A DNA stretch of 47,504 nucleotides from Methanobacteriota archaeon (lineage in GTDB: Bacteria; Myxococcota; UBA727; JABDBI01), in contig JABDBI010000012.1 in NCBI GenBank assembly GCA_013288705.1, forward strand, positions 1 to 47,504, in the 5' to 3' direction. Within the stretch, counting starts at the first letter, position 1, and each line of letters opens with the position of its first letter. Shown one piece after another: positions 1 through 47,504 of the stretch. The position numbers and the translations under genes were made by a program. Below the pieces are notes generated by a model, which was given only the letters and a program-made list of their open reading frames with translations, ran no database searches and was not told the origin of the DNA.

Positions 1-170
1 AGCTTTCCCGCGGCGCGTCGCACGTCAGTATGGTGGCGCTGTGTGTGCGGATCCAAGCGAAGCGTCGCGAGGCCTGCCGAGTCATAGCCGCGGTATTCCA
101 ATCGACTGAGGCCTTCGATCAAAATAGGCTGCGCCGCCCGACTACCAACATAACCAACAATGCCACACAT
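1..170 (-). CDS. glmS: Glutamine--fructose-6-phosphate aminotransferase, N-terminal part (cut by window edge)
   Basis: GlmS makes glucosamine-6-phosphate from fructose-6-phosphate and glutamine, the entry step to UDP-GlcNAc for peptidoglycan and LPS. Reading the minus strand from ATG at 170 gives [11 protein letters not shown] followed by [18 protein letters not shown]. This is the class II glutamine amidotransferase start, with the catalytic Cys at residue 2 and the YRGYDSAG signature. GGAG lies 7 bases before the ATG. Only 56 codons are present and the rest lies beyond base 1. The gene is read from the same strand as the DsbA-like lipoprotein, with a strong hairpin terminator between them. 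The family identity is clear despite the truncation. Confidence 0.93.
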
Positions 171-191
171 ATATTTTCTCCAACACAAAAA

Positions 192-222
192 CAAAAGCGG
201 CGCCCCGAAGGCCCCGCTTTTG
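192..222 (-). terminator. Rho-independent terminator between the DsbA-like gene and glmS
   Basis: On the minus strand a perfect 9-bp stem (CAAAAGCGG with CCGCTTTTG) encloses a GC-rich part with a TTCG loop and is followed by TTTTTG. It ends about 14 bases before the glmS ribosome binding site, so it also lies within the region that would be the glmS leader. Confidence 0.8.
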
Positions 223-247
223 CTTTTAGCATCAAAACAAACCGAAA

Positions 248-943
248 TTAAAGGAGCTTCTTCTCTTTAATCAGGTTCTTGATACCATCAACTGAACGCT
301 CACGCAGTTCCCATCCGCCAACGAAAATCGAAGGTGTTCCGCGGACATGAGCAACTTTGTCACCCAGCTCGATGTCAGCCTTGATCATCTCTTCATACTT
401 CGCGTCGTTGCTCTTCAAATCGCTCTTGAACTTTGCGACGTTTAGGCCAATTTCCTTGGCCCATTTCTCATAGTTGGTATCGCTTAGGCTGGTCTGGTTC
501 TCATAGAGCTTGGAAGACATTTCCCAGAACTTACCTTGCTCACCCGCGGCCAAAGCGGCTTTAGATGCTGGTCTGGCGTTTTGATGGAAGGTCAAGGGGA
601 AGTGCTTGAACACAACGTTGACTTTTTCCTTTAAGCTTGGGTCTTTCATGAGGTCAGCAAAGAGCGGCTCTGTTCTGGCGCAGAATGGGCATTGAAAGTC
701 ACTGAAAATGACAACGCTCACTGCTGCTGAGCGATTGCCCATCACATGGCTCTGGCCCACTGGGATTTGGTAAGCTGCTGTCTGCTCAGGTGGCATTGCA
801 CGCGCTGGGGCAGCACGTTTCTCGAGTTGATCAATGCGCTTTTCCATCGCATCCATTCGCTCGGCTGTTTTAGCAGAATCAGGGTTTTTGCAGCCAATAA
901 AGAGGACCGCGGTGAGCGTTCCTAGCACGACAAGTTTTTTCAT
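248..943 (-). CDS. DsbA/thioredoxin-fold lipoprotein (thiol oxidoreductase)
   Basis: Predicted cell-envelope disulfide oxidoreductase of the DsbA-like thioredoxin family. The ATG at 943 was chosen because CGGAG lies just upstream and it starts directly at a lipoprotein signal (MKKLVVLG, lipobox FIGC, Cys18). An upstream in-frame start would add 36 residues without a signal. Residues 26-43 look like a short coiled coil ([17 protein letters not shown]), possibly a trimer or dimer stalk. The redox motif is CPFC at 85-88, after the FSDFQ strand typical of the family. The cis-proline is in RGTPSIF (Pro204). The substrate is unknown. It is probably anchored in the outer or inner membrane by the lipidated Cys. 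Confidence 0.88.
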
Positions 944-1019
944 AAAGTTGTTCTCCGTTTGAGAAATTTCTAAACCAAAGCGAATTATGGTGCAAGAGAA
1001 AACTGTCGTTTTTTTTGAG

Positions 1020-1048
1020 TTGTTTGCAACCGGGGAGGTCGCTACAAT
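1020..1048 (+). promoter_or_regulatory. Possible sigma70-type promoter for the YbjN-like gene
   Basis: TTGTTT (1020-1025), a 17-base spacer and TACAAT (1043-1048) lie 20 bases before the ATG at 1068 in the divergent intergenic region. The -10 matches 5 of 6 consensus bases and the -35 only 3 of 6. Confidence 0.35.
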
Positions 1049-1067
1049 CACGTGAACGGGGGCTTGT

Positions 1068-1493
1068 ATGGTTGAGGTGCTAGGAGCGCAGCGGGTTGAT
1101 CGGTTTCTAAATGAGCTCGGTTGGCAACATGATAAAGTGGCGGAAGGTGTTGTACGTGCCCGATATACCGGTCATTTTGGTGAGGTGAAGGTTATCCTGC
1201 AGATAGGAGAGGGTGGGCTGCATATGGCGATTAACCCCATCCTTGCCAAGCCTCAGGCAGGATGGAGTCGCTCTGTTTTTCGACTCGTGGAAATGCTGAA
1301 TCGTGAAACGCATCTGATCCAGGTAGGGCTTGATCGAGATGGTGATATCTTCGTAAAGGTAGATGTGCCAAAGGGCGATATCGAGTTTGAGCAGTTTGTT
1401 TACGTGATTTTCAACCTCTGTCAGGTTTCCGAGCAGCTCACAGTACCCGTGCTGCAAGCGCAGGCCTACGATACCTTTGCTGCACGCGCTTAG
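1068..1493 (+). CDS. YbjN-like / type III secretion chaperone-fold protein
   Basis: This 141-residue protein has no signal peptide or membrane segment. The pattern (N-terminal helix with FLNELGW, alternating strands with ILQIGEGGLHMAINP, a long helix RLVEMLNRETHLIQVGLDRDGDIFVKVDVP, then an acidic helix) resembles the YbjN/T3SS-chaperone-like fold. That assignment comes from pattern recognition, not a search. GGGGG lies 7 bases before the ATG. Its stop overlaps the stop of the convergent A-type carrier by 4 bases (TTAG). The function is unknown; YbjN-like proteins are often associated with stress or motility effects, which cannot be read from this sequence. Confidence 0.6.
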   Translation: MVEVLGAQRVDRFLNELGWQHDKVAEGVVRARYTGHFGEVKVILQIGEGGLHMAINPILAKPQAGWSRSVFRLVEMLNRETHLIQVGLDRDGDIFVKVDVPKGDIEFEQFVYVIFNLCQVSEQLTVPVLQAQAYDTFAARA

Positions 1494-1897
1494 AGGGAAA
1501 AGGATTCACCGCAGGAACAGTTTTTTGCTGCCTGGGGGTTTTTGAGGGAAAACCCTTTGCGTTGCATTGAATCGTGCCAATCGAGTAGTGAACCACCAAT
1601 CAATTTGAGCGATTTCGGATCCACGCAGATCTGTGCGCCAAGGGATTGAAAAATATGGTCATTTGGCTTTGCAGCGGGTTCAATCGCAAAATGGTAACTA
1701 AAGCCTGAACAACCCCCACCGATGACGCCTACGCGCAGGAGCCCTTCTGGTTTCGATTCTTGTAGGAGCAGCTCTGAAATGCGCGCGGCAGCAGCTTCGG
1801 TGATATGGACTTGATCTGCCGGGATCTCAGCCGCGGGTAAAGACAGCGCTGTTCGCTGCGACATGTTATTTTTCTTGCTGATTGCGAGAAGGCTCAT
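1490..1897 (-). CDS. A-type iron-sulfur carrier (HesB/IscA/ErpA family)
   Basis: Carrier that passes Fe-S clusters or iron to target apoproteins. The three conserved cysteines are visible: one in GGGCSGFSY and two in the C-terminal CSCG, with the family's usual flanking IcVDPkSL strand. The protein is 135 residues. The start at 1897 overlaps the stop of the upstream desulfurase (ATGA), so translation is probably coupled. A second possible start is Met12 (1864), which would give 124 residues, nearer the usual family length, but it has no clear ribosome binding site. No IscU scaffold, ferredoxin or HscAB gene is next to it, so whether it acts as IscA, ErpA or SufA cannot be decided here. Confidence 0.9.
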   Translation of the reverse strand: MSLLAISKKNNMSQRTALSLPAAEIPADQVHITEAAAARISELLLQESKPEGLLRVGVIGGGCSGFSYHFAIEPAAKPNDHIFQSLGAQICVDPKSLKLIGGSLLDWHDSMQRKGFSLKNPQAAKNCSCGESFSL

Positions 1898-3018
1898 TTG
1901 GGCACCAATACCCAGTTTATACCAAACTCTTTGATTTCTTCCAATGTATTAAACCGGCCTATGCCAAACCGAATGGATGCGTTGGCGAGATCATCAGATA
2001 GGCCGATGCCCTGCAGTACATGACTTGCCGAAGCACTTGCTTGCATGCAGGCAGCACTTGTGGACACAGCCAAAGATGGGCCAATTGCCAGCATGATTTC
2101 TTCTGCTGGGAGTCCGGGAAACGCGACATTGAGGTTACCAGCGACGCGTCGTTTGAGACAGCCATTTACCACACAGTGCGGAAACACTTCGAGGAGCTGT
2201 TTGTGCAGCGCTTCTCGCAGTAACAATATGCGTGCGGTTTCTGTTTCACGCTTTTGCATGGCGATAAGCACCGCTGTGCCAAGGCCGACAATGCCAGGTA
2301 CATTGAGTGTACCAGAGCGAAATCCAAACTCCTGTCCTCCGCCGTGTTGAAGCGGCTTGAGCAGAGAGTTAGCCGCATTCCGAATGTAGAGTGCTCCGAC
2401 GCCTTTAGGGCCATAAATTTTGTGAGCGGTAAAAGACATCAAATCGACGCCAAGAGTATCGACATCGATAGGTAATCGTCCAAGACCTTGCGCTGCGTCA
2501 CAGTGAAAGAGAATGCCATGTTCTTTTGCCAGTGCGCTAATTTCTGCGATTGGGTTGATTGTTCCAATTTCGTTGTTCACCAGCATGAAGGACAGCAAGA
2601 TCGTATCTTGTCGAATGGCCTCCGTAATTTTTGCTATTTCGATTAACCCAGCTTGGTTTGGGCGCAGATAGGTTACAGAGAACCCTTCATCCTCAAGCGC
2701 TCGACATGTGTCCAAGACCGAACTGTGCTCGATTTGTGAAGTGATAATATGGCGACCGACGTGCGCGCGCGACATGCAACCACTCTTGACCGCGAGATTG
2801 TTCGATTCCGTGGCGCCGGAGGTGAAAATAATTTCCTTGGGATGACATCCAAGGCATTCGGCGATTTGCCGACGTGCTTTTTGTACGGCATCCCTTGCTT
2901 GGTAGCCAAGTAAATGCTTGCTGCCGGGGTTGCCAAATGCGCCCGTCAAAAATGGCATCATCGCGTCTAACACGATGGGATCGAGTGGCGTCGTTGCGTG
3001 GTTATCTAAATAAATCAA
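1894..3018 (-). CDS. Cysteine desulfurase, IscS/NifS type
   Basis: PLP enzyme that takes sulfur from cysteine for Fe-S clusters and thio-modifications. The 374-residue protein starts with MIYLDNHATTP, the NifS/IscS opening. Visible active-site residues are His98 (IEHSS), Asp174 and Gln177 (DAAQ), the PLP lysine Lys200 (TAHKIYGPKG) and the mobile-loop Cys324 (STSAACMQAS). The loop differs from the usual SSGSAC but keeps the Cys. It is the first gene of a two-gene minus-strand unit with the A-type carrier (ATGA overlap). It lies divergent from a second, more distant desulfurase with only 60 bases between the two starts. Confidence 0.93.
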   Translation of the reverse strand: MIYLDNHATTPLDPIVLDAMMPFLTGAFGNPGSKHLLGYQARDAVQKARRQIAECLGCHPKEIIFTSGATESNNLAVKSGCMSRAHVGRHIITSQIEHSSVLDTCRALEDEGFSVTYLRPNQAGLIEIAKITEAIRQDTILLSFMLVNNEIGTINPIAEISALAKEHGILFHCDAAQGLGRLPIDVDTLGVDLMSFTAHKIYGPKGVGALYIRNAANSLLKPLQHGGGQEFGFRSGTLNVPGIVGLGTAVLIAMQKRETETARILLLREALHKQLLEVFPHCVVNGCLKRRVAGNLNVAFPGLPAEEIMLAIGPSLAVSTSAACMQASASASHVLQGIGLSDDLANASIRFGIGRFNTLEEIKEFGINWVLVPK

Positions 3019-3078
3019 CGTTGCACCCTCATGGTCTCGCGGCTAATGCTATTATCGTGCTTATCAGAAGGAGCACCA

Positions 3079-4239
3079 ATGAACGACGTCTATCTGGATA
3101 ACGCCGCTACGAGTTTTCCTAAACCTGAGATAGTCTATCAGGCGATTGAGGCTTTTATGCGACGTGGCGGAGGGAGTCCTGCGCGAGGCAGTTATAGTAA
3201 AGCGCAAGAAGCGGAACGCATTGTTGTGAAGCTCCGCTCCAAACTATCGCAACTGCTTGGCTCTCGTGATCCTTCTCGTTTGATTTTCACTCCAAATTCT
3301 ACCGATGCGATTAATCTCGCACTCAAAGGGTGGCTGCAAGACGGGGACAACGTCGTCGTTACGAACTTGGAACATAACGCCGTACTTCGCCCGCTTTGGG
3401 GGTTAAAGCGATCAAGAAACATAACGGTCGCTGTTGTGAATGCGAATTCACGAGGAGAAATTAATCCTGATGATCTGGCGAAAGCAATCACTCCGAAAAC
3501 AAGGCTTGTGGCGTGTGTGCATGCCTCCAATGTGCTGGGTACTATACAGCCAATACACGAGATCGCTCGGCGGACGCGTGAGCTTGGTATTCCGTTGCTC
3601 GTCGATGGCTCGCAAACAGCTGGTGCTTATCCAGTCAATGTAGAAGAATTGGGTGTCGATATGTTTGCGTTTACTGGCCACAAGAGCTTACTTGGCCCAA
3701 CGGGAACTGGCGGGCTCATTGTTCGAGCTGGTCTAGATCTTGTGCCGCTGCGTGAGGGGGGAAATGGAACGCACTCGGATAGCCTTGAGCAACCCACCAC
3801 CTGGCCAGAACGCTATGAATCTGGAACACCAAATATATTCGGCCTTGCCGGACTACTTGCTGGCGTCGAGTATGTTCAGAGGACGGGCGTGGAAGCGTTG
3901 CATGCGCACGAAGTGAATTTAAATCGTACGTTGATGGAGCAGCTGAAACAAATAGATGGTGTGACAGTGCATGGGCCGGAGGCAGAAGCCAAAGTGGCGA
4001 TTACGTCAATCAGTTTCAAAATGCTCGATGCGGCGGAGGTTGGTCAGATGCTTGGGAAGAAGTTTGGTGTGATGGTTCGCACTGGTCTCCATTGCTCTCC
4101 TCTTATCCATCAGACAATTGGCACCAAGGATCAGGGCACGGTTCGTTTTAGCATTGGTTGGTCTAATACCTTGGACGACGTGCATCGTGCTGTTCAAGCA
4201 GTGCGTGAGATAGCTGGCTCGATTTATGGGAGAAAATAA
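3079..4239 (+). CDS. Cysteine desulfurase-like class V aminotransferase (EGC-type subfamily)
   Basis: The start at 3079 is supported by AGAAGGAG five bases upstream and by the opening MNDVYLDNAATSFPKP, which is typical of the cysteine desulfurase family protein group; the longer frame from 3031 has no such support. In this 386-residue protein His100 (LEHNA), Asp177 (VDGSQ), the PLP lysine Lys202 (TGHKSLLGPTG) and Cys339 (RTGLHCSPLIH) are all present. The Cys context RTGLHC, rather than a long IscS loop, is what sets this subfamily apart. Its stop codon shares one base with the start of the MetRS-like gene (TAATG), so the two are likely co-translated and may act together. The sulfur acceptor is unknown. 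Confidence 0.88.
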   Translation: MNDVYLDNAATSFPKPEIVYQAIEAFMRRGGGSPARGSYSKAQEAERIVVKLRSKLSQLLGSRDPSRLIFTPNSTDAINLALKGWLQDGDNVVVTNLEHNAVLRPLWGLKRSRNITVAVVNANSRGEINPDDLAKAITPKTRLVACVHASNVLGTIQPIHEIARRTRELGIPLLVDGSQTAGAYPVNVEELGVDMFAFTGHKSLLGPTGTGGLIVRAGLDLVPLREGGNGTHSDSLEQPTTWPERYESGTPNIFGLAGLLAGVEYVQRTGVEALHAHEVNLNRTLMEQLKQIDGVTVHGPEAEAKVAITSISFKMLDAAEVGQMLGKKFGVMVRTGLHCSPLIHQTIGTKDQGTVRFSIGWSNTLDDVHRAVQAVREIAGSIYGRK

Positions 4240-5771
4240 TGAAGCGTCACTTTGTGAGTGCTGGTTGGCCCTATCTTTATGACATCCCTGGGCTGCACAA
4301 TTGTGTTCCGATGCTATTTGCTGACGTGTGTGCGCGCTTTTACCGTCTCCAGGGAGATGAAGTATTTTTTCTATGTGGTGCCGATGAGCATGGTGCCCGT
4401 ACCGAATATGTAGCCTCCGGCTATGGCATAACGCCGGCTGAGCTTTTGAATGCAAAATACGACGCGACATTGCCACTTTTGGCGAAGTTGGATCTTTCTT
4501 TTGATACGTTTGGCCGCACGGGGGATCCCTTTCACGTCACATTTGTGCAAGATTTTTTGAAAGAGCTCATTCAAACTGAAGTTCTTGTGACAGCAAAACA
4601 GAAAGTAGCTTGGTGTGGGCAGTGTAGCCGTCATCTTCCCGATCGCTTTTTAGAGGGCACTTGCCCATATTGCTCGGGAAAAACATATGGGAATCAATGC
4701 AACAACAAGAAGGATTGTGCGCGTCTCGTCGAATCAGAGCAGGTGATTGATGGGCGCTGTGCAGTGTGTGCTGGAAACATAGAATGGAAAGAAGAAGACC
4801 ATCTTTTCTTTCGTATGGATCTTTTTAAGGAGAAGCTTTACGCACTTTCTCAGTCTACAGATAAGCACTTTGCTGAAGTTCGCCAGCGCATACATCGCAC
4901 ACTCGATGAGACACCAAAAGTTTGTATCACACGTGACACCACGTGGGGCATTCCTGCGCCAGCTCTTGCTGGCAAAACAGTTTACTCATGGGTGGACTCG
5001 CTGCTAGCCAAAGTATCTATGCTTGCCAAGCTTGGGGGTGAATGGGAGCAAAAGTATTGGAAGGAAGCTGCAGTGGAACACCACTTTTTCCTCGGTATGG
5101 ATGGCACGCCTTTCTATGGTGCACTTTTTCCTGCTCTTTTGTCGGCGAGCCGAAGGAACTATTTTATCGATAATTGGAAGATATTACCCAATGAGGTTTT
5201 CATTTATGAAGGTGGAATTTGTTCCAAGTCTACTGGCACTGGCATTTGGTTAGAGGAGGCGCTGGCAACGCTTCCATCTGATTTTTGGCGATTCTATATC
5301 TTTTTTGTGCATGCCAATGTGGAGACCGGAGCAGAGCGTGATGTTGACTTTCGATGGGAGCGATTCTCGACGGCGATCAACGAGTGGGTGCTCAAGGGAT
5401 TCTCGGCTGCTGCAACCGCAAAGTCGGGTGCAAGTGGAATTGACGAGGAGAATGAAATAAGACGGTGTATGCAAGAGTCTCGCATCGGAGAGGGATTTAG
5501 TCTTTTAATCCGGTCTTTGGTTGAGCAGCCTTCCGAAGAAAAGACAAGATGTCTTGCGCCTATTCTGGAGTGCTTTCTTCCGCATTCGGGGCGTCAACTT
5601 GCGAAAGGACAGGTGCCTTTTACGATGGCGCCGCTTTATCATTCGCAGGTACAGATGGATTATCAAGATCGGGTTGATGAAAGACGAGCGCGGCGCAATT
5701 TGAGGGAGGAGATTATTGACGCACGCGCGGATGCTCTTTGTGTATGTCCGATCAACTTAAGTGAACAGTAG
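4239..5771 (+). CDS. Methionyl-tRNA-synthetase-like protein with degenerate HIGH motif
   Basis: Class I synthetase fold of the MetRS type, 510 residues. Order: Rossmann start (VSAGWPY), ADEHG at 48-52, a zinc/knuckle insert with Cys126, 129, 142, 145, 154, 160, 174 and 177, WVDS at 251, FLGMDGTPFYG at 284-294 and CSKST at 328-332. A gap-free match to E. coli MetRS from memory puts GLHN (18-21) where HLGH should be, so the first His is lost. Methionine-pocket positions Leu13, Tyr260 and His301 become Trp10, Lys258 and Tyr293. The C-terminal part is short and lacks a clear anticodon-recognition pattern. It may be a MetRS paralogue activating another substrate, or inactive. It is coupled to the upstream desulfurase and its 3' end overlaps atpC by 20 bases. 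Confidence 0.82.
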   Translation: MKRHFVSAGWPYLYDIPGLHNCVPMLFADVCARFYRLQGDEVFFLCGADEHGARTEYVASGYGITPAELLNAKYDATLPLLAKLDLSFDTFGRTGDPFHVTFVQDFLKELIQTEVLVTAKQKVAWCGQCSRHLPDRFLEGTCPYCSGKTYGNQCNNKKDCARLVESEQVIDGRCAVCAGNIEWKEEDHLFFRMDLFKEKLYALSQSTDKHFAEVRQRIHRTLDETPKVCITRDTTWGIPAPALAGKTVYSWVDSLLAKVSMLAKLGGEWEQKYWKEAAVEHHFFLGMDGTPFYGALFPALLSASRRNYFIDNWKILPNEVFIYEGGICSKSTGTGIWLEEALATLPSDFWRFYIFFVHANVETGAERDVDFRWERFSTAINEWVLKGFSAAATAKSGASGIDEENEIRRCMQESRIGEGFSLLIRSLVEQPSEEKTRCLAPILECFLPHSGRQLAKGQVPFTMAPLYHSQVQMDYQDRVDERRARRNLREEIIDARADALCVCPINLSEQ

Positions 5772-6138
5772 AACGTTCGATTTCTGCATCGAGACGTTTT
5801 CTCTCTGCAGTGTCGTTGAATCCCTGCTCGGTTGTCGCATCGATCTCACCGGGCAGGGCCGCCGCGTCACACATGACCGCAACATGAGCGTGCCCAACTT
5901 CCGCAAATCCGGGCGCCACCATGAGCTGCAAATCGACGCCATCGGGAAATGATTCATCGTCAGGCTTTTCAATTATGCGGGGCCGTTTGATCGTGACCAT
6001 GCCCGTTTTTAAAGAAGCGAGAACAGGTGTGTGGCCTTCCAGGACCTCGAGTTCACCCTCGGAGCCGGGAAGGACGACGCTCTCGCATTCGGCTGTCAGG
6101 AGCTTTCGCACGGGGGTTACGATTTCTAGTTTGAGCAT
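5752..6138 (-). CDS. atpC: ATP synthase F1 epsilon subunit
   Basis: Central-stalk subunit of F1Fo ATP synthase, which couples gamma rotation to catalysis and can inhibit ATP hydrolysis. The 128 residues open with LKLEIVTPVRKLLTAECESVVLPGSEGELEVLEGHTPVLASL in essence, the standard epsilon beta-sandwich with the GELEVLEGHTP signature. A short C-terminal helix (AERKRLDAEIERS) follows. There is an extra acidic loop (EKPDDESFPDG, residues 57-67) within the beta domain. It lies 17 bases after atpD and its stop overlaps the convergent MetRS-like gene. No other ATP synthase gene is adjacent. Confidence 0.93.
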   Translation of the reverse strand: MLKLEIVTPVRKLLTAECESVVLPGSEGELEVLEGHTPVLASLKTGMVTIKRPRIIEKPDDESFPDGVDLQLMVAPGFAEVGHAHVAVMCDAAALPGEIDATTEQGFNDTAERKRLDAEIERSTVHLS

Positions 6139-6155
6139 AGGCGGTCCGGGGAGTT

Positions 6156-7634
<1,479 letters not shown>

Positions 7635-7695
7635 TCAAGCGGGCGGAGCATGGCAGATTGCTTAAACATTTCAAGCCGGGTAGGCTGAAAATCCC

Positions 7696-9792
7696 ATGTC
7701 AATCAATCAAACAGAGCATCTCATCGAAATTGCGGTTCCGGTGGTGGGGGTACCCCATGCGCTGACGTATACCATACCTGCGGCAATGACGAGGTTCCCG
7801 ATGGTGGGTAAGCGGGTCGTGGCGAGCGTAGGGACGCGCAAGATCGTGGGGGTTGTCACGCGGGATGCTAGGGTACGGGCGCCAGAGGGCTTTACACTTA
7901 AACCTATTGAACGGGTACTGGATGAGAGCCCTATCGTGAGTCCGGCCCAAATGGATCTTTGCCGCTTTGTGGCTGAATACTACATGGCACCACTGGGAGA
8001 GACCCTGCGGATGTGCGTTCCGCCAGATTTGGCCAAAGGTGGAAAACAGGATTTTGCCATTCGCAGGCGGCGAGCTGGAAAGAAATCCCAGAGCCGATCA
8101 AGTGGACCGGGAGTGGAACGAACTTTGACACCAGAGCAGCAATCGTGTGTGAATGCTGTGCTTGATGGGAAAGCATCATCTTTTCTGCTGGAGGGCGTGA
8201 CAGGTTCTGGCAAAACCGTTGTTTATATTGCCATCACCAAGGCGATGCTCGCGCAAGATAAGAGCGTGTTGGTGATTGTTCCGGAGATTTCTCTGACGCC
8301 CCAGTTGGTCGCAGAGTTTCAGGGCGCGCTTCAAACAGACATTGTTGCCCTGCATTCAAATCTCACACAGGCAAAGAGACGAGATGCTTTGCTTGCGTTG
8401 AGTACTCGGGAAGCTCGGGTTGTTATCGGCGCACGCTCGGCGTTATTTGCCAACATGCCCAGTCTTGGGCTAATCGTCGTTGACGAAGAACATGACGCGA
8501 GCTTTAAGCAGGACGAGACGCCTCGCTATCATGCGCGTGACGTGGCGCTCTGGCGTGCGCGTCACGAAGGCGCAAAAATCGTTCTTGGGTCAGCGACGCC
8601 ATCGTTGGAGAGTTTAGTGAATGTGCAAGCTGGTAGACTTGTGCATCTGCAGCTCACCAATCGCATCGGGGGAAATGGACTACTTCCGAAAGTCGAGGTG
8701 ATTGATCTACGTGCGCGGGCGCAACACAAAGAAATGGTGGCGCGAGATCGCTCGTTAACCGACGGTGGCACTTGGCGTATTTTGTCTGGTCCGCTCAAAG
8801 AAGCTTTGGTGCAAACGCTGGAGCGAAAAGAGCAGGCGCTGATTTTTCTCAATCGACGAGGTTATGCGACATTTGCAGTATGTGATGCGTGTGGTGAGAT
8901 TCGACAATGTGCACATTGCTCGGTGTCACTCACTTACTATCAGAGTAGAAATTTGCTGCGTTGTCATCAATGTGATCATAGTGAGGAACTTGGCCCATTT
9001 TGTCCGTCTTGCAACGAAGGTCCGGTGATGACTTTCGGTTTGGGCACGGAGCGAATCGAGGCTGAACTGCAAGCATGCTTTCCCGAGGCAAAGATTGCGC
9101 GTCTCGATCGAGACGTGGTGCGCAGAACCGGTGTGTTGCAGCAAATCGTGACAGATATGAAGAGTCTCGACACTGACATTTTAATTGGCACGCAGATGGT
9201 GGCCAAGGGCCATGACTTCCCCGGGGTGTCTTTGGTTGGCGTCATTCTCGCTGATACCGGTCTCGCCATGCCAGACTTCCGGGCGGCGGAGCGCACGTTT
9301 CAGGTGCTGACACAGGTATCTGGTCGAGCAGGTCGGGGTGATAAGCAGGGGCGTGTGATAGTGCAAACGTTTAATCCGGGGCATCCGAGTATTGCGTTTG
9401 CGAAGCATCACGATGTGAAGGGGTTTATGGCGCTTGAGCTAGAGTCGCGTAAGCTGGCGACACAGCCGCCATTTTCTCGGGCTGCTCTCTTGCGTCTCGA
9501 TGGGGATGTGCTCGAGAAAACGGAGGAGATCTCGAAGCTGATTGGTGTTTCTCTTCGCGAATCAATTAAGCAATCAGCGCTGCAACAAGTTTGCCACTTG
9601 CTCGGTCCCGCTCCCGCTGCGTATGAGCGATTGCGAGGCAAGTGGCGATTTCAGCTTTATCTACGTGCAGCTAACACAAAAGTGCGCGCGCAGGTGCTTG
9701 ATGTGATGAGAGCAGATCGCGAGCTGGAAAAAACGATCCGCAAGGCGAAGTGTCGACTCATCATCGATGTGGATCCAGTTCATATGCTTTAG
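7696..9792 (+). CDS. priA: Primosomal replication restart helicase
   Basis: PriA reloads the replisome at stalled forks. The 698-residue protein shows an N-terminal DNA-binding domain (EIAVPVVGVPHALTYTIP), Walker A GVTGSGKT at about 167-174, the DEEH box (VVDEEHDASFKQD), the GSATPSLES motif III and eight zinc-ligand cysteines in CDACGEIRQCAHC and later CHQC / CPSC. Helicase motifs V and VI (GTQMVAKGHDFPGV, QVSGRAGR) are intact. The start at 7696 gives the normal N-terminus. It is divergent from atpD, with 85 bases between the starts. Confidence 0.97.
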   Translation: MSINQTEHLIEIAVPVVGVPHALTYTIPAAMTRFPMVGKRVVASVGTRKIVGVVTRDARVRAPEGFTLKPIERVLDESPIVSPAQMDLCRFVAEYYMAPLGETLRMCVPPDLAKGGKQDFAIRRRRAGKKSQSRSSGPGVERTLTPEQQSCVNAVLDGKASSFLLEGVTGSGKTVVYIAITKAMLAQDKSVLVIVPEISLTPQLVAEFQGALQTDIVALHSNLTQAKRRDALLALSTREARVVIGARSALFANMPSLGLIVVDEEHDASFKQDETPRYHARDVALWRARHEGAKIVLGSATPSLESLVNVQAGRLVHLQLTNRIGGNGLLPKVEVIDLRARAQHKEMVARDRSLTDGGTWRILSGPLKEALVQTLERKEQALIFLNRRGYATFAVCDACGEIRQCAHCSVSLTYYQSRNLLRCHQCDHSEELGPFCPSCNEGPVMTFGLGTERIEAELQACFPEAKIARLDRDVVRRTGVLQQIVTDMKSLDTDILIGTQMVAKGHDFPGVSLVGVILADTGLAMPDFRAAERTFQVLTQVSGRAGRGDKQGRVIVQTFNPGHPSIAFAKHHDVKGFMALELESRKLATQPPFSRAALLRLDGDVLEKTEEISKLIGVSLRESIKQSALQQVCHLLGPAPAAYERLRGKWRFQLYLRAANTKVRAQVLDVMRADRELEKTIRKAKCRLIIDVDPVHML

Positions 9793-9800
9793 CGCAGTCG

Positions 9801-10133
9801 CTACCCAGGGTTTGATACCCCCCCATCGGTGCGGACGTCAAAATAGCAAACATAGTGTATCATGATTTCCGGCAACACCTGGCACGTCATATTGGACCCT
9901 ACTCTCCTTTGTGAGACGACAGGAGAGCCCAATGTGGGGCCTTGTTGCTGGACATCGCTCATCGAATCATAGATCAGTTTTGCAGCGTCACCTCTGAGCG
10001 CGACACGTGCGCCATATCGTGTTGCCCTTGCCTCTGCAGTACCACTGGATGCACCAATGGGTTGACTGGGAGCAGCGAATACTGCGACTGAAGAAAGAGC
10101 TCCGAGCAAAAAGAGTGTGCTTGGGTATTTCAT
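9801..10133 (-). CDS. Small secreted protein of unknown function
   Basis: This 110-residue protein begins with a clear Sec signal (MKYPSTLFLLGALSSVAVFA, likely cut after AFAA or nearby). AGGAG lies five bases before the ATG, which supports it as a real gene. The mature part is about 88 residues, with two cysteines (in MTCQVLP and HYVCYF) that could form a disulfide in the envelope. I do not recognise a family. It converges on priA with 8 bases between the stops and is divergent from the S1/P1 nuclease, 60 bases away. Confidence 0.75.
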   Translation of the reverse strand: MKYPSTLFLLGALSSVAVFAAPSQPIGASSGTAEARATRYGARVALRGDAAKLIYDSMSDVQQQGPTLGSPVVSQRRVGSNMTCQVLPEIMIHYVCYFDVRTDGGVSNPG

Positions 10134-10193
10134 AGTTTCTCCTGGTGCGATAGCAACGCGCGCAAGAGATTTTTTAGTCCCGAGGATTTGCCA

Positions 10194-11051
10194 ATGAAGC
10201 GCCTATTTCTTCTAAACACTTTTTTGTTTTGCTTTCATGTATTCGGCTGGAACGACATGGGCCATGCTATCGTTGCGCAAATTGCCTACAATTCTCTGAG
10301 CCCCGATGTGAAAGCAAAAGCGGATGCGCTTATTTCGTCGCTCGACTCTTTTTACCCCGCAGATAATACCTTCGTCAAAGCAGCAACATGGGCTGACCAT
10401 ATACGATCCGACTGGAAGGCATTCGAACGATGGCATTACGTCGACCAGCCGTTCGCGACGAATCGGACCTTGAGAGCAGATCGTTTATCCAACGAGAATA
10501 TTGTTTGGGCATTGTGCCAGAGCACGTTTGCTCTCCAGCATGAAGACAAGTTAGCGAGAGCCATGATGCTGCGCTTTCTTTTGCACTTTGTCGGTGACAT
10601 ACACCAGCCCTTGCATGCAATCACTCGTTTGGAGCCATTGCGTCCCCATGGCGATCATGGGGGCAACGATTTTCACATTATGGTAGATGGCAAGCCTATG
10701 AACCTGCACATCTATTGGGACATTGGCCTCGGGCAGTTTGAAGCCGTCGGGATGGATAAAGTGCCATCCATGGCGGCACAATATACAAAGGAATTTCCGC
10801 GCGAGAAGATGGCGAGCAAAGCAAGCAACATGACTTACAGCACGTGGGCGAAAGAGAGCTATTTACTGAGCAAGAAGAATGTCTACAAACTTCCCGAAGG
10901 GTCATCGCCGGATAAAGCGTATCGAGAGAATGGTCAGCGTCTCGTGCGCGAGCAGATTGCTTTGGCAGGCTATCGACTCGCGCATTTGTTGGAGAGGCTC
11001 ATCGGCACCAGCAACGAGACGTTGCTAACAGGTTGTCCAGCAAAGAGCTAA
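10194..11051 (+). CDS. Secreted S1/P1-type zinc nuclease
   Basis: Zinc-dependent nuclease that cuts single-stranded DNA and RNA, exported by a short signal peptide ending before Trp19. The mature N-terminal Trp is itself a zinc ligand in this family. Other ligand candidates are His24 (WNDMGHAI), Asp68 (ATWADHI), His81 (WHYVDQP), His131, Asp135 and His141 (LHFVGDIHQPLHA), and the GDHGGNDF block at 153-160. The ATG at 10194 has CGAGG eight bases upstream and is preferred to a TTG six bases earlier. The length of 285 is normal. Its stop overlaps the convergent subtilase by 4 bases (CTAA). Confidence 0.93.
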   Translation: MKRLFLLNTFLFCFHVFGWNDMGHAIVAQIAYNSLSPDVKAKADALISSLDSFYPADNTFVKAATWADHIRSDWKAFERWHYVDQPFATNRTLRADRLSNENIVWALCQSTFALQHEDKLARAMMLRFLLHFVGDIHQPLHAITRLEPLRPHGDHGGNDFHIMVDGKPMNLHIYWDIGLGQFEAVGMDKVPSMAAQYTKEFPREKMASKASNMTYSTWAKESYLLSKKNVYKLPEGSSPDKAYRENGQRLVREQIALAGYRLAHLLERLIGTSNETLLTGCPAKS

Positions 11052-12292
11052 GGAGAGAGTAGCAAAAGCGCTCCCGCGATAGCGGGCATCAATGCTGAAG
11101 TGACGAGCAGGAAGCTGCTGAATGCGGAAGCAACTCCGTTAGCTGCCAGAGGTGGTGCCCCTGTAGATCCACCTGGAGGCGATCCACCGAAGACCGCCGC
11201 GTAGGCGTCAACACGGCCATAGCCAAAGGTTGTGTCGAAGCCAGGTCCTCCCAAGTCTTTTGCTGTGGTGGTTATTTTGGTCCGTACTTGCGCAGCAGTC
11301 AGTGACGGGGTCGCCCCGAGCAAAAGCGCTGCGACGCCAGCGACATGCGGCGTGGCCATCGATGTGCCAGACATCGTGATAAAACCACCACCGAGATGTG
11401 TAGAAGTGATCAAAGACCCGGGAGCTACGACCGTGAGTGCGCTGCCCTTGTTAGAGTAGGGGGCGATGACATCAGACTTATCGACAGCGCCAACCGCAAT
11501 GACATTGCTGCCGCAAGCGGGAGCGTCAAGGCTATCACCGTTGCCTTCGTTGCCGGAAGCGGCCACAACGACGATGCCTTGGGTAAACGCATTGTTTCCT
11601 GCCATGGCAACGGGATCTGAATCGCAGTGGCCAGTGTAATTTCCCTCGCCAAGGCTCATCGTGATAATTTGGGCACCTTGGGACACGCACCAGTCGATAC
11701 CTGCAATGACGGTGGAGCTTGATCCTGAACCTGAAGCACCAAGGACTTTTGCTACATAAATATTGGCTCCCGGTGCGACCCCGGTGTAGACGCTATCGTG
11801 GGACGCGACAATTCCAGCAACGTGGGTGCCATGGCCATTCTGATCGTCCGCGATGTTGTCGGAATTGACAAAGTCATATTGATTGAGAGGTGTTGGTAGC
11901 GAAACCTGGGTTTGATCGACGCCGGTGTCAACAATGCATACCTTGGCGCCGGTACCAATAATCCCCGCTTGGTGCACGTAATTTGCTTGAATCTGAGGAA
12001 CACTGTTATCCAGCGATGCATGAACAAGAACATCGTCGTACACGCTAGCAACAGTTGGGTCAGCAAGGAATGCGGCTAACTGCGTGTCATTCACAGAGAG
12101 AGCGATGGCGGGAATGATGCTGTAGGAGTATGCGATTCCGCCGAGGGATGCATCTAAAGCGCGTATGCCTTGGGCTGCCTGGGCGTTTTTAAAGACAATA
12201 ATCACGTTTCTTTGCGCCGCAAAGGAAGACGCGGCAATTAACATAGCCACAATGAAGACGAACAGTAAGCGCAAGGAAGTCTGAAACAACAT
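11048..12292 (-). CDS. Secreted subtilisin-like serine protease (S8 family)
   Basis: Exported serine protease. The start at 12292 follows a GGTGG box and opens with a signal peptide (MLFQTSLRLLFVFIVAMLIAASSFA); the frame reaches 44 codons further up with no signal. An I9-like propeptide covers about 28-95. The catalytic triad is Asp122 (CIVDTGVD), His157 (NGHGTHVAGIVA) and Ser311 (SGTSMATPHVAG), with Asn248 in ASGNEG for the oxyanion hole. After a Gly/Pro-rich linker (370-385) comes a hydrophobic C-terminal stretch (about 391-413), which may anchor it. The length of 414 fits the proteinase K/fervidolysin-like group. Confidence 0.95.
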   Translation of the reverse strand: MLFQTSLRLLFVFIVAMLIAASSFAAQRNVIIVFKNAQAAQGIRALDASLGGIAYSYSIIPAIALSVNDTQLAAFLADPTVASVYDDVLVHASLDNSVPQIQANYVHQAGIIGTGAKVCIVDTGVDQTQVSLPTPLNQYDFVNSDNIADDQNGHGTHVAGIVASHDSVYTGVAPGANIYVAKVLGASGSGSSSTVIAGIDWCVSQGAQIITMSLGEGNYTGHCDSDPVAMAGNNAFTQGIVVVAASGNEGNGDSLDAPACGSNVIAVGAVDKSDVIAPYSNKGSALTVVAPGSLITSTHLGGGFITMSGTSMATPHVAGVAALLLGATPSLTAAQVRTKITTTAKDLGGPGFDTTFGYGRVDAYAAVFGGSPPGGSTGAPPLAANGVASAFSSFLLVTSALMPAIAGALLLLSP

Positions 12293-12341
12293 TTTTCCAC
12301 CTGATAGCGGGTTTGTTGCTTCAATCGTTATGCGGAAATTT

Positions 12342-13403
12342 TCATTCCGGGCGGCGGAGTGAATTACCGATTTGAAAGAGCTTGCGCGCCGAGAGATGGA
12401 GAAGTCCGGACAGCATCGAGTCATCTCCTTTGCTGAGGTGCATTAAGGCTTTCTCGATGGTGGATGCAACGCGGCGGACGGTTTCCCGAAGGGAGTCTGA
12501 ATCGCCGAGGTTTTGTTTGAGGGCGAGTTGTAGGCAATTGGCGGTGTTGACGAATTCGCTGACGAAACGCTGTTTGGCGTCGTCGGAGGCGTTTTGTAGG
12601 GCGCGGTTGAGGACCACAAAGTTGCGCCAGTCTGGGGGGATGGTGAAGGGGACGGGGAGGGGGGAAGAATCACCCTCACCCTTGGTCCCTCTCCCGCCTT
12701 GCGGGAGAGGGAGATTCGGACTTATGTAGGCTAGGATGGAAGAGGCTTCGTCGAATGAGGGGAAGCCCATGTCTTGCATGCGGCCGTCGCGCCAGCGAAG
12801 GGCTTCTTCTTCAAGCATTGAGGCTGTTTCAAAGCGGGCGGTTTCGATGAGTCTGAGTACGAACTTGTAGTCACGCTGGTAGAGTTGTTCGATTGTTTGT
12901 TTTAAAAACAGCACCAGATCCTGCTCCGGGGCAGAATCGTCGAAGAAAATCGTATAGTGGCGATCGGGAGTGTCACTGCGGATGGAAGAATCGTCGTTGA
13001 CGTTGTCAAGATCAGCGGTCTCATAAATGCGGGTATACTGCTTGAATAAGAAGCCGCTGAGTGCGATGTCGAGCGCGCAGAATGTTTGCGCAGCACGTCG
13101 GGGATTGGCCATGTGCAGAGCAGCTAGCCAAGGGCCAATGGCGGTGGGATAAATGCTTGGTCCCTGCCAGGCGTCTAAGTCCAGGATTTCTTGCACTTGC
13201 TGCGGGGAGAGAAGTTCCAAAAACTCTAAGCAATCGGTGATGCCGATATCTTTTATTAAAATCAGGACATCTTGCGCAGGCAACGCACGCACCACAGGCA
13301 TCGCGTCTGGCCGGCTAATGAGCGCATCCAGGCGTTCTTTGGGTCGCATCGAAAGCAGTGATTGTTGGATGGCAATAATATCTAGTTTATCCGGCTCGCT
13401 CAT
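12342..13403 (-). CDS. DUF6178 family protein with embedded palindromic repeat
   Basis: This 353-residue soluble, helix-rich protein without a signal peptide opens with repeated short helices (RLDALISRPDAMPVVRALPAQDVLILIKDIG) that look like MgtE-N/HEAT-like units. I assign it to DUF6178, a family of unknown function found mainly in Myxococcota and relatives. Residues 228-247 (SPNLPLPQGGRGTKGEGDSS) come from a GC-rich palindromic repeat inserted in frame and read as a loop just before a FTIPPDWRNFVVLNRAL helix. It lies 49 bases upstream of the subtilase on the same strand and may be transcribed with it. Confidence 0.75.
   Translation of the reverse strand: MSEPDKLDIIAIQQSLLSMRPKERLDALISRPDAMPVVRALPAQDVLILIKDIGITDCLEFLELLSPQQVQEILDLDAWQGPSIYPTAIGPWLAALHMANPRRAAQTFCALDIALSGFLFKQYTRIYETADLDNVNDDSSIRSDTPDRHYTIFFDDSAPEQDLVLFLKQTIEQLYQRDYKFVLRLIETARFETASMLEEEALRWRDGRMQDMGFPSFDEASSILAYISPNLPLPQGGRGTKGEGDSSPLPVPFTIPPDWRNFVVLNRALQNASDDAKQRFVSEFVNTANCLQLALKQNLGDSDSLRETVRRVASTIEKALMHLSKGDDSMLSGLLHLSARKLFQIGNSLRRPE
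12672..12717 (-). repeat. Palindromic repeat, copy A, inside the DUF6178 gene
   Basis: A perfect 11-bp inverted repeat (CCCTCTCCCGC / GCGGGAGAGGG, 3-base loop) is flanked by CCCTCACCCTTGGT on the left and AGATT on the right. Copy B at 22434-22482 has the same flank plus palindrome on the opposite strand, which shows this is a mobile repeat family rather than a chance hairpin. The insertion keeps the host frame open. Confidence 0.8.
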
Positions 13404-13533
13404 GCGGGTAATTAATCACATCAAATGCAATCGCGCAAGGACCGCCTGAGGTCGGCGATCTACCGATTTGTCTTTATCACCGTTTTGCGATAGGCATCCA
13501 TCGCTATCACTATGCTTTGAGGTGTTGAGCAGC

Positions 13534-15099
13534 ATGGCGACGATATTTGAGCGCAATACAGCATTGCGAGAGCAGCTGGCAGCTAAGAACGCAGAGGCTT
13601 TGCTTGGCGGTGGTCAGGATCGCATCGAAAAGCAGCACAAGGCGGGCAAATTGACGGCTCGCGAACGCATAGAGCTCCTAGTTGATCCCGGAAGCTTCGT
13701 GGAAATGGATCGCTTTCGCACCCATCGGTGTCTGAATTTTGGCATGGCCGATAAAATCGTTCCTGGTGACGGCGTCATTACAGGGTTTGGGCAAGTAGAA
13801 GGGCGGCAGGTCTTCATCTACGCGCAAGATTTCACCGTATTTGGCGGTTCGCTCTCCGAGGCTGTATCCCAGAAAATTTGCAAAATTTACGAACTTGCGA
13901 TGAAAACTGGCGCTCCGGTGATTGGCCTCAGTGACTCCGGCGGTGCACGCATCCAAGAAGGTGTGGCCTCGCTCGCGGGGTATTCAAATATTTTTTGCAA
14001 AAATACGCTGGCATCCGGCGTTGTTCCGCAAATCTCGGTGATCATGGGCCCTTCTGCCGGAGGTGCCGTTTATTCTCCAGCGCTGACCGACTTCATTTTG
14101 ATGGTGCGCGATACCAGCTATATGTTTCTCACCGGCCCGGATGTCATCAAGACAGTTACACACGAAGACGTGACAATGGAGCAGCTCGGTGGTGCAGGTA
14201 CCCACAGCACAAAAAGCGGCGTTGCGCATTTTGCTTTTGACGATGATACCCAAGCAATACATGGCTTGCGCACGCTCTTGTCTTATTTGCCTTCCAATAA
14301 TGCAGAAGATCCACCTCACATCACTTGTCTCGACAATCCAGAACGCCGTGATGAAAAACTAAAGACGATCATCCCTGACCAGCCGAATAAGCCCTATGAT
14401 GTACGTGAAGTGATACGTGGTGTTGTCGATGAGCATTACTTGTTCGAGGTGCAAGAAAGTTACGCCGCTAATATGGTGATTGGTTTTGCCCGTTTAATGG
14501 GCCACACCGTCGGCATCGTCGCCAATCAGCCGCAGATTCTTGCAGGTGCGCTCGATATCAATGGCTCCGACAAAGCTGCACGCTTTGTGCGGTTTTGCGA
14601 TTGTTTTAACATTCCGATTTTTACGTTTGTAGATGTCCCAGGATTTTTGCCTGGCACAGAGCAAGAGTACGGCGGTGTGATCCGTCATGGTGCAAAGCTT
14701 CTCTATGCCTATGCTGAAGCCACGGTGCCAAAAGTGACAGTCATTTTGCGCAAAGCCTATGGCGGCGCTTACTGCGTCATGGGACCCAAGCACTTGCGCG
14801 CAGATCTCAACTTCGCATTGCCCACCGCCGAGATCGCTGTGATGGGTGCAGAGGGCGCGGTAAATATCGTCATGCGCGAAGAAATTGCCGCAGCGCAAGA
14901 CAAAGCGCAGCGCTACAAAGAGTTGGTGGCCGACTATTCCACCAAGTTTCAAAACCCATACAAGGCAGCCGAGCTTGGTTATATCGATGAAGTCATACTT
15001 CCTGAAGACATGCGCCCGCGTTTTTGCCAGGCGCTCATGTTGCTAAAAAACAAACGTGACGATATGCCGTCGAAGAAGCATGGCAATATACCGCTCTAG
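13534..15099 (+). CDS. Acyl-CoA carboxylase, carboxyltransferase subunit (PccB-like)
   Basis: Transfers CO2 from carboxybiotin to an acyl-CoA (propionyl- or acetyl-CoA). The single chain holds both crotonase-like halves: N-half with [16 protein letters not shown] and [18 protein letters not shown]-half with [32 protein letters not shown] in part and [15 protein letters not shown]. Both oxyanion Gly-Gly pairs are present. Its 521 residues are the usual PccB/AccD5 size. The ATG at 13534 was preferred to the upstream in-frame ATG at 13468 because the family begins at this Met and GAGG lies nearby. It is first in a tight operon with biotin carboxylase and biotin carrier. Whether the substrate is propionyl- or acetyl-CoA cannot be told from the sequence. 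Confidence 0.93.
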
Positions 15100-15116
15100 A
15101 TCAAGGGGCCTCGCAT

Positions 15117-16649
15117 ATGCCGTCGGCGAAAATTACGAAAGTCTTGGTGGCCAATCGCGGAGAAATCGCTGTACGCGTGATGCGCACATGTCGCGATATG
15201 GGTTTGCCAACAGTGGCTGTCTATTCTGATCCAGACCGAAAAGCACTGCATGTGCGCTATGCGACAGAGGCTTATTGGATTGGCCCAGCAGCATCGAGAG
15301 AAAGCTACCTAAATATTGAGCGCATTCTAGACGTCGCGAAGCGCGCGCGAGTCGACGCTATTCATCCAGGTTACGGCTTTTTGTCGGAAAACCCTGTTTT
15401 TGCCAAGGCTGTGACTGACGCGGGATTGGTATTCATCGGTCCAAAACCTTACGCAATGGAAGCCATGGGCTCCAAGACTGGCGCGCGCCAACTCATGAGT
15501 CGTGCGGGCGTACCGGTAATCCCCGGACTCGAAGAGCCAGTTGCCGATGCAGATGAAGCGCTTCGCTACGCCAACGAAATTGGTTTTCCGGTCATGATCA
15601 AAGCCGCCGCCGGTGGTGGAGGAAAAGGCATGCGCAAAGTCGATCAAGCCAAAGACTTTGTTTCAGCCTTTCAAGGTGCGAAGAGCGAGGCCAAAAATTC
15701 TTTTAGCGACGATGCAGTTTACATTGAGAAATACCTTGAAAAGCCGCGCCATATCGAAGTGCAGGTGTTTGCCGATGGCCATGGTAATGTGGTGTCGTTT
15801 GCAGAACGCGAATGCTCCGTGCAACGGCGACATCAAAAGCTTATTGAGGAATCACCAAGTGCATTTGTCACTGAAGAGATGCGCGCGCGCATGGGCGAGG
15901 TTGCGCGTAAAGCCGCGCGGGCTGTGGACTATGTGGGTGCAGGTACCATCGAATTTTTGGTGGATGCACATCGCAACTTCTACTTCATGGAGATGAATAC
16001 CAGATTACAAGTGGAGCATCCCATCACCGAGATGATTACTGGCCTTGATTTGGTGGAACTACAGATACGTGTGGCACGCGGCGAAAAATTGCCCTTTGAG
16101 ACGCAACAAATTGCTGCCAATGGTTGGGCGGTTGAAGCCCGTGTTTGCGCCGAGGACGCGCGCAATAATTTCTTGCCGACGCCCGGATTGGTTCGCCATT
16201 TTCGTCAGCCAGCAGGTCCTTTTGTGCGTACCGACACTGGTATTTATGGCGGTTCGCAAGTGACTGGAGATTATGATCCGATGATTGCCAAAGTGGTGGC
16301 TTGGGGTCCAACGCGTCATAGTGCGATTCGTCGTCTTGATCGAGCGCTGTCGGAGTTTACGATTAAAGGGTGTACGACCAACACCATGTTTCTGCGTCAG
16401 ATTCTGAATTTTGAGCCCTTTGTAAAAGGAGACTACGACACATCAGTGATTGAACGGCATCAGCGAGAGAATCCGCGATGGTGTGAAGAAGAGCACAGCA
16501 TCGTTGCTTTACTTGGCGCAGCGTTGTTTAGCTTCGAGCGCGAGCGACAAATGCAAGCACGTGTTGCCCCCGGTTCTCACAATGCAAGGACAATGTCGCT
16601 GTCTCCATGGCGTGTTGCAAGGCAAGGGGGACATTCATGGCGAAGATGA
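15117..16649 (+). CDS. Biotin carboxylase subunit of acyl-CoA carboxylase
   Basis: ATP-grasp enzyme that carboxylates biotin. It starts with ITKVLVANRGEIAVRVMRTCRDMGL, the universal biotin carboxylase opening. The ATP-binding glycine loop is GGGGKG at 166-171, the metal/catalytic block is EMNTRLQVEHPITEMITGLDLVE, and the biotin carboxylase C-terminal domain follows (VEARVCAEDARNNFLPTPG). At 510 residues it is slightly longer than AccC; the last 40 or so residues are basic and poorly conserved. AAGGGG precedes the ATG. It overlaps the biotin carrier gene by 13 bases, so translation is probably coupled. Confidence 0.95.
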   Translation: MPSAKITKVLVANRGEIAVRVMRTCRDMGLPTVAVYSDPDRKALHVRYATEAYWIGPAASRESYLNIERILDVAKRARVDAIHPGYGFLSENPVFAKAVTDAGLVFIGPKPYAMEAMGSKTGARQLMSRAGVPVIPGLEEPVADADEALRYANEIGFPVMIKAAAGGGGKGMRKVDQAKDFVSAFQGAKSEAKNSFSDDAVYIEKYLEKPRHIEVQVFADGHGNVVSFAERECSVQRRHQKLIEESPSAFVTEEMRARMGEVARKAARAVDYVGAGTIEFLVDAHRNFYFMEMNTRLQVEHPITEMITGLDLVELQIRVARGEKLPFETQQIAANGWAVEARVCAEDARNNFLPTPGLVRHFRQPAGPFVRTDTGIYGGSQVTGDYDPMIAKVVAWGPTRHSAIRRLDRALSEFTIKGCTTNTMFLRQILNFEPFVKGDYDTSVIERHQRENPRWCEEEHSIVALLGAALFSFERERQMQARVAPGSHNARTMSLSPWRVARQGGHSWRR

Positions 16650-17176
16650 AGTTCATTGGATCCGTCGAGGGCGCTGAGCATGTGGTGGAGGTGGAGAACA
16701 ATGAAGATAATCCTCACCTTTACACCGTCTATTTGGATGGCAAGCCCTACGCGGTAGATGCGTATTCGATGCAGTCGGAGATTGTGACAGCTCTGATTGA
16801 TCACAAGAGCTATGACATTGATCTCGAGAGGCTGAACGAGGAAGATCCACTGGATGGCCGCCTTGGCGTACGCGTGCGCGGTCGAGTGATTTGCGTCGAC
16901 ATGCTCGATGAGCGCCGCAAGAAGATGAAGCAGGCGCAAGCCACGCGCTCATCGGAGAGCGGTACAGCTCGAGTAACCTCACCGATGCCCGGCAAAGTGC
17001 TGCGCGTACTGGTGGAAGTCGGCTCTCGCGTGGAAGAGGGCCAAGGGCTGATTGTGATAGAAGCGATGAAAATGGAAAACGAGCTGCGCGCTCCAAAAGC
17101 AGGAACAGTGAAAGAAGTACTAGCCAAGCCCTCCGAGTCCGTAGAAAGCGGCGCCCTCCTGCTCACAATGGAATAA
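16637..17176 (+). CDS. Biotin carboxyl carrier protein of acyl-CoA carboxylase
   Basis: Carries biotin between the biotin carboxylase and the carboxyltransferase. The biotinylation motif EAMKMENEL places the modified lysine at residue 145 of 179, in a C-terminal biotinyl/lipoyl domain (TSPMPGKVLRVLVEVGSRVEEGQGL). Residues 1-95 form a separate N-terminal part (KFIGSVEGAEHVVEVE) that probably docks to partner subunits, joined by a linker with a basic stretch (RRKKMKQAQ) and a Ser-rich region. The ATG at 16637 follows AAGGGGG; an earlier in-frame ATG at 16607 lies inside the biotin carboxylase gene. Confidence 0.93.
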   Translation: MAKMKFIGSVEGAEHVVEVENNEDNPHLYTVYLDGKPYAVDAYSMQSEIVTALIDHKSYDIDLERLNEEDPLDGRLGVRVRGRVICVDMLDERRKKMKQAQATRSSESGTARVTSPMPGKVLRVLVEVGSRVEEGQGLIVIEAMKMENELRAPKAGTVKEVLAKPSESVESGALLLTME

Positions 17177-17189
17177 AGATTCCCGCCAA

Positions 17190-17912
17190 ATGCCACACGC
17201 CTACGCGATCGCCACCACCGCCAGCTACGTCATCGCCTTATGCATCGCCATCACCCTCGCGCGTCGCGATCACCGCCCCTGGCGCGAAATCACCGACGTC
17301 CTCTCCATCGCCGTCCTCTCCGCCTTACTCGGCTCAAAACTCTTCCACGTCCTCTTCGAGTCCCAAGGCCACGTCTTACCAAACGGCCACGCCGCCACCG
17401 GCGTTCTTGATCTCCTCCACCACGACCCATTTCACTGGGCCCGCCTATTCGAACCCGGCTACGTCTTCGATGGCGGCGTACTTGTATCCACTGTCATCAC
17501 AGCAACCTATGTTTACCGTACCCGCCTTCTCGATCCACTTGCCTACGGTGACTACGCAGCCCCGGGATTAGCCTTCGGCATCTTCCTCGGACGCCTAGGC
17601 TGCTATGCTGCAGGCTGCTGCTACGGCAAGGCAAACATCCCGATACAACTCTTCGACTCTGCGTTTGGCCTTGCCGCTTTTATCTTCGTAATTATGCGCT
17701 ACGAGCATCGTCGCTTTTTCGGCGAAGTCTTCTTCAACCTACTGATCGCCTACAACATCTGGCGATTCTTCTCCGAATTTTTCCGTGGCGATATCGAACG
17801 CGGCCTATGGTTTAACGGCTTGCTATCGACGTCGCAGCTGATCTCGCTGCTGGTATTGCCGTTTCTCTTGGTACTACGCGGTCTGGTATCCAGTAACTCC
17901 CAACCAGATTAA
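17190..17912 (+). CDS. lgt: Prolipoprotein diacylglyceryl transferase family protein
   Basis: Inner-membrane enzyme that adds diacylglycerol to the lipobox Cys of prolipoproteins. Multiple membrane segments are visible, and the core motif reads GRLGCYAAGCCYGK near residue 142, the form seen in many deltaproteobacterial Lgt homologues rather than the enterobacterial GRFGNFINGE. GYVFDGGVL corresponds to the family's YGG block. The 240 residues are on the short side. No clear ribosome binding site precedes the ATG (AAAGA only). Codon choice in the first 150 codons is markedly C-ending compared with both neighbours. It follows the biotin carrier by 13 bases and may share its transcript. Lipoproteins with valid lipoboxes occur elsewhere in the window. 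Confidence 0.82.
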   Translation: MPHAYAIATTASYVIALCIAITLARRDHRPWREITDVLSIAVLSALLGSKLFHVLFESQGHVLPNGHAATGVLDLLHHDPFHWARLFEPGYVFDGGVLVSTVITATYVYRTRLLDPLAYGDYAAPGLAFGIFLGRLGCYAAGCCYGKANIPIQLFDSAFGLAAFIFVIMRYEHRRFFGEVFFNLLIAYNIWRFFSEFFRGDIERGLWFNGLLSTSQLISLLVLPFLLVLRGLVSSNSQPD

Positions 17913-17943
17913 CCCTTTCATGGTGGGCTCGAGGTTGTCAATG

Positions 17944-18354
17944 CTATCTGCAAGTTGTTCGTGTGTAGGTGTAACTAGTGCCAGGCTGTGTAGCGCCGGA
18001 ACTATCGGACACCACCGTGTAAGTAATCGTGTTTGCGTCGGGCGTAGTCACATTATAAACCGTTACCCTGCCAACGCCCGCTCCGCCTGTTACCTGATCG
18101 ATTTCTTGGTTGCCCGCGATTGTGGCTATTCCATTGTATTGGGTTATGACGCCCTGCGCATTGGTATCGGTTTCTGAGTAGCTATAAGTACCATCCGCAT
18201 TTTGGGTTTGCGAGAAATAGTAGTTGCCACCACCGGATAGGTTATCGACGAAGCAACCGACTTGGTTAAAAGCTATACCTGTCGACGAAGAACAGCCAAT
18301 AACACCAAAAAGAATCAGGCTTGAAAATGCGAAGAAAGTAAGTAGCTGTTTCAT
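17944..18354 (-). CDS. Small lipoprotein of unknown function
   Basis: The start at 18354 follows GGGTGG and opens with a lipoprotein signal (MKQLLTFFAFSSLILFGVIGC); the frame extends 81 codons up without a signal. The mature part of about 116 residues is rich in Ser, Thr, Gly, Asn and Tyr (NYYFSQTQNADGTYSYSETDTNA), which suggests a beta-structured surface or periplasmic protein, with Cys residues near both ends (VGCFVDN and the C-terminal TTCR). I do not recognise a family. It ends 31 bases from the convergent lgt stop. Confidence 0.75.
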   Translation of the reverse strand: MKQLLTFFAFSSLILFGVIGCSSSTGIAFNQVGCFVDNLSGGGNYYFSQTQNADGTYSYSETDTNAQGVITQYNGIATIAGNQEIDQVTGGAGVGRVTVYNVTTPDANTITYTVVSDSSGATQPGTSYTYTRTTCR

Positions 18355-18403
18355 GTTTGAACCACCCGTTAGACGTTGCTTCTTATGATAGCTTAGAAGT
18401 GTT

Positions 18404-18541
18404 TTGAAAATCAATGGTAGGTCCAACGGATTCGCAAAGCCTTCACCTCGGGGCCAACAGCTTTTCTGGATTGGATCAAGCAAGAAGGACCTCAGAGACT
18501 TTCCAGAAGAAGTGCAAGATTTGATGGGATATGCGTTATAG
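18404..18541 (+). pseudogene. Truncated HigB/Gp49-like toxin remnant
   Basis: An open frame (nearest usable start TTG at 18404) ends with FWIGSSKKDLRDFPEEVQ and then DLMGYAL before a TAG at 18539-18541. This is the conserved N-terminal block of the RelE/HigB-type phage-derived Gp49-like toxins, whose proteins normally run to about 100-120 residues. Everything after the first conserved block is missing, and the stop sits directly against the antitoxin's ribosome binding site (TAGGAAACAAAAATG). A deletion is therefore more likely than a simple nonsense mutation. There is no ATG, and the product would lack the catalytic C-terminal half. Confidence 0.75.
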
Positions 18542-18550
18542 GAAACAAAA

Positions 18551-18883
18551 ATGAGTAACAGAAATGAAGTTGTAAGAAGCAGCGGTAATGTGTTCAAAGA
18601 TCTTGGCTATGATCAGTCAGAGGAAGTACTTGCTAAGGCGGAACTTATTCGTCGAATCAGTCATATCATTGAGAAACGTCAACTGACGCAGGCGCAAGCT
18701 GCCAAGCTACTGGGAATTGAACAGCCAAAAATATCTGCCCTCCTTAACGGGAAGGTTTCGGGGTTTTCAACAGAGCGTCTGTTTCGGTTCTTGAATGAGC
18801 TGGGTCAGAATATCGAGATTGTTGTTAAAGCAAAACGACCTGCTGAAAGGCGAGCACATATTCACGTGTTGATACCGGCATGA
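18551..18883 (+). CDS. XRE-type antitoxin (HigA-like), partner toxin decayed
   Basis: This 110-residue DNA-binding protein opens with RSSGNVFKDLGYDQSEEVLAKAELIRRI and has a helix-turn-helix at about 45-70 (LTQAQAAKLLGIEQPKISALLNGK), then FSTERLFRFLNELGQNIEIVVK. That is the usual antitoxin encoded downstream of Gp49-like toxins. It normally binds and neutralises the toxin and represses the shared promoter. AGGAAA lies seven bases before the ATG. The reading frame is intact although the toxin upstream is truncated. It may persist as a repressor or as protection against a related toxin elsewhere. Confidence 0.9.
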   Translation: MSNRNEVVRSSGNVFKDLGYDQSEEVLAKAELIRRISHIIEKRQLTQAQAAKLLGIEQPKISALLNGKVSGFSTERLFRFLNELGQNIEIVVKAKRPAERRAHIHVLIPA

Positions 18884-18931
18884 GAAATTTGATCACCCTA
18901 TGACCTAATACCGCCAACCGCCGATCCTCGC

Positions 18932-18960
18932 TTGACAGCCCCGCCCAAATACGGTTTGAT
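18932..18960 (+). promoter_or_regulatory. Sigma70-type promoter for rplU-rpmA
   Basis: A perfect -35 (TTGACA, 18932-18937), a 17-base spacer and TTTGAT (18955-18960, 4 of 6) lie about 80 bases before the rplU start. This leaves a leader of roughly 75 bases. Confidence 0.65.
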
Positions 18961-19040
18961 GCGCGTTCTGCCACCCAGTGAGCCCCAGTGTGATCACGGC
19001 CGTTTGCTCGGGTTAACCAAAAAGCGCAAGGATTTTAAGC

Positions 19041-19370
19041 ATGTACGCAATTATTGAAGCCGGTGGGAAGCAGCATAAAGTAACCCAAGGCGAGAAACTC
19101 AAGATCGATTTGATGCGCGACAAACAAAAGGGCGATACCCTCGTGTTTGATCACGTGCTGATGCTGGGCGGCGAGTCTTACCAGGTCGGCAAACCCTACG
19201 TCGAAAACGCCAAAGTGACAGCTATTGTGAGCCACATGGGCGCAGATGGCGAGGGCGTGAAAGGCGAAAAGATCCTTGTCTATAAGAAGAAGCGCCGCAA
19301 GGGTTTTGATAAGACCATCGGTCACCGGCAGCGCTATACCGAAATCCAAATCCAATCGATTGAGGCGTAA
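19041..19370 (+). CDS. rplU: 50S ribosomal protein L21
   Basis: Large-subunit ribosomal protein. The 109 residues open with [22 protein letters not shown] and end with the basic [26 protein letters not shown] block, both signatures of L21. AAGGA precedes the ATG. It is co-transcribed with rpmA, 2 bases downstream. In many bacteria obgE follows rpmA; here a convergent marC gene does, so the GTPase gene must be elsewhere. Confidence 0.98.
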
Positions 19371-19372
19371 TC

Positions 19373-19630
19373 ATGGCACATAAGAAAGGTCAGGGTTCTA
19401 CCCGTAACGGTCGCGATTCAAATCCCAAATACTTGGGCGTGAAGCGCGGAGATGGCCAGCCTGTAAGGGCCGGCACCATTTTGGTACGCCAACGCGGCAC
19501 CAAGATTAAGCCAAAGAACAATGTGGGCACCGGACGTGACCATACGCTTTTTGCTTTGATCGATGGTGTGGTCGCATACACCCGCGGTTCTGATGATCGC
19601 GTGAGTGCAAGCGTTCTGCCTGTTGCCTAA
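19373..19630 (+). CDS. rpmA: 50S ribosomal protein L27
   Basis: Large-subunit protein whose N-terminus reaches the peptidyl-transferase centre. The 85 residues start [25 protein letters not shown], so the N-terminus is the mature proteobacterial form without the cleaved extension known from Firmicutes. The stop overlaps the stop of the convergent marC by 4 bases (CTAA). Confidence 0.98.
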
Positions 19631-20241
19631 AGGTACGAATGTAAAAATGTGGTGATGCCGCCAGAGAGCATTTTGACGGCCACCAACACACAGATGAGCG
19701 CCATGATGCGCTCACATACTTTTAATCCAGTATTTCCCAAAAGTTTGACGAAGTTTGGCGACAGCACCAAAATGGCTGCGGCTAATAGCCACGCCAAGAA
19801 AATCGCGCTGACGACGATAATCGTGTGCGATGGGTCTACCGCGTCATTTGAATATAAGATCACCGTCGCTAAACTCGACGGGCCGGCGAAAAGCGGGATT
19901 GCGATCGGTACTACATAAGGTTCCTGCTTGGCATGAAGTTCGGGCTTTGCCTTGGGAAACAGCAGGTGTACGGCAAAAGTCATAAAGATAATGCCGCCGG
20001 TAATCTCGATCGCTGCTTGGGAAATATGCAATGCGCTCAAAAACTTTGAGCCACCGATGTAGAAAATGATCAATGCCAGCAGGGCGAATAAGCTCTCTCG
20101 CTTTAAAATGCGCCTTTTTCCGGGGAGGTCATAGGGCTTGAGCAACGTCGCGATGATGCCAATGTTGCCAATGGGATCTAAGATCAAAAAGAGCTGCAGT
20201 GTTTTTGCGAGAACAGCGCTGAAGATGGTGAGATCATTCAT
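19627..20241 (-). CDS. MarC family integral membrane protein (second of a tandem pair)
   Basis: This 204-residue protein has six likely membrane segments. The first carries [17 protein letters not shown], matching the MarC/UPF0056 motif NPIG in spirit, and the second half has [21 protein letters not shown], the other family signature. The family's transport substrate is not established. It lies 5 bases downstream of a related gene on the same strand, so the two probably form one transcript and perhaps a heteromer. Confidence 0.9.
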
Positions 20242-20246
20242 GGCAC

Positions 20247-20846
20247 TTACTCAGCCACGGGACGAAGCAAGATATAAATCTTCAACCCTTTGAGAAACAT
20301 TTCGACAGATAACAATGTGAGAATGAGGCCCATCAGTCTTTCCGCCGCAATGAGAGCTTTGGCGTTCATGCGTTTCCTAAAACGCAGGGCGAACCAAAAA
20401 ACGCTCACGGAGCATACCCATGCGATCAAAATCCCGAAGAGCACTTTCTGCGAGCTTTCTTCGGTATGGGCATAGAGCATGATAGTGGCTGCAATCGACG
20501 GGCCGGCGATCATGGGTGTGGCGAGCGGAACAATAAAAGGATCTTCTTTGTCGAACTTTTCTTCCGGCGCATCTTCTTGCGGAGATATCATCTTGATGGC
20601 AATGAGGAATAAGACAATGCCACCAGAGATCTGGATGGTGGAGTGGCTCACGTCGAGACTTGCCAAGAGAACGTTGCCGAAGAAAAAGAAGAAAACCATG
20701 ATCAAAAGCGCGATTAGCATCTCACGCAGGATGATCCAGCGTTGTTTGGGTTGCGGGATTTGGGAAATGAGATTAAGAAAAGCGGTAATGTGACCGACGG
20801 AATTCATGATCAAGAAAAGCGTGATGGTGAGTGAAAATAGAGACAT
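20247..20846 (-). CDS. MarC family integral membrane protein (first of a tandem pair)
   Basis: This 199-residue relative of the neighbouring MarC protein has LFLIMNSVGHITAFLNLI at the first motif and VPLATPMIAGPSIAATIMLYA at the second. The first-motif Pro is replaced by Ser (NSVG rather than NPIG), which may mark a functional difference from the other copy. A hydrophilic acidic loop (SPQEDAPEEKFDKEDP) separates the two halves. The two copies have clearly diverged, so the duplication is old. Confidence 0.9.
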   Translation of the reverse strand: MSLFSLTITLFLIMNSVGHITAFLNLISQIPQPKQRWIILREMLIALLIMVFFFFFGNVLLASLDVSHSTIQISGGIVLFLIAIKMISPQEDAPEEKFDKEDPFIVPLATPMIAGPSIAATIMLYAHTEESSQKVLFGILIAWVCSVSVFWFALRFRKRMNAKALIAAERLMGLILTLLSVEMFLKGLKIYILLRPVAE

Positions 20847-20905
20847 GTGTTCAATCTAGCATGCCGGTTTTACAGATTTCAATGCAGTTATGAGGAGTAA
20901 TCTTT

Positions 20906-21469
20906 ATGCGATACCCGATAATTTTTCTCGCGCTGTTATTTTTGTCTAGCGCACAGCCAATCTTCGCGATGAATAGTGGAGGCAGTGCTTTGGTATTTCC
21001 GAGGCCGGCTGCTCCGGCATTGCCAAGGCCGAGGTTGGCACTTACTTACGATCCCGCGGTGACGGCTCCTCAGGGTGAACATGTGCTGCAAGCGCGTCTT
21101 GCCAGGTTTTGGGTTGATGCGACGCTAGAGCGTCTGTTGGCGCAAGTGCTGCCCTCTCAGGCAGATCAACTTCGGATGGCTCATGTGCTCGCCATTGTGC
21201 GATACTACGAGGCGCATTCCAGTCAATTTGATTCGAACTATTCCAGAGATCAGATGCGATATTGGTTATCGTATGCTGAGAGCGCGGCACGCAATAATGC
21301 AGACTGGCGAGGGCTTGCCACGCTGTATAATCAATTCCATGACCTTGCTCGTCGATCTGAACACGGTTTCACCGATAGCGATGTCACGGAATTTCGCGCT
21401 CGGACCATAGCTGCTCTCTGCCGAGACACCAGCGGCATGAGCGACGCACATCTCCGCAGTCTTAGGTAA
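20906..21469 (+). CDS. Secreted helical protein of unknown function
   Basis: This 187-residue protein has a Sec signal (MRYPIIFLALLFLSSAQPIFA), then a Pro-rich segment (FPRPAAPALPRPRLAL) and a helical, Arg-rich body (VLQARLARFWVDATLERLLAQVL; VLAIVRYYEAHSSQFD). AGGAG lies upstream of the ATG. There is one late Cys (ALCRDTSG). I do not recognise a family. It starts 59 bases from the divergent marC pair and is followed by the tRNA-Ala gene on the same strand. Confidence 0.72.
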   Translation: MRYPIIFLALLFLSSAQPIFAMNSGGSALVFPRPAAPALPRPRLALTYDPAVTAPQGEHVLQARLARFWVDATLERLLAQVLPSQADQLRMAHVLAIVRYYEAHSSQFDSNYSRDQMRYWLSYAESAARNNADWRGLATLYNQFHDLARRSEHGFTDSDVTEFRARTIAALCRDTSGMSDAHLRSLR

Positions 21470-21492
21470 TGCGCTTTTTCCCCCGAAAGGTC

Positions 21493-21521
21493 TTTACATC
21501 GGTGAAGGGATTCACTAAGAA
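21493..21521 (+). promoter_or_regulatory. Possible tRNA-Ala promoter
   Basis: TTTACA (21493-21498, 5 of 6), a 17-base spacer and TAAGAA (21516-21521, 3 of 6) lie 12 bases before the tRNA. The spacing suits a tRNA promoter but the -10 is weak. Confidence 0.35.
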
Positions 21522-21533
21522 TCCCTTGCCGAT

Positions 21534-21609
<76 letters not shown>

Positions 21610-21614
21610 ACTTC

Positions 21615-23648
21615 CTATCTTCGCAAACGACTCATCAACGCCGCAAACGTATCAAACTTCAATGCTTGCGGCCCGTCACTCAGCGCCTTCTTTGGCTCCG
21701 GATGCACTTCGACGATAATTCCATGCGCACCAACGGCGAGGGCTGCCTCTGCCAGTGGTGAGATATATTGCCATGTGCCAGCAGCATGGGAAGGATCCAC
21801 AATGACTGGCAAGTGCGTGCGCTCTTTGAGCACGGGAACCGCTGACAAATCGAGTGTGCTGCGCGTTGCAGTTTCGAAGGTTCGAATGCCGCGCTCGCAT
21901 AAAATCACCCGCTGATTGCCATGTGCGAGAATATACTCCGCGGCGTTCAGCCATTCATCAATCGTCGACATGAGCCCACGCTTGAGCATGACCGGCCGAT
22001 CAATGGTGCCAAGCTCCTTGAGCAGCGAGAAGTTTTGCATATTACGCGCACCGATTTGAATAATGTCGGCTTTTTCTGCAACTCTCTTCACATCATTTGG
22101 ATGCATCACTTCAGTAATAATCGGCATCCCATATTGCCGCCCAGCTTCATAAAGCAGATCGAGCCCTTCATATCCCAAGCCCTGAAAGTCATAAGGCGAC
22201 GTACGCGGCTTGAACACGCCGCCACGCAAAATATCCGCCCCACATTCTTTGACCTTCTTGGCCACCGCCATGACTTGCTCCCGCGACTCCACCGAGCAAG
22301 GCCCCGCCATAATCACTGGCCGATCCCCCCCAATCACGACGTGCTGCACCTGAATCAGCGTATCTTCCACCCGCGTCGCCCGCGAAGCCAGCCGATAAGC
22401 TTTCTTCTCGAGCAACTTAATCGTCTCCGCCGAAATCTCCCTCTCCCCCCGTGGGAGAGGGATTAAGGGTGAGGGGGCAATCTCTGCACCCACCTGATTC
22501 CCCCCACCAGTCCTCTCCGGATAAGCCCCAAGCACCTTCAAATACTCCGTCAACCCCGCCAACTCTCGCAACGCCTGCGCAACCCCGTCATTCGCCAAAT
22601 TCCCCTGAAAATCAACATAAAACAAATAATGCCAAGGCACATTCGGCCTAGGCCTAGACTCGAGCTTCGTCAAATTCAACCCATGCGCCGCGAGCACATT
22701 CAGCGCCGACAACAGCGCCCCCTTCTCATCCCGCACGGCGAATATAATCGACGTCTTACACGCCACCCGCGCATCCACCGCTTCCACTTGCTTCGCCACC
22801 ACCACAAACCGCGTATAGTTATCCCGCTGGTTGGCAATATCGCGCTGAATCACATACAGACCAAAGTGCCTTGCCGCCTCTTCGCTCGCGACAGCTGCTT
22901 GCGAAAGATTGCGCTCCTCACGCACTTTCTGCACCGCCATCGCTGTATCGACGTAGCTCTCTACTTGACAATTCTCCAGGCCAGACAAAAACCGACTACA
23001 TTGTAAAAGCGCTTGTGGATGCGAGAGCACACGGCGAATCTGCGAAACATGCACTTCCTCAAGCGCCACTAAACAATGCTCAACCTTAAAAATCTCCTCG
23101 CCCACAACTTTTACGTCCATTTGTGCGAGCAGGTCGTATGCCTCATTGATAGAACCAGCAGTGGTATTCTCGACGGGCAGCATGCCATAATCCAATGCCC
23201 CATCACGCACAGCTGCCATCATGTCAGCGAACGTCTCGTATCCACGCAACTGTAGCGCCTTGCCCAACGATCCGAAGTGCTGCTTAGCAGCGAGTGAACT
23301 ATAGGCACCTTCGGTACCCTGATAGCCGATACGCAGCGCGCCTGCTTGTTCAGGAGGCACACGATCGCGAAAGCGTTCTTCTTGTATGCGTACAGAATGG
23401 TTCATGATGTCGCGGTAGAGTTTACCCACGAAGTAAGTATCTAGACCGAGATCACCGGCAAGCTCTGTGAGATGTTGCAAGACAGCAGTTTCGCGTAATT
23501 CATCGCGAATTTGTGGCGCGCTCTCATGCTTGGATTCAGCAATCTGCGCAACCAAGTTCTCTCGCTTGGCGAGCGCCTCAATGACCGCACGATCGGCTTG
23601 ATCTATCTCGGTGCGGAGTGTTTCGATTGTTTTGTTTTTCTGATTCAC
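21615..23648 (-). CDS. Chorismate mutase / prephenate dehydratase / ACT / DAHP synthase fusion
   Basis: A 677-residue fusion of the Phe branch with the first shikimate-pathway step. Order: AroQ chorismate mutase (about 1-90), prephenate dehydratase (about 105-285, TRF at 279-281), ACT domain (about 298-372, with GAL and LESRP motifs that bind Phe in P-proteins), a linker, and a type I-beta DAHP synthase (about 410-677, GPCSVES at 449-455, [15 protein letters not shown], and DPSHAAG). The linker (390-406) is built from an in-frame palindromic repeat. It starts with GTG after AAGGAG. It lies behind a Phe leader-peptide attenuator, so both transcription and activity are probably Phe-controlled. 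Confidence 0.93.
22434..22482 (-). repeat. Palindromic repeat, copy B, in the linker of the aromatic fusion gene
   Basis: A perfect 10-bp inverted repeat (TCCCTCTCCC, 22438-22447; GGGAGAGGGA, 22453-22462) is followed by TTAAGGGTGAGGG. Its reverse complement matches copy A at 12672-12717 through the CCCTCACCC flank and the palindrome, so the two copies lie in opposite orientation. It encodes [17 protein letters not shown] between the ACT and DAHP synthase domains. Confidence 0.8.
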
Positions 23649-23651
23649 GTT

Positions 23652-23676
23652 GGGTCTCCTTTTGGAGCTGAGACCC
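23652..23676 (-). promoter_or_regulatory. Hairpin over the ribosome binding site of the aromatic fusion gene
   Basis: On the minus strand GGGTCTC pairs perfectly with GAGACCC (7 bp). The second arm overlaps the AAGGAG ribosome binding site seven bases before the GTG start. A smaller CTCC/GGAG pairing inside the loop could also cover it. Translation may be limited when the hairpin forms. Confidence 0.5.
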
Positions 23677-23687
23677 TACCAACAAAT

Positions 23688-23717
23688 AAGGCCTCAGCTT
23701 TTGTTCGCTGGGGCCTT
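23688..23717 (-). terminator. Attenuator terminator (arms 3:4) upstream of the aromatic fusion gene
   Basis: In the minus-strand RNA AAGGCCCCAGC pairs with GCTGAGGCCTT (10 pairs, one C-A mismatch, 8-base loop), followed by ATTTGTTGG. The U-run is modest. It lies between the Phe leader peptide and the GTG start and is the conditional terminator of the attenuator. Confidence 0.75.
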
Positions 23718-23774
23718 TTTTCGGGCTTATGTGTTGACTAACTACACCCGCATCCCCAGCTTCGCAAAGAAGCT
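23707..23774 (-). promoter_or_regulatory. Attenuator arms 1:2 (pause hairpin) and 2:3 (antiterminator)
   Basis: Arm 1 AGCTTC (23774-23769, inside the Phe-codon run) pairs perfectly with GAAGCT (23763-23758). The overlapping arm 2, GCTGGGG (23760-23754), is perfectly complementary to CCCCAGC (23713-23707), the 5' side of the terminator. A ribosome stalled on the Phe codons would cover arm 1, free arm 2 to pair with arm 3 and prevent the terminator. Confidence 0.72.
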
Positions 23775-23810
23775 AAAAAAGAATGGGAATGTAAATGTTG
23801 GGCAACGCAT
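23742..23810 (-). CDS. Phenylalanine leader peptide
   Basis: A 22-codon frame starting with ATG at 23810 and ending TAG. It begins MRCPTFTFPFFFSFF and ends AKLGMRV. Phe occupies codons 6, 8, 10, 11, 12, 14 and 15, seven in all, comparable with the E. coli PheL peptide. It lies in front of a gene with chorismate mutase and prephenate dehydratase domains, as pheL does, and is followed by mutually exclusive hairpins. There is no ribosome binding site, but a promoter ends only 8 bases before the ATG, so the message may be leaderless. Its role is to sense charged tRNA-Phe by ribosome stalling. The family context makes the assignment strong; expression is untested. Confidence 0.85.
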   Translation of the reverse strand: MRCPTFTFPFFFSFFAKLGMRV

Positions 23811-23818
23811 AGGCGACC

Positions 23819-23846
23819 AGTATGGAGGGGCAACCCGAAAAGTCAA
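23819..23846 (-). promoter_or_regulatory. Promoter of the Phe leader and aromatic fusion gene
   Basis: On the minus strand TTGACT (23846-23841, 5 of 6), a 16-base spacer and CATACT (23824-23819, 4 of 6). The -35 overlaps the stop codon of the DNase II gene. The predicted transcript starts at or one or two bases before the leader ATG. Confidence 0.6.
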
Positions 23847-25015
23847 GAACCGTTTGGACAGGTGTCCCGATCTGAGATTAGGCTATACAACGCGTTCCAC
23901 ATGGCTTGATCCTCTATGCAAGCCGTACCGCCACCACGAGAGCGTTGTCCTTTTTGGGTATTCATATCGCCAATGCAAACCATGGGATGTGCTGAGTTTG
24001 GGGCGGTGATCGCCCATTTGGAGTGATCATTTTGGTGCGCGATTTCGATATCCCTACTGAACTTCACCTTGTTTACCTGCATCGTGCTGTAAGCAAAGTG
24101 GCATTGGTCTTCGCTGCCGGTGGTACACAGACGGTTGCATATTGGATCTTTAACTCGGCGCTGAACGGCGTCATAGTTAAAGTACGTGCTATGACAATCC
24201 GCCCCCGTGCACGATGTTGGGAGGTTTTCGCCCGAGAGCATCCATGTTCTCACCAATAGGTCAGAAGCCAATGTGGGTGCCAGTAAGTCTTCGTAGAAAT
24301 CCATTTGCCACTGTTTGGTTTTAGCGACGCTAGTGATCAGTACTCCACCCAAGCTCGTAAGTTGTGCAACTCTTGTTTGAGGTCCATCGATTTTGATATT
24401 GGCGAGGTTATTATCAATTTGTGGTTGCAGTGTTGGCGGCAGATAACGTTGCATAATATAGGGCCCATCCACTTCCAATTGTGCGCCAATTTCAGCGTAT
24501 GCATTTATCGGATATGTCACACAGAAAAGACTCTGCCCATATTTGAACGAGCTGCTTGGTAGGCCAGCGTAAGATTTCGACGACAAAGAACTGGATGGAA
24601 AATGTGGGATGCTGTGGATGAGCCAAAACCCAAGATTCTCGTCGAAAGCCAGAAGCCCTTTGGCGTGTGCGAAGTCCCCTTGATCTTGGCCAGTTGGCGG
24701 CTGATCATTGTAGGCAATGTAACCAACATTCGGGTTTTTGTTGCTCGCATAAAAGGCGTTCATCGTGTTGGATAATGCACCTCTTGCGTGGTCGTTAAGG
24801 TTTGCTTTTGGTGCAGAAAAAGTTGGATCTTGTGTGTTGGCGTCGCGATAGATGTACTTGTAGCTCGCAGGGGCTTTCAATATGACCCACCAGTCTACGG
24901 GATTGTTGTCTTCATCGAGACAACCCACATAAGCGCTGGCGTATGTTGGCGGTAGAAGGGTGAAGAGGAGAACGAACAGGAGACTTGCACGAAGGACGTG
25001 GCTGGGTTTGTTCAT
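23843..25015 (-). CDS. Secreted DNase II family endonuclease
   Basis: Acid endonuclease of the eukaryotic-type DNase II family, 390 residues with a Sec signal (about 1-29). After it come DWWVILKAP (41-49), YNDQPP (102-107), the first catalytic HxK in FAHAKG (His117, Lys119), GFWLIHSIPHFP (129-140), YGQSLFCV (159-166), the second HxK in DHSKW (His331, Lys333), CIGDMN (347-352) and RGGGTAC (360-366). These match the order and spacing of human DNase II as I recall it. Both HxK half-sites are intact, so activity is expected. DNase II is rare in bacteria. The ATG has no clear ribosome binding site. Confidence 0.93.
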   Translation of the reverse strand: MNKPSHVLRASLLFVLLFTLLPPTYASAYVGCLDEDNNPVDWWVILKAPASYKYIYRDANTQDPTFSAPKANLNDHARGALSNTMNAFYASNKNPNVGYIAYNDQPPTGQDQGDFAHAKGLLAFDENLGFWLIHSIPHFPSSSLSSKSYAGLPSSSFKYGQSLFCVTYPINAYAEIGAQLEVDGPYIMQRYLPPTLQPQIDNNLANIKIDGPQTRVAQLTSLGGVLITSVAKTKQWQMDFYEDLLAPTLASDLLVRTWMLSGENLPTSCTGADCHSTYFNYDAVQRRVKDPICNRLCTTGSEDQCHFAYSTMQVNKVKFSRDIEIAHQNDHSKWAITAPNSAHPMVCIGDMNTQKGQRSRGGGTACIEDQAMWNALYSLISDRDTCPNGS

Positions 25016-25064
25016 TGTTTAAAAATAATTCAGGGTGCGGAATAAAAGCAATTCGAACGCAAAA

Positions 25065-25514
25065 CTAATTGATCTCGACCATCTTCATATGCGGTACTTG
25101 TATATCGGTTGCCCCCGCTCTCGGGTCTCGGTGGAGATAGCGTTTGCCATAGAGTACATATATCGTGTACAGGGCACCGTAGATGCTGCCGGTAATAAAG
25201 AATGGGTTTCCCAGAAAAATTGTGTAAGTGACACCAGATAATGCTGTGACGACGCTAATTAACAGGGACATTCGGGAAAATGAGCTGAAATCTCTGTCTT
25301 TCCACAGCTTATAGGCTTGCGGCAAAGAGGCGCTTATTCCCAGCACCAGATTCGTAAATCCGAGCGCATTGACCCATATCGGAAGACCTGGTTGAGCCTC
25401 GCAGGTCGACGTAGATGTCGCGTTATTGGGCTCATCGGCGAGGCAAACCTTGCTCATTGTCGCCGTCGAAATAAGCAACGTTAAGAGCCACGTAAGCATG
25501 CCGCGTTTGTCCAT
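25065..25514 (-). CDS. PQ-loop / SemiSWEET-like membrane protein
   Basis: A single three-helix PQ-loop unit: LPIWVNALGFTNLVLGISASLPQAYKLWKDRDFSSFS carries the Pro-Gln of the family, then LISVVTALSGVTYTIFLG and TGSIYGALYTIYVLYGKRYL. SemiSWEETs of about 90 residues dimerise to pass sugars. Here the start at 25514 (35 bases after the comM stop) adds a hydrophobic N-terminal stretch (MLTWLLTLLISTATMSKVCLA) that reads as a signal peptide or extra helix. The frame continues 30 codons upstream inside comM. The substrate is unknown. The neighbouring comM gene gives no hint of function. Confidence 0.78.
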   Translation of the reverse strand: MDKRGMLTWLLTLLISTATMSKVCLADEPNNATSTSTCEAQPGLPIWVNALGFTNLVLGISASLPQAYKLWKDRDFSSFSRMSLLISVVTALSGVTYTIFLGNPFFITGSIYGALYTIYVLYGKRYLHRDPRAGATDIQVPHMKMVEIN

Positions 25515-25548
25515 GGTGCAGCAATGACTATCACAGCCATTCCGATGT

Positions 25549-27075
25549 TCAAGCCGCAAGTAATTTCTGATCTTCTCCGCGATATTGGATCGCTTCTCCA
25601 ACATGTGCAGCGTCGGTGATTTCTGAAAAATCTAAATCAGCAATCGTTCGCGCAACACGCAGCGTGCGGTCATATGCACGCGCGCTTAAACCCAAGCGCT
25701 CCATCGCTGTCGTAAGCAGATTCTTTCCACTCTGCGTTGGTGTTGCATATTTGACCAGTTGCGCCCTGCTCATATTGGCATTGGTGACGCCGTAACCAAG
25801 TCTCTCTTGCTGAACCTGCCGTGTTTTCTCCACGCGCTCGCGCACTTGCGCGGAACTCTCGCCTGAGCTACCACTTTGCAATGCGTGGAGTTCCACAGGT
25901 GGCACATCAATATGTAGGTCAATGCGATCGAGCAGAGGGCCGCTCAGTTTTGCTTTGTAGCGTAAGATATCGTGATAAGAGCAACGGCATTTACGACGTG
26001 GACTTCCATAGTGGCCACACGGGCATGGATTCATCGCTGCCACCAACATAATCTTTGCTGGATAGCGCAAGGAACAATTTGCGCGGCTGAGAATCACCTC
26101 ACCAGATTCAAGAGGCTGGCGCAGTACTTCTAAAACATGGCGGGAAAATTCTGGAAGCTCATCGAGAAACAAAACACCGTTGGTCGCAAGGCTTAGCTCG
26201 CCAGGGCGTGGAATGCCGCTGCCTCCTCCTACTAAACCTGCGCGAGTGGTTGAATGGTGTGGAGCTCTAAACGGGCGTTGCCTGATCAGCCCACCACCCA
26301 AGGTCAGACCAGCAACCGAGTGAATACGGGTCACCTGCATTGCTTCTGCCTCAGAAAGCTCCGGCAATATGCCAGGGAGGCGACGGGCCATCATCGTTTT
26401 GCCAGAACCAGGGCCACCAACAAACAGAATGTTGTGGCCGCCAGCAGCAGCAATTTCGAGGGCCCGTCGCGCCTGGTACTGGCCGCGGACATCGGCTAGG
26501 TCAAGTTCAGGTTCGAGAGATTGTATGGTGGTGCTCGGAAACGCTCTTGGAGCAAATTTCTCGTCTTTGGTTGTGAGATACTCGATGGCGTCTTTGAAAG
26601 TTGCAATGGTTCTGACCTCGAGACCCTTGATCAGCGATGCTTCTTCGCCATTTTCTGGAGCCACGAGCATGCATGTGGATTTCTGCTCAAAAGCAGCCTG
26701 TGCTGCCGCGAGCACACCACGTACAGGTTTTACTTCGCCAGAGAGAGAAAGCTCTCCCAACACAAAATGGTTGGCCAGGGTATCTTCTGGAATCGCTCCG
26801 GTTGCCGCAAGAATGCCAAGCGCGATCGGCAGATCAAATCCGGTGCCTTCTTTTCTGACGTTTGCAGGCGCAAGGTTGACCGTAATGCGCCCATTAGGGA
26901 ATGTGAAGCCGCAGTTGGTGATGGCCGCTTGTACCCGTACCCGTGCTTCCCGAACGCTATTCTCCGGAAGACCCACTGTGGCAAAGCCGGGCAGGCCAGA
27001 AGAAATATCCACTTCTACCTGAATAGGAATCGCGTCAATGCCAAAGACGGTGGCCGAATGAACGATGGCTAACAT
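25549..27075 (-). CDS. comM: ComM/YifB family Mg-chelatase-like AAA+ ATPase
   Basis: Branch-migration helicase that promotes uptake and integration of DNA in naturally competent bacteria. The start at 27075 opens MLAIVHSATVFGIDAIPIQVEVD, the family N-terminus; the frame continues 12 codons up. At 508 residues it has the usual size. Order: Lon-protease-like N-domain, Walker A GGPGSGKTMMARRLPGILP, the RPFRAPHHSTT block, Walker B LFLDELPEF, the zinc-like NPCPCGHYGSPRRKCRC and the C-terminal domain with FSEITDAAHVGEAIQYR. It is divergent from ribE with 86 bases between them. Confidence 0.96.
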   Translation of the reverse strand: MLAIVHSATVFGIDAIPIQVEVDISSGLPGFATVGLPENSVREARVRVQAAITNCGFTFPNGRITVNLAPANVRKEGTGFDLPIALGILAATGAIPEDTLANHFVLGELSLSGEVKPVRGVLAAAQAAFEQKSTCMLVAPENGEEASLIKGLEVRTIATFKDAIEYLTTKDEKFAPRAFPSTTIQSLEPELDLADVRGQYQARRALEIAAAGGHNILFVGGPGSGKTMMARRLPGILPELSEAEAMQVTRIHSVAGLTLGGGLIRQRPFRAPHHSTTRAGLVGGGSGIPRPGELSLATNGVLFLDELPEFSRHVLEVLRQPLESGEVILSRANCSLRYPAKIMLVAAMNPCPCGHYGSPRRKCRCSYHDILRYKAKLSGPLLDRIDLHIDVPPVELHALQSGSSGESSAQVRERVEKTRQVQQERLGYGVTNANMSRAQLVKYATPTQSGKNLLTTAMERLGLSARAYDRTLRVARTIADLDFSEITDAAHVGEAIQYRGEDQKLLAA

Positions 27076-27161
27076 GGAGCACCTACCTTGCAAGCTTGCG
27101 CGATTCGTCACATATAAGGCTCAGTGTCAAAGGGCCATCGGTCATGAGGAGAGGCACCAAA

Positions 27162-27788
27162 ATGTTCACAGGAATTATTCATACGCTTGGCACGACGACA
27201 CGCGTAGAATATCGCGGCGCAACTGCACGCATTGAGATCGAAACAGAGCTCGATATCTCGGATGTCGGGATTGGCGATAGCATCGCCGTCAATGGCGTTT
27301 GTTTGACCGTGGTGGAGTTTGCTCTAGGGCCCATCGGGCGCCTGATGTTTGATATCGGCCCTGAAACCGTTGAGAAGACCACTCTCGCTTCACTACGGCC
27401 TATGCAAATGGTGCATTTGGAAAAAGCACTGACGTTTTCTGGCCGGATCCACGGTCATTTGGTGCAAGGCCATGTGGATGGCACGGGAATCGTTTTGCAG
27501 AAGGCGTATGAGGGCCAGGCGCTACGCTTACGCATCGCCTGTGAACGCAGTATTTTGAAGCTTTGCGTCGTCAAAGGGTCCATTACGATGAACGGCGTGA
27601 GCCTCACACTGAACCAGGTGAATGAAAGCAGCTTTGAGGTGTGTTTGATACCACTGACCTTGGAGAAAACGCTCTTTGCTAAGCTAGAAGTGGGCGATCG
27701 GGTGAATTTGGAGAGCGATTTGATCGGCAAATACCTCCAGCATTTCGCCACCAATTTGACTTCGGCAGAGGATGGTCTAAAAGCCTAG
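27162..27788 (+). CDS. ribE: Riboflavin synthase alpha chain
   Basis: Converts two lumazines to riboflavin and a pyrimidine. It starts [15 protein letters not shown] at the ATG after GAGGAGAGG; the longer frame from 27096 is not needed. Two repeated lumazine-binding barrels are visible: [11 protein letters not shown] with [12 protein letters not shown], and [14 protein letters not shown] at the second. The 208 residues fit. It is first of ribE-ribB-ribH-nusB. No FMN riboswitch consensus is visible in the 86-base space before it. Confidence 0.96.
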
Positions 27789-27807
27789 CCAAAGGAAGCA
27801 ATTCAAA

Positions 27808-28452
27808 GTGGAAGACATGTTGTTGCAGTTTGGGCAAGGCCCTTTGGGGCGTGTCGCGCGGGCGATTGGTGCGATGCGTGAGGGCAAGCCACTCATTTTG
27901 GTGGATGACGAAAGCCGAGAAAATGAGGGGGACCTGATTTTAGCCGCCGAAAAGGTGACGCCCGAAAACATGAACTTCATGATTCGCAATGGCAGCGGTA
28001 TTGTTTGCCTGTGCATCACGGAAAAGCGCAGACAAGACTTAGCTCTGCCGATGATGGTTTCCGATAACAACAACCAATTTGGTACTGCTTTTACCGTCTC
28101 GATTGAGGCGAAGACCGGTGTGTCGACAGGTGTATCTGCGGCTGATCGCGTGAGGACAATTTTAGTGGCCACCGATGACAGCAGTCAGCCTGCTGATTTA
28201 GCTCGACCCGGCCATGTTTTCCCGTTGCGCGCGCAAGATGGTGGTGTTTTGGAACGGCCTGGGCATACGGAGGGGTCCGTGGATCTGGCTCGTATTGCGG
28301 GGTTTAAGTCGGCAGCTGTGCTGTGTGAACTCATGAATCCAGATGGCACCATGTCACGGCTCGCAGAAATTGTGGAGTTTGCCAAAAAGCATTGTCTTTG
28401 TGTGCTCTCTATTCCAGATATTATCGCCTATAGGCAACACCATGGATGTTAG
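27808..28452 (+). CDS. ribB: 3,4-dihydroxy-2-butanone-4-phosphate synthase
   Basis: Makes the four-carbon unit of riboflavin from ribulose-5-phosphate. [20 protein letters not shown] carries the acidic metal site, and [30 protein letters not shown] the second conserved block. The 214 residues are the stand-alone RibB; there is no GTP cyclohydrolase II domain, so RibA must be elsewhere. AAAGGAAG lies about 9 bases before the GTG; an ATG three codons on is too far from it. Confidence 0.95.
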
Positions 28453-28924
28453 CATGCCGATGATCATAGAGGCAAATCTACGTGCAGATGGGATGCGCAT
28501 GGTGATCGTTGCCAGCAGATTCAACAGTGTTTTGGTGGAAAAGCTTGTCGATGGCGCTTTGAGTGCGCTCTCGCGACATGGCGCAGAAAAATCTGCACAG
28601 ACCGTCGTGTGGGTGCCAGGTGCGTGGGAGATTCCCGTCGTTGCGCAAAAGCTTGCGCGCTCGAAGCGCTACGATGCGGTGGTTTGTGTTGGCGTGTTGA
28701 TGAAGGGCGAGACCTATCACTTTGATTACGTCGCCAGTGAAGCCAACAAAGGCATCGCGAAGATTTCTCTGGAGACCGGCGTGCCCTTGACCATGGGTAT
28801 ACTGACAGTGGATACTACGGAACAAGCGCTGGAACGCTGTGGCGGAAAGATGGGCAACCAAGGATGGAATGCTGCGGTTGCCGCGCTTGAAACAGTGGAT
28901 ATTTTGCGCCGAGTTGAAATTTAA
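28442..28924 (+). CDS. ribH: 6,7-dimethyl-8-ribityllumazine synthase
   Basis: Joins the RibB product to the pyrimidine. Recognised by [18 protein letters not shown], the catalytic-His block [17 protein letters not shown] and [24 protein letters not shown]. The start at 28442 overlaps ribB by 11 bases; ATGs at 28454 or 28460 are alternatives that would trim 4-6 residues. The length of 160 is normal. The lumazine synthase forms a pentamer or capsid in other species. Confidence 0.95.
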
Positions 28925-28938
28925 GGAAAGCTTGAGAG

Positions 28939-29406
28939 ATGGGCATACGACGTCGAGGCCGGGAATGTGCCCTGCAAATCTTATACCAGGTGGAAGTCTC
29001 CACCGGCGCGCAGGCGTTGAACGGTTTTTATACCTTGAGCCCCGCCAATCTTTCGCTTGCGGTGGAAGCTTTCTTTGCGCATTTTGATGCGCCGCCTGAT
29101 GTCCTCGACTATGCTTCATCGCTCGTGCGAGGTGTTCAGCTGAATGGTCCTCGTATCGACGAAATTATTATCCGGCACAGTCTGAAATGGCGGTTGGAAC
29201 GAATGCCCATCGTCGATCGCAACGTGCTGCGCATTGCCACTTACGAGCTTATGTTTTCGAGCGATCTGCCCACTGGCGTTATCTTGGATGAGGCTATCGA
29301 AATTGCACGCAGGTTTGGTGGCGAAAAATCCCCGCAGTTTGTCAACGGCCTCTTGGATCGCATCGCTGCCGATGTGAGGCGACCGTTAAGTGGAAGCAAG
29401 ACGTGA
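28939..29406 (+). CDS. nusB: Transcription antitermination factor NusB
   Basis: Binds boxA RNA with NusE (S10) to allow processive rRNA transcription. The 155 residues open IRRRGRECALQILYQVEVS, followed by DYASSLVRGVQLNGPRIDEIIIRHSLKWRLERMPIVDRNVLRIATYELMF in pieces and ILDEAIEIARRFGGEKSPQFVNGLLDRI at the end. It is joined to ribH by 14 bases, a widespread arrangement. Its stop overlaps the GTG of the next gene. Confidence 0.96.
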   Translation: MGIRRRGRECALQILYQVEVSTGAQALNGFYTLSPANLSLAVEAFFAHFDAPPDVLDYASSLVRGVQLNGPRIDEIIIRHSLKWRLERMPIVDRNVLRIATYELMFSSDLPTGVILDEAIEIARRFGGEKSPQFVNGLLDRIAADVRRPLSGSKT

Positions 29407-29846
29407 TCGTTAGTCCGTCGCTAGAAACGCTGGACTATCTGGAAGTGGATTCCATCGTAATTTCGACGACTACAGATCTATCCCCGATACGCGGTCTTAT
29501 GAGCCTCATTGACTGGCGCATGTGCGGTGGTGTGGCTACGCTGGTGAAGAACGGTTTGATGACTGGCTGCGTCGATGAGAGTGTTTTACTCTCCACCCAG
29601 GGACGCCTGCGCGCCAATCGGATTTTCTTCTTTGGCTGGGGCGACGACAAGATCGTGCAGCAGAGTATGCATTCCAGGATGCACTGGATGATCTCCTGTT
29701 TGCATAAAGCCAAGGCAGAATCTTACGCAATGATGGTTCCTGACAATTGCCCAGCTGCGTATAAAGCTGCCACTTCTATTCTGAAAAAAGTGGGTAGCGG
29801 TGCTTACCTCTTCGAGAACATCTCGGTCAAAGAGAGGATAGAATAA
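29403..29846 (+). CDS. Protein resembling the N-terminal macro-like domain of M17 leucyl aminopeptidases
   Basis: A GTG start within the nusB stop (GTGA) gives 147 residues. PIRGLMSLIDWRMCGGVATLVKNGLMTG, then LLSTQGRLRANRIFFFGWG, follow the pattern of the N-terminal domain of leucyl aminopeptidase proteins (peptidase M17 N-domain). The catalytic C-terminal domain with its metal ligands is absent, so no peptidase activity is expected. Small proteins like this follow riboflavin genes in some myxobacteria as far as I recall. Binding of ADP-ribose or a nucleotide is a possible but untested role. Confidence 0.6.
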   Translation: MIVSPSLETLDYLEVDSIVISTTTDLSPIRGLMSLIDWRMCGGVATLVKNGLMTGCVDESVLLSTQGRLRANRIFFFGWGDDKIVQQSMHSRMHWMISCLHKAKAESYAMMVPDNCPAAYKAATSILKKVGSGAYLFENISVKERIE

Positions 29847-29891
29847 CTCGCTTCGAATAGATTACACCACGCTAAGCGGAGGTGTTCTATC

Positions 29892-30494
29892 ATGCGAGGG
29901 CTATTGATTTTCATGTTGGGCTTGGCGCAATCAGCATCAGCGACAGTTGTATTCATTGATAACATCGAAAAGATGACCAAGCAGAGCGACGTCGTGATTC
30001 ATGCCGCAGTCGCAGATCAGAGCGTGAAGGAAGATGCAGAGGGCCGCATCACTACGCTGACTACGCTCGAGATACTCGACGGCATCAAGGGTGCCCGGAC
30101 AGGAGATCTCATCACGCTCTACCAAGTCGGTGGTGCGTTGAATGGCCGTGTAATGCGCGTCTCCGGCGCGCAGCATTACCACTTCGGTGAAGAACTGGTT
30201 CTATTTGGAGTCAAGCTCGACAACATGATTGTGAGCTATGGCGTTGGTCTTGGCAAGTTCAAGGTTTTACGAGGAACAGATGGAACTAAGGTTGTCGAAG
30301 ATCTCAATGACTTAGTCGAAGCCAAGCCGGGCACCTCGGGCAACACCATTTTGCAAGAACCCAAGCCCCGTCAGTTTGCATCGCTCGACGCATTTAAGGG
30401 GGCCATTCGTGATGCTATCGCGCTATCTGATAGAGTGATCGCCCCAGGTGCTCTGCGAATCCATGGAAAGGCGAAAAGCGGAGGTGCAAGATGA
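29892..30494 (+). CDS. Secreted protein of unknown function preceding a matrixin
   Basis: This 200-residue protein has a short signal peptide (MRGLLIFMLGLAQSASA). GGAGGT lies upstream of the ATG. The body has a beta-rich pattern (TLTTLEILDGIKGARTGDLITLYQVGG; HFGEELVLFGVKLDNMIVSYGVGLGKFKVL), like proteins found in deltaproteobacterial genomes beside matrix-type proteases. Its stop overlaps the matrixin start (ATGA), so the two are almost certainly co-expressed and perhaps functionally tied, for example as inhibitor, chaperone or substrate-binding partner. That role is a guess. Confidence 0.72.
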   Translation: MRGLLIFMLGLAQSASATVVFIDNIEKMTKQSDVVIHAAVADQSVKEDAEGRITTLTTLEILDGIKGARTGDLITLYQVGGALNGRVMRVSGAQHYHFGEELVLFGVKLDNMIVSYGVGLGKFKVLRGTDGTKVVEDLNDLVEAKPGTSGNTILQEPKPRQFASLDAFKGAIRDAIALSDRVIAPGALRIHGKAKSGGAR

Positions 30495-31930
30495 GACCAG
30501 TACTGCTGTTCACCATGCTATGCTTTCTTTTCCCGCATCCCAGTGAGGCCTATCGCTTTACTTGCAATGGCGTAGATGCCGATGGCAACTGGGAGAATGA
30601 TGAATGCGGTGTCTGCAATGACCAATCGGGACCACGATGGGGGACTCCATCCAATGTGCCGGTCCAGATTGACCCGAATATTCGTCCGCCCACCTTGAGC
30701 CAAGCAGATTGGATGAATGTTGCAAAAGCCAGCATGAACTCCTGGAACACCGTGAGCGGCGCGAGCTTGAGGCTGAATTACATCGGTGATGCGTCAACAC
30801 GCGAGTTTGGTAGCAATGATGCCAACCATGAAATATTTTGGGTGACAGATGCGAATGAATGGAAACGAAAGGTTGGCGGAGGGGGGAACGGCGTTCTAGG
30901 GGTGACGGTCGCACCTTATAATTGCCCGACTTCCAGCAAACCCTCCCGCGAAATTTATGACGCTGATCTGATTTTAAATGGCACCGGGCAATTCAAATGG
31001 GCCCCAACCTGCGCGGAATGGGGAGATTGCGTATCGATACAGTCGACATTAACCCACGAGTTGGGCCACTTTGTGGGGCTCGGGCATCCGTGTCCGTCGT
31101 GTGATTGGTCGATCATGAGTGCGCAGGCAGGATTCAATGTCCAGTATCCTGAGTTTGACGATATGCAGGGGCTGCGTGTGTTGTATCCCGCGTCAACATC
31201 CTCCGCGCAGATGGGAATGGCTTGCAATGTATCTGGCGAGTGCCAGTCGGGGCTAGCGTGTGTAGCTCAGACGAGCACACAAGGCGTTTCGCACTTCTGT
31301 GCGCAGGCATGCACCGGAGGATGTAGCGCGGGTTATGTGTGCGATAGGTCCGATGGATATTGCAAGTTCCCCATTGGCACCCTCGGCGGAGCGGCTGGCA
31401 AAGGTGACAACTGTGCTGAGCGACCTTGTGGTGATGACTTGCTTTGCGTTGGGACTGGCGGTAGCGCGTATTCATGTTTTGCAAGCTGTGCAAATGATAG
31501 TGCTTGCGGAACAGGAGAGTCCTGCGCGCCTTTACAGGATGGGGGTGGTGCTTGCATGCACTTGGCAAAACTATCGGAGAAATGCGATGACGTCACTCCG
31601 TGTGCCAGTCACTTGCTTTGCGTGCGTGACAGCGCGGGGAAAGGCCAATGCTACCAGGGTTGCAAGCCTGACATATCAGGGCAATGCCCGATTGGGGTGG
31701 CTTGCGTGAGCGTCGGTGCAGGGCTGGGTGCTTGCGGTGCAAAACCAACAATTGGACACCAACCCTCGACGGCCAGTAATGTCGAGCCCGGTGCCGTTGC
31801 TGATGGCGAGGATGCTCCTTCGCGATGTAGTTGCACCTCTTTGCCGACAGCCATGTCGTTCTTTGCTCCAGGGAGTGGGCTCCTGGCGTTAGCCTTCCTT
31901 GGCAGGGCTTTTAGGCGGAGAGCGAAGTAG
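30491..31930 (+). CDS. Secreted matrixin-like metalloprotease with Cys-rich repeats and MYXO-CTERM-like tail
   Basis: Zinc metalloprotease of the metzincin clan, 479 residues. Order: signal peptide (about 1-20), a Cys-bearing segment, catalytic domain with the zinc motif HELGHFVGLGH at 189-199 and the Met-turn SIMS (Met209). Three Cys-rich repeats (about 244-291, 308-355, 365-415) share a CxxxxxCxxxLxCV-like pattern. A linker ends in SRCSCTS (446-448 CSC) followed by a hydrophobic helix and RRRAK, resembling the MYXO-CTERM sorting signal of Myxococcota. It is likely sorted to the cell surface or released. Substrate unknown. Confidence 0.88.
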   Translation: MRPVLLFTMLCFLFPHPSEAYRFTCNGVDADGNWENDECGVCNDQSGPRWGTPSNVPVQIDPNIRPPTLSQADWMNVAKASMNSWNTVSGASLRLNYIGDASTREFGSNDANHEIFWVTDANEWKRKVGGGGNGVLGVTVAPYNCPTSSKPSREIYDADLILNGTGQFKWAPTCAEWGDCVSIQSTLTHELGHFVGLGHPCPSCDWSIMSAQAGFNVQYPEFDDMQGLRVLYPASTSSAQMGMACNVSGECQSGLACVAQTSTQGVSHFCAQACTGGCSAGYVCDRSDGYCKFPIGTLGGAAGKGDNCAERPCGDDLLCVGTGGSAYSCFASCANDSACGTGESCAPLQDGGGACMHLAKLSEKCDDVTPCASHLLCVRDSAGKGQCYQGCKPDISGQCPIGVACVSVGAGLGACGAKPTIGHQPSTASNVEPGAVADGEDAPSRCSCTSLPTAMSFFAPGSGLLALAFLGRAFRRRAK

Positions 31931-31963
31931 ACGTGGATTGGCTGCCGTGCTAAACAACTGCCC

Positions 31964-32743
31964 ATGCTGGTTGTAGTAGACATTGGAAACACCAACATTG
32001 TAGTTGGTGTTTATGAAAGCGGGATGTTACATCGCCGCTTTCGTGTATCGACCAATCCCCGCGGCACGCCAGATGAGTATGGCAGCTTGATGATGCAAAT
32101 TTTGGAGCGTGGTGGAGTGCTGCGCGAGAAGATAGAGGCTGTCGCTATCGCGTCGGTAGTCCCTCAACTCGATGGCGTTTTTGACGAAGTATGTGCAAGC
32201 TATTTGCATGCGCGTGCATGGTCTGTGGGGCGTAACTTGCATGTCAACATGCCCGTGCTGGTAGATAACCCCAAAGAGGTCGGTGCCGATCGCATCGTGA
32301 ATGCATACGCCGCCTGGCAACAATTTAAGCAAGCAATGATTTTGGTAGATTTTGGAACGGCCACCACGCTTGACGTTGTGAGCAATCAGGGAGAATACCT
32401 TGGCGGTGCCATTGCGCCAGGCATTGAGATCGCCAGCGATGCTTTGTTTCGGTCGGCAGCGAAGCTCAATCGCGTGGAGCTTGCAGCACCACAACATGCC
32501 ATTGGCCGCAACACCAAAGAGGCTATTCAATCGGGCCTTTATTTGGGATACATCGGTTTGATTGATACTTTGGTTGGACGGATGCAAAGTGAGCTCGGCT
32601 ATGCAGCAAGAGTTTTAGCAACGGGCGGCTTGGCAAGATTTTTTCAGGGCTCTTCGCAATCGATCCAGGAAGTGGATCCGGATTTAACACTGCGTGGGCT
32701 AAAAGATATTTATTTGGAGAATGAACGTGAATCAGGGCGATAA
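31964..32743 (+). CDS. coaX: Type III pantothenate kinase
   Basis: First step of coenzyme A synthesis. LVVVDIGNTNIVVGVYESG carries the phosphate-binding loop, VDFGTATTLDVV the adenine-binding block and GGAIAPGIEIASDALF the C-terminal motif of the ASKHA-fold CoaX family. The 259 residues fit. It follows the matrixin by 33 bases and its 3' end overlaps the poly(A) polymerase gene by 23 bases. There is no birA domain fused or nearby. Confidence 0.95.
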   Translation: MLVVVDIGNTNIVVGVYESGMLHRRFRVSTNPRGTPDEYGSLMMQILERGGVLREKIEAVAIASVVPQLDGVFDEVCASYLHARAWSVGRNLHVNMPVLVDNPKEVGADRIVNAYAAWQQFKQAMILVDFGTATTLDVVSNQGEYLGGAIAPGIEIASDALFRSAAKLNRVELAAPQHAIGRNTKEAIQSGLYLGYIGLIDTLVGRMQSELGYAARVLATGGLARFFQGSSQSIQEVDPDLTLRGLKDIYLENERESGR

Positions 32744-34100
32744 TTTTGACCAGGCTGGCGAAGGCATGGTGCCTGAAGCGGCGATTATAGGCGAGCCAGA
32801 AATTCCTTTGGCCAGTATTGATTTGAATGCTCTATGGGTGGTGCGTAGGCTTCGCGCAAAGGGTTTTGAAGCCTATTTGACCGGTGGCTGCGTGCGCGAC
32901 TTGCTTTTAGCGAAATCTCCGAAGGATTTCGATGTCGCGACCAATGCGAAGCCGGAAGAAATCAAACATGTCTTTCGCAATTGCCGCTTAATCGGCCGTC
33001 GATTTCTGCTTGCGCATATCTTTTTTCCAGGCGGAAAAATTATTGAGACCGCGACGTTTCGTGCAAACCCCACAGACGTGGCAGAAGATCTGCCGGAAGA
33101 CTTGTTGGTTACCCACGACAACGTTTTTGGCAACATCGAAGAAGATGCACGTCGGCGAGATCTGACGATTAACGGTTTGTTTTATGATCCGGTTTCAGGC
33201 AAAGTTTTGGATTTTGTGGGTGGACGTGATGATCTAAAGGCGGGCATTGTTCGTACGATCGGCGATCCAGATATTCGCTTTCAAGAGGATCCAGTGCGCA
33301 TATTGCGTGCGATTAAGTTTGCGAGCCGGCTCAAATTTAACGTTGAAGAGAATACGTTGTCGGCGATGCAGAAGCATGCTGGCGAGATTGCCCGTTGCGC
33401 GCCTGCTCGGGTGCAAGAGGAGCTGACTCGGCTTCTGTCGTCGGGACATTCTGAGTTTGCCATGCAAATGTGTCGGCAAGTGGGAATCTTGGATGTTTTG
33501 ATGCCTGAGTTGGCTGAGGTGCTAAAAGCCGAATTGCCCGTTGAAGAGGGCGGCACGCATTTGTTAGCGAGCAGCATCGAAGAACGAGAGAAATATTGGC
33601 TTGCTACGCTGCGCGCGCTCGACGCAGTATCTGAGCGCAAGGCAGATGTTGCGACTTCGGTGGCTTTTGCAGCGCTTCTGCTACCAGCCTATGAGGCGTT
33701 AGAGCAGTCGACGCAGAATGAGCGCAATTGGATCGATCGGCTGTGTGTTAATTGGGCGGACCGAATTCGTTTGGCGCGTCATGATCAAGATCGGATTCGG
33801 CTGTTGCTTTCGGCTATTCCTTTGTTTTCGCCAGCCAAGCTGCAGCAGAAGTCTGCGCATTATATTTTGCGCAAGCCTTGGTTTCGGGAAGCATTGTTGC
33901 TCTACATCTTGCACCTCACGGCCAGGGGCGAGTCTCTTACTGATGTAGGGCGCTGGAAGGCTTTGGCCCATGCGGATGGCAAGCCATACAAGCAAGACAG
34001 GGTTGGTACGCGAAAGTTCAAGCCGCGGTTTCGTCGTCGCCGGAGTGGGCCGCGCGATAGGGATCAAAGAGATCGTGGAAAAGTGGCGGAGCAGGTTTAA
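32721..34100 (+). CDS. pcnB: Poly(A) polymerase / polynucleotide adenylyltransferase
   Basis: Adds 3' A tails to RNA to promote decay. Head domain: YLTGGCVRDLLL (GGxxRD), DFDVAT (catalytic Asp pair), RRFLLAHIFFPGGKIIETATFR and RRDLTINGLFYDPVSG; the neck and body follow, and the C-terminus is a basic tail (KPRFRRRRSGPRDRDQRDRGK), as in PcnB. The GRRF.LAH block favours PcnB over a CCA-adding enzyme. The 5' end overlaps coaX. GGAG stands only one base from the ATG, so an in-frame ATG at 32766 could be used instead. Confidence 0.9.
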   Translation: MNVNQGDNFDQAGEGMVPEAAIIGEPEIPLASIDLNALWVVRRLRAKGFEAYLTGGCVRDLLLAKSPKDFDVATNAKPEEIKHVFRNCRLIGRRFLLAHIFFPGGKIIETATFRANPTDVAEDLPEDLLVTHDNVFGNIEEDARRRDLTINGLFYDPVSGKVLDFVGGRDDLKAGIVRTIGDPDIRFQEDPVRILRAIKFASRLKFNVEENTLSAMQKHAGEIARCAPARVQEELTRLLSSGHSEFAMQMCRQVGILDVLMPELAEVLKAELPVEEGGTHLLASSIEEREKYWLATLRALDAVSERKADVATSVAFAALLLPAYEALEQSTQNERNWIDRLCVNWADRIRLARHDQDRIRLLLSAIPLFSPAKLQQKSAHYILRKPWFREALLLYILHLTARGESLTDVGRWKALAHADGKPYKQDRVGTRKFKPRFRRRRSGPRDRDQRDRGKVAEQV

Positions 34101-34102
34101 AT

Positions 34103-34864
34103 TTGCGCATTGTAGTTGAAGATGTTTCGCCGCATGTGCGGGTAATCGCGCTGAATCGCGAAGCGCGACGTAATGCGCTTGATGTGCAAGCTGCGAGGAT
34201 GTTGACCCAAGCTTTGGTGGATGCGGACAGCGACAAAGCTGTGCGTGTGGTGGTATTAACCGGGAAGGGATCAGCGTTTTGTTCTGGTGCTGATCTGCAA
34301 GAGTTAGTGGCAACCTCTGAATCTGAAATTCCCAAGGCGTTTGGCGAATTATTTAGGACTATTCATCATCTTGGTGTTCCCTTGATCGCTGCAGTGAATG
34401 GTGCAGCGATCGGTGGCGGTTTTGGTTTGCTGCTGGCATCGGATATGGCTGTTGTTGCTGAGGATGCGAAGCTTGGTACGCCCGAGGCTGAGCGTGGCTT
34501 GTTTCCTTTGGTGATCTCGCGGTTTTTGTATGAGAATTTGCCGCAGAAACTTGCGCATGAGATTTTGTTTTTGGGCAAGATGTTGCCTGTTGCACGCGCA
34601 CTTGAGCTTGGTGTTGTGAACCGTGTTGTAGCGAAAGATCGCGTTTTGCCTGAGGCGCTTCAACTCGCGGAGCAGATTGCCAGTCATTCTGGTGCGGTGC
34701 TGCGTTTGGGGCGCAAAGCTCTTAAGGGTCAGATGGATGATTCGTTTGACGGGGCGATGACGTTTTTGGAGACGAAGCTCGTCGAGAATATTGGGTTAAA
34801 AGATGCGCGAGAGGGTATTTCGGCGTTCTTGGAGAAGAGAAAACCGCGCTGGAAAGATGGCTAG
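34103..34864 (+). CDS. Enoyl-CoA hydratase/isomerase family protein
   Basis: Crotonase-fold enzyme acting on an acyl-CoA, 253 residues. NGAAIGGGFGLLLASDMAVVAEDAKLGTPEAERGLFP holds the CoA oxyanion loop and the second glutamate (PEAE), but the position of the first catalytic glutamate (after GGG in rat enoyl-CoA hydratase) is Gly. It may therefore not be a simple beta-oxidation hydratase. A TTG start at 34103 follows GGAGCAGG; no ATG lies close. Its stop overlaps that of the convergent next gene by 4 bases (CTAG). Confidence 0.85.
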   Translation: MRIVVEDVSPHVRVIALNREARRNALDVQAARMLTQALVDADSDKAVRVVVLTGKGSAFCSGADLQELVATSESEIPKAFGELFRTIHHLGVPLIAAVNGAAIGGGFGLLLASDMAVVAEDAKLGTPEAERGLFPLVISRFLYENLPQKLAHEILFLGKMLPVARALELGVVNRVVAKDRVLPEALQLAEQIASHSGAVLRLGRKALKGQMDDSFDGAMTFLETKLVENIGLKDAREGISAFLEKRKPRWKDG

Positions 34865-35334
34865 GCCTTTGCTTTCCACAACTTGACTGCAGCCTGCAAC
34901 AAATCATGCGTGTGGCCGAGGAAATCGACGCTGCCGAGAACCATGACAAAAATCCTACCCAGCCCACCCTCACCGCTTGCGATTGTTTTCCGCACCTCAT
35001 GAAACCGCACAGCTGCCGCAATGGCATTAAATACGACCAACCAGCAGACGTAGTTAATGGTGTCTGTTCCCGCAACCTGCCCGTAGCTAAACAAATTCGA
35101 GCCATGACCGAATAGCTCATAAGCATGGTATGCCGATCCGAAATGGAATGGTTCCGACTTAAGATGATGAAAGTGTTCTGTAATCTCAAGTGTATTCCAA
35201 ATGCCACCACCAATTGCGCTGCCTACTTGGACCGCTCTATGCCAGGGGCTTGGTTGCTCCTCTGCAGGCCTAGCTTCGCCATATGCTAGAGTACCAACAA
35301 GAAGCGAAAGGAGCAAGAAGCGCAACAATCTCAC
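34861..35334 (-). CDS. Exported His-rich protein of unknown function
   Basis: This 157-residue protein has a signal peptide (MRLLRFLLLSLLVGTLAYGEA) and a hydrophobic stretch (YVCWLVVFNAIAAAVRF) that could be a membrane helix. Between them lies a His cluster (EHFHHLKSEPFHFGSAYHAYELFGHG) that could bind metal or heme. I do not recognise a family. It is on the same strand as secF, 17 bases downstream of that gene, and could be the last gene of the secDF run. Confidence 0.68.
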   Translation of the reverse strand: MRLLRFLLLSLLVGTLAYGEARPAEEQPSPWHRAVQVGSAIGGGIWNTLEITEHFHHLKSEPFHFGSAYHAYELFGHGSNLFSYGQVAGTDTINYVCWLVVFNAIAAAVRFHEVRKTIASGEGGLGRIFVMVLGSVDFLGHTHDLLQAAVKLWKAKA

Positions 35335-35351
35335 GATTTATTCCAGCAGGA

Positions 35352-36653
35352 TTACACGACGCCGCGTGCTTTGTCTTCGCGGCTAAGGCCACGCTCGCCC
35401 TCAGTTCGCGTCGGCACCATGTGTTGCGCAAAACGTCTCCACATAAACAGATAGGCAGCAGGTGCAGCAAACGTCGACGAGAAAGCACCAAGTGCCAAGC
35501 CAACCGTGAGCACAAGAGCAAAGCTCTTAATCACACCGCCAGCAAGCAGCCACAACGATACCGATGCAAACAACGTTGTCATTGTCGTGTTGATAGTTCG
35601 ACTCAGCGTATCGTTCACCGCTTTGTTCACGTAATGCACCACCTGCTCGTCGCTCAATGGCTTCTTGCCATCTGCAGCGGGCAACGTTTCACGAATACGA
35701 TCATAAACAACAACGGTGTTGTTGATCGAGACACCAACGATTGTCAGAAGTGCAGCAACCGATGGCAAGTCAAACTCATAACGCCCAAAAACAAACACAA
35801 GCATCGCACCAAACGTATCTTGCACGAGCGCTACCATCGCGCCAGGTGAAAATAGGTAGCTGAAGCGAATCACGATATAGACAGTGATGGCCAGCAATGC
35901 ATAGAGCACCGCCAAAGCACCATCGGTACGCAACTGCTTAGAGACCTGGCTATCAACAAATTCTACACGACGAATCTCAACTTTTCCGAAGTGATCCGAC
36001 AGTGCTTTACCAATTTTATCCGACACACCCATGAAGTGAACCGTATATGTGACCAACCCACGTGTGGGCTCGCTGCGTGCAATAGAATCACGAATATCTG
36101 CCTGTGCCTCGCCTATGCGCTTCGTTCTGCGTAAGTGAAACCCACTTTGCTCATCAAGCAGTTTGGCTAGCTGTTGTTGTTCAGCTTCCACCGCAGCATT
36201 AGCAGCGACGACATCCGTCGTGCCATCAACCGCTGGGGCGGGTAAACGAACGATTAAACGGTCCCCAGCATCCTGGCTAAAGCTGACCTTAGCACCAGCA
36301 AAATGCGTATTGAGCATGCCCTCGATCTTAGACACATCTTCGGGCTTAAACGTGGAAAGTCTCTCCACCCGAATCAACATCTCATGGCCTTCCGCAGAGC
36401 CATAAGTTTGTACCTGGTGCTTAGAGAAGCCGAGCTTTTCCAAAACCTGGCGAATCTCTTCGGCTGGAACGTCTTTCTGAAACTGCACCTGCAGTTCTGT
36501 TCCACCGGTGAAATCAATGCCCCAATTGATACCAAACAGGGCAATGCTCACCACACAGATCGTCGGAATCAGCGCCGCGATAAAAAGCGCAGGCTTAAAA
36601 TACTTGACGAAATTGACTTCTGTCTTCGGATCGAAAAAACGAATCTGTTTCAT
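35352..36653 (-). CDS. secF: Protein translocase subunit SecF (long periplasmic domain)
   Basis: Membrane partner of SecD that uses the proton gradient to pull proteins through SecYEG. TM1 is near 20-40 (ALFIAALIPTICVVSIALFG), then GIDFTGGTELQVQF, and after a large periplasmic part come ITVYIVIRFSYLF, VGVSINNTVVVYDRIRE and RTINTTMTTLFASVSLWLLAGG, all signature SecF blocks. At 433 residues it is over 100 residues longer than E. coli SecF. The extra part lies in the first periplasmic domain (about 105-215, including a charged helix AAVEAEQQQLAKLLDEQSG). It follows secD by 16 bases. Confidence 0.96.
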   Translation of the reverse strand: MKQIRFFDPKTEVNFVKYFKPALFIAALIPTICVVSIALFGINWGIDFTGGTELQVQFQKDVPAEEIRQVLEKLGFSKHQVQTYGSAEGHEMLIRVERLSTFKPEDVSKIEGMLNTHFAGAKVSFSQDAGDRLIVRLPAPAVDGTTDVVAANAAVEAEQQQLAKLLDEQSGFHLRRTKRIGEAQADIRDSIARSEPTRGLVTYTVHFMGVSDKIGKALSDHFGKVEIRRVEFVDSQVSKQLRTDGALAVLYALLAITVYIVIRFSYLFSPGAMVALVQDTFGAMLVFVFGRYEFDLPSVAALLTIVGVSINNTVVVYDRIRETLPAADGKKPLSDEQVVHYVNKAVNDTLSRTINTTMTTLFASVSLWLLAGGVIKSFALVLTVGLALGAFSSTFAAPAAYLFMWRRFAQHMVPTRTEGERGLSREDKARGVV

Positions 36654-36669
36654 ATCTCGCCCCAGCGCC

Positions 36670-38451
36670 TTAAATCGAGAGCTCTTTTGGCCCGTTTCTG
36701 GTTAACATATCAAAGAAAATGTGGGTAATCACGACAGCCGTAAACAACGACGTCATTGTGCCAATCATCAGCGTCGTCGCAAAGTTCTGCACAGGTCCCG
36801 TGCCATATTGCCACAGCACAATACCGGAAATGAATGTCGTGATATGCGTATCAAGAACAGCACTCAGCGCTGCGTCATAACCCGCACCGATCGCCGAGCG
36901 CGGCATTTTGCCTCGCCGTAACTCTTCACGAATGCGTTCGTTAATAATGACGTTGGCATCCACAGACATGCCTACCGTGAGCAAAAGACCAGCGATTCCA
37001 GGCAATGTCAGTGTAGCTCCCAGCCACGAAAAGATCGCCAACATCAGCACCACGTTGAAGAACAGACCAATAATCGAAACGAAGCCGGAAACACGGTAGT
37101 AGAACATCATGAATATGATGACGAGGAATGTTCCAACCATGAATGCGCGCATGCCGTTACGTACTGAGTCAGCACCGAGCGATGGTCCAACGCTGCGCTC
37201 CTCTCGGAAAGTCACAGGGGCGGGCAGGGCACCAGACTTCAGCACAAGAGAGAGCTGATTGGCGTCCCGCAACATCTCCTCACGTGTACGCGCACCTCCC
37301 ATCGTGATGGACGCGCCGCCGGAAATACGTTGCTGAAAGACCGGTGCGCTGTCGACACGATCTTCGAGAACGATGGCCAATCGGCGACCAATGTTGTTGC
37401 CAGAGAGATCTTCAAATACGCGTGCGCCAGTTGGGCTAAAGCTAATTACAACCGAGGGCCGTGGATTATCCATGGATCCCATACTTACACGCGCATCCAC
37501 CAGATCGTCACCCGTCAGATCAACTTTCTTGAAAACCGTATAGGTACGCATTGGGCCACCCTTTTCTCCGGTAGCCGTACCAAACTTAATCGCATGCTCT
37601 GCTGGAACCTTATTAGCCAGATAGGTGCGTACAGCCTCGAGCTGCCGCGCGGGAAACTGCAAGAAAATATCTTGCCCAGCGGTGTTGTCAGGTCTTCCAT
37701 AAGCACTCTTGACGAGCTCGACACCAGTCGGCAAATCAGTGAGCTTGGTCAGGAAGTCTGTGTCATCATCGCACATTTGGAACTCGAGCTGTGCCGTACG
37801 GCCAATCAGACTCTTTGCTTCTTCAGGATTTTCATAACCTGGCAGCTGAATTTGAATCTGGTTTTCACCACGTTTCGAAATGCTTGGCTCGGTCACACCC
37901 ATCTTATCGATGCGGCTGCGAATCGTATGAATGGTCTGATCTACCGCATCGCGACGCGTCGCCTGCACCAAGTTTGGATCCAGACGTAACACAAGCGATT
38001 TATCCTGCTCGGAATTCACTTGCAGATCACCAAACTTCTCCATGATTTTCTGCGAAAATTGTTTGCGATCTTCAGCTGTGTTGAAATTCACGCGAATACG
38101 AAATTCGTCATTCTCGAGCTGCGGCGGATCAATGCTCAAAAACGCGACTTTTTGCTCTGTGGCAAACTCGCGCAACCGGTCTGCGGTACGGCTCGCCCGA
38201 TCCGTCAGTGCCTTATCGACGTCGACACCCAGCACCATGTGAATGCCGCCTTGCAAGTCGAGGCCTGGAACGATATGCGCGCTCGGTGACCACGCGGGCA
38301 AATACTTGGCCAAAGCGCCCTTTTCTTTCCTCACTTCCTTGGCCTGACTCTCCGTCAGCGAGAAATAGACGTACGTGGGCACGAGCAGATAGCCTGCAAG
38401 AACAAGCAATCCCAGAGAGAGCAGTAACTTCCATTTCCAGCTTTGGTGCAT
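36670..38451 (-). CDS. secD: Protein translocase subunit SecD
   Basis: Partner of SecF. Start at 38451 chosen because TGGAG lies five bases upstream; a TTG 15 bases further up is weaker. Visible: TM1, VPGLDLQGGIHMVLGVDVD (P1 head start), the GLLLTVGMSVDANVIINERIREELRRG TM4 block, and TLMIGTMTSLFTAVVITHIFFDML. 593 residues is normal. It comes 33 bases after yajC and before secF, the standard yajC-secD-secF order, in a transcript that also holds tgt and queA. Confidence 0.97.
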   Translation of the reverse strand: MHQSWKWKLLLSLGLLVLAGYLLVPTYVYFSLTESQAKEVRKEKGALAKYLPAWSPSAHIVPGLDLQGGIHMVLGVDVDKALTDRASRTADRLREFATEQKVAFLSIDPPQLENDEFRIRVNFNTAEDRKQFSQKIMEKFGDLQVNSEQDKSLVLRLDPNLVQATRRDAVDQTIHTIRSRIDKMGVTEPSISKRGENQIQIQLPGYENPEEAKSLIGRTAQLEFQMCDDDTDFLTKLTDLPTGVELVKSAYGRPDNTAGQDIFLQFPARQLEAVRTYLANKVPAEHAIKFGTATGEKGGPMRTYTVFKKVDLTGDDLVDARVSMGSMDNPRPSVVISFSPTGARVFEDLSGNNIGRRLAIVLEDRVDSAPVFQQRISGGASITMGGARTREEMLRDANQLSLVLKSGALPAPVTFREERSVGPSLGADSVRNGMRAFMVGTFLVIIFMMFYYRVSGFVSIIGLFFNVVLMLAIFSWLGATLTLPGIAGLLLTVGMSVDANVIINERIREELRRGKMPRSAIGAGYDAALSAVLDTHITTFISGIVLWQYGTGPVQNFATTLMIGTMTSLFTAVVITHIFFDMLTRNGPKELSI

Positions 38452-38484
38452 GGCGGCTCCAGACAAATTTCAGTGGCAACAGGG

Positions 38485-38817
38485 TTATTTGGTTTCTTCA
38501 GCGTTGGCTATCGGTTGGCTGGCTCCCGTCATGACGGATTGCACAGCTTGTTTCAAAACTTTCATTTTTGTTTTGTCGCCAATTTCAAGCGTGACAAATC
38601 GATCTTCTACGGCAAAAATCCGGCCGACGATCCCACTCGAAAGTACCACTTCATCTCCCTTCTTTAACGACGAAATGAGTGCCAAATGACGTTTTTGCTG
38701 CTTTTGTTGTGGTCTGATCAGCAAGAAGTACATAATGGCAAACATAGCACCGAACATCAGGACCATAGAAAACATTCCGCCACCTTGGCCGGTTGTTTGA
38801 GCCATGAGTTGTTCCAT
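38485..38817 (-). CDS. yajC: Preprotein translocase subunit YajC
   Basis: Small single-span partner of SecDF, 110 residues: MVLMFGAMFAIMYFLLIRPQQKQQKRH is the family signature, then LKKGDEVVLSSGIVGRIFAVEDRFVTLEIGDKTKMKVLKQAV in pieces. AGGAG stands eight bases before the ATG. It begins 50 bases after tgt. Confidence 0.97.
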   Translation of the reverse strand: MEQLMAQTTGQGGGMFSMVLMFGAMFAIMYFLLIRPQQKQQKRHLALISSLKKGDEVVLSSGIVGRIFAVEDRFVTLEIGDKTKMKVLKQAVQSVMTGASQPIANAEETK

Positions 38818-38867
38818 TGGTTAATCTCCTAAAAATTGTTGAAATCGAAACACCACATACAAAGCAT

Positions 38868-39992
38868 TTAGCGGCTCAATTCGCAATGGGAAACTCGGTT
38901 TTTGCGAAACGCATCAAATTTTCCCTGAGCGATCGCCTCGCGTGCTTGAGTCATCAGTGTTAAGTAATATTGCGTATTATGAATACTCGCCAAGCGATAA
39001 AAAAGAAGTTCCTCGCAGACAAATAAATGACGCAAGTAAGCTTTCGAGAATGTGCGGCAAGTATAGCAACTGCAATCTTCATCGAGCTGCGTTTGATCTT
39101 CTCGGTATTGGGCAGTTTTGATTGATACTTTTCCCCGAGACGTGAAGAGGGAGCCGTTGCGCGCATTGCGGGTGGGCATGACACAGTCAAACATATCGAC
39201 CCCCAGCGCAATGCCATCTAGCAGGTCTTCTGGTGTGCCCACGCCCATCAAATAACGTGGCTTATTTTGCGGCATATGGGCGGTGGTTGCGGCGCAGGCT
39301 CGCCACATATCTTCCTTGGCTTCTCCTACGCTGAGACCACCAATGGCGTAGCCAAATAGATTGCTTTGACAGATCTCCTGCGCATGTTCTGCGCGGAGAT
39401 CGTCATAGATGGCACCCTGGATAATCCCCAGTAGGCGGGAGTTTGGCCGATCCATCGTAGCGGTGCAACGCTTGAGCCACGCCGAGGTTTTGTCCATCGC
39501 TGCGCGCACATCGTCACGTGAGCTCTTGCCGGGTGGGCATTGATCGAAGGCCATGATGAAGTCAGCGCCCAGATCCATTTGGATGGCCATGCTTACCTCG
39601 GGTGTGACGCGATGGATCGATCCATCGATATAGCTTCGAAAGGTAACGCCGTCTTCATCGATCTCGACAAGTGTTTGTTTGCCCTGTGCGAGTGAAAATA
39701 CTTGGAAACCACCGGAGTCGGTTAAAATGGGTCCCTTCCAAGACATGAATGTGTGCAGCCCACCCATGCGCTTGACGAGTTCTGCGCCTGGGCGAAGCAT
39801 GAGGTGATAAGTGTTGCCGAGCAGAATTTGCGTGCCGGCAGCGGTTAAGTCATCCGGGCCGAGGCTTTTCACGGAGCCTCGTGTCCCAACTGGCATAAAT
39901 ACCGGGGTCTCGATAACGCCATGTGGCGTGTTGATGCGTCCGCGCCGAGCGAGGCCATCGGTGCTGAGCAGCTCAAAAGAAAATTCACTCAT
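38868..39992 (-). CDS. tgt: Queuine/preQ1 tRNA-guanine transglycosylase
   Basis: Swaps guanine-34 for preQ1 in tRNAs with GUN anticodons. DSGGFQVFSL carries the nucleophile region, GLSVGEAKEDMW and RYLMGVGTPEDLLDGIALGVDMFDCVMPTRNARNG (in parts) the substrate site, and CSCYTC ... HLF.CEELLFYRLASIHN the zinc site with its three Cys and His. The 374 residues are standard. Its start overlaps the queA stop (ATGA), and queA makes the next queuosine precursor, so the two enzymes act in sequence on the same base. Confidence 0.97.
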   Translation of the reverse strand: MSEFSFELLSTDGLARRGRINTPHGVIETPVFMPVGTRGSVKSLGPDDLTAAGTQILLGNTYHLMLRPGAELVKRMGGLHTFMSWKGPILTDSGGFQVFSLAQGKQTLVEIDEDGVTFRSYIDGSIHRVTPEVSMAIQMDLGADFIMAFDQCPPGKSSRDDVRAAMDKTSAWLKRCTATMDRPNSRLLGIIQGAIYDDLRAEHAQEICQSNLFGYAIGGLSVGEAKEDMWRACAATTAHMPQNKPRYLMGVGTPEDLLDGIALGVDMFDCVMPTRNARNGSLFTSRGKVSIKTAQYREDQTQLDEDCSCYTCRTFSKAYLRHLFVCEELLFYRLASIHNTQYYLTLMTQAREAIAQGKFDAFRKNRVSHCELSR

Positions 39993-41086
39993 TTTGCATC
40001 GTCCACGACGTCAAAAAAACAGGCGTCACCATAAGAGAAGAATCGATATTGTTCCTGCATGGCTTCTCCATAGGCGGCTAGCATGCGCTCACGCCCGATC
40101 GCCGCTGCGACGAGCATTAATAGTGTCGTTTTTGGGAGGTGAAAATTTGTAACAAATGCGTCGACAGCACGAAAGCGAAAACCCGGTCGTATGAATAGCT
40201 TTGAAAGTCCAGAGGACGCGCAAAATTCTCCCGCTTGAGAAGCCGTTTCCAGAAGTCGAACGCTCGTCGTTCCGACCGCAACAATTCTTTTACCCGTCGC
40301 CCGGGTCTGATTCAATGTCTCTGCTGCTTCGCTAGAGAGCGACCATATCTCGCCATGCATCTTGTGTTCATCAAGATTTTCTGTTCGTACCGGCAGAAAT
40401 GTCCCCGGCCCCACATGCAATGTGACGTAAACAATGGATACGCCCATTGCTTTGATCTTTTCAAGCATATCCTCGTCAAAGTGAAGCCCCGCTGTGGGTG
40501 CAGCAACCGCACGTTGTTCGGCACTTTGCGCGAACACCGTCTGATAACGCTCCGCATCACTCGCATCGGGTTGGCGATCAATATAGGGAGGCAATGGTAG
40601 TTCGCCAAATTGATTGGCAAAGCCCATGATGTCGCCGTCGAATCGCACCCGATATGCCCCGGGCTCATCATCAAGCTTACACAAGACCGTCGCAATTAAT
40701 TCCCCCTTTGGAAAAGGGGGCAGGGGGATTTTTGAAGATTGCACCAGGATCTTCGTCCCCGGTTTAGCCCCCCGACGCGCTGCAACCAAACATATCCAAG
40801 AACCATCCGGTTCTGGCCGCGAGAGCAAAATCTCGACGCTGCCACCTGTCTCCGCTTTTTTGCCAGTTAGGCGTGCAGGAAAAACCTTGGTATTGTTGAG
40901 CACCAATGCGTCGCCCGGACACAAGTACTGCAAGAGATTTCTAAATTGGTCGTGCTTGGGCTCAGCCATGTTTTTGCCAAGCACCATCAAGCGCGAATCT
41001 GAACGGTTAGCAAGCGGACGCTTCGCAATGAGACGGTCCGGGAGAACAAAGTCGTATGCGGAGAGCTGATTTAAAAACTCGGCCAT
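39989..41086 (-). CDS. queA: S-adenosylmethionine:tRNA ribosyltransferase-isomerase
   Basis: Adds the cyclopentendiol-precursor ring to preQ1 in tRNA. Recognised by AYDFVLPDRLIAKRPLANRSDSRLMVL in pieces, LVLNNTKVFPARLTGKK, APTAGLHFDEDMLEKI and HVGPGTFLPVRTENLDEHKMHGE in pieces. At 365 residues it is a little long. Residues 118-129 (SKIPLPPFPKGE) come from a palindromic insert (40700-40732) in a surface loop. The ATG follows directly on the stop of the upstream helicase gene (TAAATG). Confidence 0.96.
   Translation of the reverse strand: MAEFLNQLSAYDFVLPDRLIAKRPLANRSDSRLMVLGKNMAEPKHDQFRNLLQYLCPGDALVLNNTKVFPARLTGKKAETGGSVEILLSRPEPDGSWICLVAARRGAKPGTKILVQSSKIPLPPFPKGELIATVLCKLDDEPGAYRVRFDGDIMGFANQFGELPLPPYIDRQPDASDAERYQTVFAQSAEQRAVAAPTAGLHFDEDMLEKIKAMGVSIVYVTLHVGPGTFLPVRTENLDEHKMHGEIWSLSSEAAETLNQTRATGKRIVAVGTTSVRLLETASQAGEFCASSGLSKLFIRPGFRFRAVDAFVTNFHLPKTTLLMLVAAAIGRERMLAAYGEAMQEQYRFFSYGDACFFDVVDDAK
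40700..40732 (-). repeat. Palindromic repeat, copy C, of a second type, inside queA
   Basis: CCCCCTTT (40702-40709) and AAAGGGGG (40713-40720) form a perfect 8-bp inverted repeat with a 3-base loop, followed by CAGGGGGA. Its sequence differs from copies A and B. It reads as a Pro/Lys-rich loop in QueA that other family members do not have, as far as I recall. Confidence 0.65.
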
Positions 41087-42229
41087 TTATCTGCTCTTCG
41101 GCTCAAAACCCGGAATGACCTTCTTGCTGATTTCGGTCTTGAGTAGATTTTCGATGTCTCTCAACAATTTGTTTTCTTCGACGCACACCAACGACACAGC
41201 CACACCGCTGCTGCCAGCCCGGCCGGTACGTCCAATGCGGTGGACATAATCTTCCGGGACGTTCGGTAATTCGAAGTTCACCACATGTGGCAGCTGGTCA
41301 ATATCAAGCCCGCGCGCAGCGATGTCGGTAGCAACCAAGACCCGCACCGCACCCCGCTTAAAATCCGCCAATGCTCTCGTGCGCGCGCCTTGGCTCTTGT
41401 TGCCGTGAATTGCTGCAGAGACGATTCCATCCTTATTCAGCTGTTCAGAGAGCCGATTCGCACCATGTTTTGTCCGAGTGAACACCAGTACTTGCTGCCA
41501 TTTCTCACCGCGAATCAGAAACGACAAAAGCTCGCGCTTGCGTTTGCTGTCGACACGATGAATGACCTGCGAGATCCCTTCGGCAGTGGTGTTGCGGCGG
41601 GCAACCTGGACAGTCTGGGGAGAGTGAAGAAAGCCATTGGCGAGCGTCTTGATTTCATCAGAGAACGTCGCCGAAAACAGTAAGTTCTGCCGTTTTTTGG
41701 GCAGCAACGCAAGAATCTTGCGGATATCACGAATGAAGCCCATATCCAGCATGCGATCAGCTTCATCGAGCACCAGAAACTCAACACGAGACAAATCTAT
41801 GGTCTTTTGCCCAACATGGTCGAGCAGGCGCCCAGGTGTGGCGATGACAATATCGACACCACGACGCAGTTTATCGATCTGCGGGTTAATGCCAACACCA
41901 CCAAAAATAACAGCCGACTGGAAGGGCAAATACTTGCCATAGGTGGCAACGCTTTCAGCCACTTGAGCAGCTAGCTCGCGAGTCGGAACCAGAATCAGTA
42001 CGCGTATAATGGGGCGACCATGCGTCTTTGGGGCGAGTTGCAAACGCTGTAAGAGCGGCAAGGTAAAACCAGCGGTTTTTCCCGTTCCGGTTTGTGCACC
42101 GCCCAGGAGGTCGCGTCCTTCCAAAATGGGGGGAATGGCTTGCAATTGAATGGGTGTAGGCTCGCTGTAACCTTTTTCGCTCACAGCGCGGAGAATTTCC
42201 GCTGATAGGCCAAGAGAATTGAATGACAT
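41087..42229 (-). CDS. DEAD-box RNA helicase (RhlE-like)
   Basis: ATP-dependent RNA helicase, 380 residues. Q-motif ([17 protein letters not shown]), motif I AQTGTGKT, Ia [22 protein letters not shown] ([13 protein letters not shown]), SAT, then motifs IV-VI ending [10 protein letters not shown]. The C-terminus is short, without the long basic tail of larger relatives, so it resembles RhlE. It is immediately upstream of queA on the same strand and 16 bases downstream of the SpoIID-like gene. Confidence 0.95.
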
Positions 42230-42245
42230 TTAAGAAACACCTGGG

Positions 42246-43355
42246 TTAATACATTTTTCTAATTTCTGTTCCGGGAAAATAATGCTCCAAGATATCTTTA
42301 GCAGAATAACCAGCATTAGCCATCCCATACGCGCCCCACTGGCAAAGACCGACTCCATGCCCATGCCCGCGGCCTGAGAACGTTGCAAAGAGTGGTCCGA
42401 TGGAAATATCAGTGATGAGGGTAGACCGAAGGTTGTTGTAGCCGAGCAGCTTTCTAAGCATGTCGCCAGAGATCACCTTTTTGCCCTTTTTACCGAGGAT
42501 TTCCACAGTCTTGAGTCGCCCACCTTCAGTCTTTTGACCTGCTCGAATGGCTTTCACAGATCCTGGCGAGACAGACTTTAATGCACTGTTTAGGCTGAGT
42601 CTGTTGATTCTATACTCCCATTTATAGCTTCTGCTGCCCTTGCAAAAGCCGCACTTTGCTCCGGGCAAATAAGGCAGCGCGGTTCCCCAAATATCTTCTG
42701 CACTCTCCGTGTGACCACCGCAGGCTGCATGGAAATATGCTTGAATTGGTCTGCCAGCATAGGTGAGCACTTGTCCATTGGTGTCTTCGGTCGCCTTGAC
42801 CGCTAAAGAGTGTTCTGCGTCAATGCCACGGTAAACCTGATCGATGGTTGTTGATTCCATGTGGTAGTCACCGGTAAGGCGACGGTATTTTTGCCACACA
42901 GCATATGTGCGCGATGTAATCGCCTGTGCTTTGAGTGCTTCCAGACCCCAGCCTTTGGGGGTTTCGCTGGCAACGATTCCTGCCACGTAGGTTTCGATGG
43001 GCAAAAGATGCACCAGCAACAGCTCCTGTGTGCCGCCAGTATGTTGCCAAATCACCTCGAGATTGCCGCGGAATTTGCGGTTCTGTACGGTAATGAGTCC
43101 CGGACTTTTGATGCGCACGAGCTGTGACTCGGTAGAACTTGATCCTTGCATGACTGCTGATCTACCGGGCGAAAGTTTGATCGAACCGCTATTCTTAATG
43201 GCCTTGCCATCGCCGGTCACAGCTTCCAGATCAGGGCCGCTAATGTGCACGACGCCTTTTTCATGACCTACCGCAATGCGAATGATCTGGTCAGTGTTTG
43301 CCAATGTGGCAAAGAGCGCAGACAAAAATAACACTTTGAGAAAACCGGTCTTCAT
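42246..43355 (-). CDS. SpoIID/LytB-like cell-wall hydrolase
   Basis: Exported protein of 369 residues with a signal peptide (MKTGFLKVLFLSALFATLANT). SpoIID proteins are lytic transglycosylases that cut denuded glycan strands. Visible: ETYVAGIVASETPKGWGLEALKAQAITSRTYAVWQK in pieces, with the catalytic Glu in SETP, YHMESTTIDQVYRG, YFHAACGGHTESAEDIWG and GRGHGHGVGLCQWGAYGMA, all typical. It is the first gene of the long minus-strand run down to secF and is divergent from proS. Confidence 0.93.
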   Translation of the reverse strand: MKTGFLKVLFLSALFATLANTDQIIRIAVGHEKGVVHISGPDLEAVTGDGKAIKNSGSIKLSPGRSAVMQGSSSTESQLVRIKSPGLITVQNRKFRGNLEVIWQHTGGTQELLLVHLLPIETYVAGIVASETPKGWGLEALKAQAITSRTYAVWQKYRRLTGDYHMESTTIDQVYRGIDAEHSLAVKATEDTNGQVLTYAGRPIQAYFHAACGGHTESAEDIWGTALPYLPGAKCGFCKGSRSYKWEYRINRLSLNSALKSVSPGSVKAIRAGQKTEGGRLKTVEILGKKGKKVISGDMLRKLLGYNNLRSTLITDISIGPLFATFSGRGHGHGVGLCQWGAYGMANAGYSAKDILEHYFPGTEIRKMY

Positions 43356-43419
43356 TTTGGCGCGTATCCATGGCAGGTTTTGCAGTTGGTTTTTAGGGTT
43401 TTTAGCAAAGGATGCCCAA

Positions 43420-45123
43420 ATGCGCCATTCTCAAATGTTTATCCCCACCATGAAAGACGATCCGGCCGATGCGCAGGTCATCAGCCATCGACTCATGATG
43501 CGCGCAGGCATGATCCGCAAGGTCGCCGCGGGCATCTATAATTATCTTCCACTGGGTTGGCGAGTCGTTCAGAAAGTAGCGACCATTATAAGAGAAGAGA
43601 TCAATCGGGCAGGTGGGCAAGAAATCTTGATGCCGATGGTGCAACCTGCAGAACTTTGGCAAGAGTCTGGTCGTTGGTACGAATATGGGCCAGACCTGCT
43701 GCGACTTAAAGATCGCAAGCAGGCAGATTTTTGCTTGGGGCCTACGCACGAGGAAGTCGTCACGACCTTGGTGCGCGATCATGTGAAAAGCTATCGGCAG
43801 CTGCCTATTACGCTTTACCAAGTGCAAACGAAGTTTCGCGATGAAATTAGACCGCGCTTTGGGCTCATGCGTGGGCGCGAGTTCATCATGAAAGATGCCT
43901 ATTCGTTTAGTCGTGACGTGCCAGCTGCCTATCAGGCATATGAAGCGATGGAAGAAGCATATCAGCGCATTTTCACGCGTTGTGGCTTAAAATTTCGTGC
44001 CGTCGAGGCTGACACTGGCAGCATTGGCGGTAACAGAAGCCATGAGTTTCAGGTGCTGGCTGAGACTGGTGAAGATCTGATCGCTTCTTGCGATTCTTGT
44101 GGCTACGCCGCAAATGTGGAACTCGCGCGTATTTTTGCCCCAGAGAAAAGCGAATCTCCTGCACCTGTTGCTGCGCGTGAAAAAGTCGCAACGCCCGGCA
44201 AAAAGACCATTGCAGACATCACCCAGTACTTAAAAATTCCCGAGTCCAAGATTTTAAAAGCTGTGATGTATATGGTGGATGACAAACCCGTCATGGCGCT
44301 GTGTCTTGGTCATCACGATGTCAATGAATTCAAGCTCAAGAAAGTTCTTGAAGCGAAACAAATTCGCATGCTGACAAGCGCTGAGATTGCAGCTTGTGGC
44401 CAGATTGAGGGGTCATCTGGGCCGGTTGGTGCCGAGGGCAAGATGCGCATCGTGTCAGACTTTGCCGTGCGCGGGCAAAATGACGTATTTGCTGGTGCCT
44501 CTGAGGATGGTTTTCATTTTGCCCACGTGGCTGAAGGGCGAGATTTCAAATCTGAGTTCTTCGATCTGCGTGTTGCGAAAGACGGTGATCGCTGTGGTAA
44601 GTGTGGGTCGCTGTTTAAGCTGCATCGCGGCATCGAGGTTGGTCACATCTTTTATCTCGGGACAAAGTACTCCAAGGCTTTGAAGGCCACGTTTCTTGAC
44701 GAGAATGCCAAGGAACAAACCATCGAAATGGGTTGCTATGGCATTGGCGTCGGCCGAACTGCGGCAGCTGCGATTGAACAAAATCACGACGCCAATGGTA
44801 TCATTTGGCCTGCTTCAATTGCGCCATTTCAAGTATCGCTTGTTCGCCTTGGTGACGACGAAAATGTTGTGCAAGAAGCGGACAGAGTTTATAGCGATCT
44901 GCTGGGTCACGGAGTCGAAGTACTTTATGACGATCGCGACGAGCGTGCAGGCGTTAAATTTGCTGAACATGATTTGATCGGATGCCCAGTGCGGGTAACT
45001 ATTGGTGGTCGGTCTTTGAAAGAAGGTTTTGCCGAGGTTAAGTTGCGTCGTGAAGCGGATGTAAAGCGTGTCTTGATTGGAGATTTAGTGAACTATGTGA
45101 GGGAACTTATCTTGCATTCCTAA
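43420..45123 (+). CDS. proS: Prolyl-tRNA synthetase, bacterial type
   Basis: Class II aminoacyl-tRNA synthetase. The ATG at 43420 has AAGGA seven bases upstream and opens MRHSQMFIPTMKDDPADAQVISHRLM in two parts, the family start; the frame from 43276 runs through the divergent promoter region. Motif 2 and 3 blocks (TLYQVQTKFRDEIRPRFGLMRGREFIMKDAYSF; GIGVGRTAAAAIEQ) are present, with an inserted YbaK/INS editing domain (about 225-395) between them. 567 residues is the usual bacterial size. Confidence 0.97.
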   Translation: MRHSQMFIPTMKDDPADAQVISHRLMMRAGMIRKVAAGIYNYLPLGWRVVQKVATIIREEINRAGGQEILMPMVQPAELWQESGRWYEYGPDLLRLKDRKQADFCLGPTHEEVVTTLVRDHVKSYRQLPITLYQVQTKFRDEIRPRFGLMRGREFIMKDAYSFSRDVPAAYQAYEAMEEAYQRIFTRCGLKFRAVEADTGSIGGNRSHEFQVLAETGEDLIASCDSCGYAANVELARIFAPEKSESPAPVAAREKVATPGKKTIADITQYLKIPESKILKAVMYMVDDKPVMALCLGHHDVNEFKLKKVLEAKQIRMLTSAEIAACGQIEGSSGPVGAEGKMRIVSDFAVRGQNDVFAGASEDGFHFAHVAEGRDFKSEFFDLRVAKDGDRCGKCGSLFKLHRGIEVGHIFYLGTKYSKALKATFLDENAKEQTIEMGCYGIGVGRTAAAAIEQNHDANGIIWPASIAPFQVSLVRLGDDENVVQEADRVYSDLLGHGVEVLYDDRDERAGVKFAEHDLIGCPVRVTIGGRSLKEGFAEVKLRREADVKRVLIGDLVNYVRELILHS

Positions 45124-45179
45124 AGCAAGCTGTTAAAGCCACTTGTGGGACATGCAGCCATATAAAAAAAGGATGTGCT

Positions 45180-45992
45180 ATGCGAAAGTTTCTTTTTGTA
45201 TTTTCGTTGATTCTCGTCGGCCACCAATTTTCCCATGCTGGAGCTCTTCTCAGCAAGCGCAGAGGCCAGCAGCAGTACCAGGCGCAACAGCCTGTGCAGT
45301 TGGTAGCAGATAGAGCTGTTGATAGACCTGTTGATATACCTGCTGTGAGAACAGCCTTTGGTCCTGCAGCAAATCCTTCTCCCCCAAGCGCTCCTCCCGC
45401 TCCTTTCACTCCTGTCACTCCTGTCGCTCCTGCCGCTCTTATCGTCGCAAGCCCGCGCCCCTCTGGGCGTGAGTCGACTACTATCAGCGCTCTAACACCG
45501 AGCTCTGCATCTTCAGCGGCGTCCTCGGGACTTTTGTCGGTCACGCCGGTGTCGGCAGCAAGGATGACACTCCCCATACCGGTTGTGGCGCTATCTACAG
45601 ATTCCTCCCCCAGGCGATTAAGCGCGAGTAGCAGGGGTGATTTTGCGTCAGATATGCCAGGGTCGTTACCCATCCCTTCTCGCGTGATTGTGGTTGCTGC
45701 AAACGTGAATCCACGGCGAACCAGTCCTCGTCGAGGGGCGATCATAGGGGGTTCGGGCGCTGCAGCTTCTGCGTCGGGAGCTGTGGCGTCATCATCCGTC
45801 CCTGCTCTCCTCGTGGTTACAGCTTCCATGGTCGCCTCAACGCCTCGTAGTCGTCCTCGCCCCCCTCCCATAGTTCCTATGGCACTCGAACGGTTAGTGG
45901 ATCTTGACGCTGAACCCCATGCCCCGCCGCCGCTGTCGGCGCACTTGCGCGGGTACAGTGATCCCGCCAATATGGCTAGAGCGCCGCAATAA
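45180..45992 (+). CDS. Secreted Pro/Ala/Ser-rich low-complexity protein
   Basis: A 270-residue protein with a good ribosome binding site (AAAGGA, six bases from the ATG) and a Sec signal (MRKFLFVFSLILVGHQFSHA). The mature part is Pro, Ala, Ser and Arg rich with short degenerate repeats such as PFTPVTPVAP (45410-45440, a 9-base DNA repeat). It has no Cys and no recognisable domain and is likely disordered. A longer antisense frame is open across most of it but lacks a ribosome binding site and signal. Function unknown. Confidence 0.65.
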   Translation: MRKFLFVFSLILVGHQFSHAGALLSKRRGQQQYQAQQPVQLVADRAVDRPVDIPAVRTAFGPAANPSPPSAPPAPFTPVTPVAPAALIVASPRPSGRESTTISALTPSSASSAASSGLLSVTPVSAARMTLPIPVVALSTDSSPRRLSASSRGDFASDMPGSLPIPSRVIVVAANVNPRRTSPRRGAIIGGSGAAASASGAVASSSVPALLVVTASMVASTPRSRPRPPPIVPMALERLVDLDAEPHAPPPLSAHLRGYSDPANMARAPQ

Positions 45993-45997
45993 CAGGC

Positions 45998-46489
45998 ATG
46001 CCGATTTCATTTCGCCCAACAGTGACTGTTCATAGATACAACGATGATCTTGGCGATGACAACGAGGGGCCTGCCTCCCTTATGGAAAAAAACCTCGTTG
46101 ATCCGCCCTACCCAGAACAGACGGTGAGAGCCCGGCGATACCTTCCACCCAGTAATAATCTGCCCAGCGTAGAAGCGATTCATGTAAGCGTGGCACGTCT
46201 CAAGGACGTTATTTCCTGCGAAACCATCGAAGAACTCTCATCCATGCAGTTGGCCCACAACCAAATTGAGCGCGCGCTTGAACGTAGGGGCCGCTATAAT
46301 ACTTTGGAGTCACTAACAGAGATGGAAGACGAGCGTGAAGAGCTTGAACTCGCCATGATGGAAAAAACAAAAACCTGTGCAAATCCAGATGAGGTGCGTA
46401 AGCAAATTAAAAAGCTGGTACAGGAACGCCATCGTCTCCAGCGCTACCAGGCGCGGCTGAGCGCATACGAGAATCACATCATCGAGTAG
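45998..46489 (+). CDS. Coiled-coil protein of unknown function
   Basis: This 163-residue soluble protein starts 5 bases after the previous stop, so it is probably in the same operon. The N-terminal 55 residues are Pro-rich; the rest is strongly charged and helical (about 60-160: EELSSMQLAHNQIERALERR; EMEDEREELELAMMEKTK; VRKQIKKLVQERHRLQRYQARL), as in coiled coils. A single Cys pair (SCETIEE and KTCANP) is present. No signal peptide and no recognised family. Confidence 0.65.
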   Translation: MPISFRPTVTVHRYNDDLGDDNEGPASLMEKNLVDPPYPEQTVRARRYLPPSNNLPSVEAIHVSVARLKDVISCETIEELSSMQLAHNQIERALERRGRYNTLESLTEMEDEREELELAMMEKTKTCANPDEVRKQIKKLVQERHRLQRYQARLSAYENHIIE

Positions 46490-46525
46490 ATTGCTGGCAT
46501 CCAAGAAATGGAGTAGAACCATTTC

Positions 46526-47050
46526 ATGCTTGAAGTCGTTTTGCTGGTTGTAGTCATGCTTCTTGTGGGCGCCTGGGCGCTCCTGGGCGTGATCTATTCC
46601 ATCTCTGGAACCTGGGAGCGTGACGACATCGAAAACCAAGACAGCGCCTTAGGAAGAGAGCGTGTGACGCTCGCCCAGTTTGGACCCTTGGTTTTAGGAA
46701 GACGCGAAGTCGCGGGTGGCTATCAATCGTTTTTTGGCATCGGTTTCGCAAACACGTTCTACTTGAGCCGCCGAGACCATGGACAGCTGCTTTTAAAAAA
46801 AGAAGGGTTTCCCGAACCCATCGCAAAACTACTTGAAGGTGAGATCATGATGCGCATGAAACTCAAGATTTCACCAGATAAGCTATTTTTGGCGGGCCTA
46901 TGTGAGCCCTACAAAGTTGAATTTACCCATGAACCACCCCGCATCACGGCAAAGCGTCGTGTGGCCCCAGCACCACGGCGTTACCGCAGGGTCGAATTGG
47001 TGCGAACAAAGAGCGTTGCACATGCCCCCTATGTCACGCACTTTATTTAA
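46526..47050 (+). CDS. Membrane-anchored protein of unknown function upstream of rpoB
   Basis: This 174-residue protein opens with a single hydrophobic helix ([26 protein letters not shown]) and then a soluble, strand-rich part ([58 protein letters not shown]) with a basic tail ([20 protein letters not shown]). GGAG stands 13 bases before the ATG. No recognised family. It takes the place that rplL normally holds upstream of rpoB. Confidence 0.65.
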
Positions 47051-47076
47051 TTTGGAACACTCGGTTAAATTGGGGG

Positions 47077-47105
47077 TTGACAGATCATCTTTCGAGTCCT
47101 ATTCC
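47077..47105 (+). promoter_or_regulatory. Promoter upstream of rpoB
   Basis: Perfect -35 TTGACA (47077-47082), a 17-base spacer and TATTCC (47100-47105, 3 of 6). This predicts an rpoB leader of about 110 bases and suggests rpoB is transcribed on its own rather than from the upstream genes. Confidence 0.55.
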
Positions 47106-47127
47106 CTACCCAACTAAATTCAAGACA

Positions 47128-47164
47128 CCCCCTCCCGGCATTGCCCCCCCTTACCGGGTGGGGG
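47128..47164 (+). promoter_or_regulatory. GC-rich hairpin in the rpoB leader
   Basis: CCCCCTCCCGG (47128-47138) pairs with CCGGGTGGGGG (47154-47164), ten pairs with one T-T mismatch, around a 15-base loop, followed by TTCTTGTT. A C-run in the loop (47144-47150) could compete for the same G-run. It could act as an attenuator, or as a terminator of the upstream genes if the TTGACA promoter is not used. Confidence 0.5.
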
Positions 47165-47220
47165 TTCTTGTTAAGTGCGAGCTCATTTCCACACGATTGA
47201 GTAGCGGAGTATTCCAGCCC

Positions 47221-47504
47221 ATGGTGACTGAAATTCAGCAGAACTTCGCAACCCGTAAGAATTTTGCTAAGATCAAGGCCAAACTTCAAATTCCAAGTCT
47301 GATCGACATCCAGCGAAAGAGTTACGAAAAGTTTCTCCAAGCAGATGTTGCACCAACCCAGCGCGATAACAGCGGGTTGCAGGCAGTCTTTCAATCGGTA
47401 TTCCCGATCAAAGACTACAATGAGACCGCGTCTCTGGAATTTGTAAGTTACCAGTTTGATCGCCCCAAATATGACGTAGATGAATGCCGCTCACGTGGCA
47501 TGAC
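47221..47504 (+). CDS. rpoB: RNA polymerase beta subunit, N-terminal part (cut by window edge)
   Basis: The frame from ATG at 47221 stays open to the last base (94 codons). It reads [21 protein letters not shown], then [42 protein letters not shown] in parts, the conserved N-terminus of RpoB. No Shine-Dalgarno is evident directly before the ATG, so the start could differ by a few codons. Unlike the usual rplJ-rplL-rpoB-rpoC order, the gene upstream is an unrecognised membrane protein. Confidence 0.95.

Follow-up and report, generated by a model that had tools for sequence, protein, structure and literature searches.

The 47,504-nucleotide stretch of DNA analysed here (the window) encodes a member of what is apparently an undescribed family derived from methionyl-tRNA synthetase (MetRS) and co-inherited with a cysteine desulfurase. 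The family, its pairing with the desulfurase and the remodelling of its synthetase scaffold are well supported, whereas the chemistry of the pair is put forward as a hypothesis. In line with the earlier note, which saw the pair as a strong candidate for an undescribed one, no previous description of it was found in the literature searched, which covers few subscription journals.

The two genes lie on the plus strand, as do all features located below by window coordinates unless stated otherwise. The upstream gene (3079-4239) encodes a 386-residue desulfurase of the TIGR01977 type and group II (SufS-like), and is preceded by a ribosome-binding site read from the sequence (AAGGAG, 3068-3073). 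The downstream gene (4239-5771) encodes the 510-residue MetRS-like protein, which matches Pfam tRNA-synt_1g with an E-value of 4e-81. Both open reading frames and the TAATG junction described in the earlier note are seen in the sequence: the stop codon TAA of the desulfurase gene (4237-4239) and the start codon ATG of the MetRS-like gene (4239-4241) have one base in common, and the ribosome-binding site, stop and start with their 1-nucleotide overlap are all contained in GGGAGAAAATAATG (4228-4241). The MetRS-like gene is translationally coupled to the desulfurase gene upstream, and the two apparently form one transcript. Divergent from the pair and 60 nucleotides off are an IscA-like gene and a gene for an IscS-like desulfurase (1490-3018, minus strand), which are absent as a conserved feature at the seven other loci described below. 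Elsewhere in the window, an open reading frame of 677 residues (21615-23648, minus strand) looks by eye like chorismate mutase, prephenate dehydratase and DAHP synthase joined in one protein.

With the MetRS-like protein as the single query, 85,000 species genomes were scanned, which yielded seven full-length relatives with 42-70% identity, in Myxococcota/Deltaproteobacteria, Planctomycetota and Obscuribacterales; as matching relied on exact short peptides, the scan undercounts relatives. Profile searches of phylum samples indicate that the family is rare (2/195, 2/392, 1/292, 1/379 and 1/284 genomes, where two of the five samples overlap and all matches are already known members). At each of the seven other loci, an orthologue of the desulfurase is found directly upstream on the same strand, at gaps of -4, -4, +1, +10, +16, +20 and +31 nucleotides. 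Counting the window, the co-occurrence that the earlier note proposed to test therefore extends to all eight loci and three phyla, and the desulfurase is the only gene shared, with no third gene common to the eight neighbourhoods. TIGR01977-type desulfurases are themselves of limited spread, being present in 10 of 189 genomes of the home phylum and 58 of 179 of Planctomycetota, with none of 14 control genomes scoring above the cut-off, and most of them occur without a MetRS-like partner. The invariable pairing, the limited spread of the desulfurase and the lack of any other shared gene rule out chance neighbours. Sequencing error or a single aberrant MAG is also ruled out, as the features are kept in eight independent genomes, although most genomes with the pair are MAGs. 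A phage- or plasmid-borne origin was considered and rejected: no relatives of the MetRS-like protein were detected in viral contigs, plasmid matches do not exceed 31% identity, and those read are ordinary extra metG genes or of the hydrazine type. The pair could not be assigned to an anti-phage system either, since the MetRS-like protein matches no PADLOC model and the desulfurase matches SspA/DndA solely as a family relative.

The MetRS-like gene is not the housekeeping metG. The genome to which the window belongs (1.63 Mb, 74% complete) carries a separate canonical metG that is truncated where its contig ends and in which the HLGH and KMSKS motifs are intact, and the MetRS-like protein misses every NCBIfam metG cut-off (261.5 bits against 587 for NF001100 and 245.1 against 336 for TIGR00398). 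Together, these observations exclude an ordinary or sole metG, as the earlier note had anticipated. An ordinary MetRS was also found by Pfam search in six of the seven other pair-bearing genomes. In the seventh, an Obscuribacterales MAG (G199), a canonical metG was not found and the only MetRS besides the family member is of the hydrazine type. At locus L045 of this MAG (1051-2679 and 2-1333, both on the minus strand), a MetRS-like gene lies beside lysine N6-hydroxylase-like and decarboxylase-like genes, an arrangement as in the hydrazine synthases.

In the tree, all eight MetRS-like proteins fall into a single clade (support 100/100) whose long stem measures 1.31 changes per site; this clade is sister to the archaeo-eukaryotic-type (class 1) MetRS (support 88/98) and apart from the cupin-associated hydrazine-synthase type, whose members form long branches. 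This separate position, and the absence of a shared cupin or N-hydroxylase gene, rule out membership of the hydrazine synthases. The paired desulfurases group together with support of 79/79, which rises to 99/99 once an unpaired Planctomycetota copy (L078) is included. The two gene trees are congruent at every resolved fork, from which we infer that the pair was inherited as a unit; judging from these sequences, it probably also moved between phyla as a unit. The unpaired TIGR01977 desulfurase L078 (G198:C33:1615-2730) comes from one of the pair-bearing genomes, and is possibly a duplicate or a relic of the ancestor.

Residues of the MetRS-like protein were mapped in a gapped alignment that included E. 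coli MetRS, numbered as the mature protein, together with 31 further proteins of the MetRS type. The alignment bears out the reading in the earlier note that HLGH (21-24 in E. coli) is replaced with G18-L19-H20-N21 (GLHN) while the DEHG block starting at Asp49, the SKS loop and eight cysteines are kept. GLHN is followed by Cys22 (together 4290-4304); L19-H20-N21-C22 are invariant in all eight members and G18 is present in seven, with Ala in L009 (ALHN). This alignment assumes no indel, and taking H20 as the first His of HIGH needs two compensating indels. In ordinary class I enzymes, the Gly at the position of H20 packs on adenine, so this severe alteration of HIGH puts ATP use by the protein in some doubt. 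Asp52 of E. coli MetRS holds the amino group of the substrate and Arg233 acts at the transition state. The former is represented by Asp49 (4383-4385), present in 8/8 members and at least 80% of the compared MetRS, the latter by Arg232 (4932-4934), kept in 8/8, and Trp253 by Trp251, which is also kept. The KMSKS-equivalent loop reads I-C328-S-K330-S (5217-5231): the first Lys is replaced by Ile327, C328 is found in 8/8 members against 0/32 comparison MetRS, and Lys330 (E. coli Lys335) is present in seven members, with Arg in L009. The eight cysteines (126, 129, 142, 145, 154, 160, 174 and 177) form a duplicated zinc ribbon (4614-4769) with the layout described for archaeo-eukaryotic MetRS (PMC2922099). 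The AF2 model of the protein (pLDDT 85.9, pTM 0.88), least certain at the C-terminal tail and the KMSKS loop, has human and P. abyssi MetRS as its best PDB matches.

The methionine pocket has been rebuilt. The three replacements noticed earlier, Leu13 by Trp10 (4266-4268), Tyr260 by Lys258 and His301 by Tyr293 (5115-5117; 8/8 against 0/32), all proved invariant in the eight members, as is S254. Lys258 lies on the segment W251-V-D-S254-L-L-A-K258 (4989-5012), of which W, D, S, L, L, A and K are invariant in 8/8, and neither K258 nor S254 is found in any of the 32 comparison MetRS. Further replacements with respect to E. coli are Ala12 by Gly9, Ala256 by Ser254, Pro257 by Leu255 and Trp305 by Phe297. 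Overall, the family has 47 fixed positions whose residue occurs in no more than 10% of the MetRS compared, and W10, H20, C22, S254, K258, Y293 and C328 are among the positions both changed and invariant in 8/8. A pocket altered yet invariant suggests a specific ligand.

The C-terminal helical domain (5343-5768) occupies the place of the anticodon-binding domain, retains one helix, the first, of the MetRS arrangement and, as the earlier note had suspected of the anticodon-recognition helix, is unlike MetRS: the equivalents of Asn391, Arg395 and Trp461 are missing. Past the first helix no homology to MetRS is detectable (hhalign E-values 0.036-0.22), and the domain has no Pfam match, with a sub-threshold TPR similarity in one member. 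Modelled alone (pLDDT 87), it finds no significant fold match in the PDB (best E-value 2.8; TM 0.34 to MetRS). The sequence supports a loss of tRNA-anticodon recognition, and an anticodon-binding domain is unrecognisable by either sequence or fold. Five cysteines, C22, C328, C445, C501 and C503, are present in 8/8 members of the family and 0/32 comparison MetRS. C22 is beside the HIGH site, C328 is in the KMSKS loop, and C501 and C503 fall in the last ten residues, as a C501-x-C503 motif in the tail RADxLCxCP (5739-5747) that is disordered in both models (pLDDT <50). As judged from the alignment, these cysteines, including the CxC tail and all absent from the earlier note, appear to be the strongest clue to sulfur chemistry, though they could bind metal instead.

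The partner desulfurase scores 444.3 bits against the NCBIfam cut-off of 377 for TIGR01977, a cut-off that all eight paired desulfurases exceed, and its closest solved chains are SufS-type desulfurases. The conserved active-site His99 (3373-3375), the PLP Schiff-base Lys202 (3682-3684) and the persulfide-forming catalytic Cys339 (4093-4095) are invariant in 8/8, and with these residues kept the enzyme is predicted to release sulfur from cysteine via PLP chemistry. Cys146 and other signatures mark the paired desulfurases, Cys146 being present in 8/8 and not in L078. Among the paired copies, L004:6854-7996 has about seven residues deleted just past the catalytic Cys, and L008:6847-8004 has a diverged N-terminus over its first 40 residues or so.

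We tentatively propose that the pair may well be a co-inherited two-enzyme cassette, in which a non-methionine carboxylate is adenylated and then thiolated by persulfide sulfur without tRNA. The MetRS-like protein would use ATP to adenylate an amino acid other than methionine at its carboxylate; Asp49 would hold the alpha-amino group of this substrate, and its side chain, as Lys258 in the pocket suggests, may be acidic. The desulfurase would draw sulfur from cysteine as a Cys339 persulfide and pass it on to its partner, whose flexible CxC tail would accept the sulfur and, together with C22 and C328 on the wall of the ATP site, bring it to the acyl-adenylate, yielding a thiocarboxylate or thioester-type product. 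A second Cys would resolve the disulfide in the manner of ThiI and MnmA, and tRNA would not be required. The layout resembles that of IscS with ThiI or MnmA, where sulfur likewise passes from a desulfurase to an adenylating enzyme of the HUP fold. The 8/8 pairing, the limited spread of the desulfurase family, the lack of any other shared gene, the congruent trees, the five cysteines, the adenylation residues, the intact desulfurase residues and the unrecognisable anticodon-binding domain speak for such a cassette. The altered HIGH, the Arg at K330 in L009, the low confidence of the tail and KMSKS loop, the possible use of the cysteines in metal binding and the many TIGR01977 desulfurases that lack such a partner speak against it. 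Ordinary MetRS transfers activated methionine to thiols (PMC5370406) and the MetRS-like PyrN hands activated glutamate, with no tRNA involved, to a small acceptor (PMC8664883), precedents that make a sulfur relay chemically reasonable. The more specific claim of a new class of sulfur-transfer enzyme, in which the synthetase domain is an amino-acid thiolase of a cross-phylum cassette, receiving persulfide sulfur from the desulfurase via the CxC tail and making an alpha-amino thioacid or its thioester free of tRNA, is a possibility that we hold to be rather doubtful. To our knowledge, few aminoacyl-tRNA synthetases act outside translation, and the known MetRS-derived ones make N-N bonds. If true, the cassette would represent a second way out of translation for a MetRS-derived enzyme, by a different chemistry, and would assign a role to one branch within the TIGR01977 desulfurases. 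Both proteins are short, and the sulfur-transfer reading predicts a substrate class, key cysteines and tRNA-independence.

The conserved desulfurase residues also bear on an unlikely, though credible, alternative, in which the PLP enzyme donates no sulfur to the product of the synthetase and instead prepares or modifies the amino acid, or acts on the aminoacyl product. It could supply alanine or a cysteine or cysteine sulfinate product, or act as SepCysS does after SepRS. The fold allows this, given a weak score of the desulfurase against Sep-tRNA:Cys-tRNA synthase models; Lys258 would fit an acidic substrate, and in Mycoplasma penetrans a MetRS with a fused aminotransferase makes its own methionine (PMC7694997). 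However, every member retains the persulfide-forming Cys339 and the loop around it, just as ordinary desulfurases do, and this reading leaves the cysteines newly present in the MetRS-like protein unexplained. Less probable still is a tRNA-free coupling of an amino acid to a small molecule by the MetRS-like protein, as in the hydrazine synthases, with the desulfurase confined to an accessory task, for instance supplying metal clusters. PyrN and Spb40 are similar in length and perform tRNA-free chemistry, but no cupin or lysine/ornithine N-hydroxylase is common to the eight loci, the hydrazine-type enzymes branch elsewhere in the tree, and the strict pairing argues for a direct role of the desulfurase.

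The near-complete class I catalytic domain and retained zinc ribbon would suit a protein that still charges tRNA, with an unusual amino acid; with the anticodon residues and a recognisable anticodon-binding domain missing, and no tRNA gene beside any of the pairs, we consider this improbable. Even less is to be expected of a non-catalytic protein, serving as a cysteine or sulfur sensor or as a desulfurase scaffold: such a role would accord with the loss of HIGH and of the first KMSKS Lys, yet Asp49, Arg232, Trp251 and K330 (7/8) are retained and the pocket is invariant. A selenium-based form of the pathway, in which selenocysteine would be the donor and which is brought to mind by the SclA selenocysteine lyase being the second-best NCBIfam model of the desulfurase (below cut-off) and by the link of TIGR01977 to selenium-dependent hydroxylases (PMC2276186), is very improbable and an obligate selenium link is unsupported, as selD scores above cut-off in just four of the eight pair genomes, the MAGs among which are incomplete, and not in the window's own. 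Three of the four selD matches, those of G197, G198 and G201, each contain a single in-frame TGA, which would fit a selenoprotein SelD.

Compared with known systems, the family shares with class 1 MetRS the catalytic domain, the duplicated zinc ribbon and the equivalents of Asp52, Arg233 and Trp253, and differs in the HIGH motif, the methionine pocket, the first KMSKS Lys, the anticodon domain, the five new cysteines and the presence of an extra metG in the genome. The cupin-associated MetRS paralogues are the hydrazine synthases PyrN, Spb40 and Tri28 (PMC2922099, PMC8664883); like the family, they are MetRS-derived enzymes that exist beside a housekeeping MetRS, have a dedicated partner gene and are likely tRNA-free, but their partners are a cupin and an N-hydroxylase rather than a desulfurase, and the sole annotated hydrazine-type example compared (L063) has HLGH and is without the family's five cysteines. 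With respect to the TIGR01977/EF2568 family, the upstream gene fully qualifies for membership and belongs to a sub-clade with a fixed MetRS-like linkage. The Mycoplasma penetrans protein likewise joins a PLP enzyme to MetRS (PMC7694997), though there a fused aminotransferase provides methionine for normal charging, whereas here the partner is a desulfurase and the pocket is not that of methionine. MshC, the mycothiol cysteine ligase, is also a tRNA-free paralogue of a class I aminoacyl-tRNA synthetase (PMC2922099), but it is derived from CysRS, makes an amide and has no desulfurase. By analogy, the pair may resemble IscS acting with ThiI or MnmA, where a desulfurase is likewise combined with an ATP-adenylating HUP-fold enzyme and a persulfide with a resolving Cys; ThiI and MnmA are PP-loop ATPases of tRNA thiolation, whereas the putative adenylating enzyme of the family is an aminoacyl-tRNA synthetase derivative.

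Follow-up and report, generated by a model that had tools for sequence, protein, structure and literature searches.

A probable ribosome-mediated phenylalanine attenuator ahead of a chorismate mutase/prephenate dehydratase/DAHP synthase fusion gene, and aromatic leaders before related Acidobacteriota fusions

Is the gene that fuses DAHP synthase to the Phe-branch enzymes controlled by a Phe-sensing leader? This question is raised by the minus strand of the window, the whole 47,504-nt stretch of DNA that was analysed, in which an initial annotation had proposed ribosome-mediated Phe attenuation. Phe attenuators are known from gamma-proteobacteria, and Phe-leader attenuation is best known at the enteric pheA, where PheL combines a Phe-rich leader peptide, alternative hairpins and a terminator with a chorismate mutase/prephenate dehydratase gene. 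Using Pfam and NCBIfam, the gene at 23648-21615 (minus strand, GTG start at 23648) was found to encode a 677-aa fusion of chorismate mutase, prephenate dehydratase, an ACT domain and type I DAHP synthase, in this order (Pfam CM_2 11-90, PDT 107-287, ACT 299-364 and DAHP_synth_1 433-671); Pfam thus confirms the three-enzyme fusion that had been named downstream of the leader and places an ACT domain besides. Besides the fusion, no type I DAHP synthase was found in the assembly (74% complete), and a class II DAHP synthase is present in the same genome, in a 4-aminobenzoate-type cluster. The earlier idea that the first shikimate step is controlled here is thus right for the main type I enzyme but not for all DAHP synthesis, and the attenuator would govern only the type I enzyme found, not every shikimate entry route. 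Because this DAHP synthase belongs to the same protein, the first shikimate step and the Phe-specific steps would be joined under one sensor.

The leader peptide frame at 23810-23742 (minus strand) encodes MRCPTFTFPFFFSFFAKLGMRV in 22 codons followed by a stop (ATG CGT TGC CCA ACA TTT ACA TTC CCA TTC TTT TTT AGC TTC TTT GCG AAG CTG GGG ATG CGG GTG TAG), with seven Phe codons at positions 6, 8, 10, 11, 12, 14 and 15, and so lies where the initial annotation had put a 22-codon, seven-Phe frame. Among the 555 small ATG frames of the window, it alone contains at least five Phe codons. Based on the Phe usage of the window's own genes, the probability of at least seven Phe in 21 codons is 1.8e-5 per frame, and about 0.01 frames as Phe-rich as this one would be expected over all 555. 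The promoter that had been proposed ahead of the frame was recovered by a consensus scan as a promoter-like site at 23846-23819 (minus strand), consisting of a -35 box TTGACT (23846-23841), a 16-nt spacer and a -10 box CATACT (23824-23819), with 9/12 consensus matches (shuffles mean 0.4). The leader ATG lies only 8 nt past the -10 box and no Shine-Dalgarno (SD) sequence is seen before it, which suggests that the leader mRNA, with its start site placed from the promoter boxes only, may be leaderless. In the related locus L210, comparable TTGACA-N-CACAAT boxes lie 9 nt upstream of the leader ATG.

The whole leader RNA folds more stably than 200/200 shuffles (z = -4.86), and the computed folds and energies indicated that its protector, antiterminator and terminator helices share segments and are mutually exclusive. 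The protector or pause hairpin 1:2 (23792-23744, minus strand) has the core AGCTTC 23774-23769 / GAAGCT 23763-23758, extends over codons 7 to 23 and is predicted at -18.5 kcal/mol. Antiterminator 2:3 (23760-23707, minus strand) pairs GCTGGGG 23760-23754 with CCCCAGC 23713-23707, adds an inner CGGGT/GCCCG helix and is predicted at -20.9 kcal/mol; both pairings had been noticed earlier and are borne out by the folding. When the peptide was held fixed, hairpin 1:2 was matched by 0 of 2000 synonymous recodings and antiterminator 2:3 by 0.5% of 2000, which argues that the RNA pairing is no by-product of the peptide. The terminator-like hairpin 3:4 (23717-23688, minus strand; AAGGCC-C-CAGC / GCTG-A-GGCCTT) is followed by the tail TTATTTGTT at about 23689-23681. 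As a terminator it is imperfect: a hairpin containing the CCCCAGC arm, predicted at -17.6 kcal/mol and with a T-rich tail, is present, but its T-run is interrupted and its stem has an internal C-A mismatch, owing to which it is absent from the list of the consensus terminator scanner.

Beyond what the initial annotation had listed (which also did not include the 8-nt spacing of the leader ATG from the -10 box), two further hairpins were predicted towards the fusion gene. The alternative hairpin 4:5 (23699-23666, minus strand) pairs the terminator 3′ arm with the SD hairpin's 5′ arm (23699-23685 / 23680-23666) through 15 uninterrupted base pairs and a 4-nt loop, at -22.9 kcal/mol, a stability reached by 0/5000 sequences with a shuffled 3′ side (their mean was -7.6, with sd 2.5). 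The SD-masking hairpin 5:SD (23676-23652, minus strand; GGGTCTC 23676-23670 / GAGACCC 23658-23652) involves the SD of the fusion, AGGAG at 23660-23656 (minus strand), and its predicted energy of -12.0 kcal/mol was equalled by 0.1% of shuffles. The 4:5 / 5:SD arrangement is predicted from one sequence, that of the window, and would probably add a translational layer.

The dependence of these folds on the ribosome was computed by equilibrium folding of a single sequence with a simple footprint model. For RNA reaching up to segment 3, protector 1:2 forms in the ribosome-free fold; with ribosome cover, the probability of antiterminator 2:3 is near 1 for P-site codons 4-12, 0.6 at codon 13 and near 0 at codons 14-22. 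The antiterminator that had been expected to depend on ribosome cover thus appears with the ribosome at codons 4-12 and not at 14-22, which fits an attenuator that senses stalling at Phe codons 6, 8, 10, 11 and 12, and in these folds segment 2 becomes free when the ribosome stalls at the regulatory codons, but not when it stands at the stop codon. In the full leader, stalling at codons 8-12 gave 2:3 together with 4:5 at 0.72-0.98, and the remaining ribosome positions favoured 3:4 together with the SD hairpin, so that 2:3 and 4:5 rise and fall jointly. A weak 3-bp hairpin still contacts the SD in the ON fold, and SD release would therefore be partial.

From these models we infer leader-frame translation, termination and a Phe response that would proceed as follows. 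When Phe-tRNA is plentiful, the ribosome would reach the stop codon and cover segment 2 or let it close; with segment 2 unavailable, terminator 3:4 would form and transcription would tend to stop, and in any read-through RNA the SD of the fusion would be hidden by 5:SD. When Phe-tRNA is short, the ribosome would stall at Phe codons 6-12, covering segment 1, and 2:3 would form; this would block terminator 3:4, the freed 3′ arm would pair with segment 5, and formation of 4:5 would largely release the SD. The predicted OFF state of the chain is thus 1:2, 3:4 and 5:SD, and the ON state 2:3 and 4:5, and the Phe sensor may act on the fusion gene at the level of transcription as well as translation. 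Such a chain would be a simple design, in which one stall sets transcription and translation.

Recurrence of the leader was examined in the window's own phylum and before related fusions. With the fusion as query against 195 genomes of the window's phylum, the matches listed included no second full-length fusion, and no comparable leader was seen in the regions upstream of same-phylum pheA genes in about 20 relatives, of which three belong to the same family. Further copies of the leader were not found in the genome; nor were W, Leu/Ile/Val or His leaders, sought only as cognate-rich small frames, before its own trpE, leuA, ilvB and hisG, genes that may not be operon-first, which suggests that attenuation is no general habit of this genome. 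The Rfam model Phe_leader (RF01859) gave no gathering-score match; with the threshold relaxed to E 10, the minus strand still had none and the opposite strand had one 16.7-bit match (E 4.1), and eight related loci matched no Rfam family. Nothing convincing was seen upstream of Selenomonad two-domain fusions. In a Chloroflexi MAG (L064, 131-285 and onward), a leader frame MHFKMPSTPAWFYGYYFFYASHRARGRVITP in which Trp, Phe and Tyr codons occur together is followed by a terminator (GGCGTGGG..CCCACGCC, T-run), and the downstream genes are separate: an AroH-like chorismate mutase, a prephenate dehydratase and a DAHP synthase.

Named genomes with the full fusion comprised a Vicinamibacteria MAG and Ignavibacteria-type MAGs. 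The six Ignavibacteria-type fusions (L032-L037) have no leader and no aromatic enrichment. Upstream of the Vicinamibacteria fusion, a small frame and a strong terminator were present, and the class and phylum of this MAG were therefore searched for the fusion, which was found in 6/193 and 17/396 genomes, respectively. Readable upstream regions were available for 21 Acidobacteriota fusions; a leader frame judged aromatic-bearing precedes 11 of these and no leader precedes the other 10, and a strong terminator follows the frame in 8 of the 11, that of L229 being read from sequence and fold. The aromatic-run threshold misses cluster A, L232 and L233, which were included by eye on terminator and position, and because this criterion is softer, all 21 regions were put through the shuffle test, unselected and with the window left out. 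The combined p for aromatic enrichment was 5.7e-6, carried by L216, L217, L228, L229, L219, L226 and L218; some of the 21 regions come from related genomes, so that this value does not reflect fully independent tests, and L226 is classed as having no leader, so that single-locus p values are not to be over-read.

The Acidobacteriota leader frames include MLIAGVFSTFAFGFFKARGRLPGE, MFTATFAFTRAFRRFTRRGRELG, MRMFYAFTCAAGRFYFGFGGGLGKAGA and MQVAAKTSRPTFCGTFFFFFGA; others end in RYFYFGA and RFFYFGA, one carries RFFLFT and one IYCFGNF, and a leader MN(I/V)AKSRGRFVFTSSxGAGGGxV is conserved across three Acidobacteriota genomes. The frames with RFVFTSS, RFFLFT and IYCFGNF have few aromatic codons and did not beat the shuffles (per-locus p 0.18-0.39), and the leader of the closest relatives, L210, L214 and L215, has only two or three Phe. 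The near-identical, Phe-poor peptide of these three loci (RFVFTSSxGAGGG) is a possible arrest peptide. In L216, L217 and L218, whose leaders end in FGA and the stop, a GGCGC-YTAR-CGCGCC hairpin over the stop codon takes the place of a clear terminator, perhaps pointing to a different mode of control. Folding of the related leaders gave an antiterminator with the same stall dependence as in the window for L229, and a weaker one for L228 and L215. By the averaged pairing of the terminator 5′ arm, the states were well separated in L229, moderately in L228 and L215 and poorly in L219, L232 and L233, and the folds thus support an antiterminator in only some of the relatives. The expectation that the Phe-rich frame and hairpins are kept in relatives thus failed for same-phylum pheA and held before Acidobacteriota fusions as a recurrence of architecture, not of sequence.

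In a tree of 25 fusions, built without L231, L232 and L233, the window's protein clusters with those of L210, L214 and L215 (support 96/94) within the Acidobacteriota fusions; its branch is long (0.71), which leaves its exact placement unsure. Since it lies inside the Acidobacteriota group, horizontal transfer is the simplest reading, and the tree suggests that the fusion gene was transferred, probably with the attenuator moving along. Leader presence amounts to four changes on the tree, and the clade L220-L227 has no leader.

Collectively, the leader is best explained as a ribosome-mediated Phe attenuator that acts on the fusion gene, a reading in which we have high confidence. Its basis is the parts, their predicted energies, the ribosome-position dependence and the recurrence before related fusions; the mechanism first proposed is in line with the anatomy, with the stall-dependent fold and with the presence of aromatic leaders and terminators ahead of related fusions. 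That there is no Phe sensor at all, the frame being Phe-rich by chance in a T-rich tract or translated only to aid the downstream gene, appears very improbable: the leader ATG has no SD and translation of the frame is a prediction, but the frame is unique in the window, the RNA pairing exceeds what the peptide demands, and the stall-dependent fold and the recurrence in relatives speak for sensing.

Within Phe attenuation, the weight of the SD layer can be read in different ways. A plain transcription attenuator, in which 1:2, 2:3 and 3:4 act and 4:5 and 5:SD are by-products of the similar segments 3 and 5, is quite possible, if below an even chance; the classical parts alone would explain regulation, and by inspection no obvious 4:5 / SD arrangement was seen in the Acidobacteriota attenuators looked at. 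However, a 15-bp 4:5 hairpin so far outside the shuffles, the rarity of the SD hairpin among them and the change of 2:3 and 4:5 in step in the full-leader fold are at odds with mere by-products, and a second gate would be of use if the terminator leaks. A mainly translational switch, in which termination is weak and masking and freeing of the SD do most of the work, is unlikely; the flawed, scanner-negative terminator and the strength of the SD hairpin and 4:5 would suit it, but the terminator hairpin is still substantial in predicted energy with its T-rich tail, and strong terminators occur in 8 related leaders. To the fuller reading, a six-segment chain in which one Phe-codon stall stops termination and unmasks the SD, on a leaderless frame and as a branch of Acidobacteriota aromatic attenuators passed with the fusion gene to another phylum, we give close to an even chance.

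The proposed Phe attenuator has in common with the enteric pheA leader (RF01859) a Phe-rich leader, alternative hairpins, a terminator and a chorismate mutase/prephenate dehydratase target, and differs in that the target adds DAHP synthase, in its phylum, in having no minus-strand Rfam match, and in its possible leaderless frame and predicted SD-masking layer. In Sinorhizobium meliloti rnTrpL/trpL, the leader-frame ATG is the RNA 5′ end (PMC7298713), an arrangement that the window may share, its ATG lying 8 nt past a -10 box from which the start site is deduced; the amino acid in the window is Phe, not Trp. In Bacillus subtilis tlrB (yxjB), stalling of a ribosome on the leader peptide lifts termination as well as masking of the SD (PMC6851288); tlrB, however, senses tylosin via an arrest motif, no antiterminator was identified for it and its hairpins are blocked directly by the stalled ribosome, whereas in the window an amino acid would be sensed through a predicted chain of alternative helices. 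SD masking also controls amino-acid metabolism genes through translational T-boxes (ileS) and LEU elements of Actinobacteria (PMC1262725), but T-boxes bind tRNA directly and LEU elements are pseudoknots, both unlike the window leader; the same study lists Phe among the amino acids under attenuator control and, for actinobacterial Phe operons, reports no RNA element. According to a 2010 survey, almost no predicted Acidobacteria attenuator had a known function, and the leader-peptide systems known until then came from Proteobacteria and Actinobacteria only, to which that survey added Firmicutes (PMC2965389). Judged against the open-licence literature, in which a published Acidobacteriota case may be missed, the kind of attenuator is known and the lineage, gene and variant look new. 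With the loci described here, aromatic attenuators outside Proteobacteria, Actinobacteria and Firmicutes become a set that is named and can be tested.

Some minor observations concern the genome and the window. Contig C5 of the same genome (L238/L239/L162) carries an adenylation domain fused to a class II DAHP synthase, next to an AurF-like 4-aminobenzoate N-oxygenase and PabAB- and PabC-like genes (read from the sequences), likely a secondary-metabolite cluster in a small genome. In the window, the linker between PDT/ACT and DAHP synthase (about 22430-22480) contains a palindrome, CCCTCTCCC-ACGG-GGGAGAGGG, translated as 12 residues, and peptide stretches resembling its translation occur in the ORFs at 12342-13403 and 39989-41086. 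At 19627-20846, two adjoining minus-strand genes resemble MarC-type membrane proteins by eye.
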